DNA from: Clostridia bacterium
GTDB lineage: Bacteria > Bacillota > Clostridia > Oscillospirales > CAG-382
Length of the DNA: 39,571 nucleotides
Direction: 5' to 3'
NCBI GenBank assembly: GCA_017434845.1
Contig: JAFSGD010000068.1
Coordinates: forward strand, 1-39,571
The notes under the pieces were generated by a model. The model worked only from the letters and a program-made list of their open reading frames with translations. It had not been told where the DNA came from and did not search any database. Made by a program: the position numbers and the translations under genes. Shown here in pieces: positions 1-39,571 of this stretch. Every line of letters starts with the position of its first letter. The first letter of the stretch is position 1.

Positions 1-1
1 A

Positions 2-382
2 GGTGACGTAGGTACCGTTATCGCTACCATGACTCTCGCAGAAGCAGTAACCGCTAACTTCGTTAAGGTTACCGTAAACTTCCCCGCAAGCCCCTTCGCA
101 GACAAGGTTGTTTGGGAATTCATGGGCTTCACCGAAATCGAGCTTTCCAAGTCTGAAGAACCCGCTCCTTCCATCGTTCTCGGCGACGTTAACGGCGACG
201 GTGAAGTAGGCGCGACCGACTATCAGCTCGCAAAACGCCACGTTCTTAAGACCTACACCCTCGAAGGCAATGCTTTCAAGGCTGCAGACCTCGATGGCGA
301 CGGCATTATTGAAGCAGGCGAATACGCTCTCATCAAGCGTCATTGCCTCAAGACCTTCGATCTTTCCACTCTTAACAAATAA
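2..382 (+). CDS. Dockerin-bearing secreted protein, C-terminal part only
   Basis: The reading frame is open to the left edge, so this is the C-terminal end of a longer protein. The first visible residues (about 10-50) read like the last strands of a discoidin (F5/8 type C) domain, with an NFVKVTVNFP stretch and then FMGFTEIEL. A type I dockerin follows from nt 178. It has two calcium-loop segments, DVNGDGEVGATD and DLDGDGIIEAGE, each followed by a KRH-LKT helix. In the second loop the usual Asp at position 12 is Glu. Dockerins bind cohesin domains and attach enzymes or adhesins to scaffolds outside the cell. The catalytic or binding part lies upstream of the window. A strong terminator follows, so this gene ends its own transcript. 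Confidence 0.85.
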   Translation, partial: GDVGTVIATMTLAEAVTANFVKVTVNFPASPFADKVVWEFMGFTEIELSKSEEPAPSIVLGDVNGDGEVGATDYQLAKRHVLKTYTLEGNAFKAADLDGDGIIEAGEYALIKRHCLKTFDLSTLNK

Positions 383-415
383 GAGCTGATTCGAAGAGAT
401 AAATAACCGGTAAGC

Positions 416-450
416 AAACCGCCGCAGGTGAAAGCCTGCGGCGGTTTTTT
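416..450 (+). terminator. Rho-independent terminator of the first dockerin gene
   Basis: A perfect 13-bp stem (416-428 with 435-447, core GCCGCAGG/CCTGCGGC) with a 6-base loop ends in a T-run. It separates the first dockerin gene from the next promoter. Confidence 0.92.
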
Positions 451-506
451 GGGGCTTTTTCGATTATGTAAAAATTCACAAATAATACAAAATCCGAAAA
501 AAACAA

Positions 507-535
507 TTGACATATCGCATAGGGTGTAGTATAAT
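507..535 (+). promoter_or_regulatory. Consensus sigma-A promoter of the dockerin/cohesin/peptide operon
   Basis: Both boxes match the consensus exactly: TTGACA at 507-512 and TATAAT at 530-535, with a 17-base spacer. Transcription should start near 541-543, more than 320 bases before the first start codon. A perfect promoter fits a highly expressed operon. Confidence 0.88.
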
Positions 536-540
536 GACAT

Positions 541-867
541 AAAACAATGGGTTCATTTTACACATTTGCAAAAAGCGCTGCTTTAAAGGCGGTTAAAAAC
601 CCTTAAAAAGCATACGTTTTTTGCGGATTGGCAGCCTCCCGAAGCGTTGCTCGAGGATGCTTCGGTTCGGATGCGCCCGTTGTTAAACGGGGGTGTCCTT
701 CCGTTCGTTGCCGAGCGCAGTCGGCAACAGAAGCAAAACCCTTTCGGGTTTTGTTCGGATGGAACGTCCGGTATATGAAAGGAGTGTTTACCGGAAAGCA
801 AAATCCGCGTTTTTCTTCGGAAAAGCGTTCGCGTCCCTATTAAAAATAATTAATAAGGAGAAACAAA
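541..867 (+). ncRNA. Long structured 5' leader, unassigned RNA element
   Basis: This stretch between the promoter and the 899-residue dockerin gene has no convincing gene. It contains a row of hairpins: CCGAAGC/GCTTCGG (639-645 with 659-665), CCCGTT/AACGGG (676-681 with 686-691), GTTGCCGA/TCGGCAAC (707-714 with 721-728), CAAAACCC/GGGTTTTG around a TTTC loop (734-741 with 746-753) and CGGA/TCCG (756-759 with 767-770). It matches no riboswitch class I can recognise and has no T-box sequence. It could be a regulatory leader, an mRNA-stabilising structure or a processed small RNA. The type is tentative. Confidence 0.45.
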
Positions 868-3567
868 ATGAAAAGAACCTTAGCAATCGTTCTCTCTATG
901 CTTCTCGTTCTTCCTTGCATCGCATCCTTCACCGTTTTTGCAGATGTTTGGGCAGGCGAAAAGATCAGAGTTGACGGTACTAACAACGGCGTATGGCAGG
1001 GTAATGCCGGCAGAACCGAGTATTATGATGTTAACTACGCTATCGACGACACCAATCTCTACATTGAGGTTGACTACTACGGCTCCCTCAACGGTACTGC
1101 TTCTTCCTACGGTAACGGCAACGGCACTATGATCCGTATCTGGTTCCATGATGAAGACAAGACCTATGACGGTGCAAAGGCAAGATCCTACACCAGCTTC
1201 ATCGACATTTCTTATGTTGACGGCGCAGTTTGGGATCGCTTCCTTAATAACACCGTTGCTGAAGGCAATACTGCTTCTGTAGTTTATGCTTACAACGACG
1301 GCGCTTCTCGTTCTTACTCCATCAACAGCACCTTTGGTGAAAACACCTGGGTTATGAAGCTCACCATGCCTCTCGCTCTCGTTGGTACCAACGTTCAGTT
1401 CCAGACCACCGTTTCCAACAACGATGGCAGCGCGATCGGCAACGATGCTCTCTACTTTGGCAAGAACGTTCTCTTCAAGGGCGCAAACGGCCTTGCTTGG
1501 TACTGGGATAGAGGTTCGGCTCTTCCCGCTCCCGAAGGAACCGTTGCATACTTCACCGAAACCGACGTTCCCGATGTTGGTACTCACAACAACATCGCAG
1601 TTGGCTCCGATGAATACGGCACCAAGATCAACACCGACAGCTACTACGGCAAGATGGCAGACGGCGTAACTCCTGCTGCAGGATACGACACTGTTAACTG
1701 GCGCGGCTTCCGCGGTGCTGAAAACGAAACCTCCGGCGTTAACGGCTATCAGTTCGTTATCATCGACCTCGGCGAGGTTCGCGAAGATATCGGTTCTGTA
1801 GGTACTTGGTACTGGTCCGCTAACAAGTCCGGTATCGTTCCTCCCTATGAACTCTACTTCTATGGCTCGATCAACGGCTCCGATTGGCTCTACCTCGGCG
1901 CTCCCGATCTTTCCGATGAACTTCACCAGACCGCTAACGACACTGCTGTTTGGGAATATGTAACCTTCGATACCACTCTTGCTGCAAGATATATCATGAT
2001 GAAGGTTTACGCAGGCTACACCTTCAGCTTCTTCGGTGAAATCTCGGTTAACGTTGTTGAAGAACCCGAATTCGAGATTCTCTCGTCTGTTGGCTTCGTT
2101 GGCGGCGACGTAACCATTCTCGTTCCTTATACCGATGATAACGGAACCTATAACACTCCTATGGAAATTTCCGCTCAGATCGGCCCCAATGCAGGCACCG
2201 GTAAGGACTACAACTACTACTCTCTCATCGTTGTCGGTGCAGACGGTAAGGTTGTTTCCACCCACAAGACCATTGGCGACACTGCCCACGGCGATGTTGA
2301 AATCCCCGAAGGCGGTTATATCCTCGCTATGAACGGCGTTCACGAAGAGATCAATAACTGGAACAACGCTATCTATGTTGGCGACACCATCACCCTCAAG
2401 GGCATCGATATCGCAGACTATGCAGGCGTTGCTGCAACCACTATCGAAGGCGCATCCTTCTCCTCTAACCACACTCACGCATACACCGAAACTGTTTATG
2501 AGCCCACCTGTAAAGACGCAGGCTACACCGAAATTACTTGTACCTGCGGCTACAGCGAAGTAAAAGAAGGCTCTGAAGTTCCCGCTACCGGCGAACACGA
2601 TTGGGAAGAATTCGTGAAGGAAGCCAACTGTAAAGAATCCGGCTACACCTCCGATATCTGCTCGAAGTGCGGCACCGAAGTTATCAGAGAAGGCTCTGAA
2701 GTTCCCGCTTCCGGCGCACACGCTTACACCGGCGTTCTTCAGTCCAACGGCTTCTATCAGTTCTCCTGCTCCATCTGTGGCGACTCTTACGTTGGTTACG
2801 AAGATGGCACCGCAGTTATCTCCCTTGCTGTATCCCACAACAACGCATACTCTTGGGCAGCATATGACACCATGATCATCTCTGCTCCCGGCAAGACCGT
2901 TAAGGAATCATGTGGTTACGATTGCCAGTGGTGGGTAATGTACAAGGTTGAATATATCAACGGTAAGTATATCACCACCAGCTATCTCCAGAACTCTCTT
3001 GATATCGGAACCTCCGTTCCTCCCGAAAACGGCTTCCTCTGGCTCGTTCACGGTAACGATCCCGAGTTCACCTACGCTACCGAAGGCAAACTTCTCAACT
3101 ATGAGTTTGTTGCAAGCACCGATACACTCTTCTTCACCACTGCTGCTTCCGAAACTCCTTTAGGATATATCTACGCAAGCCCTGTTGCTGAAGCAGATTA
3201 CACCGCTTACAATGCAGCAGTTGCTAACGCAAATGCTCTTGACGAAAAGGATTACACTCCCGAAACTTGGGCAGTTCTTGCTGAAGCTCTCGCAGTAGAC
3301 GTTTCCGGCAAGTTCGAATACCAGCAGGATGTTGTTGATGCCGCTACCGCAGCTATCAACAATGCACTTCTCGGCCTCGAAGATGCAGAAGTTTCTGTAC
3401 TCCTCGGCGACATTAACGGCGACACCGTGATCGACTCTGTTGACCTTGTTGAACTTGCAGTTGTTATTGCAAACTCTGACACTAACGATGCGGGCGATAT
3501 TAACGGCGATGGCGTAATCGACTCCGTTGACCTTGTTGAACTTGCGGTTGCTATTGCAAACGCATAA
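868..3567 (+). CDS. Large secreted multidomain dockerin protein (carbohydrate-binding-like)
   Basis: This 899-residue exported protein has a signal peptide (residues 1-25, cleavage after VFA). Next is a CBM9/DOMON-like beta region (about 27-230), then a discoidin-like region (about 235-395) containing ELYFYGSINGSDWLYLG. A beta region of unclear type follows. Three small Cys-rich repeats with CxC or CxxC pairs near 557-559, 598-601 and 634-637 resemble the HTHxYT...C repeats of clostridial surface proteins. A FIVAR-like helical region lies at about 775-838. The C-terminal dockerin (846-899) has two nearly identical copies of DxNGDxVIDSVDLVELA. No catalytic domain is recognised, so a binding or structural role is likely. 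The start has a clear AAGGAG site. It is the first gene of an operon with the cohesin-like protein and the small peptide. Confidence 0.85.
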   Translation: MKRTLAIVLSMLLVLPCIASFTVFADVWAGEKIRVDGTNNGVWQGNAGRTEYYDVNYAIDDTNLYIEVDYYGSLNGTASSYGNGNGTMIRIWFHDEDKTYDGAKARSYTSFIDISYVDGAVWDRFLNNTVAEGNTASVVYAYNDGASRSYSINSTFGENTWVMKLTMPLALVGTNVQFQTTVSNNDGSAIGNDALYFGKNVLFKGANGLAWYWDRGSALPAPEGTVAYFTETDVPDVGTHNNIAVGSDEYGTKINTDSYYGKMADGVTPAAGYDTVNWRGFRGAENETSGVNGYQFVIIDLGEVREDIGSVGTWYWSANKSGIVPPYELYFYGSINGSDWLYLGAPDLSDELHQTANDTAVWEYVTFDTTLAARYIMMKVYAGYTFSFFGEISVNVVEEPEFEILSSVGFVGGDVTILVPYTDDNGTYNTPMEISAQIGPNAGTGKDYNYYSLIVVGADGKVVSTHKTIGDTAHGDVEIPEGGYILAMNGVHEEINNWNNAIYVGDTITLKGIDIADYAGVAATTIEGASFSSNHTHAYTETVYEPTCKDAGYTEITCTCGYSEVKEGSEVPATGEHDWEEFVKEANCKESGYTSDICSKCGTEVIREGSEVPASGAHAYTGVLQSNGFYQFSCSICGDSYVGYEDGTAVISLAVSHNNAYSWAAYDTMIISAPGKTVKESCGYDCQWWVMYKVEYINGKYITTSYLQNSLDIGTSVPPENGFLWLVHGNDPEFTYATEGKLLNYEFVASTDTLFFTTAASETPLGYIYASPVAEADYTAYNAAVANANALDEKDYTPETWAVLAEALAVDVSGKFEYQQDVVDAATAAINNALLGLEDAEVSVLLGDINGDTVIDSVDLVELAVVIANSDTNDAGDINGDGVIDSVDLVELAVAIANA

Positions 3568-3599
3568 TTCTGTACCATATTAATTAAGGAGATAAATCA

Positions 3600-4697
3600 A
3601 TGAAAAAAATTGCTCTTATGCTCGCTATTGCACTCGTTTTGAGTGTTAGCATGTGCGTTTTTGCATCTGCGGAAGGCACCATCTCCGGTGAACTCGTAGT
3701 TACCTACGGTCTTGATGCAGACGGAAACGTAAACATTTCCGACTCGACATTTAACGAGTCTAACACCGGCTATGATCTCGCTATCCCTTCTGATGTTATC
3801 GCAGTTCAGTACAACTTCGATACAAACAACACCGGTTTTGCAGCATATATCTTCGAGCTTAACTATGATCCTACTAAGCTCCAACTTCTCGGTTGCATCA
3901 ACACCGAAACCATGGCTCTCGCTGCAACCGGCGACATGAATGTTCTTGTATTCGATAAGACGAACATCTCCGAAACCTTCGGCGGCGTAGGCATTTTCGG
4001 TGAAGCTACTCCCGATCTCCCTTGGACTGCAGTTGCTGACAATGCAATTAAAGAAGGCGACGAAAAGGGTCCTCTTCGTATAGTTGGTGTCAACGGTGTT
4101 ACTAACTACAAGAAGGGTCTCAAGAACCTCACTTCCGGCGTAGCTGGTTATATCTATTTCCAGCCTATCACCGACGAGGCTTGCGATACCACCATTTCTA
4201 TTCCTTACATGGAAGCTACAGGTGCTGATAAGGTTAAGCACACCGGTTCGGGCAACAGCATTACCATCAAGCTTAACGGCGGCGCTCCCGAAGCAGCAGC
4301 TCCTGTTGTTTCTCTCGGCGCAAAGGTTAACGCTGCTCTCACCGGTCTCCGCTTCGGCGCAACCTACAACAAGATCGAAGAAAACGGCATCGTTAACGAT
4401 CTCGGCATGCTCCTTCTCCCCACCGCTAAGCTTGGCGAAAACACCCTCGATCTCGACTTTGCTGCAGCTAACGCACTCGTTGCTAAGGTTCGCGCAAGAT
4501 CTATCGAAGGCTACGTTGAAGGCTACAACTTCGAAGATTATACTACCTTCAACTTCTATGTAACCCTTCTTGGTCTCGAAGGCCACGAAGATGCTGATAT
4601 CGTTGCTGTTCCTTACATCGTTTATGATGACGGCACCGTTATCTATGCTGACCAGATGGTTCACAGCTTCAACTCTGCTTCCGAAGCAGCAGCATAA
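3600..4697 (+). CDS. Secreted cohesin-like protein
   Basis: This 365-residue protein has a signal peptide (1-24, cleavage after ASA). Residues 27-222 look like a cohesin: a beta-rich domain with the hallmark FELNYDPTKLQLLG and a late GVAGYIYFQPI strand. Cohesins bind dockerins, and a dockerin protein is encoded 32 bases upstream, so a non-covalent pair is plausible. Residues 229-365 form a second domain with a GLRFGATYN core, of a type seen in clostridial secreted proteins but with no function I can name. No sortase motif, S-layer domain or membrane anchor is visible, so surface attachment is unexplained. The start has an AAGGAG site. The cohesin call rests on pattern, not on a search. Confidence 0.7.
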   Translation: MKKIALMLAIALVLSVSMCVFASAEGTISGELVVTYGLDADGNVNISDSTFNESNTGYDLAIPSDVIAVQYNFDTNNTGFAAYIFELNYDPTKLQLLGCINTETMALAATGDMNVLVFDKTNISETFGGVGIFGEATPDLPWTAVADNAIKEGDEKGPLRIVGVNGVTNYKKGLKNLTSGVAGYIYFQPITDEACDTTISIPYMEATGADKVKHTGSGNSITIKLNGGAPEAAAPVVSLGAKVNAALTGLRFGATYNKIEENGIVNDLGMLLLPTAKLGENTLDLDFAAANALVAKVRARSIEGYVEGYNFEDYTTFNFYVTLLGLEGHEDADIVAVPYIVYDDGTVIYADQMVHSFNSASEAAA

Positions 4698-4717
4698 TTT
4701 AGGGGAGGTATACTGTA

Positions 4718-4843
4718 ATGAAATATATTGCTCCTGAATTTGATGTTGTTCTCTTCGAATCCGAAGACATCATCACTTCTTCCGGCCTCGCTGTTGAGGA
4801 AGGCGACAACAACGTCAACGTTCCCGGCAGCTGGTGGGATTAA
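4718..4843 (+). CDS. Small SSG...GSWWD peptide, copy 1 (41 residues)
   Basis: A short gene follows the cohesin-like gene by 20 bases, with a strong AGGGGAGG site 9 bases before the ATG. The 41-residue product starts MKYIAPEFDVVLFESEDI, continues through ITSSGLAVEEGD and ends NNVNVPGSWWD. It is acidic, has no signal peptide and no cysteine. The layout resembles a leader plus core peptide: a conserved amphipathic N-terminal part, a possible cleavage point near SSG, and a short C-terminal tail with two Trp and a terminal Asp. No modification enzyme, protease or dedicated exporter is nearby. It is the last gene of the dockerin/cohesin operon. Function is unknown. A secreted signal, a RiPP-like precursor or a partner of the surface complex are all possible. 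Confidence 0.8.
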   Translation: MKYIAPEFDVVLFESEDIITSSGLAVEEGDNNVNVPGSWWD

Positions 4844-4861
4844 TCTCAGCTAACGCTTAAT

Positions 4862-4894
4862 AAAAAGCCGCAGGCATTTGCCTGCGGCTTTTTT
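4862..4894 (+). terminator. Terminator of the dockerin/cohesin/peptide operon
   Basis: The stem GCCGCAGGC/GCCTGCGGC (4867-4875 with 4880-4888) has a 4-base loop and a run of six T. It closes the operon right after peptide copy 1. Confidence 0.92.
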
Positions 4895-5001
4895 GTCGCA
4901 ATGGCGATGTGAAATATATACAAAAATGCTTTGCTGAAAATGTGCATTTATAGCAATAAAAAGGATATTTATGAACCAAATGTAAACAACCTTGAAACCT
5001 A

Positions 5002-5030
5002 TTGAAATGAATTCTTATGCATGGTATACT
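5002..5030 (+). promoter_or_regulatory. Promoter of peptide copy 2
   Basis: TTGAAA at 5002-5007 and TATACT at 5025-5030 are spaced by 17 bases. The leader is short, about 36 bases. The second peptide can therefore be expressed apart from the dockerin operon. Confidence 0.8.
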
Positions 5031-5073
5031 ATCTGCGTAAATGAATGAAAATTATAGAAAGAGGCAGATATAT

Positions 5074-5202
5074 ATGAAGATTTACAACGCACCCGAACTC
5101 GAAGTTATCGTTTTCGAGTCTGAAGACATCATCACTTCTTCCGGTCTCGCTGTTGAGGAAGGCGACAACAACGTCAACGTTCCCGGCAGCTGGTGGGATT
5201 GA
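5074..5202 (+). CDS. Small SSG...GSWWD peptide, copy 2 (42 residues)
   Basis: This is a monocistronic gene with its own promoter, an AGAAAGAGG ribosome site and its own terminator. The 42-residue product starts MKIYNAPELEVIVFESED. From Phe14 to the end it is identical in protein sequence to copy 1, and the matching 87 bases differ at only three synonymous positions. The first 13 residues differ more but keep the same pattern (APE, alternating hydrophobics). Dedicated transcription argues that this is a real gene and not translational noise. As for copy 1, there is no signal peptide, no Cys and no neighbouring modification enzyme. Function is unknown. Confidence 0.82.
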   Translation: MKIYNAPELEVIVFESEDIITSSGLAVEEGDNNVNVPGSWWD

Positions 5203-5224
5203 TCAAATCACAAAGTGTGAATCA

Positions 5225-5257
5225 ACAGCGCGAGCTTTTGCTTGCGCTGTTTTTTTG
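5225..5257 (+). terminator. Terminator of peptide copy 2
   Basis: The stem ACAGCGCGAGC/GCTTGCGCTGT (one G-T pair) with a TTTT loop is followed by a run of seven T. Confidence 0.9.
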
Positions 5258-5308
5258 TTTTTGCCTTTGTCTATATCGCCAAAAATGAGTTTTGTGTCGC
5301 CGTGGTGA

Positions 5309-5337
5309 TTGACACTCGGCTTGTTGTGTGTTATAAT
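5309..5337 (+). promoter_or_regulatory. Promoter of rlmB
   Basis: TTGACA at 5309-5314 and TATAAT at 5332-5337 are exactly 17 bases apart, about 30 bases before the rlmB start. Confidence 0.88.
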
Positions 5338-5366
5338 AATTCGGATTAAAATACAGAGGAATAATA

Positions 5367-6143
5367 ATGAAAGAAAAAAGAAGCTTTAAACCCGATAACC
5401 GACCCGAAGCGCCGGAAGAAGGTCTTTTTATCGGCAGAAACGCCGTTAGCGAGCTGTTAAAGAGCGGCAGGGAAATCGATAAGATATATATGCGCTCCGA
5501 AGCCGACGGTGTTTTGCTTTCGATTCGTGCAAAAGCGCTCGAACGCAAAATCCCTATCGTTGAGTCGGATATCAGACGTTTGGATAAAATGGCGTGCGGC
5601 GGTGTGCATCAGGGTGTTATTGCCGTTGCCGCCGAAACCGATTATCTTTCGGTAGACGAGCTTCTTTCGCTTGTTGCCGAAAAGGGCGAAAAGCCGTTCT
5701 TTCTTATCTGCGATTCCATAAACGACCCCCACAACCTCGGTGCACTTATCCGAAGTGCAAATTGCGCGGGCGTTAACGGCGTTATCATTCCCAAGCGCCG
5801 TGCGGTCGGCGTTAACGGAACCGTTGCAAAATCAAGCGCAGGCGCGGTTTTCGCAATGCCCATTGCCCGTGTGCCCAATCTTGCTTCGGCAGTTAAAACG
5901 CTTAAAGAAAACGGCGTTTGGATCTGGGCTGTCGAGGCGGGTGGAAAGCCCTATTACGACCATGATTATAAGGGCTCTTGTGCGCTGATTCTCGGCAGCG
6001 AGGGCGAGGGTGTTTCCGATCTTTTAAAAAAGGAAAGCGATTTTATCGCGGGCATTCCCATGTTCGGAAGCGTTAATTCGCTTAACGTTTCCGCCGCAGG
6101 CGCGATAGTTATGTTTGAAGCCGCAAAACAGCGGAATAATTGA
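5367..6143 (+). CDS. rlmB: 23S rRNA 2'-O-ribose methyltransferase, RlmB/TrmH (SpoU) family
   Basis: This 258-residue protein has the usual length for RlmB. The N-terminal part (about 18-92) is the substrate-binding domain, starting FIGRNAVSELL. The C-terminal part is a SpoU/SPOUT methyltransferase with all three motifs: NDPHNLGALIRSA (119-131), ILGSEGEG (208-215) and the knot motif PMFGSVNSLNVSAAGA (231-246). The enzyme uses S-adenosylmethionine to methylate a ribose 2'-OH in 23S rRNA (G2251 in E. coli). Related family members modify other rRNA sites, so the exact target is inferred. The start follows GAGGAA. No terminator separates it from the next gene, so the two are probably cotranscribed. 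Confidence 0.9.
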   Translation: MKEKRSFKPDNRPEAPEEGLFIGRNAVSELLKSGREIDKIYMRSEADGVLLSIRAKALERKIPIVESDIRRLDKMACGGVHQGVIAVAAETDYLSVDELLSLVAEKGEKPFFLICDSINDPHNLGALIRSANCAGVNGVIIPKRRAVGVNGTVAKSSAGAVFAMPIARVPNLASAVKTLKENGVWIWAVEAGGKPYYDHDYKGSCALILGSEGEGVSDLLKKESDFIAGIPMFGSVNSLNVSAAGAIVMFEAAKQRNN

Positions 6144-6175
6144 TTGTTAATTAATTTATAAAGCAGGTGAAACTG

Positions 6176-8716
6176 ATGCCTAACGCCAAAGAGGGCAAGC
6201 CCTCTAAGGATATTCTCGATCTTTTGCGAGAGGCTGAGGAAGAAAACCGCTCGGCAATGAAGACCGATATGACCGAGCGTAAGCCCGAAATGGATAAAAC
6301 CAAGGTTGCTTCTTCCGAACAGCCCGCAAAAAAGAAAACTAAGGTTACAAAGCGAATCAACGCAGAAACTGCGGAACTTATAGATAAATACAGCTCTCGT
6401 AAAGAGGAAAAACAGCTCAGCGATACGCAAAAGCTTCGCGCAAAGCTTGCCGAGCAGAACGAAAGCTCGGAGCTTTTGGGCTATTTTTCCGAAGAAAAGC
6501 CTCAGTCGCCCGGAAAACGCGTTGAAAAGCTTTATGAGATGATCAACGATGCAAAAACTCGCACTCTTTCCGATGCGGTTAAAAAACCGCCCGTCGATTT
6601 CGCTTCGGTGCGCTTTTCCGAGGGAAAAGAGGAAAATAGCGAGCCCGTTGAATACACTCAAGAGCAAATGTTTCCTCTCGGCGATACTCTGCGCTTCGAG
6701 CCTAAGGTTAAAGAGCACGAGACCGCAAGCTTCGATTCCGATTATGAAAAGCTTAGCGAAAAGGTAACCAACCGCGAGCTTCATTTCGAAAACGAGGGCG
6801 AAAGCGAGGGGCAGGTTAAGCTGTTGAACGACGATGACAGCATTGCGCCTGTCGGCGGCGATGAAATGCTTGACGAAACCGACATAAACCTTCGCCTTGC
6901 CTTTGAAATGCTTGAGGATGAAGACGGAACCCTTACCAAGCTTGCCGAAAAGAACCGCGAGAAACGTCTTCGTGAAAGCGAAAAGAAAGAGCAGATCCAA
7001 GAGCAAACTCTTGAATATACCTCACGCGAGCAAAACCCCGAAATTGCCGCAAAATACCGCAAAAAAATGCGCGGCGCGCTTATTCGCACCATAATCGTAG
7101 GAGTGTTAACGCTTGGAATTCTTTTCCTTGAGCTTGCAACCAACGACAGCGCCGTTCACGCCGATTTTACTCGGCAGGGAAGATACGGTATTCTTTATAT
7201 CCTTATCGATCTTCAGCTTCTGTTCTTCATCGCGCTTTCAATGCTCGATGCTTTCAGGCGCGGCATTAAGGGCTTGTTTAAGTTCCAACTGAACACCGAT
7301 AGCCTGCTCGTTGTTTCGATCTTTTTTGCGGCGGCATATTCGATGGTAATGCTGTTCACCGATCCGTATGCAACCGATCTTAAGCTTTATAATCTGCCCG
7401 CGGCGTTTGCGTCGCTTTGCGCGGCTGTTTCGACATATATGTGTGCGCGAAAGGACTATAAGTGCTTTAGAATTCTTGCTTCCAAACGCCCCAAATATAC
7501 CGCTTGCGGTCTTACGGGCGGAACCAAGGAGGCGGATGAATTCTATAAATATCTGCTTGAGGACAGCGATATCTATACCGTAAAGCGTGCAAAGTTTGTT
7601 GACGGCTTCGTTGAAAGAACCGAAAAACGCGCCAAGTTTGAGGATGTGTTCAATTTCATCATCCCCGCGGTTTTCTTTGCGGGCGTTGCGCTGTTTATAA
7701 CAATGAGCGCGCTCGGAAGCGAGCTCGTTGATGCCTATGCGGCGTTTTCGATAATAATCGCGGCAAGCGTTCCCGCGACCTCGTTCTTTATGATAGCTCT
7801 GCCCGTTATTTCGGCAAACCGAATCGGCGCAAAGCATTCCACCGCCTTTATCGGCAATGCTATCGCCGAGGAATATGCTACCGCTTCGGTGCTTTCCTTC
7901 GCCGATACCGAGGTTTATCCTTCAAGCCTTGTTAAAATAACCAATATCAGAATGTACGGTGATTTCCGCATCGACGCTATTCTAACCGACCTTGCCAGAC
8001 TTTTCGGCTACGTCGGCGGTCCGCTTTCAAAGGTTATGGCGGCAACGCTTACCGAAGAATACGAAAAGCCCGCGATGATAAGAATCATCGAAAGCGCAAA
8101 CGACGGTCTTTGCGTTGCAATGGACGGTCAGAACTATTTCCTCGGAAAGCGTTCGTATATGCGCCGCTACCGCTTCGAAGCGCCTGTTGACGAGGGCGAT
8201 GATGCCTATGAGCGCGGCGTCGGCTCGGTAATGTACGTTGTTATCAACGAAAAACTCGCCGCAAAGCTCTATATCAAATATACAGTTAACCCCTTGTTCG
8301 ATTCCTTGCTTAAAGATATGTATAAGGCAGGACTTTGCCTCGGCATAAAAACACTTGACCCCAATATCAACAACGAACTCATCGCTTCTGCGATAAAGTT
8401 CCGCAAATGTCCCATTTCGGTGCTTCGCGGAAACGATCCTGCCGAAATCGCCGCCGAGGTCGACCGCGTCGACAGCGGTGTCGTTTGCAACTCTACCTTG
8501 CACAATTTCCTTAAAATGTTTGCGCTTTGCGACAAGGCGCGCCATTTAACCAAGAGCAACGTTATAATTACGTTTATAAGCATCTTCCTATCGTTTGCCG
8601 CGGTTGCGTTTCTTGCGGTAACGGGTGATATCGGCGCAGTAACCTCGCTTCATGCGGTTGCATTCCAGCTTTTCTGGTTGCTTCCCGTGTGGCTGATATC
8701 ATTTTTCATGATGTAA
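6176..8716 (+). CDS. Membrane protein resembling a catalytically inactive P-type ATPase
   Basis: The ATG at 6176 is preferred to an in-frame GTG at 6167, because that GTG lies inside the AGGTG ribosome site. The 846-residue product has a long charged cytoplasmic N-terminus (about 1-295). Roughly six membrane helices follow between 298 and 545, then a cytoplasmic region (about 548-790) and two last helices (about 795-846), the layout of a P-type ATPase. The proline-bearing helix (SVPATSFFMIALPV) sits where the ion-site helix should be. After it, the place of the phosphorylated DKTGT reads FADTEV (575-580), so the catalytic Asp is lost. Later stretches (VMYVVINEKLAAKLYIKY, PISVLRGNDPAE) resemble the HAD-like domain but lack its catalytic core. 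It probably does not hydrolyse ATP. A scaffold or sensor role is a guess. Confidence 0.65.
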   Translation: MPNAKEGKPSKDILDLLREAEEENRSAMKTDMTERKPEMDKTKVASSEQPAKKKTKVTKRINAETAELIDKYSSRKEEKQLSDTQKLRAKLAEQNESSELLGYFSEEKPQSPGKRVEKLYEMINDAKTRTLSDAVKKPPVDFASVRFSEGKEENSEPVEYTQEQMFPLGDTLRFEPKVKEHETASFDSDYEKLSEKVTNRELHFENEGESEGQVKLLNDDDSIAPVGGDEMLDETDINLRLAFEMLEDEDGTLTKLAEKNREKRLRESEKKEQIQEQTLEYTSREQNPEIAAKYRKKMRGALIRTIIVGVLTLGILFLELATNDSAVHADFTRQGRYGILYILIDLQLLFFIALSMLDAFRRGIKGLFKFQLNTDSLLVVSIFFAAAYSMVMLFTDPYATDLKLYNLPAAFASLCAAVSTYMCARKDYKCFRILASKRPKYTACGLTGGTKEADEFYKYLLEDSDIYTVKRAKFVDGFVERTEKRAKFEDVFNFIIPAVFFAGVALFITMSALGSELVDAYAAFSIIIAASVPATSFFMIALPVISANRIGAKHSTAFIGNAIAEEYATASVLSFADTEVYPSSLVKITNIRMYGDFRIDAILTDLARLFGYVGGPLSKVMAATLTEEYEKPAMIRIIESANDGLCVAMDGQNYFLGKRSYMRRYRFEAPVDEGDDAYERGVGSVMYVVINEKLAAKLYIKYTVNPLFDSLLKDMYKAGLCLGIKTLDPNINNELIASAIKFRKCPISVLRGNDPAEIAAEVDRVDSGVVCNSTLHNFLKMFALCDKARHLTKSNVIITFISIFLSFAAVAFLAVTGDIGAVTSLHAVAFQLFWLLPVWLISFFMM

Positions 8717-8772
8717 ATGTAATTAATTTTGAAAAAATTGGTAATTTGGCATAAAAAACATGAAAATCCACT

Positions 8773-8800
8773 TGATTATTTAGCTTTAATCATATATAAT
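8773..8800 (+). promoter_or_regulatory. Promoter of the EF-G-like gene
   Basis: TTGATT at 8773-8778 and TATAAT at 8795-8800 are spaced by 16 bases in an AT-rich stretch. Confidence 0.75.
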
Positions 8801-8839
8801 ATCATATATGTATCATGAAAGCTTGGAGGATTTTTTCAC

Positions 8840-10873
8840 ATGGCTAAGATTTTATCGAATAATATCAGAAATATATGTCTCGTAGGACACAGCGGCGACG
8901 GCAAAACCTCTTTTGCCGAAGCAATGCTTTATCTTGCAAAGGTAACCGACAGATTGGGTAAGCCCGCAGACGGCAACACCGTTTGCGACTTTGATCCCGA
9001 AGAGATCAAGAGAGGCTATTCTATCTCCACCTCTCTCGTTAACCTTGAATGGAACGGCACCAAGATCAATATTCTCGATGCACCCGGTATGTTCGGCTTC
9101 GCGGGCGAAGCCAAGGCTGCTGTCGCAGTTGCCGCAAGTACCGTTATCGTTGTCGATGCAAAGAGCGGCTGTAAGGTAGGCACCGAGCTCGCTTGGGAAT
9201 ATTCCGCAGGCAAGCCCAAGGCGTTCTTCGTTAACAAGATCGATGATGAGCATTCTAATTTCGAAAAGACCTTCGCGGGTCTCCGTGAACAGTTCGGCAC
9301 CTCGGTTTGCCCCCTTCTTATTCCCTTTAACGAAGGCACCGGCGAGGTAGGTCTTTATAACCTTATCACCGACGAGGTTTTCACCTGCGAAAAGAAGACC
9401 GGCAAGAGAATCGAAATCGCTCTTCCTGCAGAATATCAGAGCAAGATCGAAGAATATAAAGAAGCGCTCGTAGAATCGCTTGCGCTCACCAGCGAAGAGC
9501 TTATGGAAAAATTCCTTATGGAAGAGCCCTTCACCGAAGAAGAAAAGCACGAAGCTCTCAACAAGGGTCTTCTCAGCGGCGATATCGCTCCCGTTTTCTG
9601 CGGTTCTTCCACCGACCTTGCAGGCATCCGCTTCTTCCTCGATACTGCGGCTGCATCGTTTGTTTCTCCGCTTGATATCATGAAATACGCTGATCCCGAA
9701 GGCGAAACTCAGCTCTTCGTGTTCAAGGTTCTCGCCGACAACTTCGGCAAGAAGGTTTATTTCAAGGTTATGAACGGCACCTTGAAGAAGGATCAGACTC
9801 TTAATAACATCACCACCGGTCAGCAGGAAAAATTCACCAAGATCTGCACCTGCATCGGAAAGAAAGAGATTGAAGTCGACGAGCTCGTTACCGGTGATAT
9901 CGGCTACGTTGTAAAGCTTGTTAACACCGGCGTTAACGATACTCTCAGCAACAGCCCCGCGGGCAATGAATTCACAAAGATCGAATTCCCCTCGCCCTAT
10001 TACACAATGGCTATCAAGCCTACCTCCAAGAACGACGAAGATAAGCTTTCCTCGGGCATCACCAAGCTTCTTGAGGAAGACCCCACTCTTCGCTTCACCA
10101 ACAACTCCGAAACCAAACAGCTCACCGTTTCCGGTATGGGCGATATTCACCTCGACGTTGTTTGCGCTAAGCTCAAAACCCGCTACGGTGTCGGCACCGA
10201 GCTTGTTGAGCCCAAGATCGCATACCGCGAAGCCATCAAGAAGAGCATCGCCGTTGAAGGTAAGCATAAGAAGCAGTCGGGCGGTTCGGGTCAGTACGGT
10301 CACGTTAAGATCACCTTCTCTCCCGGCGAAGAAGACGGCTTGACCTTCACCCAAAGCGTTGTCGGCGGTAACGTTCCCAAGAACTTCTACCCCGCAGTTG
10401 AAAAGGGTCTTCAGGAAGCTATGCTCAAGGGCGTTCTTGCAGGATTCCCCATGGCTAACCTTAAGGCAGACCTCTTCGACGGCTCTTACCACCCCGTTGA
10501 CTCTAACGAAATTTCCTTTAAGCTCGCCGCAAAGCTCGCGTTTAAAGAAGGTCTTCCCAAGGCAGGTCCCGTTATTCTCGAGCCGGTTGGTTACCTCAAG
10601 TGTACCATTCCTACCGCTTATTCGGGCGATATAATGGGCGACGTAAGTAAGCGCCGCGGCAGAATCATGGGCATGAGCGAAAGCACCCGTAAGGGCTACA
10701 CCGTTATCGAAGCCGAGATTCCTTCTGCCGAAATGACCGTTTATGCAGTTCAGCTCCGCGCTATGACTCAGGGCAGAGGTACCTATACCTTCGATTTCGT
10801 AAGATATGAAGAAGCTCCCGCCGAGGTTGCACAGAAGGTTATCGCCGAGGCAAAGCTTGACGAAGAAGACTAA
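8840..10873 (+). CDS. Elongation factor G-like translational GTPase (FusA2 type)
   Basis: The 677-residue protein has the five-domain length of EF-G. The nucleotide-binding motifs are GHSGDGKT (16-23), a RGYSI switch region (58-62) in place of RGITI, DAPG (80-83) in place of DTPG, and NKID (132-135). These changes mark the EF-G-like (FusA2 or EF-G II) subfamily rather than the housekeeping translocase. The C-terminal part keeps domains IV-V (SGGSGQYGHV, GDVSKRRGRIMGM). Such paralogues bind GTP and the ribosome, but their role is less settled than that of FusA. No rpsL/rpsG or tuf neighbours are present, which also argues against the main fusA. The start has a GGAGG site. Codon use is biased towards C-ending codons, as in the dockerin genes, suggesting good expression. 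Confidence 0.88.
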   Translation: MAKILSNNIRNICLVGHSGDGKTSFAEAMLYLAKVTDRLGKPADGNTVCDFDPEEIKRGYSISTSLVNLEWNGTKINILDAPGMFGFAGEAKAAVAVAASTVIVVDAKSGCKVGTELAWEYSAGKPKAFFVNKIDDEHSNFEKTFAGLREQFGTSVCPLLIPFNEGTGEVGLYNLITDEVFTCEKKTGKRIEIALPAEYQSKIEEYKEALVESLALTSEELMEKFLMEEPFTEEEKHEALNKGLLSGDIAPVFCGSSTDLAGIRFFLDTAAASFVSPLDIMKYADPEGETQLFVFKVLADNFGKKVYFKVMNGTLKKDQTLNNITTGQQEKFTKICTCIGKKEIEVDELVTGDIGYVVKLVNTGVNDTLSNSPAGNEFTKIEFPSPYYTMAIKPTSKNDEDKLSSGITKLLEEDPTLRFTNNSETKQLTVSGMGDIHLDVVCAKLKTRYGVGTELVEPKIAYREAIKKSIAVEGKHKKQSGGSGQYGHVKITFSPGEEDGLTFTQSVVGGNVPKNFYPAVEKGLQEAMLKGVLAGFPMANLKADLFDGSYHPVDSNEISFKLAAKLAFKEGLPKAGPVILEPVGYLKCTIPTAYSGDIMGDVSKRRGRIMGMSESTRKGYTVIEAEIPSAEMTVYAVQLRAMTQGRGTYTFDFVRYEEAPAEVAQKVIAEAKLDEED

Positions 10874-10888
10874 TTAGCACTTGTTTTT

Positions 10889-10916
10889 CTCTGCGCTTGC
10901 AAATGCAAGCGCAGAG
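10889..10916 (+). other. Strong hairpin after the EF-G-like gene
   Basis: A perfect 12-bp stem, CTCTGCGCTTGC/GCAAGCGCAGAG, surrounds an AAAT loop. No T-run follows on either strand, so it is not a classical terminator. It may protect the mRNA end or reduce read-through into the next gene. Confidence 0.55.
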
Positions 10917-10961
10917 GGATTAAAAAATATCCCATTGATTTCCAAAAAGTGAGGCACTGAA

Positions 10962-12416
10962 ATGAACACTAAATCCAAAAAGATCCGTCGCATTCCTATA
11001 ATGCTCGGTTTGCTGATGATGCTTGCCGTTGTTCTCGCATCCTGCGTTAACGTCGACAATATTGAAGAAATCATCGACCAGAGTCTTGATGCACTCGAAA
11101 ACGAATCTGTGATTGTTGAAGAGAGCAAAGAGGAAATCTCCACTCCCGACGGCTATACCGAAGCGCCCGTTGTTAAGAGTGTTGTGAACATCACACCCGA
11201 CACCATCGCTGTTGCGGGCACTTGCGAAGAAGGCGCCGTTATAAGCATTAAGGGCGCTGTTGAAGATGTTTCCACCACCGCTATCGGCAATTATTTCATA
11301 ATCGAAGCACAGCTTCCTTATCAGAACAACCTTCTCGAAATCACCGCAACGGTTGAAGGCAAAGAAGAATCTCTTGCTAACTCGTTCGTTGCAAGCTACA
11401 ACGCAACCGCAGATACCCGTCTCGACGGTAACAGCGTTTCTATCGGCGTTGGCTCTCGTTTGTATTTTGATAAGATGGTTGAAGACTCTTCGGGCAAGAA
11501 CCTTTACACCGAATCCGAGCTCAACTCTATTCTCGATTACGTTAACAACACCGTTAACGATTACTACATGAACAGAGCAGGCGCTCACGATGCCGAGCTT
11601 ATATTCATGCTCGTTCCCAACGTTACAACCATTTATCCCGAGGTTTATCCCGAAGGTGTTGTTGAACCTACCAACACAACTCTTTACGATCAGATTCTTA
11701 AAACCCTTAATAAAACCCGTGCAACCGTTGTTGATATGCGCGAGATCTATATGAACCTTCGCGACGACGCAACCGTTAACGAAACCTATGGCGGACTTTA
11801 CCGTGTAACCGATAGCTCGCTCACCGATTACGGCGCATATCTCGCATATAACGAGCTTATGAACGTTGTTGCTAAGCGCTTCCCCGATGCCGCTCCCAGA
11901 GCGCTTGAGGAATTCGAATGGAAGACTGTTTCTACCGTTGGCGGTAATCTTCCTTTCTATCGCGAGCTCGATAACACCGTTGTTTCCGAAGATATCGTTA
12001 TTTCCGTTCCCAAGTTCTCGCTTGCGTTGGGAACCGACGGCAACGGCACCACCTCGCTCAAATCGCTTCGCAAATATAACGATATGGTAAACGGCGATTA
12101 CTCTTATTTCACCGATACCGACAATACAGATGGCAAAAACGGTATCGCAGAGCGTTGGCTTATCGATACCAAGCGTTCCGAAGAACTCGATCTTCCCAAC
12201 GCGCTCATCATCCGCGATTATGCCTCGCTTTCCTTCACTGATATTCTTGCAGAACGCTTCGAAAAATGTCTTGTTTCCAAGAACGGCGAGCTTGGCATCA
12301 ACCTTTCGCTCAGCGGTCAGTATGCAGCTGAAGGCAAAACTGCAGTTGATTATATCATCGTTATCGTTTCCGAGGAAAACCTTGAAAACGCGTTCACCAG
12401 TGCTTTTGCCAACTAA
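10962..12416 (+). CDS. Lipoprotein with AlgX/DHHW-like domain and altered catalytic motifs
   Basis: A 484-residue protein with a lipoprotein signal: basic N-terminus, hydrophobic stretch and lipobox LASC (Cys near 29). Residues about 68-145 look like an Ig-like beta domain. The rest follows the AlgX/AlgJ-like (DHHW) SGNH-hydrolase fold: GSRLYFDKM, IFMLVPNVTTIYPE, VVDMREIYMNL, then LYRVTDSSLTDYGAYLAY. The last stretch aligns with the LYYKTDHHWTxxGAYxAY signature, so the HHW is replaced by SSL. The Ser-bearing GDS motif appears as IIRDYAS. Active members support O-acetylation of surface polysaccharides. This copy is probably inactive or binding-only. It is anchored outside the membrane, and a terminator follows directly. 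Confidence 0.65.
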   Translation: MNTKSKKIRRIPIMLGLLMMLAVVLASCVNVDNIEEIIDQSLDALENESVIVEESKEEISTPDGYTEAPVVKSVVNITPDTIAVAGTCEEGAVISIKGAVEDVSTTAIGNYFIIEAQLPYQNNLLEITATVEGKEESLANSFVASYNATADTRLDGNSVSIGVGSRLYFDKMVEDSSGKNLYTESELNSILDYVNNTVNDYYMNRAGAHDAELIFMLVPNVTTIYPEVYPEGVVEPTNTTLYDQILKTLNKTRATVVDMREIYMNLRDDATVNETYGGLYRVTDSSLTDYGAYLAYNELMNVVAKRFPDAAPRALEEFEWKTVSTVGGNLPFYRELDNTVVSEDIVISVPKFSLALGTDGNGTTSLKSLRKYNDMVNGDYSYFTDTDNTDGKNGIAERWLIDTKRSEELDLPNALIIRDYASLSFTDILAERFEKCLVSKNGELGINLSLSGQYAAEGKTAVDYIIVIVSEENLENAFTSAFAN

Positions 12417-12435
12417 TAATAAGTGTTAATTGAGG

Positions 12436-12464
12436 GAACTGCCGCCAAAAGCGGCAGTTCTTTT
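12436..12464 (+). terminator. Terminator of the AlgX-like gene
   Basis: The stem GAACTGCCGC/GCGGCAGTTC with a CAAAA loop is followed by TTTT. Because it lies here, the next gene must start downstream at 12502 and not at an earlier in-frame codon. Confidence 0.88.
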
Positions 12465-12501
12465 CAGGTTATTTATAAGCAAAATTCAATTTGGAGAAAA
12501 A

Positions 12502-13836
12502 ATGAGAATCCGTCTTTCCGACCATTTTACATATGGTAAGCTTATAAGATTTACCCTTCCATCGATCGCAATGATGATCTTCACTTCGATCTATGGCGTT
12601 GTCGACGGCTATTTTGTTTCGAATTTCGCGGGCAAAACGCCTTTTGCGGCGATAAACCTTATATATCCGTTTATAATGATAATTTCAACAGTCGGCTTTA
12701 TGTTCGGCACCGGTGGCACAGCAATTGTTGCAAAAACCTTGGGCGAGGGTGATGACGAAAAGGCAAACCGCTATTTTTCGCTGTTTGTTTACGTTGCATT
12801 CGGGCTTTCGCTGGTTTTGGCGGTTGCGGGATTTGCTTTCGTTCGCCCGATTTCAATTTTTCTCGGCGCAGAGGGCGAGCTGATAGATAATTGCGTTTTA
12901 TACGGAAGAATACTCCTTGCGGCATTGCCGTTTTTGGTGCTTCAGCTTTTGTTTCAAAGCTTTTTTGTTGCCGCCGAGGTGCCAAAGCTGGGTCTTATCG
13001 TAACCGTAGCTTCGGGTGTTACCAACATGGTGCTCGATGCCGTTTTGGTAATATTGCTCCCGCAGGAATTCAAGCTTGTCGGTGCGGCGGTTGCAACTGC
13101 GGCAAGCCAGCTTGTGGGCGGTGTCGTTCCGTTGTTTTATTTCTTCAGAAAAAACGATAGCCTGCTAAGGCTGGGAAAAACCAAGCTTGAAATCAAACCG
13201 ATTTTAAAGGCGTGCCTTAACGGCTCCTCCGAGTTTATGGGCAATGTTTCCATGAGCGTTGTTGCAATGCTTTATAACGTTCGTTTGCTTGAATATGCCG
13301 GCGAAAACGGCGTTGCGGCATACGGTGTCTTAATGTATGTCAGCATGATTTTCGCCGCTGCATTTATCGGCTATTCGGTCGGCACGGCTCCGATAATCGG
13401 CTATCACTACGGTGCCGATAATCGCGATGAGCTAAAGGGGATTCTTCGTAAAAGTCTGCTGATGCTTGGGATTTTCGGCGTTGTCATGACGCTTTCCGCC
13501 GAGCTACTCGCGGTTCCGCTTTCGAAAATGTTTGTCGGCTATGACGGTGCTCTGATGGAGCTTACGGTTTCGGGATTCAGAATTTTCGGGCTTTGCTTTA
13601 TTTTCATGGGCTTTGCAATCTTCGGCTCGGGATTTTTCACAGCCCTCAGCGATGGACTGACCTCGGCGTTGATTTCGTTTTTAAGAACTCTGGTTTTCCA
13701 GATAGCCGCGGTGTTGATCCTGCCGCTTATTTGGGGCATCGACGGTATATGGATCTCGATAGTTGTTGCCGAGGTCATGGCAGTGATTTTAACCTTTGTC
13801 TTCCTTGCCGTAAAACGCAAAAAATACGGGTATTAG
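12502..13836 (+). CDS. MATE family efflux transporter (first copy)
   Basis: The ATG at 12502 follows a TTGGAG site. An upstream in-frame start at 12430 lies inside the preceding terminator. The 444-residue product has about twelve hydrophobic helices in two similar halves. It starts with the typical LIRFTLPSIAMMIFTSIYGVVDGYFVS-like segment, broken here into LIRFTLPSIAMMIFTSI and VDGYFVSNF, and the half-repeat SEFMGNVSMSVVAMLYN follows near 245. MATE proteins export drugs, metabolites or cations by sodium or proton antiport. The substrate cannot be read from the sequence. It is about as different from the second MATE gene (26707) as separate subfamilies are, so this is not a local duplication. 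Confidence 0.88.
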   Translation: MRIRLSDHFTYGKLIRFTLPSIAMMIFTSIYGVVDGYFVSNFAGKTPFAAINLIYPFIMIISTVGFMFGTGGTAIVAKTLGEGDDEKANRYFSLFVYVAFGLSLVLAVAGFAFVRPISIFLGAEGELIDNCVLYGRILLAALPFLVLQLLFQSFFVAAEVPKLGLIVTVASGVTNMVLDAVLVILLPQEFKLVGAAVATAASQLVGGVVPLFYFFRKNDSLLRLGKTKLEIKPILKACLNGSSEFMGNVSMSVVAMLYNVRLLEYAGENGVAAYGVLMYVSMIFAAAFIGYSVGTAPIIGYHYGADNRDELKGILRKSLLMLGIFGVVMTLSAELLAVPLSKMFVGYDGALMELTVSGFRIFGLCFIFMGFAIFGSGFFTALSDGLTSALISFLRTLVFQIAAVLILPLIWGIDGIWISIVVAEVMAVILTFVFLAVKRKKYGY

Positions 13837-13889
13837 TGGTATTTATAAATAATTTTGCTCAATAAATGCAAAAAATCAGGAGAAACAAC

Positions 13890-13958
13890 GTGAAATATTA
13901 TATCGGCGGCAAGCAGGAGTATCTGCAAGGCGTTATCAACGAAATAATGTTTGGATAA
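13890..13958 (+). CDS. Possible tiny ORF (22 residues), GTG start
   Basis: A GTG codon sits 6 bases after an AGGAGA site and opens a 22-residue frame, MKYYIGGKQEYLQGVINEIM then FG. Its TAA overlaps the first bases of the following terminator, which is how a real last gene often looks. It could be a small protein, a leader peptide or the remnant of a lost gene. There is no similarity I can name. Confidence 0.35.
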   Translation: MKYYIGGKQEYLQGVINEIMFG

Positions 13959-13995
13959 AAAAATAACGGAGCGAATATTCGCTCCGTTATTTTTT
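13957..13995. terminator. Bidirectional terminator between MATE region and traX-like gene
   Basis: A long palindrome around ATAACGGAGCGA/TCGCTCCGTTAT has A-runs on the left and T-runs on the right, so it can stop transcription from both sides. Confidence 0.88.
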
Positions 13996-14719
13996 ACTGT
14001 CGTAAAATTATCTTAATAATAACCAAAACCGTGATGTGCAGGGGATAGAAAACATAAAAGCCGTATTTAAGCAGACCCGATTTTATAAACCCGCGTTTTC
14101 CGTTATACATGTTAATGGGCACAAAGGCGCAAAAGGCGGCAAATCCGCCCGAAAGCATGGGGTAGGATAAAAGCGTTTTAACGGCGGGGCGTTCCTTTAG
14201 CGCATATAAAAGCAATATCAAAAGCACACCGCGCAAGCCGTAATCCGCTTCAAGAAAAAACGCAACTGCGGCAACGCAAAACATTAAGCCTGCTTTTAAT
14301 GCCTCTTGGTTGACCGTTTCGTAAATATAAAGCAATGTAACGCCCAAAAGCAAAGTGAAGAAAACGTTTTGCTCTGCAATAAAGAAGGGATGTCCGCATT
14401 TCATAAAATTATAGGGTATTTCGGAAATCACCGCAAATAAAAACATATTCAGCATATAGCGCTTTCGGTTTCGCGTGTGGATGAAGCCCTCGGTAACCAA
14501 AAAGCAAAAAATCGGAAAAGCCAACCTGCCGATTTTCCTCATTATGAAATATAACGTAACCGTGGTTTCGCCAAACTCGAAAATCGGCTCGGTAAACACC
14601 GCAAGCTCTTCTCCGAGCAAAAGCGCGGTGTGGTCGATAAGCATGGTTATGATCGCTATAAGCTTAAGCATACTGCCGCTTAAAACCTTGAATTTTTCAA
14701 AAGAAAAGCTTTTCGGCAT
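13994..14719 (-). CDS. TraX family membrane protein
   Basis: The 241-residue integral membrane protein has about eight hydrophobic segments. It opens with SGSMLKLIAIITMLIDHTAL, the hallmark start of the TraX family, and later shows GRLAFPIFCFLVTEGF and a C-terminal KYGFYVFYPLHITVL. TraX was first known as the F-pilin N-acetyltransferase. Chromosomal homologues in Firmicutes belong to the wider acyltransferase-3-like group and are probably involved in modifying surface molecules. No pilus or conjugation genes are nearby, so a conjugation role is unlikely. The start has a GCGAGG site. It has its own promoter at 14754-14782. Confidence 0.82.
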   Translation of the reverse strand: MPKSFSFEKFKVLSGSMLKLIAIITMLIDHTALLLGEELAVFTEPIFEFGETTVTLYFIMRKIGRLAFPIFCFLVTEGFIHTRNRKRYMLNMFLFAVISEIPYNFMKCGHPFFIAEQNVFFTLLLGVTLLYIYETVNQEALKAGLMFCVAAVAFFLEADYGLRGVLLILLLYALKERPAVKTLLSYPMLSGGFAAFCAFVPINMYNGKRGFIKSGLLKYGFYVFYPLHITVLVIIKIILRQ

Positions 14720-14753
14720 ACCCGTTAACCTCGCAAGATAGTTTCTTTAACAG

Positions 14754-14782
14754 ATTATAACACACCCGATCAAAAATGTAAA
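14754..14782 (-). promoter_or_regulatory. Promoter of the traX-like gene
   Basis: On the minus strand TTTACA (14777-14782) and TATAAT (14754-14759) are 17 bases apart, about 35 bases before the start codon. Confidence 0.78.
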
Positions 14783-14850
14783 TCCCTCTGTTTGTGAGTG
14801 AAAAAACAACAAGGCGAAGCGATAAGCAAAGCTGAAAAAAATCGGGCACC

Positions 14851-14946
14851 GCAACAGGAATTGTGCGCCGCCTTAACGACCTTGGCAGGGTTGTAATTCC
14901 CAAAGAAATCCGCCGTACTATGCGGATACGTGAAGGCGACCCTCTG
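14851..14946 (+). pseudogene. Decayed AbrB/SpoVT N-terminal fragment
   Basis: Thirty-two codons encode ATGIVRRLNDLGRVVIPKEI followed by RRTMRIREGDPL. They match residues 3-34 of the intact SpoVT-like protein at 15887 almost fully. The ATG and Lys codons and the whole C-terminal part are missing: the frame runs on for about 30 unrelated residues and stops. The DNA differs from the intact copy at many synonymous sites, so this is an old paralogue that has been truncated, not a recent duplication. The rest of the 322-base gap between the traX-like gene and the next gene holds only the traX-like promoter and a terminator. Confidence 0.8.
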
Positions 14947-15000
14947 CTGACAACATTGACACCAATCGACAAGTTTTATATTGCGATACATAGTGTAGTA

Positions 15001-15038
15001 AAAAGAGCAAAAGCGAGGGGAATTTCCCCTCGCTTTTG
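15001..15038 (-). terminator. Terminator of the AT-rich membrane gene
   Basis: The stem CAAAAGCGAGGGG/CCCCTCGCTTTTG has a 5-base loop and, on the minus strand, a following CTCTTTT run just after the stop codon at 15042. Confidence 0.85.
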
Positions 15039-15041
15039 TGG

Positions 15042-15764
15042 TTAGTTATTGTTTAATAGAACTTGATTTATAAATTTAATAACGCCTTTATATCTACTGA
15101 TTTCTGCTAAATCGCATTCGCCATAAATCGGTGGAATCATAATTTGATTGCCAACAACAGCAATATTTATAATACCCTCAACTCTGGTTAAGTTACGATT
15201 GGCATTTTGGGAAAGGAATTGATATAATGCATCGTTTAATACATCGGTGCAAATGATATTAAAACGCATCATATTGCCTGCTTCCATTCGATTTACCCAC
15301 GGCGATATATTTAACTCTTTGTTTGCCTTTTTATTGATGCGGTCTTTTGCATTATCAAAATCTTTCTTATTGAAACTATCCGTTCTATAAATTACGGTTC
15401 TCAATTTGAAGATTTTCTTTAATCGGAAAAATCTCACATCTTCTGATATAGATAGTTGATTTTCTTCGATGGTCAGATTTTCAAAGATACTGACAATTTT
15501 TTCAAAAGTCAAATTCTTATCAGTATTAAAAATGACAGGTTTATAAACGCTTTCTTTTGCATCTTTTTTAGCAGTTCGACTACTGTGTATGAGATATACA
15601 ATGCAAGCGGCAGCAATAACAAAAAAGATGATAGCAACAAAAGAGGGGACAAATAAAAACAAGATTCCAAAGCCGATTGAAATAATGGTCGATATAATAG
15701 CAACTAAAGAAAGTGTTGATCGTCTCTGGAGTTTTTTAATATGTAATTTAAGTTCTTCGTTCAA
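15042..15764 (-). CDS. Unknown membrane protein, AT-rich, TTG start
   Basis: The start is a TTG six bases after a GAGGTG site. The 240-residue product has an N-terminal basic stretch and two close hydrophobic helices (about 17-37 and 39-58). A soluble domain rich in Lys, Asn and Ile follows, ending in GNQIMIPPIYGECDLAEISR. The layout recalls small sensor or immunity-like membrane proteins, but I do not recognise the family. Codon use is clearly more AT-rich than in the neighbours (many AAA, ATA and AAT codons), and the gene sits between a decayed and an intact AbrB-type gene. Both suggest horizontal acquisition. It has its own promoter and terminator. Confidence 0.75.
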   Translation of the reverse strand: MNEELKLHIKKLQRRSTLSLVAIISTIISIGFGILFLFVPSFVAIIFFVIAAACIVYLIHSSRTAKKDAKESVYKPVIFNTDKNLTFEKIVSIFENLTIEENQLSISEDVRFFRLKKIFKLRTVIYRTDSFNKKDFDNAKDRINKKANKELNISPWVNRMEAGNMMRFNIICTDVLNDALYQFLSQNANRNLTRVEGIINIAVVGNQIMIPPIYGECDLAEISRYKGVIKFINQVLLNNN

Positions 15765-15785
15765 CTAAATCACCTCATTTATTTT

Positions 15786-15814
15786 ATTATAGCATATTTA
15801 ATTTCAAAAGTAAA
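15786..15814 (-). promoter_or_regulatory. Probable promoter of the AT-rich membrane gene
   Basis: On the minus strand TTTACT (15809-15814) and TATAAT (15786-15791) are 17 bases apart. The -35 box is weak. Confidence 0.55.
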
Positions 15815-15886
15815 TTCAAGCAGTATAAATCTCCTCAAAATACAGATAATAACAACACAATTTGTAATTTAAGGAGAAATTTATAT

Positions 15887-16420
15887 ATGAAAGCAACAGG
15901 AATTGTGCGCCGTATCGACGACCTCGGGCGCGTTGTAATCCCCAAAGAAATCCGCCGAACAATGCGGATACGCGAGGGCGATCCGTTGGAGATATACACC
16001 GACAGCGAGGGCGGGGTAGTGTTTAAAAAATATTCCCCGATAGGCGAATTAAGCAGAGTTTCGGCGGAATATGCCGAAGCAATGAACCGCTCAAGCGGAA
16101 TACCGATTGCCATTTGCGACCGCGATAACGTTATTGCCGTTGCGGGCGTTCCGCGCCGCGAATATCTCGAAAAGCCGATCTCAAACGGGCTTTCGGGCGT
16201 TCTTTCAACCCACCGACCCTACACTTCAAGCGAAAAGGGCGGCGACGTAACCGTAACCGAGGGCGGCGGCGAGGTCAGCTATCTTTCGCCGATCGTAAGC
16301 GAGGGCAGCGTTATCGGCGCGGTAATGTCGCTTAAGCAAAACGGAAAAATGCCCGACGGTAGCGAAAAAAAGCTTATCGACACGGGCGCATATTTTATGT
16401 CTTCGCAAACCGATATATAA
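15887..16420 (+). CDS. spoVT: Stage V sporulation protein T-like regulator (AbrB family)
   Basis: The 177-residue protein matches the usual SpoVT length (about 178). Residues 1-45 form the AbrB swapped-hairpin DNA-binding domain, starting MKATGIVRRIDDLGRVVIPK and containing RIREGDPLEIYT. Residues about 55-175 form a GAF-like sensor domain, including GIPIAICDRDNVIAVAG and SPIVSEGSVIGAVMSLKQ. In Bacillus, SpoVT tunes forespore gene expression late in sporulation, so the organism is probably a spore-former. The start follows AAGGAG. No clear sigma-A or sigma-G promoter was found upstream. A truncated relative of its DNA-binding domain lies 1 kb before it. Confidence 0.9.
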   Translation: MKATGIVRRIDDLGRVVIPKEIRRTMRIREGDPLEIYTDSEGGVVFKKYSPIGELSRVSAEYAEAMNRSSGIPIAICDRDNVIAVAGVPRREYLEKPISNGLSGVLSTHRPYTSSEKGGDVTVTEGGGEVSYLSPIVSEGSVIGAVMSLKQNGKMPDGSEKKLIDTGAYFMSSQTDI

Positions 16421-16434
16421 ACCGCGCTTTAGTG

Positions 16435-16463
16435 TTGATTCTTCCGCCGATTTGGTGTATAAT
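16435..16463 (+). promoter_or_regulatory. Promoter of the GNAT gene at 16494
   Basis: TTGATT at 16435-16440 and TATAAT at 16458-16463 are spaced by 17 bases, placing the transcription start near 16470. Confidence 0.78.
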
Positions 16464-16487
16464 GCCGTTATATCAATAAATCGGCGG
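16444..16487. promoter_or_regulatory. Inverted repeat around the -10 box
   Basis: CCGCCGATTT (16444-16453) and AAATCGGCGG (16478-16487) are perfect inverted 10-mers flanking the -10 box and start site. The right arm covers the ribosome site of the GNAT gene. It may be a protein operator. Alternatively it may be an RNA hairpin formed only in read-through transcripts from spoVT, which would block translation of the GNAT gene. Confidence 0.5.
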
Positions 16488-16493
16488 TGCTTT

Positions 16494-17015
16494 ATGAAAA
16501 TAAGACAGGCAAAAACCGAAGAATTCGAGGCTGTGCGCTCGTTCTATCATAAAATGACCGATTGGCTCGATACCGTGCAATACGGCCCCGGCTGGAAGAA
16601 GGATATCTATCCTTCGCCCGAAGACCTCATGAGCGCCATTTCGGGCGGCGAGCTTTGGGTTGCCGAAAGCGAAAACGGCTTCGCCGCGGCAATGATAGTC
16701 AACAGCCTTGCGGTCGAGGGCTATGAAAACGCGGCTTGGCGTGTTAATTGCGGCGAAAATGAGGTTTCGCTTATACATGCGCTCGGCGTAATGCCCGAGT
16801 TTCAGCGCAAGGGCGTTTCAAGCCGAATGGTCGAGCACGCAATCGGGCTTGCAAGATCGAAAAACCACAAAGCCGTTCGCCTCGACGTTTTAGAGGGCAA
16901 CCTTCCTGCCGAAAAGCTTTATCCAAAGCACGGGTTTGAATATATAGAAACCGTTAATATCTTTTATGAAGATACCGGCTGGGCGAATTACGAGCTGTTT
17001 GAATTAGTGCTGTAA
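16494..17015 (+). CDS. GNAT family N-acetyltransferase
   Basis: The ATG at 16494 is preferred because an earlier in-frame ATG (16452) overlaps the promoter. The 173-residue product has the GNAT fold: MKIRQAKTEEFEAVRSFYHK at the start, the acetyl-CoA motif ALGVMPEFQRKGVSSRMVEH and the late AVRLDVLEGNLPAEKLYPKH with GFEYIE. GNAT enzymes move an acetyl group from acetyl-CoA to an amine. The substrate is not predictable. The gene is monocistronic, with its own promoter and a bidirectional terminator. Confidence 0.87.
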   Translation: MKIRQAKTEEFEAVRSFYHKMTDWLDTVQYGPGWKKDIYPSPEDLMSAISGGELWVAESENGFAAAMIVNSLAVEGYENAAWRVNCGENEVSLIHALGVMPEFQRKGVSSRMVEHAIGLARSKNHKAVRLDVLEGNLPAEKLYPKHGFEYIETVNIFYEDTGWANYELFELVL

Positions 17016-17052
17016 AAAAATGCTGTTACTATGAAAAGTAACAGCATTTTTT
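17014..17052. terminator. Bidirectional terminator between GNAT and metal exporter genes
   Basis: The stem AAATGCTGTTACT/AGTAACAGCATTT with an ATGAAA loop has A- and T-runs on both sides, serving the convergent genes. Confidence 0.9.
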
Positions 17053-17054
17053 CG

Positions 17055-17945
17055 TTATGCAATCAAAGATATTAAAACACCGAAAACGGCGCTGATGCCA
17101 TAAAGCAACGCAACGATGCCGAGGTTTGATCTAAAGCCGCGGTTAACCCTGAAAAGAACCAGCAAGCCCGCGCCCGCACTTGTGCAAAGCCCCGCAATAA
17201 CCGAGCCGAGACTAAGCGTTCCCTCAATATACATCTGCGCAAGAATAATCGAGGGCGCACAGTTGGGTATAAGCCCGATAAGCGCGGTCAGAAGCGGCTG
17301 GAAAACGCTGTTTGTAAGCATAAATTCCTGCAAGCGCTCTTCGCCGATAAGTTCAACCCCCAAGGTGAACAAAAAGCTTGCGGCTAAAAGAAACGCAAAA
17401 ACCGAAGCAACACGCTTTGCGGTGCATTTAATTATCGCCTTCCAATCGGTGTGGCTGCAACAATGCTCCTCGCCGATAAGCTCCTCGTCCTCGCAGGAAT
17501 CATCGTGGTGGTGCGTGTGGTGGCATTCCTCGCTCTCGGGCTTTTTGCGAAGAATAAGGTCGATCGCATAGCCCGCAATAACCGCGATAACAAGCTTTAG
17601 TCCCATAATAATAAGAACGTTGGGAATATGCTCGGGACTGGTTGCAATAACAAGCAAAGCCTCGTCGGAGGTTGAAAGATAAACCGCAATAAGTGTTCCG
17701 AGCGTTATAATTCGCTTCGCATAAAAATTCGAGCCCACAACCGAAAACCCGCATTGCGGAATAAGCCCGAGCAATGCGGCGGAAATCGGCCCAGCCTTGC
17801 CTGCCTTTTTAATAAAAGAAGCGCTTTTTTCTTCAATGCGCGCTTCGAAAAACTCAAGCAAAAAGAATGCGATAACAAGAAAGGGAAGCATCTTTGCCGA
17901 ATCCTCAAGCGCGTGCAATATCGAATGTTTTAAAATTTCAAGCAT
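17055..17945 (-). CDS. Putative heavy-metal (manganese-type) exporter, ArsP_2/DUF2899-like
   Basis: The 296-residue membrane protein has about eight to ten helices in two related halves. Each half holds a matching motif: ALLGLIPQCGFSVVGSNFYA in the first and ALIGLIPNCAPSIILAQMYI in the second. This duplicated layout is typical of the ArsP_2 family annotated as putative manganese transporters. The central cytoplasmic loop is rich in His, Cys and acidic residues (HHTHHHDDSCEDEE, then HCCSH), fitting metal binding. The substrate metal is inferred, not shown. A Fur-type palindrome covers the predicted start of transcription, which supports metal-dependent control. Confidence 0.8.
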   Translation of the reverse strand: MLEILKHSILHALEDSAKMLPFLVIAFFLLEFFEARIEEKSASFIKKAGKAGPISAALLGLIPQCGFSVVGSNFYAKRIITLGTLIAVYLSTSDEALLVIATSPEHIPNVLIIMGLKLVIAVIAGYAIDLILRKKPESEECHHTHHHDDSCEDEELIGEEHCCSHTDWKAIIKCTAKRVASVFAFLLAASFLFTLGVELIGEERLQEFMLTNSVFQPLLTALIGLIPNCAPSIILAQMYIEGTLSLGSVIAGLCTSAGAGLLVLFRVNRGFRSNLGIVALLYGISAVFGVLISLIA

Positions 17946-17968
17946 ATCAGTTTTACCAAGAATTCAAA

Positions 17969-17985
17969 TTGAGAACCGTTCTCAA
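17969..17985. promoter_or_regulatory. Fur-family operator candidate
   Basis: TTGAGAACCGTTCTCAA is a perfect 8-1-8 palindrome, the architecture of Fur, Zur and PerR boxes. It lies between the -10 box (17990-17995) and the start codon of the metal exporter, over the likely transcription start, where binding would repress. The regulator is not encoded in the window. Confidence 0.72.
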
Positions 17986-17989
17986 ATCG

Positions 17990-18017
17990 ATTATACGCAA
18001 AAATTTTCGATTGTCAA
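17990..18017 (-). promoter_or_regulatory. Promoter of the metal exporter gene
   Basis: On the minus strand TTGACA (18012-18017) and TATAAT (17990-17995) both match consensus, with a 16-base spacer. Confidence 0.85.
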
Positions 18018-18059
18018 GAAAAAAATTTGCTATATCGTGCATTAATCTTGTAGAACCTA

Positions 18060-18088
18060 TTGACAAACAATGTTTCTTGTGATAGACT
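18060..18088 (+). promoter_or_regulatory. Promoter of the Ser-rich lipoprotein pair
   Basis: TTGACA at 18060-18065 is followed 17 bases later by TAGACT (18083-18088), a weak -10 box. It diverges from the metal exporter promoter. Confidence 0.62.
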
Positions 18089-18094
18089 TATTAC

Positions 18095-18145
18095 GGAGGT
18101 AGAACATATGCAAGCGTTCTTGCTTATTATTAATAAATTAGGAGG
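18095..18145 (+). promoter_or_regulatory. Two ribosome sites serving two in-frame starts
   Basis: GGAGGT (18095-18100) precedes an ATG at 18108, and GGAGG (18141-18145) precedes the ATG at 18153. Both ATGs are in frame. The longer form would add 15 residues (MQAFLLIINKLGGFT) before the lipoprotein signal. The shorter form matches the paralogue and is preferred. Confidence 0.6.
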
Positions 18146-18152
18146 CTTTACT

Positions 18153-18872
18153 ATGAAAAAATTAACTGCGTTAACCTTGTTACTGTGTTTAATCTTCGGT
18201 TTGGCTTCTTGCGTTTCGGAAGTCGGTGAAAGCTCGTCGGCTGCTGAAAGCTCGAAAGCGGCTGAATCGTCGGAAACAGTCGAAGCTTCCAAAGTTGTTG
18301 AATCTTCCGAAGTGATCGAATCCTCTGAAACTGTTGAAAGCCCCGACCCTATAAACAAATCGCCCGAAAGGGTTATTTACAGCGCCCGACCGTTGACAGC
18401 ATGTGAGCTCGACGGCCATTTTGCTCCCGACGGACAAAAATATCGCCTGCCGAATGGCGATGAAGGCTTTGAAACCGTTCTTGAAGAATATAAAACCGAT
18501 AACGAAACTTACTTTTTGGTCGCGCTTTACCCTGAGATGTACAAAGCGTGTGCCGATGAATTGGAAATCGGCAGATTTGTCGACGGGAACGAGCTGGAAT
18601 CCGTTTTCGGAAGATCGCTTGACTATCTTTTGGATATTGGATTTATTCCCGCAAACGATCACAAAATTAATACTACGCCCGATCCGAGCGTCAAAGATTA
18701 TAATTGCGCATATATCGTCGGTTATATGACCGCTGATATGATACTTTCTCTTGATGATCCCAATATGGCGTATCTTGTGTTCCACCTTCCCACCGAAGAG
18801 GATTGGGAAAGAGTCTGGTTAAGTTGCGAAAGACTTATGATACTTAATCCTTATGAAGAAGGCGTGGATTAA
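18153..18872 (+). CDS. Ser/Glu-rich-linker lipoprotein, paralogue 1
   Basis: The start at 18153 gives a 239-residue lipoprotein with a classic signal (MKKLTALTLLLCLIFGLASC, Cys20). A low-complexity linker of ESS and SSE units (about 25-65) follows. The soluble domain (about 75-239) ends with YIVGYMTADMILSLDDPN and HLPTEEDWERVW. I do not recognise the domain. The linker suggests the domain is held away from the membrane, within the cell wall. The next gene is a clear paralogue, with the same signal peptide, linker and C-terminal motifs. They are 27 bases apart and probably cotranscribed. Confidence 0.82.
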   Translation: MKKLTALTLLLCLIFGLASCVSEVGESSSAAESSKAAESSETVEASKVVESSEVIESSETVESPDPINKSPERVIYSARPLTACELDGHFAPDGQKYRLPNGDEGFETVLEEYKTDNETYFLVALYPEMYKACADELEIGRFVDGNELESVFGRSLDYLLDIGFIPANDHKINTTPDPSVKDYNCAYIVGYMTADMILSLDDPNMAYLVFHLPTEEDWERVWLSCERLMILNPYEEGVD

Positions 18873-18899
18873 AAATAATTCTTACAAGGAGGCTTTACT

Positions 18900-19724
18900 A
18901 TGAAAAAATTAACCGCGTTATTGTTACTGCTCTGCTTGGTTTTCGGTTTGGCTTCTTGCGTTTCGGAAGTCGGCGAAAGCTCGTCGGCTGCTGAAAGCTC
19001 GAAAGCGGCTGAATCGTCTGAATCGTCTGAGGATATTGAATCATCCGAACCGGTCGATTCTTCCGAAGTTGTTGGATCGTCTGAAGTCATTGAATCTTCC
19101 GATACCGAGGATTCTTCCGAACCGGTTGAATCTTCCGAGCCCGAAGAAAGCTCCGAACCCGAAGAAAGCTCCGAGAATGATGAGAACTCAAATACCGAGC
19201 AAAAAGAAAAGATCATATATAACACAACGGTTAAAGAAGGCTACGGCGTGAATTTGAGATTAGAGGGCAACTATCAATTTGCCGAGCAGTATGCCGACTT
19301 TTTCCGAACCGACAACCCCGAAATTAAAAAGCTTGTCGAAAAAAACAGAGGAAAAGATGACGTTAAATTCCTTGTTGGTTTATACGTTTTCTCGCGCGAG
19401 GGCGATTGGAGCAGCAATAACGTACCCGATGATAACGAACATCTTGCTGCGACGAAGAGCGGCGAGGAATATCTCAAAAGCATAGGCTTTGAGGTGATTG
19501 AAGATCATACCTGGAGCTATCAGCCCTTTGAAAACGGAGAAAGAGATAATCTTCCTGTCTTCGCCTTGATCGGCTATATGACCGCAGATATGATCGAATC
19601 GATCAACGATCCGAACAACAAATATGTTATTCTTCACCTGCCTTCCGAAGAAAATTGGGAAAAATTCTGGAGCTATGACTACAGAAGAGGTATTTCGTTC
19701 GGGATTGAAGACATCGGAACGTAA
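18900..19724 (+). CDS. Ser/Glu-rich-linker lipoprotein, paralogue 2
   Basis: The 274-residue lipoprotein (lipobox LASC, Cys20) has an N-terminus nearly identical to paralogue 1, including CVSEVGESSSAAESSKAAES. Even the DNA around the ribosome site and start is the same. The Ser/Glu linker is longer here (about 25-100) and richer in PEESSE units. The domain shares FLVGLYVF, ALIGYMTADMIESINDPN and HLPSEENWEKFW with paralogue 1. Elsewhere the two have diverged strongly. This points to an old duplication with conserved ends and changed middle. Function is unknown. A terminator follows. Confidence 0.83.
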   Translation: MKKLTALLLLLCLVFGLASCVSEVGESSSAAESSKAAESSESSEDIESSEPVDSSEVVGSSEVIESSDTEDSSEPVESSEPEESSEPEESSENDENSNTEQKEKIIYNTTVKEGYGVNLRLEGNYQFAEQYADFFRTDNPEIKKLVEKNRGKDDVKFLVGLYVFSREGDWSSNNVPDDNEHLAATKSGEEYLKSIGFEVIEDHTWSYQPFENGERDNLPVFALIGYMTADMIESINDPNNKYVILHLPSEENWEKFWSYDYRRGISFGIEDIGT

Positions 19725-19741
19725 ACAATATTATAATACCC

Positions 19742-19775
19742 GAACCGCGCGAGACAAACCGCGCGGTTCTTTTTT
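19742..19775 (+). terminator. Terminator of the lipoprotein pair
   Basis: The stem GAACCGCGCG/CGCGCGGTTC with an 8-base loop is followed by six T. Confidence 0.9.
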
Positions 19776-19776
19776 C

Positions 19777-19805
19777 TTGAAAAACAGATCAAAACGATGT
19801 ATAAT
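19777..19805 (+). promoter_or_regulatory. Promoter of the sirtuin gene
   Basis: TTGAAA at 19777-19782 and TATAAT at 19800-19805 are 17 bases apart, directly after the previous terminator. The leader is only about 12 bases. Confidence 0.8.
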
Positions 19806-19824
19806 AACCTCGGAGGTGTTGTAA

Positions 19825-20547
19825 ATGACAGATACCGAGCTTTTAAAAACCTATATCGAGACCTATGACAATATTGTTTTCTTCGGCGGGGCGGGCGTTT
19901 CGACCGAATCGGGAATAAAAGATTTCCGCTCGCAAAACGGAATCTACAGCATGAATTTTAAATATCCGCCCGAAACCATGCTTTCGCACAGCTTTTTTGT
20001 TTCGCATCCCGAGGAATTTTTCGATTTTTATAAAAAAATGATGATCTGCGAGGGAATCAAGCCCAACCGCGCACATATTGCGCTTGCAAAGCTTGAAAGC
20101 ATCGGCAAGCTTAAAGCGGTTATAACCCAAAATATCGATGGGCTTCATCAAGCCGCGGGCAGTAAAAACGTTTTGGAGCTGCACGGAAGCACCAAGCGAA
20201 ACTATTGCGCGCGTTGCGGAAAATTCTTTTCGGAAGAGACGGTTGCGGGCTATAACGGCGTTCTTTATTGCGATTGCGGCGGCATAGTTAAGCCCGACGT
20301 TGTGCTTTATGAGGAACAGCTCGATTCAAAAACGCTCGAGGCTTCGATAGATGCAATATCAAAAGCCAAGCTTCTTATCGTTGCGGGAACCTCTCTTGTG
20401 GTTTATCCTGCGGCGGGGCTTTTGCGTTATTTCAAGGGCGAAAAGCTTGTGCTTATCAACCGCGATGCAACCCCGTATGACGATTCTGCCGACCTTGTCA
20501 TCAGAGAGCCTGTCGGCAAGGTTCTCGGCGATGTCGTTGGAGTTTAA
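19825..20547 (+). CDS. Sir2-family NAD-dependent protein deacylase (sirtuin)
   Basis: The 240-residue protein has the full sirtuin core. The NAD-binding motif GGAGVSTESGIKDFRS lies at 21-36 and TQNIDGLHQAAG at 101-112. The catalytic His is H120 (LELHGS). The zinc site is C128, C131, C149 and C151. The last pair is CxC instead of the usual CxxC, a small deviation. GTSLVVYPAAG and a late INRD complete the fold. Sirtuins remove acetyl or other acyl groups from lysine using NAD+. The gene has its own promoter, a GGAGGT site and a terminator. Three GNAT genes elsewhere in the window are not linked to it. Confidence 0.93.
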   Translation: MTDTELLKTYIETYDNIVFFGGAGVSTESGIKDFRSQNGIYSMNFKYPPETMLSHSFFVSHPEEFFDFYKKMMICEGIKPNRAHIALAKLESIGKLKAVITQNIDGLHQAAGSKNVLELHGSTKRNYCARCGKFFSEETVAGYNGVLYCDCGGIVKPDVVLYEEQLDSKTLEASIDAISKAKLLIVAGTSLVVYPAAGLLRYFKGEKLVLINRDATPYDDSADLVIREPVGKVLGDVVGV

Positions 20548-20555
20548 TAACAAAA

Positions 20556-20588
20556 CAAAGGAACGAACCGAATCGGTTCGTTCCTTTG
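20556..20588. terminator. Hairpin terminator between sirtuin and LiaF-like genes
   Basis: A 16-bp palindrome around GGAACGAACCGA/TCGGTTCGTTCC lies between convergent genes. The T-run is better on the minus strand, so it serves the LytTR operon at least. Confidence 0.75.
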
Positions 20589-20619
20589 CATTAGGGGTTA
20601 TTTATGGGGATGGAAATTA

Positions 20620-21330
20620 TCAGGATTCTATTTCAACGTTGCCCATGCGGTTTCTTCCCGTGATGATAAGCTTGGGGCCAAAGCCGCGGTTTGCTCTGAT
20701 CTCGGTGTTCGCCATCGAGGTCTCCATGTTGTTAACAACCTGCCAGTTAACGGGAACGTGCACCTCAACGTTGCCCATGCTGTTGCTTATATCAAGCGTG
20801 AGCGTTGCATCGTCGGCGATGCTTTCAACGTTCTGATAAAACACCTCGCGGTTGCCGAGATGGTTGGTTACCGAGGCGTTCGGCGATGCAACGGCATCAA
20901 TATAAAGCATTTCCGACGAAAACGCATGGTCGCTTCCGATGCGCTTTGAAAATATGCTGCGGTGGCTTTTGGGAATTATAAGGCAAACCGCGAAATGGCA
21001 AATTATTGCCGCCGCCGCAATCAGCCAGTTGTTAACGATGTTTTCTTCGGGAAGACCTGCCCAAAAGGCGATCTCTTTTTCAAACAGCATAAACAACAGC
21101 GCAAGCGGTATCGCAATTTGAAAGCGGTGTCTTAAAGCATAGCTGAAAATGATCTTTTTGAAGATCCAGGCAAGCAAAACAAGGCCTAAAATTATTTTAT
21201 AAAGCGGAACACCCGAAAGCTCGGGGCCCAAGCCGATGCTGTAGCATATCAATGCCGCCGCAACCGCAAGCAAAACTATGCCGAAAAATATTCTTTTTGT
21301 GGTTGAACTTGAATTAATGTGAAAGCTCAT
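20620..21330 (-). CDS. LiaF-like membrane protein, partner of LytTR regulator
   Basis: The 236-residue protein has about four hydrophobic helices in residues 10-120. A soluble beta-rich tail follows with repeated short motifs: SNSMGNVEVHVPVNWQV, TSMANTEIRANRGFGP and RNRMGNVEIES. Such repeated GNVE strands are typical of the C-terminal domain of LiaF-type proteins, which dampen cell-envelope stress regulators. Its start overlaps the stop of the LytTR gene by four bases (ATGA), so the two are translationally coupled. The membrane protein probably controls the regulator. The signal is unknown. Confidence 0.72.
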   Translation of the reverse strand: MSFHINSSSTTKRIFFGIVLLAVAAALICYSIGLGPELSGVPLYKIILGLVLLAWIFKKIIFSYALRHRFQIAIPLALLFMLFEKEIAFWAGLPEENIVNNWLIAAAAIICHFAVCLIIPKSHRSIFSKRIGSDHAFSSEMLYIDAVASPNASVTNHLGNREVFYQNVESIADDATLTLDISNSMGNVEVHVPVNWQVVNNMETSMANTEIRANRGFGPKLIITGRNRMGNVEIES

Positions 21331-21791
21331 CTTTTTAATCTAATCTCCTTTACTGCCTCGCGGAACGGCTTATAATAGCTTCTTGAAATAAACACCTTTT
21401 TGGCGGTTCCCTCAAAAAACGCCTCACAAATGCCGGTAAGCTCGCGTCGCGTTGAAGAAACGGCGTTAATGTTGATAATGCAGGATTTTGAAATGCGCAT
21501 AAAATAATGCGGCAGCTGCTCGGCAAGCTCATAAAGCTTAAGCTCGGTATAATACATTTTGTCTCTCGTGTGCGCCGCCGTTTTGCTTCCGTCGGTTTCG
21601 AAAAACAAAATATCCTTGGTTTTTATAAAAAAGTCGTTGCCGCCCTGCTTAAGCTCCATTTCCGAGCTGAAGGCGCTTCCGCCGCGCAATGCGGCTTCAA
21701 TTCTTAAAACCTCTTCGCTGAGCGATTTGGCTTTGATAATGATCTCCTCTTCGCCGTTCGGGTCAATTTCGAGCCGAACCTTAATGCTCAT
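21327..21791 (-). CDS. LytTR-domain DNA-binding regulator
   Basis: The ATG at 21791 is chosen for its AAGGAGGTG site. An earlier in-frame start lies upstream of the promoter. The 154-residue product has a short N-terminal beta region (1-50) and then a LytTR domain (about 55-150): DILFFETDGSKTAAHT, YYTELKLYELAEQL, FMRISKSCIININAV and a late VFISRSYYKPFREAVKE. There is no receiver domain, so it is not a two-component regulator. LytTR proteins often control their own operon and a nearby membrane protein, here the coupled LiaF-like gene. Confidence 0.9.
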   Translation of the reverse strand: MSIKVRLEIDPNGEEEIIIKAKSLSEEVLRIEAALRGGSAFSSEMELKQGGNDFFIKTKDILFFETDGSKTAAHTRDKMYYTELKLYELAEQLPHYFMRISKSCIININAVSSTRRELTGICEAFFEGTAKKVFISRSYYKPFREAVKEIRLKR

Positions 21792-21816
21792 CGGCGGCAC
21801 CTCCTTTTCGTTAACA

Positions 21817-21845
21817 ATTATATAATGATATTTTTCGTTTGTCAA
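21817..21845 (-). promoter_or_regulatory. Promoter of the LytTR operon
   Basis: On the minus strand TTGACA (21840-21845) and TATAAT (21817-21822) match consensus, with a 17-base spacer. Confidence 0.87.
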
Positions 21846-21922
21846 AGGGTTTGCGCCAAGAGGAAGAAATCGAGCGCTAAGTTGCCGAAATTGTAAACTT
21901 AATTCGTTTATTAAAAGCGCTA

Positions 21923-21951
21923 TTGCCAAAATCAAGTTTGTGTGGTAGAAT
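21923..21951 (+). promoter_or_regulatory. Promoter of the membrane-anchored unknown gene
   Basis: TTGCCA at 21923-21928 and TAGAAT at 21946-21951 are 17 bases apart, just before the GGAGG site. Confidence 0.65.
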
Positions 21952-21973
21952 AGCTTAAATGGAGGCGTTAAAT

Positions 21974-22669
21974 ATGGAAACTAAAGAAAATAAAGAAAAG
22001 CTTTCGTTCGGCGAATGGGTCGAAAATATTTGGTATCACTATAAATGGCCGATAATCTGCTTTACCGTGCTCGGTATATTTTTGATTTACAGCGCAGTTC
22101 AGTTGTTTTCAAAGGACGATCCCGATATAAAAATGCTTCACGTTGGTCCAATGTACGTTTCGCCAACCGATGCCGATGCTTTGCGCGGCTCTGTCGAGGG
22201 GCTTTCCGATGATTATAATGAAGACGGCGAGGTTATCGCCGATTTTATGGATATAACCATCGCGAAGTTCAAGGATGCCGATACGGGCGAATTCTTTAAT
22301 TACGACGAGCACAATAAAGCGCTTCAGCGCTTTCAAACCGAGATTCGCGCGGGCGAATCAATGCTTTACGTTCTCGATCGCGAATATTTCGATATCTGCA
22401 TGGACGAAAACCTTCTCGAGCCGCTCGATTCTTTCGTTGACGACGTCGACATGCCCGAAAACGTCATCGAGGGTTGCGGTGTGCTTATATCCGAGCTCGA
22501 TGCTTATGAGCTTCCCGGAATATCGCGTTTTTCCGAGGATGCAATACTATGTCTTCGCCGCTCGCCCGATAAGGACGAGATCTCTTACGGCAGAACCGAC
22601 GAGGAATGGAACGGCCATCGCCGTACTTTTATAAACATTATCAAATACCGCGCCGAAAACCAAGAATAA
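21974..22669 (+). CDS. Membrane-anchored protein of unknown function
   Basis: The ATG at 21974 follows GGAGG at 21961-21965, while an earlier ATG at 21959 has no site. The 231-residue product starts with a charged tail, then WVENIWYHYKWPIICF and one membrane helix (about 27-48). A large acidic outer domain (about 50-231) is rich in Asp and Glu, with LYVLDREYFDICMDENLLEP and a late AILCLRRSPDKDEISYG. No family is recognised. Some fragments recall the ligand-binding lobes of extracellular solute-binding proteins, but this is weak. It has its own promoter and may be monocistronic. Confidence 0.75.
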   Translation: METKENKEKLSFGEWVENIWYHYKWPIICFTVLGIFLIYSAVQLFSKDDPDIKMLHVGPMYVSPTDADALRGSVEGLSDDYNEDGEVIADFMDITIAKFKDADTGEFFNYDEHNKALQRFQTEIRAGESMLYVLDREYFDICMDENLLEPLDSFVDDVDMPENVIEGCGVLISELDAYELPGISRFSEDAILCLRRSPDKDEISYGRTDEEWNGHRRTFINIIKYRAENQE

Positions 22670-22687
22670 TTGAATGTAAATTAACTA

Positions 22688-22716
22688 TTGCAAAACGCTA
22701 TTATTTGTGATACAAT
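22688..22716 (+). promoter_or_regulatory. Promoter of the leucine-rich-repeat gene
   Basis: TTGCAA at 22688-22693 and TACAAT at 22711-22716 are spaced by 17 bases. Confidence 0.68.
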
Positions 22717-22752
22717 AAACTAATCGTAAATTGATCCGGAGGATTTATTAAA

Positions 22753-24993
22753 ATGAGCAACACCGTTAAGACCAAGCAGAAGAGAACGATAATCATCTGC
22801 GTAGTTCTCAGCGTTCTTCTTCTTGCAGGCTCCGTTTTCGTTATAGTGGATAATCTTCTCCACATGAACGATCCCTACAAGGCATTTGAAAATCAGGATT
22901 TTGCCAAAGCATTTGCCGAAGCACTCGGTAAAGACAGCGTTCGCGATATCACCGAAGAGGATATCGCCAAGGTAGAATCCTTCGTTTATTACTACACTGT
23001 CGGCAACGATACCGAAAACGGTTATGCAACCTATGCATACCCCGTTGTTATGCTCGGCTATAAGGATATGACCGACGACATCATTGAAAACAGCGAAGAA
23101 GAGCCCGCTGAGGATTCCTTCGTTGTTGTTAACGCACAGGTTACCGACGTTGAGGATATCCTCGTGTTCAAAAACCTTCGCGTTCTTCGCACCTTCGACC
23201 TTGCCGAAGTTGGCGAAATGCAGAACAACTGCTATTACACCGAGCTTTATGCCGCATATGGCATGGGCGATGCGCTTCCCTTTGATCAGCTTATCAGCAG
23301 CGTTGCACTCTCCAAGCTCAAGAGCCTCAGCCAGCTCGAAAGCCTTACCAAGCTCGAGCAGCTTTCGCTTGAATACACCGGCATCACCTCGCTCAACGGT
23401 ATCGAAAAGTTCGAAAACCTCACCAAGCTTGATATCGGTAACACCGTTGTTTCCGATCTCTCGCCGCTTTCTTCCGTAACCGGTCTTACCGATCTTTCGA
23501 TCCTTTCTCTCGGCGAGCGTGTTGAGGAGGAAACCGAAGAAACCTCTTCCGAGTCTTCCGAAACCTCCGATACCTCTTCCGAAACCTCCGAGGATAAAGA
23601 AGAAAAGCACACTCATGCCGGCATTTCCGACATCAGTGCTATCGCAACCCTCACCAACCTCAAATCGCTTAACATCGGTAACAACTCTATCGTTGATATC
23701 TCTGCCGTTAAGAATATGACCAAGCTTGAAAGCTTTGTGTTCACCGGCAACTGCGTTGAAAACCTAAATGCACTTTCCGGTCTTACCGAGCTTAAGAACC
23801 TTTATGCGGCTAACAACCACCTCACTGACATCAGCGGCATCGGCGGTTGCACCAAGCTTGAATACGTTACCGCAACCGGCAACAAGATCACCGACATCAG
23901 CGCTCTTTCGGGCTGCACCAAGCTCACCGATCTTGACGTTTCCGCTAACGATATCGCTTCTATCGGCGATCTTTCCAAGCTTACCGAGCTTGTAACCTTC
24001 ACCGCATACGATAACAAGATCACCGATATCAGCTCGCTTTCGGGCTGCACCAAGCTTGTAACTCTCAGCGTTTACGACAACAGAATCGAAACTCTCGGCG
24101 ACCTTTCCAATCTTGATGAGCTCACCGCTGTTTCGATCTATAACAATGACCTTAAGGACCTTAACGGTCTTAACGGCTGTGCTAAGCTTGCAACCATCGA
24201 TGCTTACAACAACAAGCTCGAGGGCAAGCTCGACCTCACCGGCTGCACCGAGCTCGAAACTCTCAACATCTATATCAACGAAGAACAGCTCAATAAGGAT
24301 GAATCCAAGGAAGACGATAAGTCCGAAGAATCCAAGGATGAATCCGAAGGCGAGGCTTCCGAAGCAGCAGAAGACGAAACCTCTGAAGGCGAAAACACCG
24401 AGGGTGAAGAAAACACCGAGGGTGAAGAAAACACCGAGGGTGAAGAAAACACCGAGGGCGAAACCGAAACCAAGCCCGAAGCTCCCGAAGCAACCAAGAT
24501 CGGCATCACCGAGCTTGTTATCAAGGGCTTGAAGAAGCTTGCTACCGTTAACGCTCATGGCAACGCTCTCACCGCAATTCCCGATCTTACCGATTGCGAA
24601 AAGCTTGCAACTCTTACCCTGAACGATAACCTTATCACCGACGTTAAGAACCTTTCTACCGCAACTGCCCTCACCACCCTTAACCTTCAGGGCAATAAGC
24701 TTGTTGATCTTACAGGTCTTGAAAAGGCAACCAAACTCACCACCCTTAACCTCGCAAAGAACGAAATTGTTGATATAACCGCTATCGGCGAGCTCGTTAA
24801 GCTCACCACTCTCGATCTCTCCAATAACAAGATCGAAACTCTCAAGCCCATTATCGACAAATTCCCCACCTCTTCTTCGCTCAACCTCACTGTTTACGGC
24901 AACAAGGTTACCACCGAGCAGATCAATGAGATGCAATCTAAGTTTGCAACCATGAAGATCACCTATATCGAAAAGACCGAAGAAAAGGAATAA
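22753..24993 (+). CDS. Membrane-anchored leucine-rich-repeat protein (internalin-like)
   Basis: The 746-residue protein starts with a basic tail and one membrane helix (about 12-34), with the rest outside. Residues about 186-253, 290-513 and 581-736 are three blocks of 21-22-residue leucine-rich repeats of the SDS22/internalin type, with units such as LTDISGIGGCTKLEYVTATG. The blocks are split by two acidic linkers: a Ser/Glu linker (about 256-288, ending HTH) and a Glu-rich linker (about 514-580) with four copies of NTEGEE-like units. Such surfaces bind other proteins. No sortase signal or enzyme domain is seen. The binding partner is unknown. Strong use of C-ending codons suggests good expression. 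Confidence 0.85.
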   Translation: MSNTVKTKQKRTIIICVVLSVLLLAGSVFVIVDNLLHMNDPYKAFENQDFAKAFAEALGKDSVRDITEEDIAKVESFVYYYTVGNDTENGYATYAYPVVMLGYKDMTDDIIENSEEEPAEDSFVVVNAQVTDVEDILVFKNLRVLRTFDLAEVGEMQNNCYYTELYAAYGMGDALPFDQLISSVALSKLKSLSQLESLTKLEQLSLEYTGITSLNGIEKFENLTKLDIGNTVVSDLSPLSSVTGLTDLSILSLGERVEEETEETSSESSETSDTSSETSEDKEEKHTHAGISDISAIATLTNLKSLNIGNNSIVDISAVKNMTKLESFVFTGNCVENLNALSGLTELKNLYAANNHLTDISGIGGCTKLEYVTATGNKITDISALSGCTKLTDLDVSANDIASIGDLSKLTELVTFTAYDNKITDISSLSGCTKLVTLSVYDNRIETLGDLSNLDELTAVSIYNNDLKDLNGLNGCAKLATIDAYNNKLEGKLDLTGCTELETLNIYINEEQLNKDESKEDDKSEESKDESEGEASEAAEDETSEGENTEGEENTEGEENTEGEENTEGETETKPEAPEATKIGITELVIKGLKKLATVNAHGNALTAIPDLTDCEKLATLTLNDNLITDVKNLSTATALTTLNLQGNKLVDLTGLEKATKLTTLNLAKNEIVDITAIGELVKLTTLDLSNNKIETLKPIIDKFPTSSSLNLTVYGNKVTTEQINEMQSKFATMKITYIEKTEEKE
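24391..24462 (+). repeat. Four tandem 18-bp repeats in the LRR gene
   Basis: The unit GAAAACACCGAGGGTGAA occurs four times in a row, and the last copy differs by one base. It encodes ENTEGE units. Exact repeats of this kind can change copy number by slippage and so alter linker length without shifting the frame. Confidence 0.93.
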
Positions 24994-25010
24994 TAGCCTA
25001 AAACCGTTTG

Positions 25011-25040
25011 GGGCTGCTGCAATTCCCGCGGCAGCCCTTA
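25011..25040 (+). terminator. Probable terminator of the LRR gene
   Basis: GGGCTGCTGC pairs with GCGGCAGCCC (one G-T pair) around a 7-base loop. The following T-run is weak. Confidence 0.6.
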
Positions 25041-25070
25041 AATATTATTGAATAAAAGAGGTATAATATC

Positions 25071-25544
25071 ATGCCCGATATGTTAGTTAAGCTTTATGAG
25101 CTTCCCGACAGCAGCGCTCTTTATAAAAAACTCGAGTCTCAAGGCATAAAAATAATTCGTCCCATGACCCCCAACAAAACCAAGGTTGTTGAATGGGTGC
25201 GTGAGCATTTTCACGATGGCTGGGCAGATGAGATTTCTGCGGCATTCACCAAATTCCCCGTAAGCTGTTTTATCGCATACGATGAAAATGAGAAGAAAAT
25301 TCTCGGCTTTGCGGGCTACGATTGCACCTATCGCGATTTCTTCGGTCCCACCGGCGTTGATGAATCCCAGCGCGGCAAGGGTATCGGCGGTGCACTTTTC
25401 ATGCGTTGCATGGAGGCAATGCGCGATGAAGGCTACGGCTATGCCGTAATCGGAAGCGCCGGCCCCGTTGATTTCTATAACAAGGTTTGCGGCGCAACCG
25501 TTATTGAAGGAAGCATTCCCGGTATTTATAAAGACCTTATCTGA
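25071..25544 (+). CDS. GNAT family N-acetyltransferase
   Basis: The 157-residue protein has a short N-terminal extension (MPDMLVKLYELPDSSALYKK) and then a GNAT domain. The acetyl-CoA motif is GVDESQRGKGIGGALFMRCM and the C-terminal part has GYAVIGSAGPVDFYNKVCGA. The substrate cannot be predicted. A GAGG site precedes the ATG. The gene ends 34 bases before asd with no terminator between, so the two are probably cotranscribed. A functional link to lysine or threonine biosynthesis is possible but not shown. Confidence 0.86.
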   Translation: MPDMLVKLYELPDSSALYKKLESQGIKIIRPMTPNKTKVVEWVREHFHDGWADEISAAFTKFPVSCFIAYDENEKKILGFAGYDCTYRDFFGPTGVDESQRGKGIGGALFMRCMEAMRDEGYGYAVIGSAGPVDFYNKVCGATVIEGSIPGIYKDLI

Positions 25545-25578
25545 ATTTAGCAAAGTATTGAAAGAGGATATAATTATC

Positions 25579-26655
25579 ATGAATAAGATCAGAGCCGGCA
25601 TTATCGGCGCGACCGGAATGGTCGGACAGCGTTTTATAACGCTTATAGAAAACCACCCCTATTTTGAACTTTCTGCGCTTATCGCAAGCCCCTCCTCCGC
25701 AGGCAAAACCTATGGCGAGGCTGTTAAGGGCAGATGGATGATGAGCACGCCCATTTCCGAAAAGGTTGCCAACATGGTTGTTCTTAACGCCGAGGATATC
25801 GAGAGCGTTAAGCCTCACGTTGATTTTGTTTTCTGCGCCGTTAACATGGCAAAGGATGCAACCAAGGCGTTGGAAGAGGCTTATGCAAAGGCTGAAATCC
25901 CCGTTGTATCCAACAACTCCGCAAACCGCGGCACTCCCGACGTTCCCATGCTCATTCCCGAGATCAACTATGCCCACACCGCTGTTATCGAGGCTCAAAA
26001 GGCTCGTCTCGGCACCAAAAAGGGCTTTATTTCCGTAAAACCCAACTGCTCTATCCAAAGCTACGTTCCCGCTCTCGAGCCGCTTCGCAAATACGGCATC
26101 AAGCAGGTTAACGTAACCACCTTCCAGGCTATCTCCGGCGCAGGCAAGAATTTCGATACCTGGCCCGAAATGGTAGATAACGTTATTCCCTTTATCGGCG
26201 GCGAAGAAGAAAAGAGCGAAAAAGAGCCGCTTAAGGTATGGGGTAAGGTTGAAAACGGCGTTATCGTTAACGCAGAAAGTCCCGTCATCTCGGCACAGTG
26301 CATTCGCGTTCCCGCTTCCGACGGACACCTTGCGGCTGTTTCGGTAAGCTTCGAGAACAAGCCTTCTATCGAGCAGATCAAGGCAGATTGGGCTGAATAC
26401 GTTGGCGAGGCACAGCGCCTCGAGCTTCCTCACGCACCCGAAAAGTTCTTAACCTATTTTGAAGAGGATAACCGTCCTCAAACCCGTCTCGACCGTGATC
26501 TCTATGGCGGTATGGGTATCTCCATCGGCAGACTTCGCGAGGATAGCATTTTCGATTATAAGTTCGTTTGCCTTTCTCATAACACCCTTCGCGGTGCGGC
26601 AGGCGGCGCTGTTCTCGGCGCAGAACTGCTCTACAAGCAGGGATATCTCTATTGA
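25579..26655 (+). CDS. asd: Aspartate-semialdehyde dehydrogenase
   Basis: The ATG at 25579 follows a GAGG site and begins MNKIRAGIIGATGMVGQRF. The 358-residue length and motifs fit the archaeal/fungal-type branch of the family. The NADP-binding GATGMVG is at 10-16. The active-site Cys is C157 in KPNCSIQ and the catalytic His is H250 in ASDGHLA. SGAGKNFDTWPEM and RPQTRLDRDLYGGMG support substrate binding. The enzyme reduces aspartyl phosphate to aspartate semialdehyde, the branch point to lysine (and diaminopimelate for the cell wall), threonine and methionine. No other pathway gene is nearby. Confidence 0.93.
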   Translation: MNKIRAGIIGATGMVGQRFITLIENHPYFELSALIASPSSAGKTYGEAVKGRWMMSTPISEKVANMVVLNAEDIESVKPHVDFVFCAVNMAKDATKALEEAYAKAEIPVVSNNSANRGTPDVPMLIPEINYAHTAVIEAQKARLGTKKGFISVKPNCSIQSYVPALEPLRKYGIKQVNVTTFQAISGAGKNFDTWPEMVDNVIPFIGGEEEKSEKEPLKVWGKVENGVIVNAESPVISAQCIRVPASDGHLAAVSVSFENKPSIEQIKADWAEYVGEAQRLELPHAPEKFLTYFEEDNRPQTRLDRDLYGGMGISIGRLREDSIFDYKFVCLSHNTLRGAAGGAVLGAELLYKQGYLY

Positions 26656-26665
26656 TTTTATTGAA

Positions 26666-26695
26666 AAAGAGGCTGTTGCTATGCGACAGCCTTTT
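26666..26695 (+). terminator. Terminator of asd
   Basis: GGCTGTTGC pairs with GCGACAGCC (one T-G pair) around a 3-base loop, followed by TTTT. Confidence 0.8.
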
Positions 26696-26706
26696 GCTTG
26701 TGTGAT

Positions 26707-28047
26707 ATGAAAAACAAAGATTTAACAGTCGGAAACCCATATTCTGTGCTCTGGCGCTTTTGCATTCCTCTTTTTGCAAGCGTTATTTTCCAACAGCTTT
26801 ACAATATCGCCGATTCGCTCGTTGCCGGCAAGTTTTTGGGCGAAATCGCGCTTGCCGCGGTTGGCAACAGCTATGAGATAACGTTGATCTTCATCGCGGT
26901 CGGATTTGGCTGTAATATAGGTTGCTCGGTGGTGTCGGCACAGCTTTTTGGCGGAAAACGCTTTTCCGAGCTTAAAACCGCGGTTTATACCGCGTTTATA
27001 GCCTGCGCGTTTATCTGCGTTGCGCTTGTTGTATTCGGCGTTTTCTGCGGTGATTTTATGCTTGGTCTAATAAACACTCCAAGCGACATTTTTTCCGATT
27101 CTTCGGTCTATCTTGCCATATATTCGCTCGGAATACCCTTTGTGTTTTATTATAATATCGCAACCGGCATTTTTTCGGCGCTCGGTGATTCCAAAACGCC
27201 ATTTGTGTTCCTTGCGGCATCGTCGACCGCAAACGTCGTTGCCGATATAATTTTTGTAAAAGCCTTTGGCTTAGGCGTTGAGGGACTTGCTTGGGCAACC
27301 TTTATTTGCCAGGGCATAAGCTGTGTGCTTTCCGTTATTTTTCTTCTTAAAAGGCTTAAAGGAATCGAAACCGAAGGAAAAGCAAGGGCGTTTTCCTGGC
27401 GCTTGCTGGGCAAAATATCCGCTGTTGCTGTTCCGAGCATGATACAGCAAAGCTTTATTTCGGTTGGAAATATTGTTATTCAAGGTGTTATAAACGGGTT
27501 CGGCTCGGGCGTTGTTGCAGGCTATGCGGCGGCAATAAAGCTTAATAACCTTGTAACCACCTCGTTAACAACGCTTGGCAACGGCGTTTCAAGCTTTACC
27601 GCTCAAAACCTCGGTGCAGGCAAGCCCAACCGTATCCGCTTGGGATATACTTATGGGCTTTTGCTGGCGGGCATAGTTTCTCTGCCGATCGTTTGCCTTT
27701 ACGTTTTCTTCCGCGAACCGCTTATTAACGTCTTTCTTAACGAGCCTACGCTTGCGGCGATGGATGCGGCAAAAGCCTTTCTTTTAATAGTTGCTCCGTT
27801 TTATCTTATTATAGCTGTCAAGATCATTACCGACGGCGTGTTGCGCGGTGCGGGAATGATGCTTCGCTTTATGTGCGGCACCCTGCTTGATCTGTTTTTG
27901 CGTGTTGCGCTGGCAATCGTTTTTTCGAAAACCGACCTCGGCTCAACGGGTATTTGGCTTGCTTGGCCGTTCGGCTGGACTCTCTCAACAGGGCTTTCGC
28001 TGTTGTTTTATTTCACGGCAAAAGCATTTCGCAAAAACCATTTATAA
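26707..28047 (+). CDS. MATE family efflux transporter (second copy)
   Basis: The ATG at 26707 gives a 446-residue protein with about twelve helices. An upstream in-frame TTG (26698) is less likely. No clear ribosome site is visible, since the start is only 12 bases after the asd terminator T-run. Typical MATE segments are present: LTVGNPYSVLWRFCIPLFAS, QQLYNIADSLVAGKF, GCNIGCSVVSAQLFGGKRFS and, in the second half, PSMIQQSFISVGNIVIQGVI. It belongs to the DinF/NorM-like group that exports drugs or metabolites. The substrate is unknown. How it is transcribed past the terminator is unclear. Confidence 0.87.
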   Translation: MKNKDLTVGNPYSVLWRFCIPLFASVIFQQLYNIADSLVAGKFLGEIALAAVGNSYEITLIFIAVGFGCNIGCSVVSAQLFGGKRFSELKTAVYTAFIACAFICVALVVFGVFCGDFMLGLINTPSDIFSDSSVYLAIYSLGIPFVFYYNIATGIFSALGDSKTPFVFLAASSTANVVADIIFVKAFGLGVEGLAWATFICQGISCVLSVIFLLKRLKGIETEGKARAFSWRLLGKISAVAVPSMIQQSFISVGNIVIQGVINGFGSGVVAGYAAAIKLNNLVTTSLTTLGNGVSSFTAQNLGAGKPNRIRLGYTYGLLLAGIVSLPIVCLYVFFREPLINVFLNEPTLAAMDAAKAFLLIVAPFYLIIAVKIITDGVLRGAGMMLRFMCGTLLDLFLRVALAIVFSKTDLGSTGIWLAWPFGWTLSTGLSLLFYFTAKAFRKNHL

Positions 28048-28076
28048 TTGACAATAAAAGCTGTATATGCTATACT
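28048..28076 (+). promoter_or_regulatory. Promoter of the nucleotidyltransferase-kinase fusion gene
   Basis: TTGACA at 28048-28053 and TATACT at 28071-28076 are 17 bases apart. The -35 box starts on the base after the MATE stop codon. Confidence 0.84.
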
Positions 28077-28110
28077 TTTCTATAATAACAATAAAAACTT
28101 GGAGGCTTTA

Positions 28111-30495
28111 ATGAAAAACGCTGCAGCGGTTATACTTTGCGCCGGTAAAGGCACAAGAATGAATGACGATAGCAAAAATAAGGTGTGCTTCGATTGCGCG
28201 GGAATACCCGTTATAAAGCGCATTATCGCCGAGATGAAAAAAGGCGGCGTCGAAAGCTTTGTTCTCGTTGTGGGGCATCAGGCAGAAAGCGTAATGACTT
28301 GCCTTTCGGATATCGACGGCATCGCCTATGCCTTTCAAAAGGAGCAAAAGGGAACCGGCCACGCCGCGCTTTGCGGTCTTAACGTTCTTTCTTCGCTTGG
28401 CTATTCGGGCCCGGTTATCGTATCAATGGGCGACAAGATCGTTGATTCAAGCGTTGTTTCCGATCTTATCAGCCGTTCGGGAAGCGCAAAGGCGGTTTGG
28501 GGCGTTCAGCCTATTAATGCAAATAAAAACGGCGGCAGAGTCGTTGTAAAAGACGGCAAGCCCTATGGTATAGTTGAGTTTGCCGATGCCGCGCTTATGT
28601 CGCTTGCAGGTGTTCCCGAGGGCGAACGCAAGGCGAAGCTTGATGCTATCGGCCTTAACGAGAAGAAGAGCGAGCGCGTGCTTAAAGCCGCTAAAAACGC
28701 TTGCATTTCGGGCAAAACAACCCTTTGCGGCGAAGAATTCACCGCGGATGAAATACTCGCAACCGAGTTTGCAAACGCAGGGCTTTATTGCTTCGATACC
28801 GATTCGGTTATTGAAGCGATCGGCAGATGCGGCTCCTCGAACGCTCAAGGCGAAATTTATATAACCGATACCTTAGAGGATTTCGCTTCTCGCGGCGAAG
28901 CTGTGCTGTATACTGTTGAAAAACGCGAAGCAATGCTCACCTACAGCACGAAAAACGAGCTTCGCGAAATGAGCCGTTATTTCATGCGTAACGCTTCCGA
29001 GATAATATCGGATATCAAACGCGGAAATATGCGCGAGGAATTCGTTTCGCTTTACGGCGATAGCTATTCCGCGCAGGAAGCCCGCTACGTTGCGCTGTTA
29101 GAGCATTTTATCGCTCAATATGGCGATAAAAAGGTGATTATAACCCGTTCGCCCGGCAGAGTTAATCTTATGGGCAGACATATCGACCACCGCGGCGGAT
29201 TCATCAACGTTATGGCTATTGATAAGGATACCGTTTTTGTTGCCGCACCCCGTTCGGACGATAGGGTAAATATAACCAATCTTGAACCCGTATATAAGAA
29301 CAACAGCTTCTCGGTAAGCGAATCGCTTTCGCTTGCCGATAACAGCGATTGGCTAAGCTATATTTCTTCCGATGCTGTTTCTGCCGAGCTTGCCGACAGC
29401 AGAGGCGATTGGTGCAATTATGTGAAATCTGCGGTTTTGCGCTTTGCAATGGCAAGCGATATTTCGCTTTGCGGAATGGATCTTGCGGCATGCGGAAGCA
29501 TTCCTGCGGCGGCAGGTCTTTCCTCCTCTTCAAGCATTGTTGTTGCGGTCGCCGAGGCGGTCGTTGCGCTTAATTGCCTTAATATAACCGAGCGTGAATT
29601 CATCGATCTTTGCGGTGAAGGCGAATGGTATGTCGGCTCGCGCGGCGGTGCGGGCGATCACGCCGCAATGAAATGCAGTCGCCGCGGAAGAATAACCCAG
29701 CTTGGCTTTAAGCCGTTTTGCGTTGGCGATTCGGCGGGCTTTTCGGATGATTATGCCATAATTGTCGCGAACAGTAAGCTTACCGCAAAAAAATCCGAGG
29801 GCAGTAAGGATAAATTCAACGCAAAGGTTGCGGCTTATGAATTTGCCTTTATGCTTCTCAAACGCGCGTATCCCGAATATGACCTGCGCGAATTTCGCGA
29901 TTTGGCGGCTATCGAGAATAAAAAGCTTTATAAGATGCTGCTGTCGATTCCCGAATTTGCAACCCGAAAAGAGATTTCGGCGATGCTTCCCGAATATAAA
30001 GAAAGCATTGAACGGATATTCGCAACCCATGCCGAGCCCGAAACCTATGAGCTTCGCGGCGTTGCGCTTTATGGCGTTTCGGAATGCGCAAGAGCCGCAA
30101 AGTGCATGAAAATACTCGGAAACGGCGATTACCGCATGCTCGGCGAGCTTATGAAAATAAGCCACGACGGCGACCGTTTAACCGACCTTCGCATAACCGA
30201 TGAATACCTCGAACGTCTTATTTCCGACGATGCCGATATCTGCCTGCAAAGCGGCGCCTACGGCTGTTCGGTTCCGATGATAGATTCGCTTTGCGATCTG
30301 CTCAATTCGGCATCGGGCGTTCTCGGAAGCGAGCTTGTCGGAGCAGGCTTGGGCGGCTGTGTAATCGCACTTGTCGAAAAGGCAAAAGCCGATTCGGTTA
30401 TTGAGCTTATAAATAAAGAATATTATGATAAAAACGGCTTTGAGCATTCGGCGAACGTTTATATGGCGTCCTGCGGCTCGACGAAACTTTTTTAA
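28111..30495 (+). CDS. Fused sugar nucleotidyltransferase and galactokinase-like GHMP kinase
   Basis: The ATG at 28111 follows GGAGG and gives 794 residues. Residues 1-290 are a GlmU-like nucleotidyltransferase: AAVILCAGKGTRM at 4-16, then QKEQKGTGHAAL, MGDKIVD and GEIYITD. Residues about 345-794 are a GHMP kinase with the galactokinase signature changed to RSPGRVNLMGRHIDHRGG (about 345-362), the ATP loop PAAAGLSSSSS near 465 and the final GAGLGGCVIAL. The glutamate of the galactokinase GEHTD motif is Arg here. Together the two halves could phosphorylate a free sugar at C1 and then activate it to a nucleotide sugar, as the fucokinase/GDP-fucose pyrophosphorylase FKP does with other domains. 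The sugar is unknown. Confidence 0.8.
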   Translation: MKNAAAVILCAGKGTRMNDDSKNKVCFDCAGIPVIKRIIAEMKKGGVESFVLVVGHQAESVMTCLSDIDGIAYAFQKEQKGTGHAALCGLNVLSSLGYSGPVIVSMGDKIVDSSVVSDLISRSGSAKAVWGVQPINANKNGGRVVVKDGKPYGIVEFADAALMSLAGVPEGERKAKLDAIGLNEKKSERVLKAAKNACISGKTTLCGEEFTADEILATEFANAGLYCFDTDSVIEAIGRCGSSNAQGEIYITDTLEDFASRGEAVLYTVEKREAMLTYSTKNELREMSRYFMRNASEIISDIKRGNMREEFVSLYGDSYSAQEARYVALLEHFIAQYGDKKVIITRSPGRVNLMGRHIDHRGGFINVMAIDKDTVFVAAPRSDDRVNITNLEPVYKNNSFSVSESLSLADNSDWLSYISSDAVSAELADSRGDWCNYVKSAVLRFAMASDISLCGMDLAACGSIPAAAGLSSSSSIVVAVAEAVVALNCLNITEREFIDLCGEGEWYVGSRGGAGDHAAMKCSRRGRITQLGFKPFCVGDSAGFSDDYAIIVANSKLTAKKSEGSKDKFNAKVAAYEFAFMLLKRAYPEYDLREFRDLAAIENKKLYKMLLSIPEFATRKEISAMLPEYKESIERIFATHAEPETYELRGVALYGVSECARAAKCMKILGNGDYRMLGELMKISHDGDRLTDLRITDEYLERLISDDADICLQSGAYGCSVPMIDSLCDLLNSASGVLGSELVGAGLGGCVIALVEKAKADSVIELINKEYYDKNGFEHSANVYMASCGSTKLF

Positions 30496-30501
30496 CAAAA
30501 C

Positions 30502-30540
30502 AAAAACTCTCGAAGAATTGCGGTTCTTCGAGAGTTTTTT
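30502..30540. terminator. Bidirectional terminator between the fusion gene and glycosylase gene
   Basis: The stem AAAACTCTCGAAGAA/TTCTTCGAGAGTTTT has T-runs on both strands and serves the convergent genes. Confidence 0.92.
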
Positions 30541-30542
30541 CG

Positions 30543-31025
30543 TTAAAGATATTTAGTTATTATCTGCCAGCGCTCGATAAGCGCTTCAAGCGATAACGCC
30601 GCGTTTGCGGGGCTGGTTGAGGGAAGACATATGGCTTCAACGTTGATTTTCGGAAGAATAAGCCTGTTGTAGAGCTCAAACGCCTTTTTTCCGTTGGTGA
30701 ATATGGCTTTGATATTCGCTCGTTCAAGCAAGGGCTTGATGTCGTTGGCGGAAAACGCATTCAGCGTGCTGTCGGCGCTGCCGACGATATCGCATTCGGC
30801 AACAACGTCCCAAACCGCTATTCCGTTCGATAAAAGCATTGCCTTCTTTTCTTCAACCGTTTGAGGAACGGCGCATCCGAGCTCGGCGGAAACAACCCTC
30901 CAAAAGCGGTTTTGCTTGTGTCCGTAAAAGAATCCGCTTTCGCGTGACTTTACGGAAGGGAAGCTGCCGAGAATCAGGATTTTCGAATCACTGTTAAAAA
31001 TCGGTGCGATGGGGTGCGCTATCAT
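30543..31025 (-). CDS. DNA-deoxyinosine glycosylase (uracil-DNA glycosylase superfamily)
   Basis: The 160-residue protein has the short length and motifs of the hypoxanthine/deoxyinosine DNA glycosylases (UDG family 6): ILILGSFPSVKSRESGFFYG near the start, HKQNRFWRVVS, GIAVWDVVAECD and CLPSTSPANA near the end. It removes deaminated adenine (hypoxanthine) from DNA, starting base-excision repair. Its start overlaps the stop of the upstream ABC transporter gene by four bases, so it is translated from the exporter mRNA. A functional tie with an exporter is not obvious. Confidence 0.88.
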   Translation of the reverse strand: MIAHPIAPIFNSDSKILILGSFPSVKSRESGFFYGHKQNRFWRVVSAELGCAVPQTVEEKKAMLLSNGIAVWDVVAECDIVGSADSTLNAFSANDIKPLLERANIKAIFTNGKKAFELYNRLILPKINVEAICLPSTSPANAALSLEALIERWQIITKYL

Positions 31026-32902
31026 ACAAGCTGTGCCTTGTCTTGCTGAAGCTTATAAAGCTCGTAATACCTGCCCTTCTTTTCAAGAAGCTCGTTGTGG
31101 GTGCCTTGCTCCTTGATTTCGCCGTGCGAAAGATAAATTATGTTGTCGGCACGGCGAATGGTTGAAAGCCTGTGTGCCACGATAAGCAGGGTTCCGATGT
31201 TCATAAGCTTCTCGAGGCTGTCTTGGATCAAAACCTCGGTTTCGGTATCAATGTTTGCCGTTGCCTCGTCAAGAATCATAATTTCGGGCTTGTGTACGAT
31301 CGTTCTCGCAAACGAAATAAGCTGGCGCTGTCCCGCCGAGAAGTTGGCACCGCGCTCCATAACCTCTTCGTCAAGCCCCGAGGGAAGCTTATCGAGAAGC
31401 TTGTCGGCGTTAACGTAACGGCAAGCCTTTAGCACCTCTTCATCCGAAACGTCTTCTTTTCTGAGCAGAATGTTCGAACGAATGGTTCCCGAGAACAGAA
31501 AAACATCCTGAAGCATCTGACCGAAATGCCTGCGAAGCGAAGATATGGTATATTTTCGAATGTTTATACCGTCGATAAGAATCTCGCCGCGCTGAATATC
31601 ATAGTTGCGGCAGATAAGCGAAAGGATCGTGGTCTTGCCCGAGCCGGTCGAGCCGCAGAACGCAACCGTTTGTCCTGCTTTAACCTTAAACGAAACGTCC
31701 TTTAAGACCCAATCGCCCTCGTTATAGGCAAACCAAACGTTTCTGAACTCGATATCGCCTCTAACGTCGGTAAGCTCGATTGCATTGTCTTCATCAACAA
31801 CGTCGGGCTTGATATCAAATACGGTGAATATCTTTTCTGCCGATGCAAATGCCGATTGAAGCCAGTTGAACTGCTCGGCAAGGTTTTGAATCGGGTTAAA
31901 GAACTTCGAGATATACATATAAAACGCAACAACGACACCGCCGGTTATCTTCTGACCGAGGAAAACGGTATCGTTTATATATCCTCTTGCGCCAAGATAA
32001 AGCAGGCACAGCACCGAGGAGATATAAAGCATATAAACAAGGGGACGGAATATGCCGAAAACGAACATCTGGCGGAATTTTGCCGATTTAAGTTTGGTGT
32101 TCTTGCCCTCGAATTCCTCCATTTTGCGATCCTCACGGTTGAAGATCTGAATTATCTTCATGCCCGAAAGGTTCTCGGAAAGGAAGGTGTTGATGTCGGT
32201 CGTGCCGTCTTTGACCTCGCGGTATGCCTTGCGCGAGAATTTACGGAAAATAACCGTAAACAGCGCAATAAAGGGGGCGAAGCAAAGCACCATAAGCGTT
32301 AAGCCGTAGTTAAGAAGAAGCATTGCACCGATAACGCCAACGATAATGAAAACGTTCTTCAGCAAATTAACGAGAATGTTCGTAAACATCATCGAAATAG
32401 CGTTGGTGTCGTTGGTAACTCTCGTAACCAGCTTACCTACGGGCATTGTGTGGAGCTGTGCGTGAGAAAGGCTTTCAATGTGCGAAAACAGGTCTTCTCT
32501 GATCGCCGAGAGGATCTTTTGACCTATTTTTTGAAGCATTATAGCCTGAACGTAGGTTGAAACGAGCGATACCGCAAGAATAAGCGCATAAACGATAACG
32601 TAGCTTATAAGGCTTTTATATTCGAAGTCGCCCTTTATCATTTCTTCGACGTTACCGATAAGCGTTGGCGAGATGATGTCATAGGCGATCGAGAAAAGCA
32701 TTATTATCATAACGAGAATAAAGCTCTTTGCGTGCGGCTTTGCATATTGCATAAGCCTTTTTATTATCTCGGAATCCTTCATGTTTCGGTCAAATCCGAT
32801 TGCTTCTTTTCGGTCTTTTATCGAAAAATAAGCCAAAATGAAGATGACCGAGATAACGCCGACAACGGCGCCAACGGTTAAAAGCGGATAAAATTCATAC
32901 AT
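31022..32902 (-). CDS. ABC exporter half-transporter with canonical ATPase residues
   Basis: The ATG at 32902 follows GGGAGG. A longer frame would overlap the upstream gene. The 626-residue product has an extra N-terminal helix (about 4-26), then the six-helix exporter domain (to about 350) and an ATP-binding domain. Its Walker A is GSTGSGKTT, the signature is FSAGQRQL instead of LSGGQ, and Walker B is MILDEA with the catalytic Glu. It pairs with the next gene upstream as a heterodimer. Substrates of such BmrCD/LmrCD-like pumps are drugs, lipids or peptides. The partner supplies the intact signature for the active site. Confidence 0.9.
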   Translation of the reverse strand: MYEFYPLLTVGAVVGVISVIFILAYFSIKDRKEAIGFDRNMKDSEIIKRLMQYAKPHAKSFILVMIIMLFSIAYDIISPTLIGNVEEMIKGDFEYKSLISYVIVYALILAVSLVSTYVQAIMLQKIGQKILSAIREDLFSHIESLSHAQLHTMPVGKLVTRVTNDTNAISMMFTNILVNLLKNVFIIVGVIGAMLLLNYGLTLMVLCFAPFIALFTVIFRKFSRKAYREVKDGTTDINTFLSENLSGMKIIQIFNREDRKMEEFEGKNTKLKSAKFRQMFVFGIFRPLVYMLYISSVLCLLYLGARGYINDTVFLGQKITGGVVVAFYMYISKFFNPIQNLAEQFNWLQSAFASAEKIFTVFDIKPDVVDEDNAIELTDVRGDIEFRNVWFAYNEGDWVLKDVSFKVKAGQTVAFCGSTGSGKTTILSLICRNYDIQRGEILIDGINIRKYTISSLRRHFGQMLQDVFLFSGTIRSNILLRKEDVSDEEVLKACRYVNADKLLDKLPSGLDEEVMERGANFSAGQRQLISFARTIVHKPEIMILDEATANIDTETEVLIQDSLEKLMNIGTLLIVAHRLSTIRRADNIIYLSHGEIKEQGTHNELLEKKGRYYELYKLQQDKAQLV

Positions 32903-32918
32903 TTTTGCTTCCTCCCGT

Positions 32919-34694
32919 TCACATTCCTGCTTCAAGATCGTTAAGGCGCTGAAGCTCAACCATATTGCGATAATCGCGGTTGCGGTTATAAAGCTCGTTG
33001 TGCGTTCCAACGTCTAAAAGCTTGCCGTCATCGATAAAAATTATCTTATCCATGTTTTCAATGGTTGTAATTCTGTGGGCAATAAGAATGGTCGTTTTGC
33101 CCTTTCTTGTGTTTTTAAGGTTATCAAGAATAACCTTTTCTGTTTTAACGTCAACCGCCGAAACCGAATCGTCAAGAATAAGTATTGCCGCATCCTTCAT
33201 AAGCGCGCGTGCAATCGAAATTCTTTGCTTCTGACCGCCCGAAATCGTAACGCCGCGCTCGCCGAGCACGGTTTTGTAGCTTTCGGGGAAATCGATTATG
33301 TTTCCGTGAACGTCAGAAAGCTTTGCCGCTTCTTCGATCTTTTCCTGCGAAATGTCATCAGAGGCAAACGCGATGTTTCCTTCGATCGTGTCGCTGAAAA
33401 GGAAATTATCCTGCGGAACGTAAGCCGCGGCAGAGCGAAGGAACTTTATCGGAATGGTGTTGATATCGTTTCCGTCGATAAATACGGTTCCGTCGGGCAC
33501 GTTATAGGTTCGAAGAATAAGGTCGGCAACGGTTGTTTTGCCCGCACCCGTTCTTCCGACGATGCCAACGTTTTCGCCGGCGTTTATTTTAAACGAAACG
33601 TCGCTTAAAACGTCATATTCGCCGTCGGGATAGCGGAAGGTAAGGTTTTTAAATTCGATAGAGCCCTTGATAGCATCGGGGGTCTTAACGCTTTCGCTGT
33701 CGGTAATGTCGGGCTTCGAATCGAGAAGCTCGCCTATTCTGTTAAGCGATGCCTTTCCGCGCGAGCCCATTTCAATAAGCTGTGCAATAGCCATAATAGG
33801 CCAAACGATAGCGTTGAAATAGCCGATAAACTCAACGAGCTGACCTGCGTTGAAGGCATCGGTATAAACAAGATATCCGCCATAGCCGAGAATAACGCAG
33901 ATAACCGATTCAACAAGCAGCGTTACGGCAACGTTAAGCTTAACCGAAAGCTTTGTGTATTCGATGTTGGCATCCTCGTTATCCTTGTTAAGCTTGCGGA
34001 ACGCCAAAAGCTCCTTGGCTTCTTTAACAAACGCCTTTATAACTGCAATGCCCGCAAAGCTTTCCTGCGAAAAATCCGAAAGCGAAGAGAACGCTGCCTG
34101 ACGTTTTTCCCATTTTAACGTCATGTATTTTCCGACGATCATACCGCCGATAAGCATTATTGTCATCGGTATCATCGAAAGACCGGTTAAAAGCGGATCC
34201 ATTCGGAACATTTTAATTATTGCCAACGCGCCGAGCAGAACGGCATCGAAGAACATCATAATACCCATGCTGAAGCAATCCTGCACGGTTTCGAGGTCGT
34301 TTGTGAAAAGCGACATAAGGTTGCCGACCTTGTTGTGCTGATAATAATGCTGTGAAAGAGTGCGGCAACGGTCGAACATTTCGTTTCTTAATGCCGTTTC
34401 GATCTTTATTCCCGCGCCAAAAAAGCAAACGCGCCAAAGGAATCTGCCGAAAATGAGCGCAAGAATAACGAAAAGCATCGGGCGGCATATCTCATCGAGC
34501 AAAAACGCCATGTCGAAGGGAACCTCAACGCCGTCCTTTATTCCAACGCCCTCGTTGATGCCGTTGATAACCATTCTGTAAAGCTCGGGAACGATCAACT
34601 GCATATAGTCAACGAGAATAAGCGCACCTATGCCGAGCAAAAGCATCGGAAGATAGCGCAAATAATATTTGTTAATGTGTTTTCCGAAGAGCAT
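32919..34694 (-). CDS. ABC exporter half-transporter with degenerate ATPase site
   Basis: The ATG at 34694 follows a GGAG site. An upstream in-frame TTG is less likely. The 591-residue protein has six exporter helices (about 15-300) and an ATP-binding domain with Walker A GRTGAGKTTV, the intact signature ISGGQKQR and Walker B LILDDS, where Asp replaces the catalytic Glu. This is the classic degenerate partner of a heterodimeric exporter. The partner gene starts 16 bases after its stop. It is the first gene of an operon of two transporter halves and a DNA glycosylase. Confidence 0.9.
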   Translation of the reverse strand: MLFGKHINKYYLRYLPMLLLGIGALILVDYMQLIVPELYRMVINGINEGVGIKDGVEVPFDMAFLLDEICRPMLFVILALIFGRFLWRVCFFGAGIKIETALRNEMFDRCRTLSQHYYQHNKVGNLMSLFTNDLETVQDCFSMGIMMFFDAVLLGALAIIKMFRMDPLLTGLSMIPMTIMLIGGMIVGKYMTLKWEKRQAAFSSLSDFSQESFAGIAVIKAFVKEAKELLAFRKLNKDNEDANIEYTKLSVKLNVAVTLLVESVICVILGYGGYLVYTDAFNAGQLVEFIGYFNAIVWPIMAIAQLIEMGSRGKASLNRIGELLDSKPDITDSESVKTPDAIKGSIEFKNLTFRYPDGEYDVLSDVSFKINAGENVGIVGRTGAGKTTVADLILRTYNVPDGTVFIDGNDINTIPIKFLRSAAAYVPQDNFLFSDTIEGNIAFASDDISQEKIEEAAKLSDVHGNIIDFPESYKTVLGERGVTISGGQKQRISIARALMKDAAILILDDSVSAVDVKTEKVILDNLKNTRKGKTTILIAHRITTIENMDKIIFIDDGKLLDVGTHNELYNRNRDYRNMVELQRLNDLEAGM

Positions 34695-34732
34695 AACCAA
34701 ACTCCGAATATATCAAAAATAATAACCTGATA

Positions 34733-34761
34733 ATTATATCATTTCCGCAGACAATATGCAA
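34733..34761 (-). promoter_or_regulatory. Promoter of the ABC exporter operon
   Basis: On the minus strand TTGCAT (34756-34761) and TATAAT (34733-34738) are 17 bases apart. Confidence 0.72.
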
Positions 34762-34770
34762 CGATTTTGC

Positions 34771-35274
34771 TTATTTGTTTACACTTTTTTGAAAAGCGAG
34801 CCTTTCGCTTCCGTCGGCAAGAAAAATGATTCCGCATTCACTGAATCCGTTCTTTTTCAATGCGTTTTGCATAGGAAGATTATCGCGATGTGTGTCTATT
34901 CTCAGCTCGCCGTTTTGCGATAAACCGAATTCAAAGCACTTGCCGGCAATTCCCAATCCGTGCTTTGCGATCGCGATTCGGTGAATAACGAAATATCGGT
35001 TGTCGTTAAGCCATTTTCCGTTTTTTATAACCGCATAGGTAGGGTCGGGCCCCTCAAACATCGAAAACACTCCGCAAACCTCGCCGCAATGCTCGGTAAC
35101 GTAGCAATTTCCGTTTGTTATATCGTTCATTATAAGCGAGCGTTCGGGATATGAGCCTGTCCATTGGCTCATGTTTCCGTTCGCGCGCATAAAAAGCTTT
35201 GCCTCGGCAAAAATGCGCTCGATGATTTCAATATCCGATTCGCGCGCAAGTCTTATCGTAACAGAATCGCTCAT
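34771..35274 (-). CDS. GNAT family N-acetyltransferase
   Basis: The 167-residue protein has a GNAT fold, starting TIRLARESDIEIIERIFAEA. HRIAIAKHGLGIAGKCFEFG stands in for the acetyl-CoA motif, and RIDTHRDNLPMQNALKKNGF is the typical late strand and helix. The acetyl-CoA loop lacks the usual RGxG, so binding may be altered. The N-terminal FMRANGNMSQW is a pattern seen in a clostridial GNAT group. Its start overlaps the stop of the PAP2 gene by four bases, so the two are coupled. Substrate unknown. Confidence 0.85.
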   Translation of the reverse strand: MSDSVTIRLARESDIEIIERIFAEAKLFMRANGNMSQWTGSYPERSLIMNDITNGNCYVTEHCGEVCGVFSMFEGPDPTYAVIKNGKWLNDNRYFVIHRIAIAKHGLGIAGKCFEFGLSQNGELRIDTHRDNLPMQNALKKNGFSECGIIFLADGSERLAFQKSVNK

Positions 35275-35846
35275 TTCAAAGCCCCCCCGTTGTTTATTAA
35301 AGATATCGCCTTGTCAACCGCCTTAACCGCAATTATTGCAAACAAAGCGCCAAAGAGAATTCCGCCGAGAACGTCGGTGGGGAAGTGAACGTAAAGATAA
35401 AGCCTTGAGAACGCGATCAAAACCGACAAAACAAGAGCGGGAATACCAAAGCGCTTATCCTTTATCATTAAAACCGTTGCCGCCTCGAATGAAGCAAGCG
35501 TGTGCCCCGAAGGAAAAGAATGATCGCTCGGCATATCGATCAGCGGCGATGAAATAAGCGCGCTTTCGAGTTCGAATGGGCGCACTCTTCCGAAAAGATT
35601 CTTTAAAATGCCGTTTCCGAGCGCGAGCCCAATCAAAAGCGCAACCGCAACCGAAATACCCGCAACTCTCGTTTTTTTAAAACACATCATCGCAACCGCA
35701 GTGATGATCCAAAAAACACCGCCGTTTCCGAGCGAAGTTATAATCGGCATCAATGCATCGAGAAATTCGCAGGAAAAAGCATTGCTTATCGCGTTTAAAA
35801 GCCATATATCAAATTGTTGAATAAAATCGGGAAAATATGGAAGCAT
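35271..35846 (-). CDS. PAP2-family phosphatase (membrane)
   Basis: The ATG at 35846 follows AAGGA. An in-frame TTG at 35861 is less likely. The 191-residue protein has about five helices and the three PAP2 motifs: KNLFGRVRP, PSGHT (in MPSDHSFPSGHT) and SRLYLYVHFPTD. PAP2 enzymes remove phosphate from membrane lipids such as undecaprenyl pyrophosphate or phosphatidic acid, acting at the outer membrane face. Recycling of the wall carrier lipid is a fair guess. The GNAT gene is coupled downstream. Confidence 0.9.
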   Translation of the reverse strand: MLPYFPDFIQQFDIWLLNAISNAFSCEFLDALMPIITSLGNGGVFWIITAVAMMCFKKTRVAGISVAVALLIGLALGNGILKNLFGRVRPFELESALISSPLIDMPSDHSFPSGHTLASFEAATVLMIKDKRFGIPALVLSVLIAFSRLYLYVHFPTDVLGGILFGALFAIIAVKAVDKAISLINNGGALK

Positions 35847-35878
35847 GGCTGTTTCCTTCAAAAATGAATTATAAGCAA

Positions 35879-35907
35879 AGTATAATATATTTGTTGCTGT
35901 TTGTCAA
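35879..35907 (-). promoter_or_regulatory. Promoter of the PAP2 operon
   Basis: On the minus strand TTGACA (35902-35907) and TATACT (35879-35884) are 17 bases apart. Confidence 0.84.
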
Positions 35908-35917
35908 ACAAAGCAAT

Positions 35918-35944
35918 AAAAAAGGCGGGAGTCAAGCTCCCGCC
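35918..35944 (-). terminator. Terminator of the DUF4855 lipoprotein gene
   Basis: The stem GGCGGGAG/CTCCCGCC with a 5-base loop is followed on the minus strand by TTTTTT, just upstream of the PAP2 promoter. Confidence 0.9.
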
Positions 35945-35957
35945 ATATTGTTTTGAA

Positions 35958-38900
35958 TTAACCGACGGTTATTTCAACCGTGCAGGATTCCGATTCGCCG
36001 AGGAATTCATTATAGGTATAAGTGAACTTGTCGGTGCCGGTGAAGCCTTTTTCGGGGAAATAGCGGAAGGTTCCGTCAGAAGCGATAGAAACCGTGCCGT
36101 GCTCGGGTGCAGATTCAAGGCTGAACATCTTTATGCTTTCGCTGTTGTTAAGCTTTTCGCAAAGCATGGTGTCCTGAGCAACGCTGAATTTTGCGGTATC
36201 GAGCGCATCGGGTGTAACCTCAAGCGTTCCCTTTGCGAATTTATAGGTTGCATCATATTGCATGCGGTGCAAGGGATCGTCGCTTCTTGCAAGCTGTGCA
36301 TAGTTATCCTGATCGTCATAGTAGATATGGATAGCGTCCATATAACCGTAAACCGCACCGTAATAGAGATAGCTCATATAGGTCTTAACGTAAATAGGAT
36401 CAGAGAATGCCTGATAAGAATGCTCTATTTCAACGCACATATTCATGCTCTTTGTGCGAAGCGCGGTTATATCAAAGTTGCGGAGCGGCTTTTCGAGGTC
36501 GAACATAACGTTGGGCTGCATTGCAACAACGTCAAAGCCCATTTCGTTGCCGAGGAAATAGCGGTTTGCGGTGTAGTAGGGAACCCAAAGATAATTTGTT
36601 CCGAAGCCGTGAACGTATTCGCCCACCTCGGTGATGATAGCCGAGTCGTCGTGCTCCCAGGTAACATCCTCGTTAAGCCAATAATAGCCGTCGAATTCAA
36701 TGTGCTGATAGTTACGCTCTGCAAAGGTGGTCATGCAAAGGTCGTTATACCATTCCAAAACCTTCTTGCGTCCTTCGGGGGTTGCAAGCGATTCCGAAAC
36801 GCCGTCGCCGTCAACGTCACCGAAATCGGTAACGGTATCGCGAACGGTAAGTATCGAAATATAAACCTTGACCTTATAGTCGGTAAGACCGAGCTCTTCT
36901 TTAACTTGCCCAACAACGTTGTTAAGGGTATCGAAGCCGTTTTTGCCGTTGAAGGTCGTATCGTAAAGATATTCCCAGTCGATCTTAACGGGCTCTTGGT
37001 AAGCCTTCTGACCGGAAGGAAGCGAGCCGCCGGGCAAATACATGATACCGTCCATGAAGGTATCCTTTATCTTGCCGTTTTCGTCAAGATAAGCAACAAA
37101 GGGAAGAAGCATATCGTCTGCGCCTTGGTTGCCGCCCCAGATAAGAGCAATGTCCTTTGCCTTAACGTTCGAGTTGTCTAAGCCGACGTATCTTGTGCGT
37201 TCGGGGTTGGTGTAATAGATCGAGCAGTTATAATCGCTGTCGGCAAGTCTCTTTGTGGAGGAAGAAACCTTTTTGGTTCCGATTGCCGAGAATTCGTCAA
37301 TAAAGGTTGCACCCGATTCGATGCGGTAGCGAACGAATCTTGCGGCATAAGCCTTGCCGAGATCGAAATCGAAGCTTAAGCGCTTTTCGGTCTTGCTGAA
37401 TTCCTCGGTATCGTCGTTTCTGTCGTAATAACCGACTCTATACCAATTTTCGCCGTCTTCGGAAAGGAAAACGGTTATAAACTTAGGTCTGGTTATACCC
37501 CAATCGGTCTGTTCAAGAAGGCTTATGTGCAGGCTTTCGATCGAAGAAAGCTTGCCGATATCATAGAAGAAATCGATAGCGTTGCCGCCTCTTGAATAGA
37601 ACCAACCGCTGCTGTAGCAATACATATCCGAAGCAAGCTTGCCGTCGGTGAGCATGGTTGCGTTCCAGGGCGATTCCTCGTGCGAGTTTGAGGGGTGGTT
37701 TTTATCGGCATAATCCGAAGCGGCGATCTGCTGGGGAACACCGAGCAAAAGATTCTGCTTCTTGGTGTAATCCTCTTCGGATGCATCCCAAAGGATCTCT
37801 TCTTCAACTATCGGGAAATTAAGCTCGGGATAAAGCTCATCCTGAATTTCAGAGTCCGAGCCTGCAAGAATTTCGATTTCCTCGAGCCAATAATTGCCTG
37901 CGCCGTCTAAAAGGTCGAAGCGAACGTAACGCGCGCGGATATAATTGCTCATTATAAGGTTGAAAACATGGTTATCGCATTGAGTAGGGGCATAAAGCCT
38001 GCCGAGAAGAGTAAAATCTTTTCCGTCCATCGAGCCGTAAACGTCGATAGCACCCGGATACTTAACGTCAAGACCCGCACCGAGCATATAGAGACGGAAG
38101 GAATAAAGGTCCTCGCGGATCTTTCCGAGATCAACGGTTATCGAGGGGGTTCCCTCTGCCTTTATGCCGACCCAAACGTCATCGCCGAAAAGTCTTCCGG
38201 TTCTGTCGCCGTCGGTAAGAAGCTCGTCGCTCTTGGGTGCGCGTTCGTCGAAAACGCAGTTTTCGAATTTATAGCTCTTGCCGTATGCAACGTTTTCGCT
38301 GTCGGCAACCGAAGCCGTTTTTCCGGTGGAAAGTGCCTTCCAAGCGTTTCTGTCGATGCTTTCGTTTTTGTATGAAAGCTCGGCATAGTTGGTTTTATCC
38401 GAAAGATCGGCGTTGCCGTAAACTTCTATCTCGTCGATAAAGAAGAACGCCGCGCCGCTGCCGAGGTTTATGTTAACGCGAACATAACGGTAATCAACCG
38501 GCTTTTCGAGAAGCACCTTTGCGGTGCTCATGGTCTTGTCGCCGGTGGTTTGGAAAAGACCTCTGCCGAGGGTTTTGTATTTCTGACCGTCGTTCGAAGC
38601 CGCGAAGGTAACCATTCCCGCAACGCGAACGCCGTCGGAATAAAAGTCAAGCGTGCGCGCCGCAAAGCCGGTAATGCCCTTGCCGTCTTCGCCAAGGTCG
38701 ATAACAAACTGGGTGTTTGCGGTGTAGCCAACCATTCTGAGATCGGTGTAGTGAACACCGGTATCAAGCGTTTTCTGACCGTCGGTGATCTGTTGACCGA
38801 AAAGGTCGGGATAGCGCTCTTCGGGCTGGGAAGAGGTGGTGTAGGGCTTGCCTACGCTGATAACGTTGTAATTCAATTCGCCGTTCTCCTCTGCTTGTGA

Positions 38901-39002
38901 AGATTCGTTCGAATCGATCGACGATTCGTCGGTTGTGGTGTTGTTGCAGGCAACGAGCAAAAGGCTGCAAAGAAGCAACACCCAAGCGATCCATCTTTTC
39001 AT
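35958..39002 (-). CDS. Large DUF4855 lipoprotein with discoidin-like domains
   Basis: The 1014-residue lipoprotein has a signal MKRWIAWVLLLCSLLLVAC (Cys19) and an acidic Ser/Asn-rich linker to about 45. Three discoidin-like (F5/8 type C) beta regions follow at about 45-200, 230-390 and 420-585; each has the DLG...F/YVRxxI pattern, for example YRYVRVNINLGSGAAFFFID. Residues about 590-925 match DUF4855, with IALIWGGNQGADDMLLPF, DGIMYLPGG and QHIEFDGYYWLNEDV. A loop DVDGDGVSE inside it looks like calcium binding. The last 85 residues form a cadherin-like bacterial Ig domain. The protein is probably a cell-surface glycan-binding or hydrolysing factor; DUF4855 has no proven activity that I know. 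Confidence 0.87.
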   Translation of the reverse strand: MKRWIAWVLLLCSLLLVACNNTTTDESSIDSNESSQAEENGELNYNVISVGKPYTTSSQPEERYPDLFGQQITDGQKTLDTGVHYTDLRMVGYTANTQFVIDLGEDGKGITGFAARTLDFYSDGVRVAGMVTFAASNDGQKYKTLGRGLFQTTGDKTMSTAKVLLEKPVDYRYVRVNINLGSGAAFFFIDEIEVYGNADLSDKTNYAELSYKNESIDRNAWKALSTGKTASVADSENVAYGKSYKFENCVFDERAPKSDELLTDGDRTGRLFGDDVWVGIKAEGTPSITVDLGKIREDLYSFRLYMLGAGLDVKYPGAIDVYGSMDGKDFTLLGRLYAPTQCDNHVFNLIMSNYIRARYVRFDLLDGAGNYWLEEIEILAGSDSEIQDELYPELNFPIVEEEILWDASEEDYTKKQNLLLGVPQQIAASDYADKNHPSNSHEESPWNATMLTDGKLASDMYCYSSGWFYSRGGNAIDFFYDIGKLSSIESLHISLLEQTDWGITRPKFITVFLSEDGENWYRVGYYDRNDDTEEFSKTEKRLSFDFDLGKAYAARFVRYRIESGATFIDEFSAIGTKKVSSSTKRLADSDYNCSIYYTNPERTRYVGLDNSNVKAKDIALIWGGNQGADDMLLPFVAYLDENGKIKDTFMDGIMYLPGGSLPSGQKAYQEPVKIDWEYLYDTTFNGKNGFDTLNNVVGQVKEELGLTDYKVKVYISILTVRDTVTDFGDVDGDGVSESLATPEGRKKVLEWYNDLCMTTFAERNYQHIEFDGYYWLNEDVTWEHDDSAIITEVGEYVHGFGTNYLWVPYYTANRYFLGNEMGFDVVAMQPNVMFDLEKPLRNFDITALRTKSMNMCVEIEHSYQAFSDPIYVKTYMSYLYYGAVYGYMDAIHIYYDDQDNYAQLARSDDPLHRMQYDATYKFAKGTLEVTPDALDTAKFSVAQDTMLCEKLNNSESIKMFSLESAPEHGTVSIASDGTFRYFPEKGFTGTDKFTYTYNEFLGESESCTVEITVG

Positions 39003-39047
39003 GTTTATAGGTTCCTTTCTTGTTTATATTGGAAACTCAATTTTATG

Positions 39048-39076
39048 ATTATATCATATCTCTGTGTTGGATTCAA
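39048..39076 (-). promoter_or_regulatory. Promoter of the DUF4855 lipoprotein gene
   Basis: On the minus strand TTGAAT (39071-39076) and TATAAT (39048-39053) are 17 bases apart. This shows the gene is transcribed separately from the hydrolase gene before it. Confidence 0.8.
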
Positions 39077-39087
39077 TAGCAATAGAA

Positions 39088-39570
39088 TTATGTTTTCGAG
39101 TTTTTGATCCAAAGCTTCAAAAAAGCGTTTTTAAGCTTTTTGTTTGCCGCACTCATTCGTTTGGCATCAACCTTTAAAACTCTTCTGTCATAGGTCAACA
39201 GCCCGTTGGTTTCGTCCTCAACGTCGCTAACCTGCGTTAACACCGCCCCGCAAAGCCCGTTTTCAACCGCAGAAAGGAGCTCGCCCTCATAAAGTGCGAT
39301 CAGCGCGTTTTCGAACTCGGATTGCGATTTGAAAAAGCGGTAGCCATAGGTGTTGTCAAGGTTAAAGGAATGCCCTTCGATCTTGCAGGAATAACCGCCG
39401 AATTCCGAAAGCACCAAGGGCTTTTTATCGGCTTTAAGCTTTATCGGCTTGAAATAGATATGCTCGCTTTCAACGTCGGAGGCATCGGTTTTAAACCATC
39501 CCGATGTCGTATCGATAATTCGGGTGCTGTCAAGGCTTTTGAAAAAGCCGTAATAACCCTTTGCGTCGAA
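39088..39570 (-). CDS. Family 2 glycoside hydrolase-like protein, C-terminal part only
   Basis: The frame runs off the right edge, so only the last 160 residues are seen. They contain SLDSTRIIDTTSGWFKTD, then the LVLSEFGGYS strand, where the Glu has the place of the catalytic nucleophile in family 2 hydrolases (beta-galactosidase/glucuronidase clan). The late GAVLTQVSDVEDETNGLLTY, followed by DRR, is the usual C-terminal signature. The enzyme probably cleaves a beta-linked sugar. Substrate and export signal cannot be seen. No terminator is visible between it and the DUF4855 promoter. Confidence 0.8.
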   Translation of the reverse strand, partial: FDAKGYYGFFKSLDSTRIIDTTSGWFKTDASDVESEHIYFKPIKLKADKKPLVLSEFGGYSCKIEGHSFNLDNTYGYRFFKSQSEFENALIALYEGELLSAVENGLCGAVLTQVSDVEDETNGLLTYDRRVLKVDAKRMSAANKKLKNAFLKLWIKNSKT

Positions 39571-39571
39571 C

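Follow-up and report, generated by a model that had tools for sequence, protein, structure and literature searches.

The closest described relatives of the system considered here are the linear polyphosphorylated peptides (LPP), with the components LppA, LppB, LppS, LppK, LppN and LppD (Popov et al. 2026, PMC13381572). According to that paper, LppB presents the precursor to the SipW-like LppS, which cuts after a Thr, and lasso and LPP leaders are bound by RiPP recognition elements (RREs) through a [Y/W]xxPx-hydrophobic motif, shared by PQQ leaders. Further points of comparison are lasso peptide systems with a discrete B1 protein (TbiB1/TfuB1, PDB 5v1u, 6jx3) and the PqqA/PqqD system.

The window, that is, the whole stretch of DNA analyzed, comprises 39,571 nucleotides of a contig from a Clostridia bacterium (assembly GCA_017434845.1, contig JAFSGD010000068.1) and contains two tiny genes, A and B, whose products represent an apparently undescribed peptide family. 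As judged from sequence, the RRE–peptidase pair of this genome is the one described for the LPP RiPP system in 2026. We see an even chance that a peptide processed by this pair provides, in trans, the C-terminal tail that is fused in cis to sister CTD proteins, CTD denoting a common C-terminal module of secreted proteins. RREs are familiar from the biosynthesis of RiPPs. If the tail does act in trans, this would be a new use of RiPP recognition, in the assembly of surface proteins. The features of the peptide region and of the genes upstream are as follows.

868..3567, plus strand: 899-aa protein with a C-terminal dockerin type I (PF00404, 25.0 bits, cut-off 22.9)
3600..4697, plus strand: 365-aa secreted protein (crude signal-peptide rule), its gene ending 20 bp before peptide A
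4302-4694, plus strand: CTD of the 365-aa protein (CTD profile A2, E 1.0e-41, the protein itself being in the profile)
4718..4843, plus strand: peptide A, 41 aa (family profile E 5.0e-19, A itself being in the profile)
about 4718-4777, plus strand: leader of peptide A through the Thr (putative border)
about 4778-4840, plus strand: tail or core of peptide A, SSGLAVEEGDNNVNVPGSWWD (putative border)
4862..4894, plus strand: hairpin and T run after A, similar to an intrinsic terminator (fold z -5.94; absent from the pattern scan)
5002..5030, plus strand: promoter-like site of peptide B, TTGAAA-17-TATACT (a consensus match only, 10/12)
5074..5202, plus strand: peptide B, 42 aa (ORF and comparison with A)
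about 5074-5136 and about 5137-5199, plus strand: leader and tail or core of peptide B (putative border)
5224..5251, plus strand: intrinsic terminator-like hairpin of peptide B (12 pairs and a T run; fold z -5.44)
5367..6143, plus strand: SpoU-type rRNA methylase, rlmB-like, a conserved flank marking the position of peptide B (PF00588, 3.2e-41)

Both ORFs, of 41 and 42 codons, were located where the first-pass annotation had placed them, and their last 29 residues are identical as it had claimed: 84 of the 87 nucleotides match and the three differences are synonymous. In the 36 nucleotides 5' of this shared stretch the two genes match at just 21 and differ at 15, and this pattern points to selection on the protein together with duplication or conversion of the 3' part. 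The strong ribosome site attributed to each gene is present before A (GGGGAGG); that of B is weaker (AGAAAGAGG). The promoter and terminator ascribed to B have counterparts in the promoter-like site and the hairpin listed above, and a strong hairpin also follows A. Neither peptide contains cysteine, and no signal peptide is recognizable by eye, in agreement with the earlier description. In 7 of 10 congeners with fetched peptide loci a family gene lies upstream of an rlmB-like gene, the latter judged by eye from its product (present in G022, G016, G020, G005, G013, G012, and G009; otherwise in G008, G010, and G011), which suggests that B is the resident copy and that A is the one associated with the 365-aa gene. 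A perfect 12/12 promoter-like site, in which TG precedes the -10 hexamer, is found at 5309-5337, upstream of the rlmB-like gene of the window.

Homologues with conserved amino-acid sequence, whose absence had been named beforehand as a refuting outcome, were found in quantity. A tblastn search with one peptide (E<=1) gave matches in 51 of 149 genomes, the own genome counted. With starts assigned by script, the 31 loci taken from it yielded ORFs of 33-65 aa, most of them preceded by a ribosome site that is clear by eye; the profile built from them gave 118 matches at E<=0.1 in 55 of the 149 genomes, again with the own genome counted, among which the match in G113 (within a 596-aa frame) and the weak ones in G081 and G103 are doubtful. 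A phylum-wide spread of the family was considered and rejected: 3 of 398 genomes of a phylum-wide draw matched at E<=0.001, and one of the 3 is the own genome. The searches of Pfam, NCBIfam, and PHROGs returned nothing over cut-off (one Pfam row stands at E 0.11), and no paper on either the peptide family or the CTD was found among the open-licence papers listed.

The family motif is YxxPxhExxxFxxxDhITxS, followed by a variable tail rich in Gly, Asp, Asn, and Trp; A and B have a leader of the type YxxPE[LF]xV..F.SEDIIT. Across 65 peptides aligned at a Y or F, which fixes position 1 by construction, the leader shows Y at position 1 in 56, P at 4 in 59, E at 7 in 46, F at 11 in 41, D at 15 in 51, T at 18 in 39, and S at 20 in 48, and conservation falls beyond this point. 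G, D, S, and N abound in the tails, Trp occurs in 42 of the 65 cores, and from genome to genome the cores vary strongly. The window pair and G104 combine a conserved core with a drifting leader; a pair in G085 shows the opposite, an identical leader with a varying core. That cores are held and leaders free within a genome was rejected as a general rule, since in leader and core alike 24 within-genome pairs, some rows of which are mis-anchored, resemble each other more than between-genome pairs do.

The only PqqD match over cut-off in the own genome is a discrete RRE (PF05402, 69.5 bits, cut-off 23.4), whose gene overlaps that of a putative peptidase; the precursors lie on C66 and the RRE on C68.

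L036:9600-9860, minus strand: discrete RRE, 86 aa (PF05402), on a contig other than that of the peptides
L036:9140-9607, minus strand: archaeal-type/SipW-like signal peptidase, 155 aa (weak model matches), its gene overlapping the RRE gene by 8 bp

A profile of the RRE matches the chains of TbiB1, PbaB1, TfuB1, and LppB. Thirteen leader-contact residues of LppB are named in PMC13381572; seven are identical in the own RRE (L32, N33, I56, Y60, D70, F74, and M78), and the other six differ, which we count against our explanation. The 155-aa peptidase matches TIGR02228 (1e-8), SipW (4e-4), and Peptidase_S24 (4.5e-4), in every case below the curated cut-off. Its Ser32, His71, and Asp86 are invariant across 7 homologues, and a profile of these homologues matches a signal peptidase I structure at 8.4e-5. 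Because of the leader motif, the pocket residues, and the co-occurrence described below, we consider it highly probable that the leader of A and B is bound by the discrete RRE and cut by the SipW-like enzyme. The suggestion of a leader-core, RiPP-like precursor is favored as far as the leader is concerned, by the YxxP motif, by the co-occurring discrete RRE paired with an SpI-like peptidase, and by family genes near an RRE elsewhere. A 110-aa YspA-like SLOG protein (PF10686; L036:8811-9143, minus strand) is encoded after the RRE–peptidase pair, and a related gene lies near the RRE in 9 loci.

The likeness to LPP, as that system is described in the paper, comprises a discrete RRE with an archaeal-type SpI peptidase, precursors with a conserved YxxP leader and a variable C-terminus, a Thr near the leader end with a nearby Ser, and RRE loci in relatives that carry HprK-like, NTP transferase, and ABC genes. 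Compared with the LPP leader given there, YxxPxVLxHQxIxFETxxS, the family of A and B keeps YxxPx-hydrophobic and the late T and S, but HQ and FET are absent. The differences from the published system lie in the remaining components and in their arrangement. An HprK-like kinase was not detected in the own genome (best E 0.07 with a 6-sequence profile; assembly 88% complete). The NTP transferase and an MsbA-like exporter are not in the RRE cluster: the one NTP_transf_5 match over cut-off (PF14907) is on a third contig, apart from both the RRE and the peptides, and an ABC profile found neither an MsbA-like exporter nor another ABC gene at the own RRE locus, L036. A generic ABC pair is present at 31022-34700 of the window. 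Furthermore, the own precursors lie outside the RRE cluster and next to a secreted-protein gene, and a like tail occurs in cis on CTD proteins. Since an HprK-like kinase and a clustered precursor are both wanting, we do not class the system as LPP, although its front end, RRE and SpI, would work alike. The own RRE also belongs to the PqqD family (PF05402), which is its likeness to PqqA/PqqD. With the lasso systems that have a discrete B1 the own system shares the YxxPxL leader and the RRE sequence family, and differs in having no B2 peptidase match in the own genome, a different leader peptidase, and no ring-acceptor pattern.

Peptide and RRE occur together. A strong RRE was taken to be present in the 58 genomes with PF05402 at E about 7e-12 or better, where some frames are longer than a discrete RRE. 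Peptide and strong RRE are both found in 46 of the 149 genomes, the peptide only in 9, the RRE only in 12, and neither in 82 (Fisher p 2.6e-18), counts that ignore phylogeny and in which paralogues within a genome are not independent. The association holds in the genus (both, peptide, RRE, neither: 13, 2, 1, and 8; p 0.0005), in the rest of the family (14, 3, 8, and 14; p 0.008), and in the rest of the order (19, 4, 3, and 60; p 2e-12). The nine peptide-only genomes include one with a strong peptidase match at a contig start (G016), three with weaker ones (G017, G113, and G047), and five with no peptidase match at E<=1e-4 (G042, G060, G081, G106, and G124); both the nine without a strong RRE and the five also without a peptidase weigh against our explanation. 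Eight congeners have neither peptide nor strong RRE, and seven of them have no peptidase at E<=1e-4, the eighth (G021) having a weak match in a 229-aa frame. One genome, G003, has RRE and peptidase with no peptide match.

At 61 RRE loci (60 fetched and the own one) a SipW-like peptidase is encoded within seven genes in 36, and a family peptide lies in the fetched flank in 11, three times on the other strand. A partly overlapping set consists of 80 named RRE loci, the best of a longer list, mostly from Clostridia metagenome assemblies, many of herbivore guts, with several short contigs; here the peptidase is found at 52, HprK-like at 62, ABC at 33, NTP transferase (NTP_transf_5) at 17, and a family peptide at 8. 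The CTD is found at none of these 80 best loci, a further point against our explanation. Upstream of the RRE at two loci, L226 and L206 (Clostridium manihotivorum), there are weak family-like ORFs of the type YVKPxFExVELxxEERxA... (E 0.9-3) with Cys-containing tails, beside HprK–RRE–peptidase–ABC genes; these are possibly in-cluster precursors.

C-terminal sorting and anchoring modules of secreted proteins include dockerin, LPXTG, and the T9SS CTD. The CTD described here resembles them in being a common C-terminal module on unlike secreted proteins (GH25, GDSL, cohesin, and Ig-like) and differs in having no covering Pfam family in the proteins tried and no PDB sequence match at E<=1, and in that its tail can be a separate gene. 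A recurrent secreted domain is thereby brought to light that the searches of Pfam and of PDB sequences left without a match. The 365-aa protein upstream of A lacks a Trp tail; Pfam and NCBIfam gave no match to it, and the PDB sequences none that is meaningful. The first-pass annotation had placed A last in a dockerin/cohesin operon and had advised a check for dockerin genes among the neighbors. A dockerin is indeed present, on the 899-aa gene two genes upstream; for the 365-aa gene neither Pfam nor NCBIfam gave a cohesin match. A cohesin is found in a CTD paralogue elsewhere in the own genome, L174 (26.8 bits, cut-off 24.1), whose alignment with the 365-aa protein is confined to the CTD. The partners that do recur with the peptide family are an RRE, a SipW-like peptidase, and CTD proteins.

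Among 45 peptide genes with flanks (43 fetched and the two in the window), 18 have, as a raw count, a same-strand gene at most 40 bp upstream whose product passes the crude signal-peptide rule. Many of these upstream secreted products have the common CTD, with invariant LRF, G, P, and Y in 11 sequences. Among the matches listed, the CTD is found in 30 of the 149 genomes, with up to 25 copies per genome, and 27 of the 30 have a peptide match and 27 a strong RRE. In the CTD genomes, with 150 CTD matches listed, 25 of 64 peptide matches lie at most 700 bp downstream of a CTD match on the same strand, one of them being peptide B at 380 bp, and none of the 64 is found at close range in any other arrangement. 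Eleven of the 25 pairs had supplied the CTD profile, so that at most 14 are independent, and 28 of the 55 peptide genomes have no CTD match among the matches listed; both facts tell against our explanation. The RRE and signal-peptidase-like pair tracks tiny genes that often stand behind secreted-protein genes. In some large proteins (L175, L176, and L183-L187) the CTD is internal, with about 350-780 residues following it, and is therefore not always C-terminal.

Tails similar to those of the peptides are fused to other CTD proteins. The own genome has two further CTD proteins, L174 and L173, of which the cohesin-CTD protein L174 ends in GEGDTVIYPGTGWFN, the own peptide tail being EEGDNNVNVPGSWWD; at 15.8 bits and E 0.094 this similarity is itself counted against our explanation. 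The second, L173, has no tail at its end, which falls near a contig edge, and does not enter the count. In relatives the cis tails are RPGDNVVYPGTGWFE (G016), SGDNTVIVGPSWWN (G047), and, in G123, DNDASWPWN three times and DNDYSDPWN. The fetched CTD loci gave 76 distinct closed CTD ORFs, reduced to 56 by dropping L173 and 19 ORFs with more than 60 residues after the domain; here, too, paralogues within a genome are not independent. Trp occurs in the last 10 residues of 18 of 37 CTD proteins without a downstream peptide gene, against 1 of 19 with one (p 0.001) and 89 of 1288 other ORFs. The contrast weakens as the stretch considered shortens, to 13 of 37 against 1 of 19 in the last five residues (p 0.02) and 10 of 37 against 1 of 19 in the last three (p 0.08), which weighs against our explanation, as does the fact that 19 of the 37 have neither a Trp tail nor a peptide gene and that one CTD protein, in G026, has both.

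Scored against the pool of peptide cores, the CTD ends without a peptide gene outscore 400 sampled ORF ends (p 1.9e-9) as well as the CTD ends with a peptide gene (p 3.7e-5), and just slightly outscore their own shuffles (p 0.024), so the similarity of tail and core is partly one of composition. Genome-specific matching of tail and core was rejected as not significant (p 0.11; 17 tails in 9 genomes). As for the earlier idea that the peptides are factors of a surface complex, the context speaks in its favor, as family genes often come directly after secreted-protein genes and a like tail is fused to such proteins. The further suggestion made at the outset, a secreted signal, keeps some likelihood.

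From the family, its leader motif, the RRE–peptidase pair, and the cis tails we infer the following course of events. A and B would be leader-tail precursors. The discrete RRE would bind the leader and present it to the archaeal-type signal-peptidase-like enzyme, which would cut at or just after the conserved T-x-S and so free a tail of 19-21 residues ending in WWD. By a presumed export route, the freed tail might then be used in trans by the CTD of the 365-aa secreted protein encoded alongside, in the role that the fused C-terminal Trp tail has in sister CTD proteins, most likely by docking, anchoring, or completing a strand at the cell surface. The split-tail proposal is put forward because of gene order and the complementarity of cis and trans tails, and it suggests that a cell-surface protein can receive one of its parts from another gene. 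The fuller statement, that RiPP-type machinery delivers from a separate micro-gene a Trp-ended tail that completes or anchors the CTD of a secreted protein, no natural product being made, is tentative, and we hold it at somewhat less than even. No export route for the tail came to light, and this counts against our explanation. If true, the proposal would suggest a function test for LPP-type systems, and the role of LPP is called unknown in PMC13381572.

The peptides might instead be an LPP-like linear RiPP, a secreted bioactive or signaling peptide, the adjacency to secreted-protein genes then reflecting co-regulation with surface or feeding functions. The RRE loci of relatives carry the LPP core set, as given in PMC13381572, in the proportions reported above for the best 80 loci, the cores differ strongly between genomes, and the G085 pair combines an identical leader with a varying core, all as such a product would lead one to expect. 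Yet in the own genome the HprK-like kinase and the clustered NTP transferase are missing at the thresholds given and the precursors are scattered; moreover, the window pair and G104 hold the core while the leader drifts, and one would not expect a free natural product to have counterparts fused in cis to CTD proteins. We regard this reading as rather unlikely. Less probable still is an intracellular helper that binds the nascent CTD as a chaperone or secretion pilot, the RRE and peptidase merely turning the peptide over. It would account for the lack of a signal peptide on the peptides, for the lack of an ABC match at the own RRE locus, and for a peptide gene directly after a secreted protein in many loci, but it leaves unexplained why a like tail is carried by sister CTD proteins, with which it would leave the cell.

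That A and B are lasso peptide precursors is suggested by YNAPEL...IITSSG, in which the YxxPxL sequence and a Thr close to the end of the leader recall lasso leaders, and lasso PqqD models match the RRE at scores under their cut-offs. We rejected this reading: the own assembly, 88% complete, gave 0 matches to B2 (Transglut_core3, PF13471) at E<=10, and by eye no Asp or Glu is fixed at ring position 7-9 across the family, so that it is most improbable. For chance ORFs or a non-coding repeat one could cite the very short ORFs and the 87-nt near-identical repeat, but the differences are synonymous only, ribosome sites are present, and the protein motif is conserved in 55 of 149 genomes; this reading, to which we assign practically no weight, is refuted by conservation.

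Repeats are also found elsewhere in the window. Two near-identical stretches, 18140-18271 and 18887-19018, offset by 747 bp, fall within and about the neighboring ORFs 18060-18872 and 18900-19724 and may have arisen by tandem duplication, and repeated 25-mers resembling a tandem repeat occur at 24391-24458, inside a 746-aa ORF (22753-24993).
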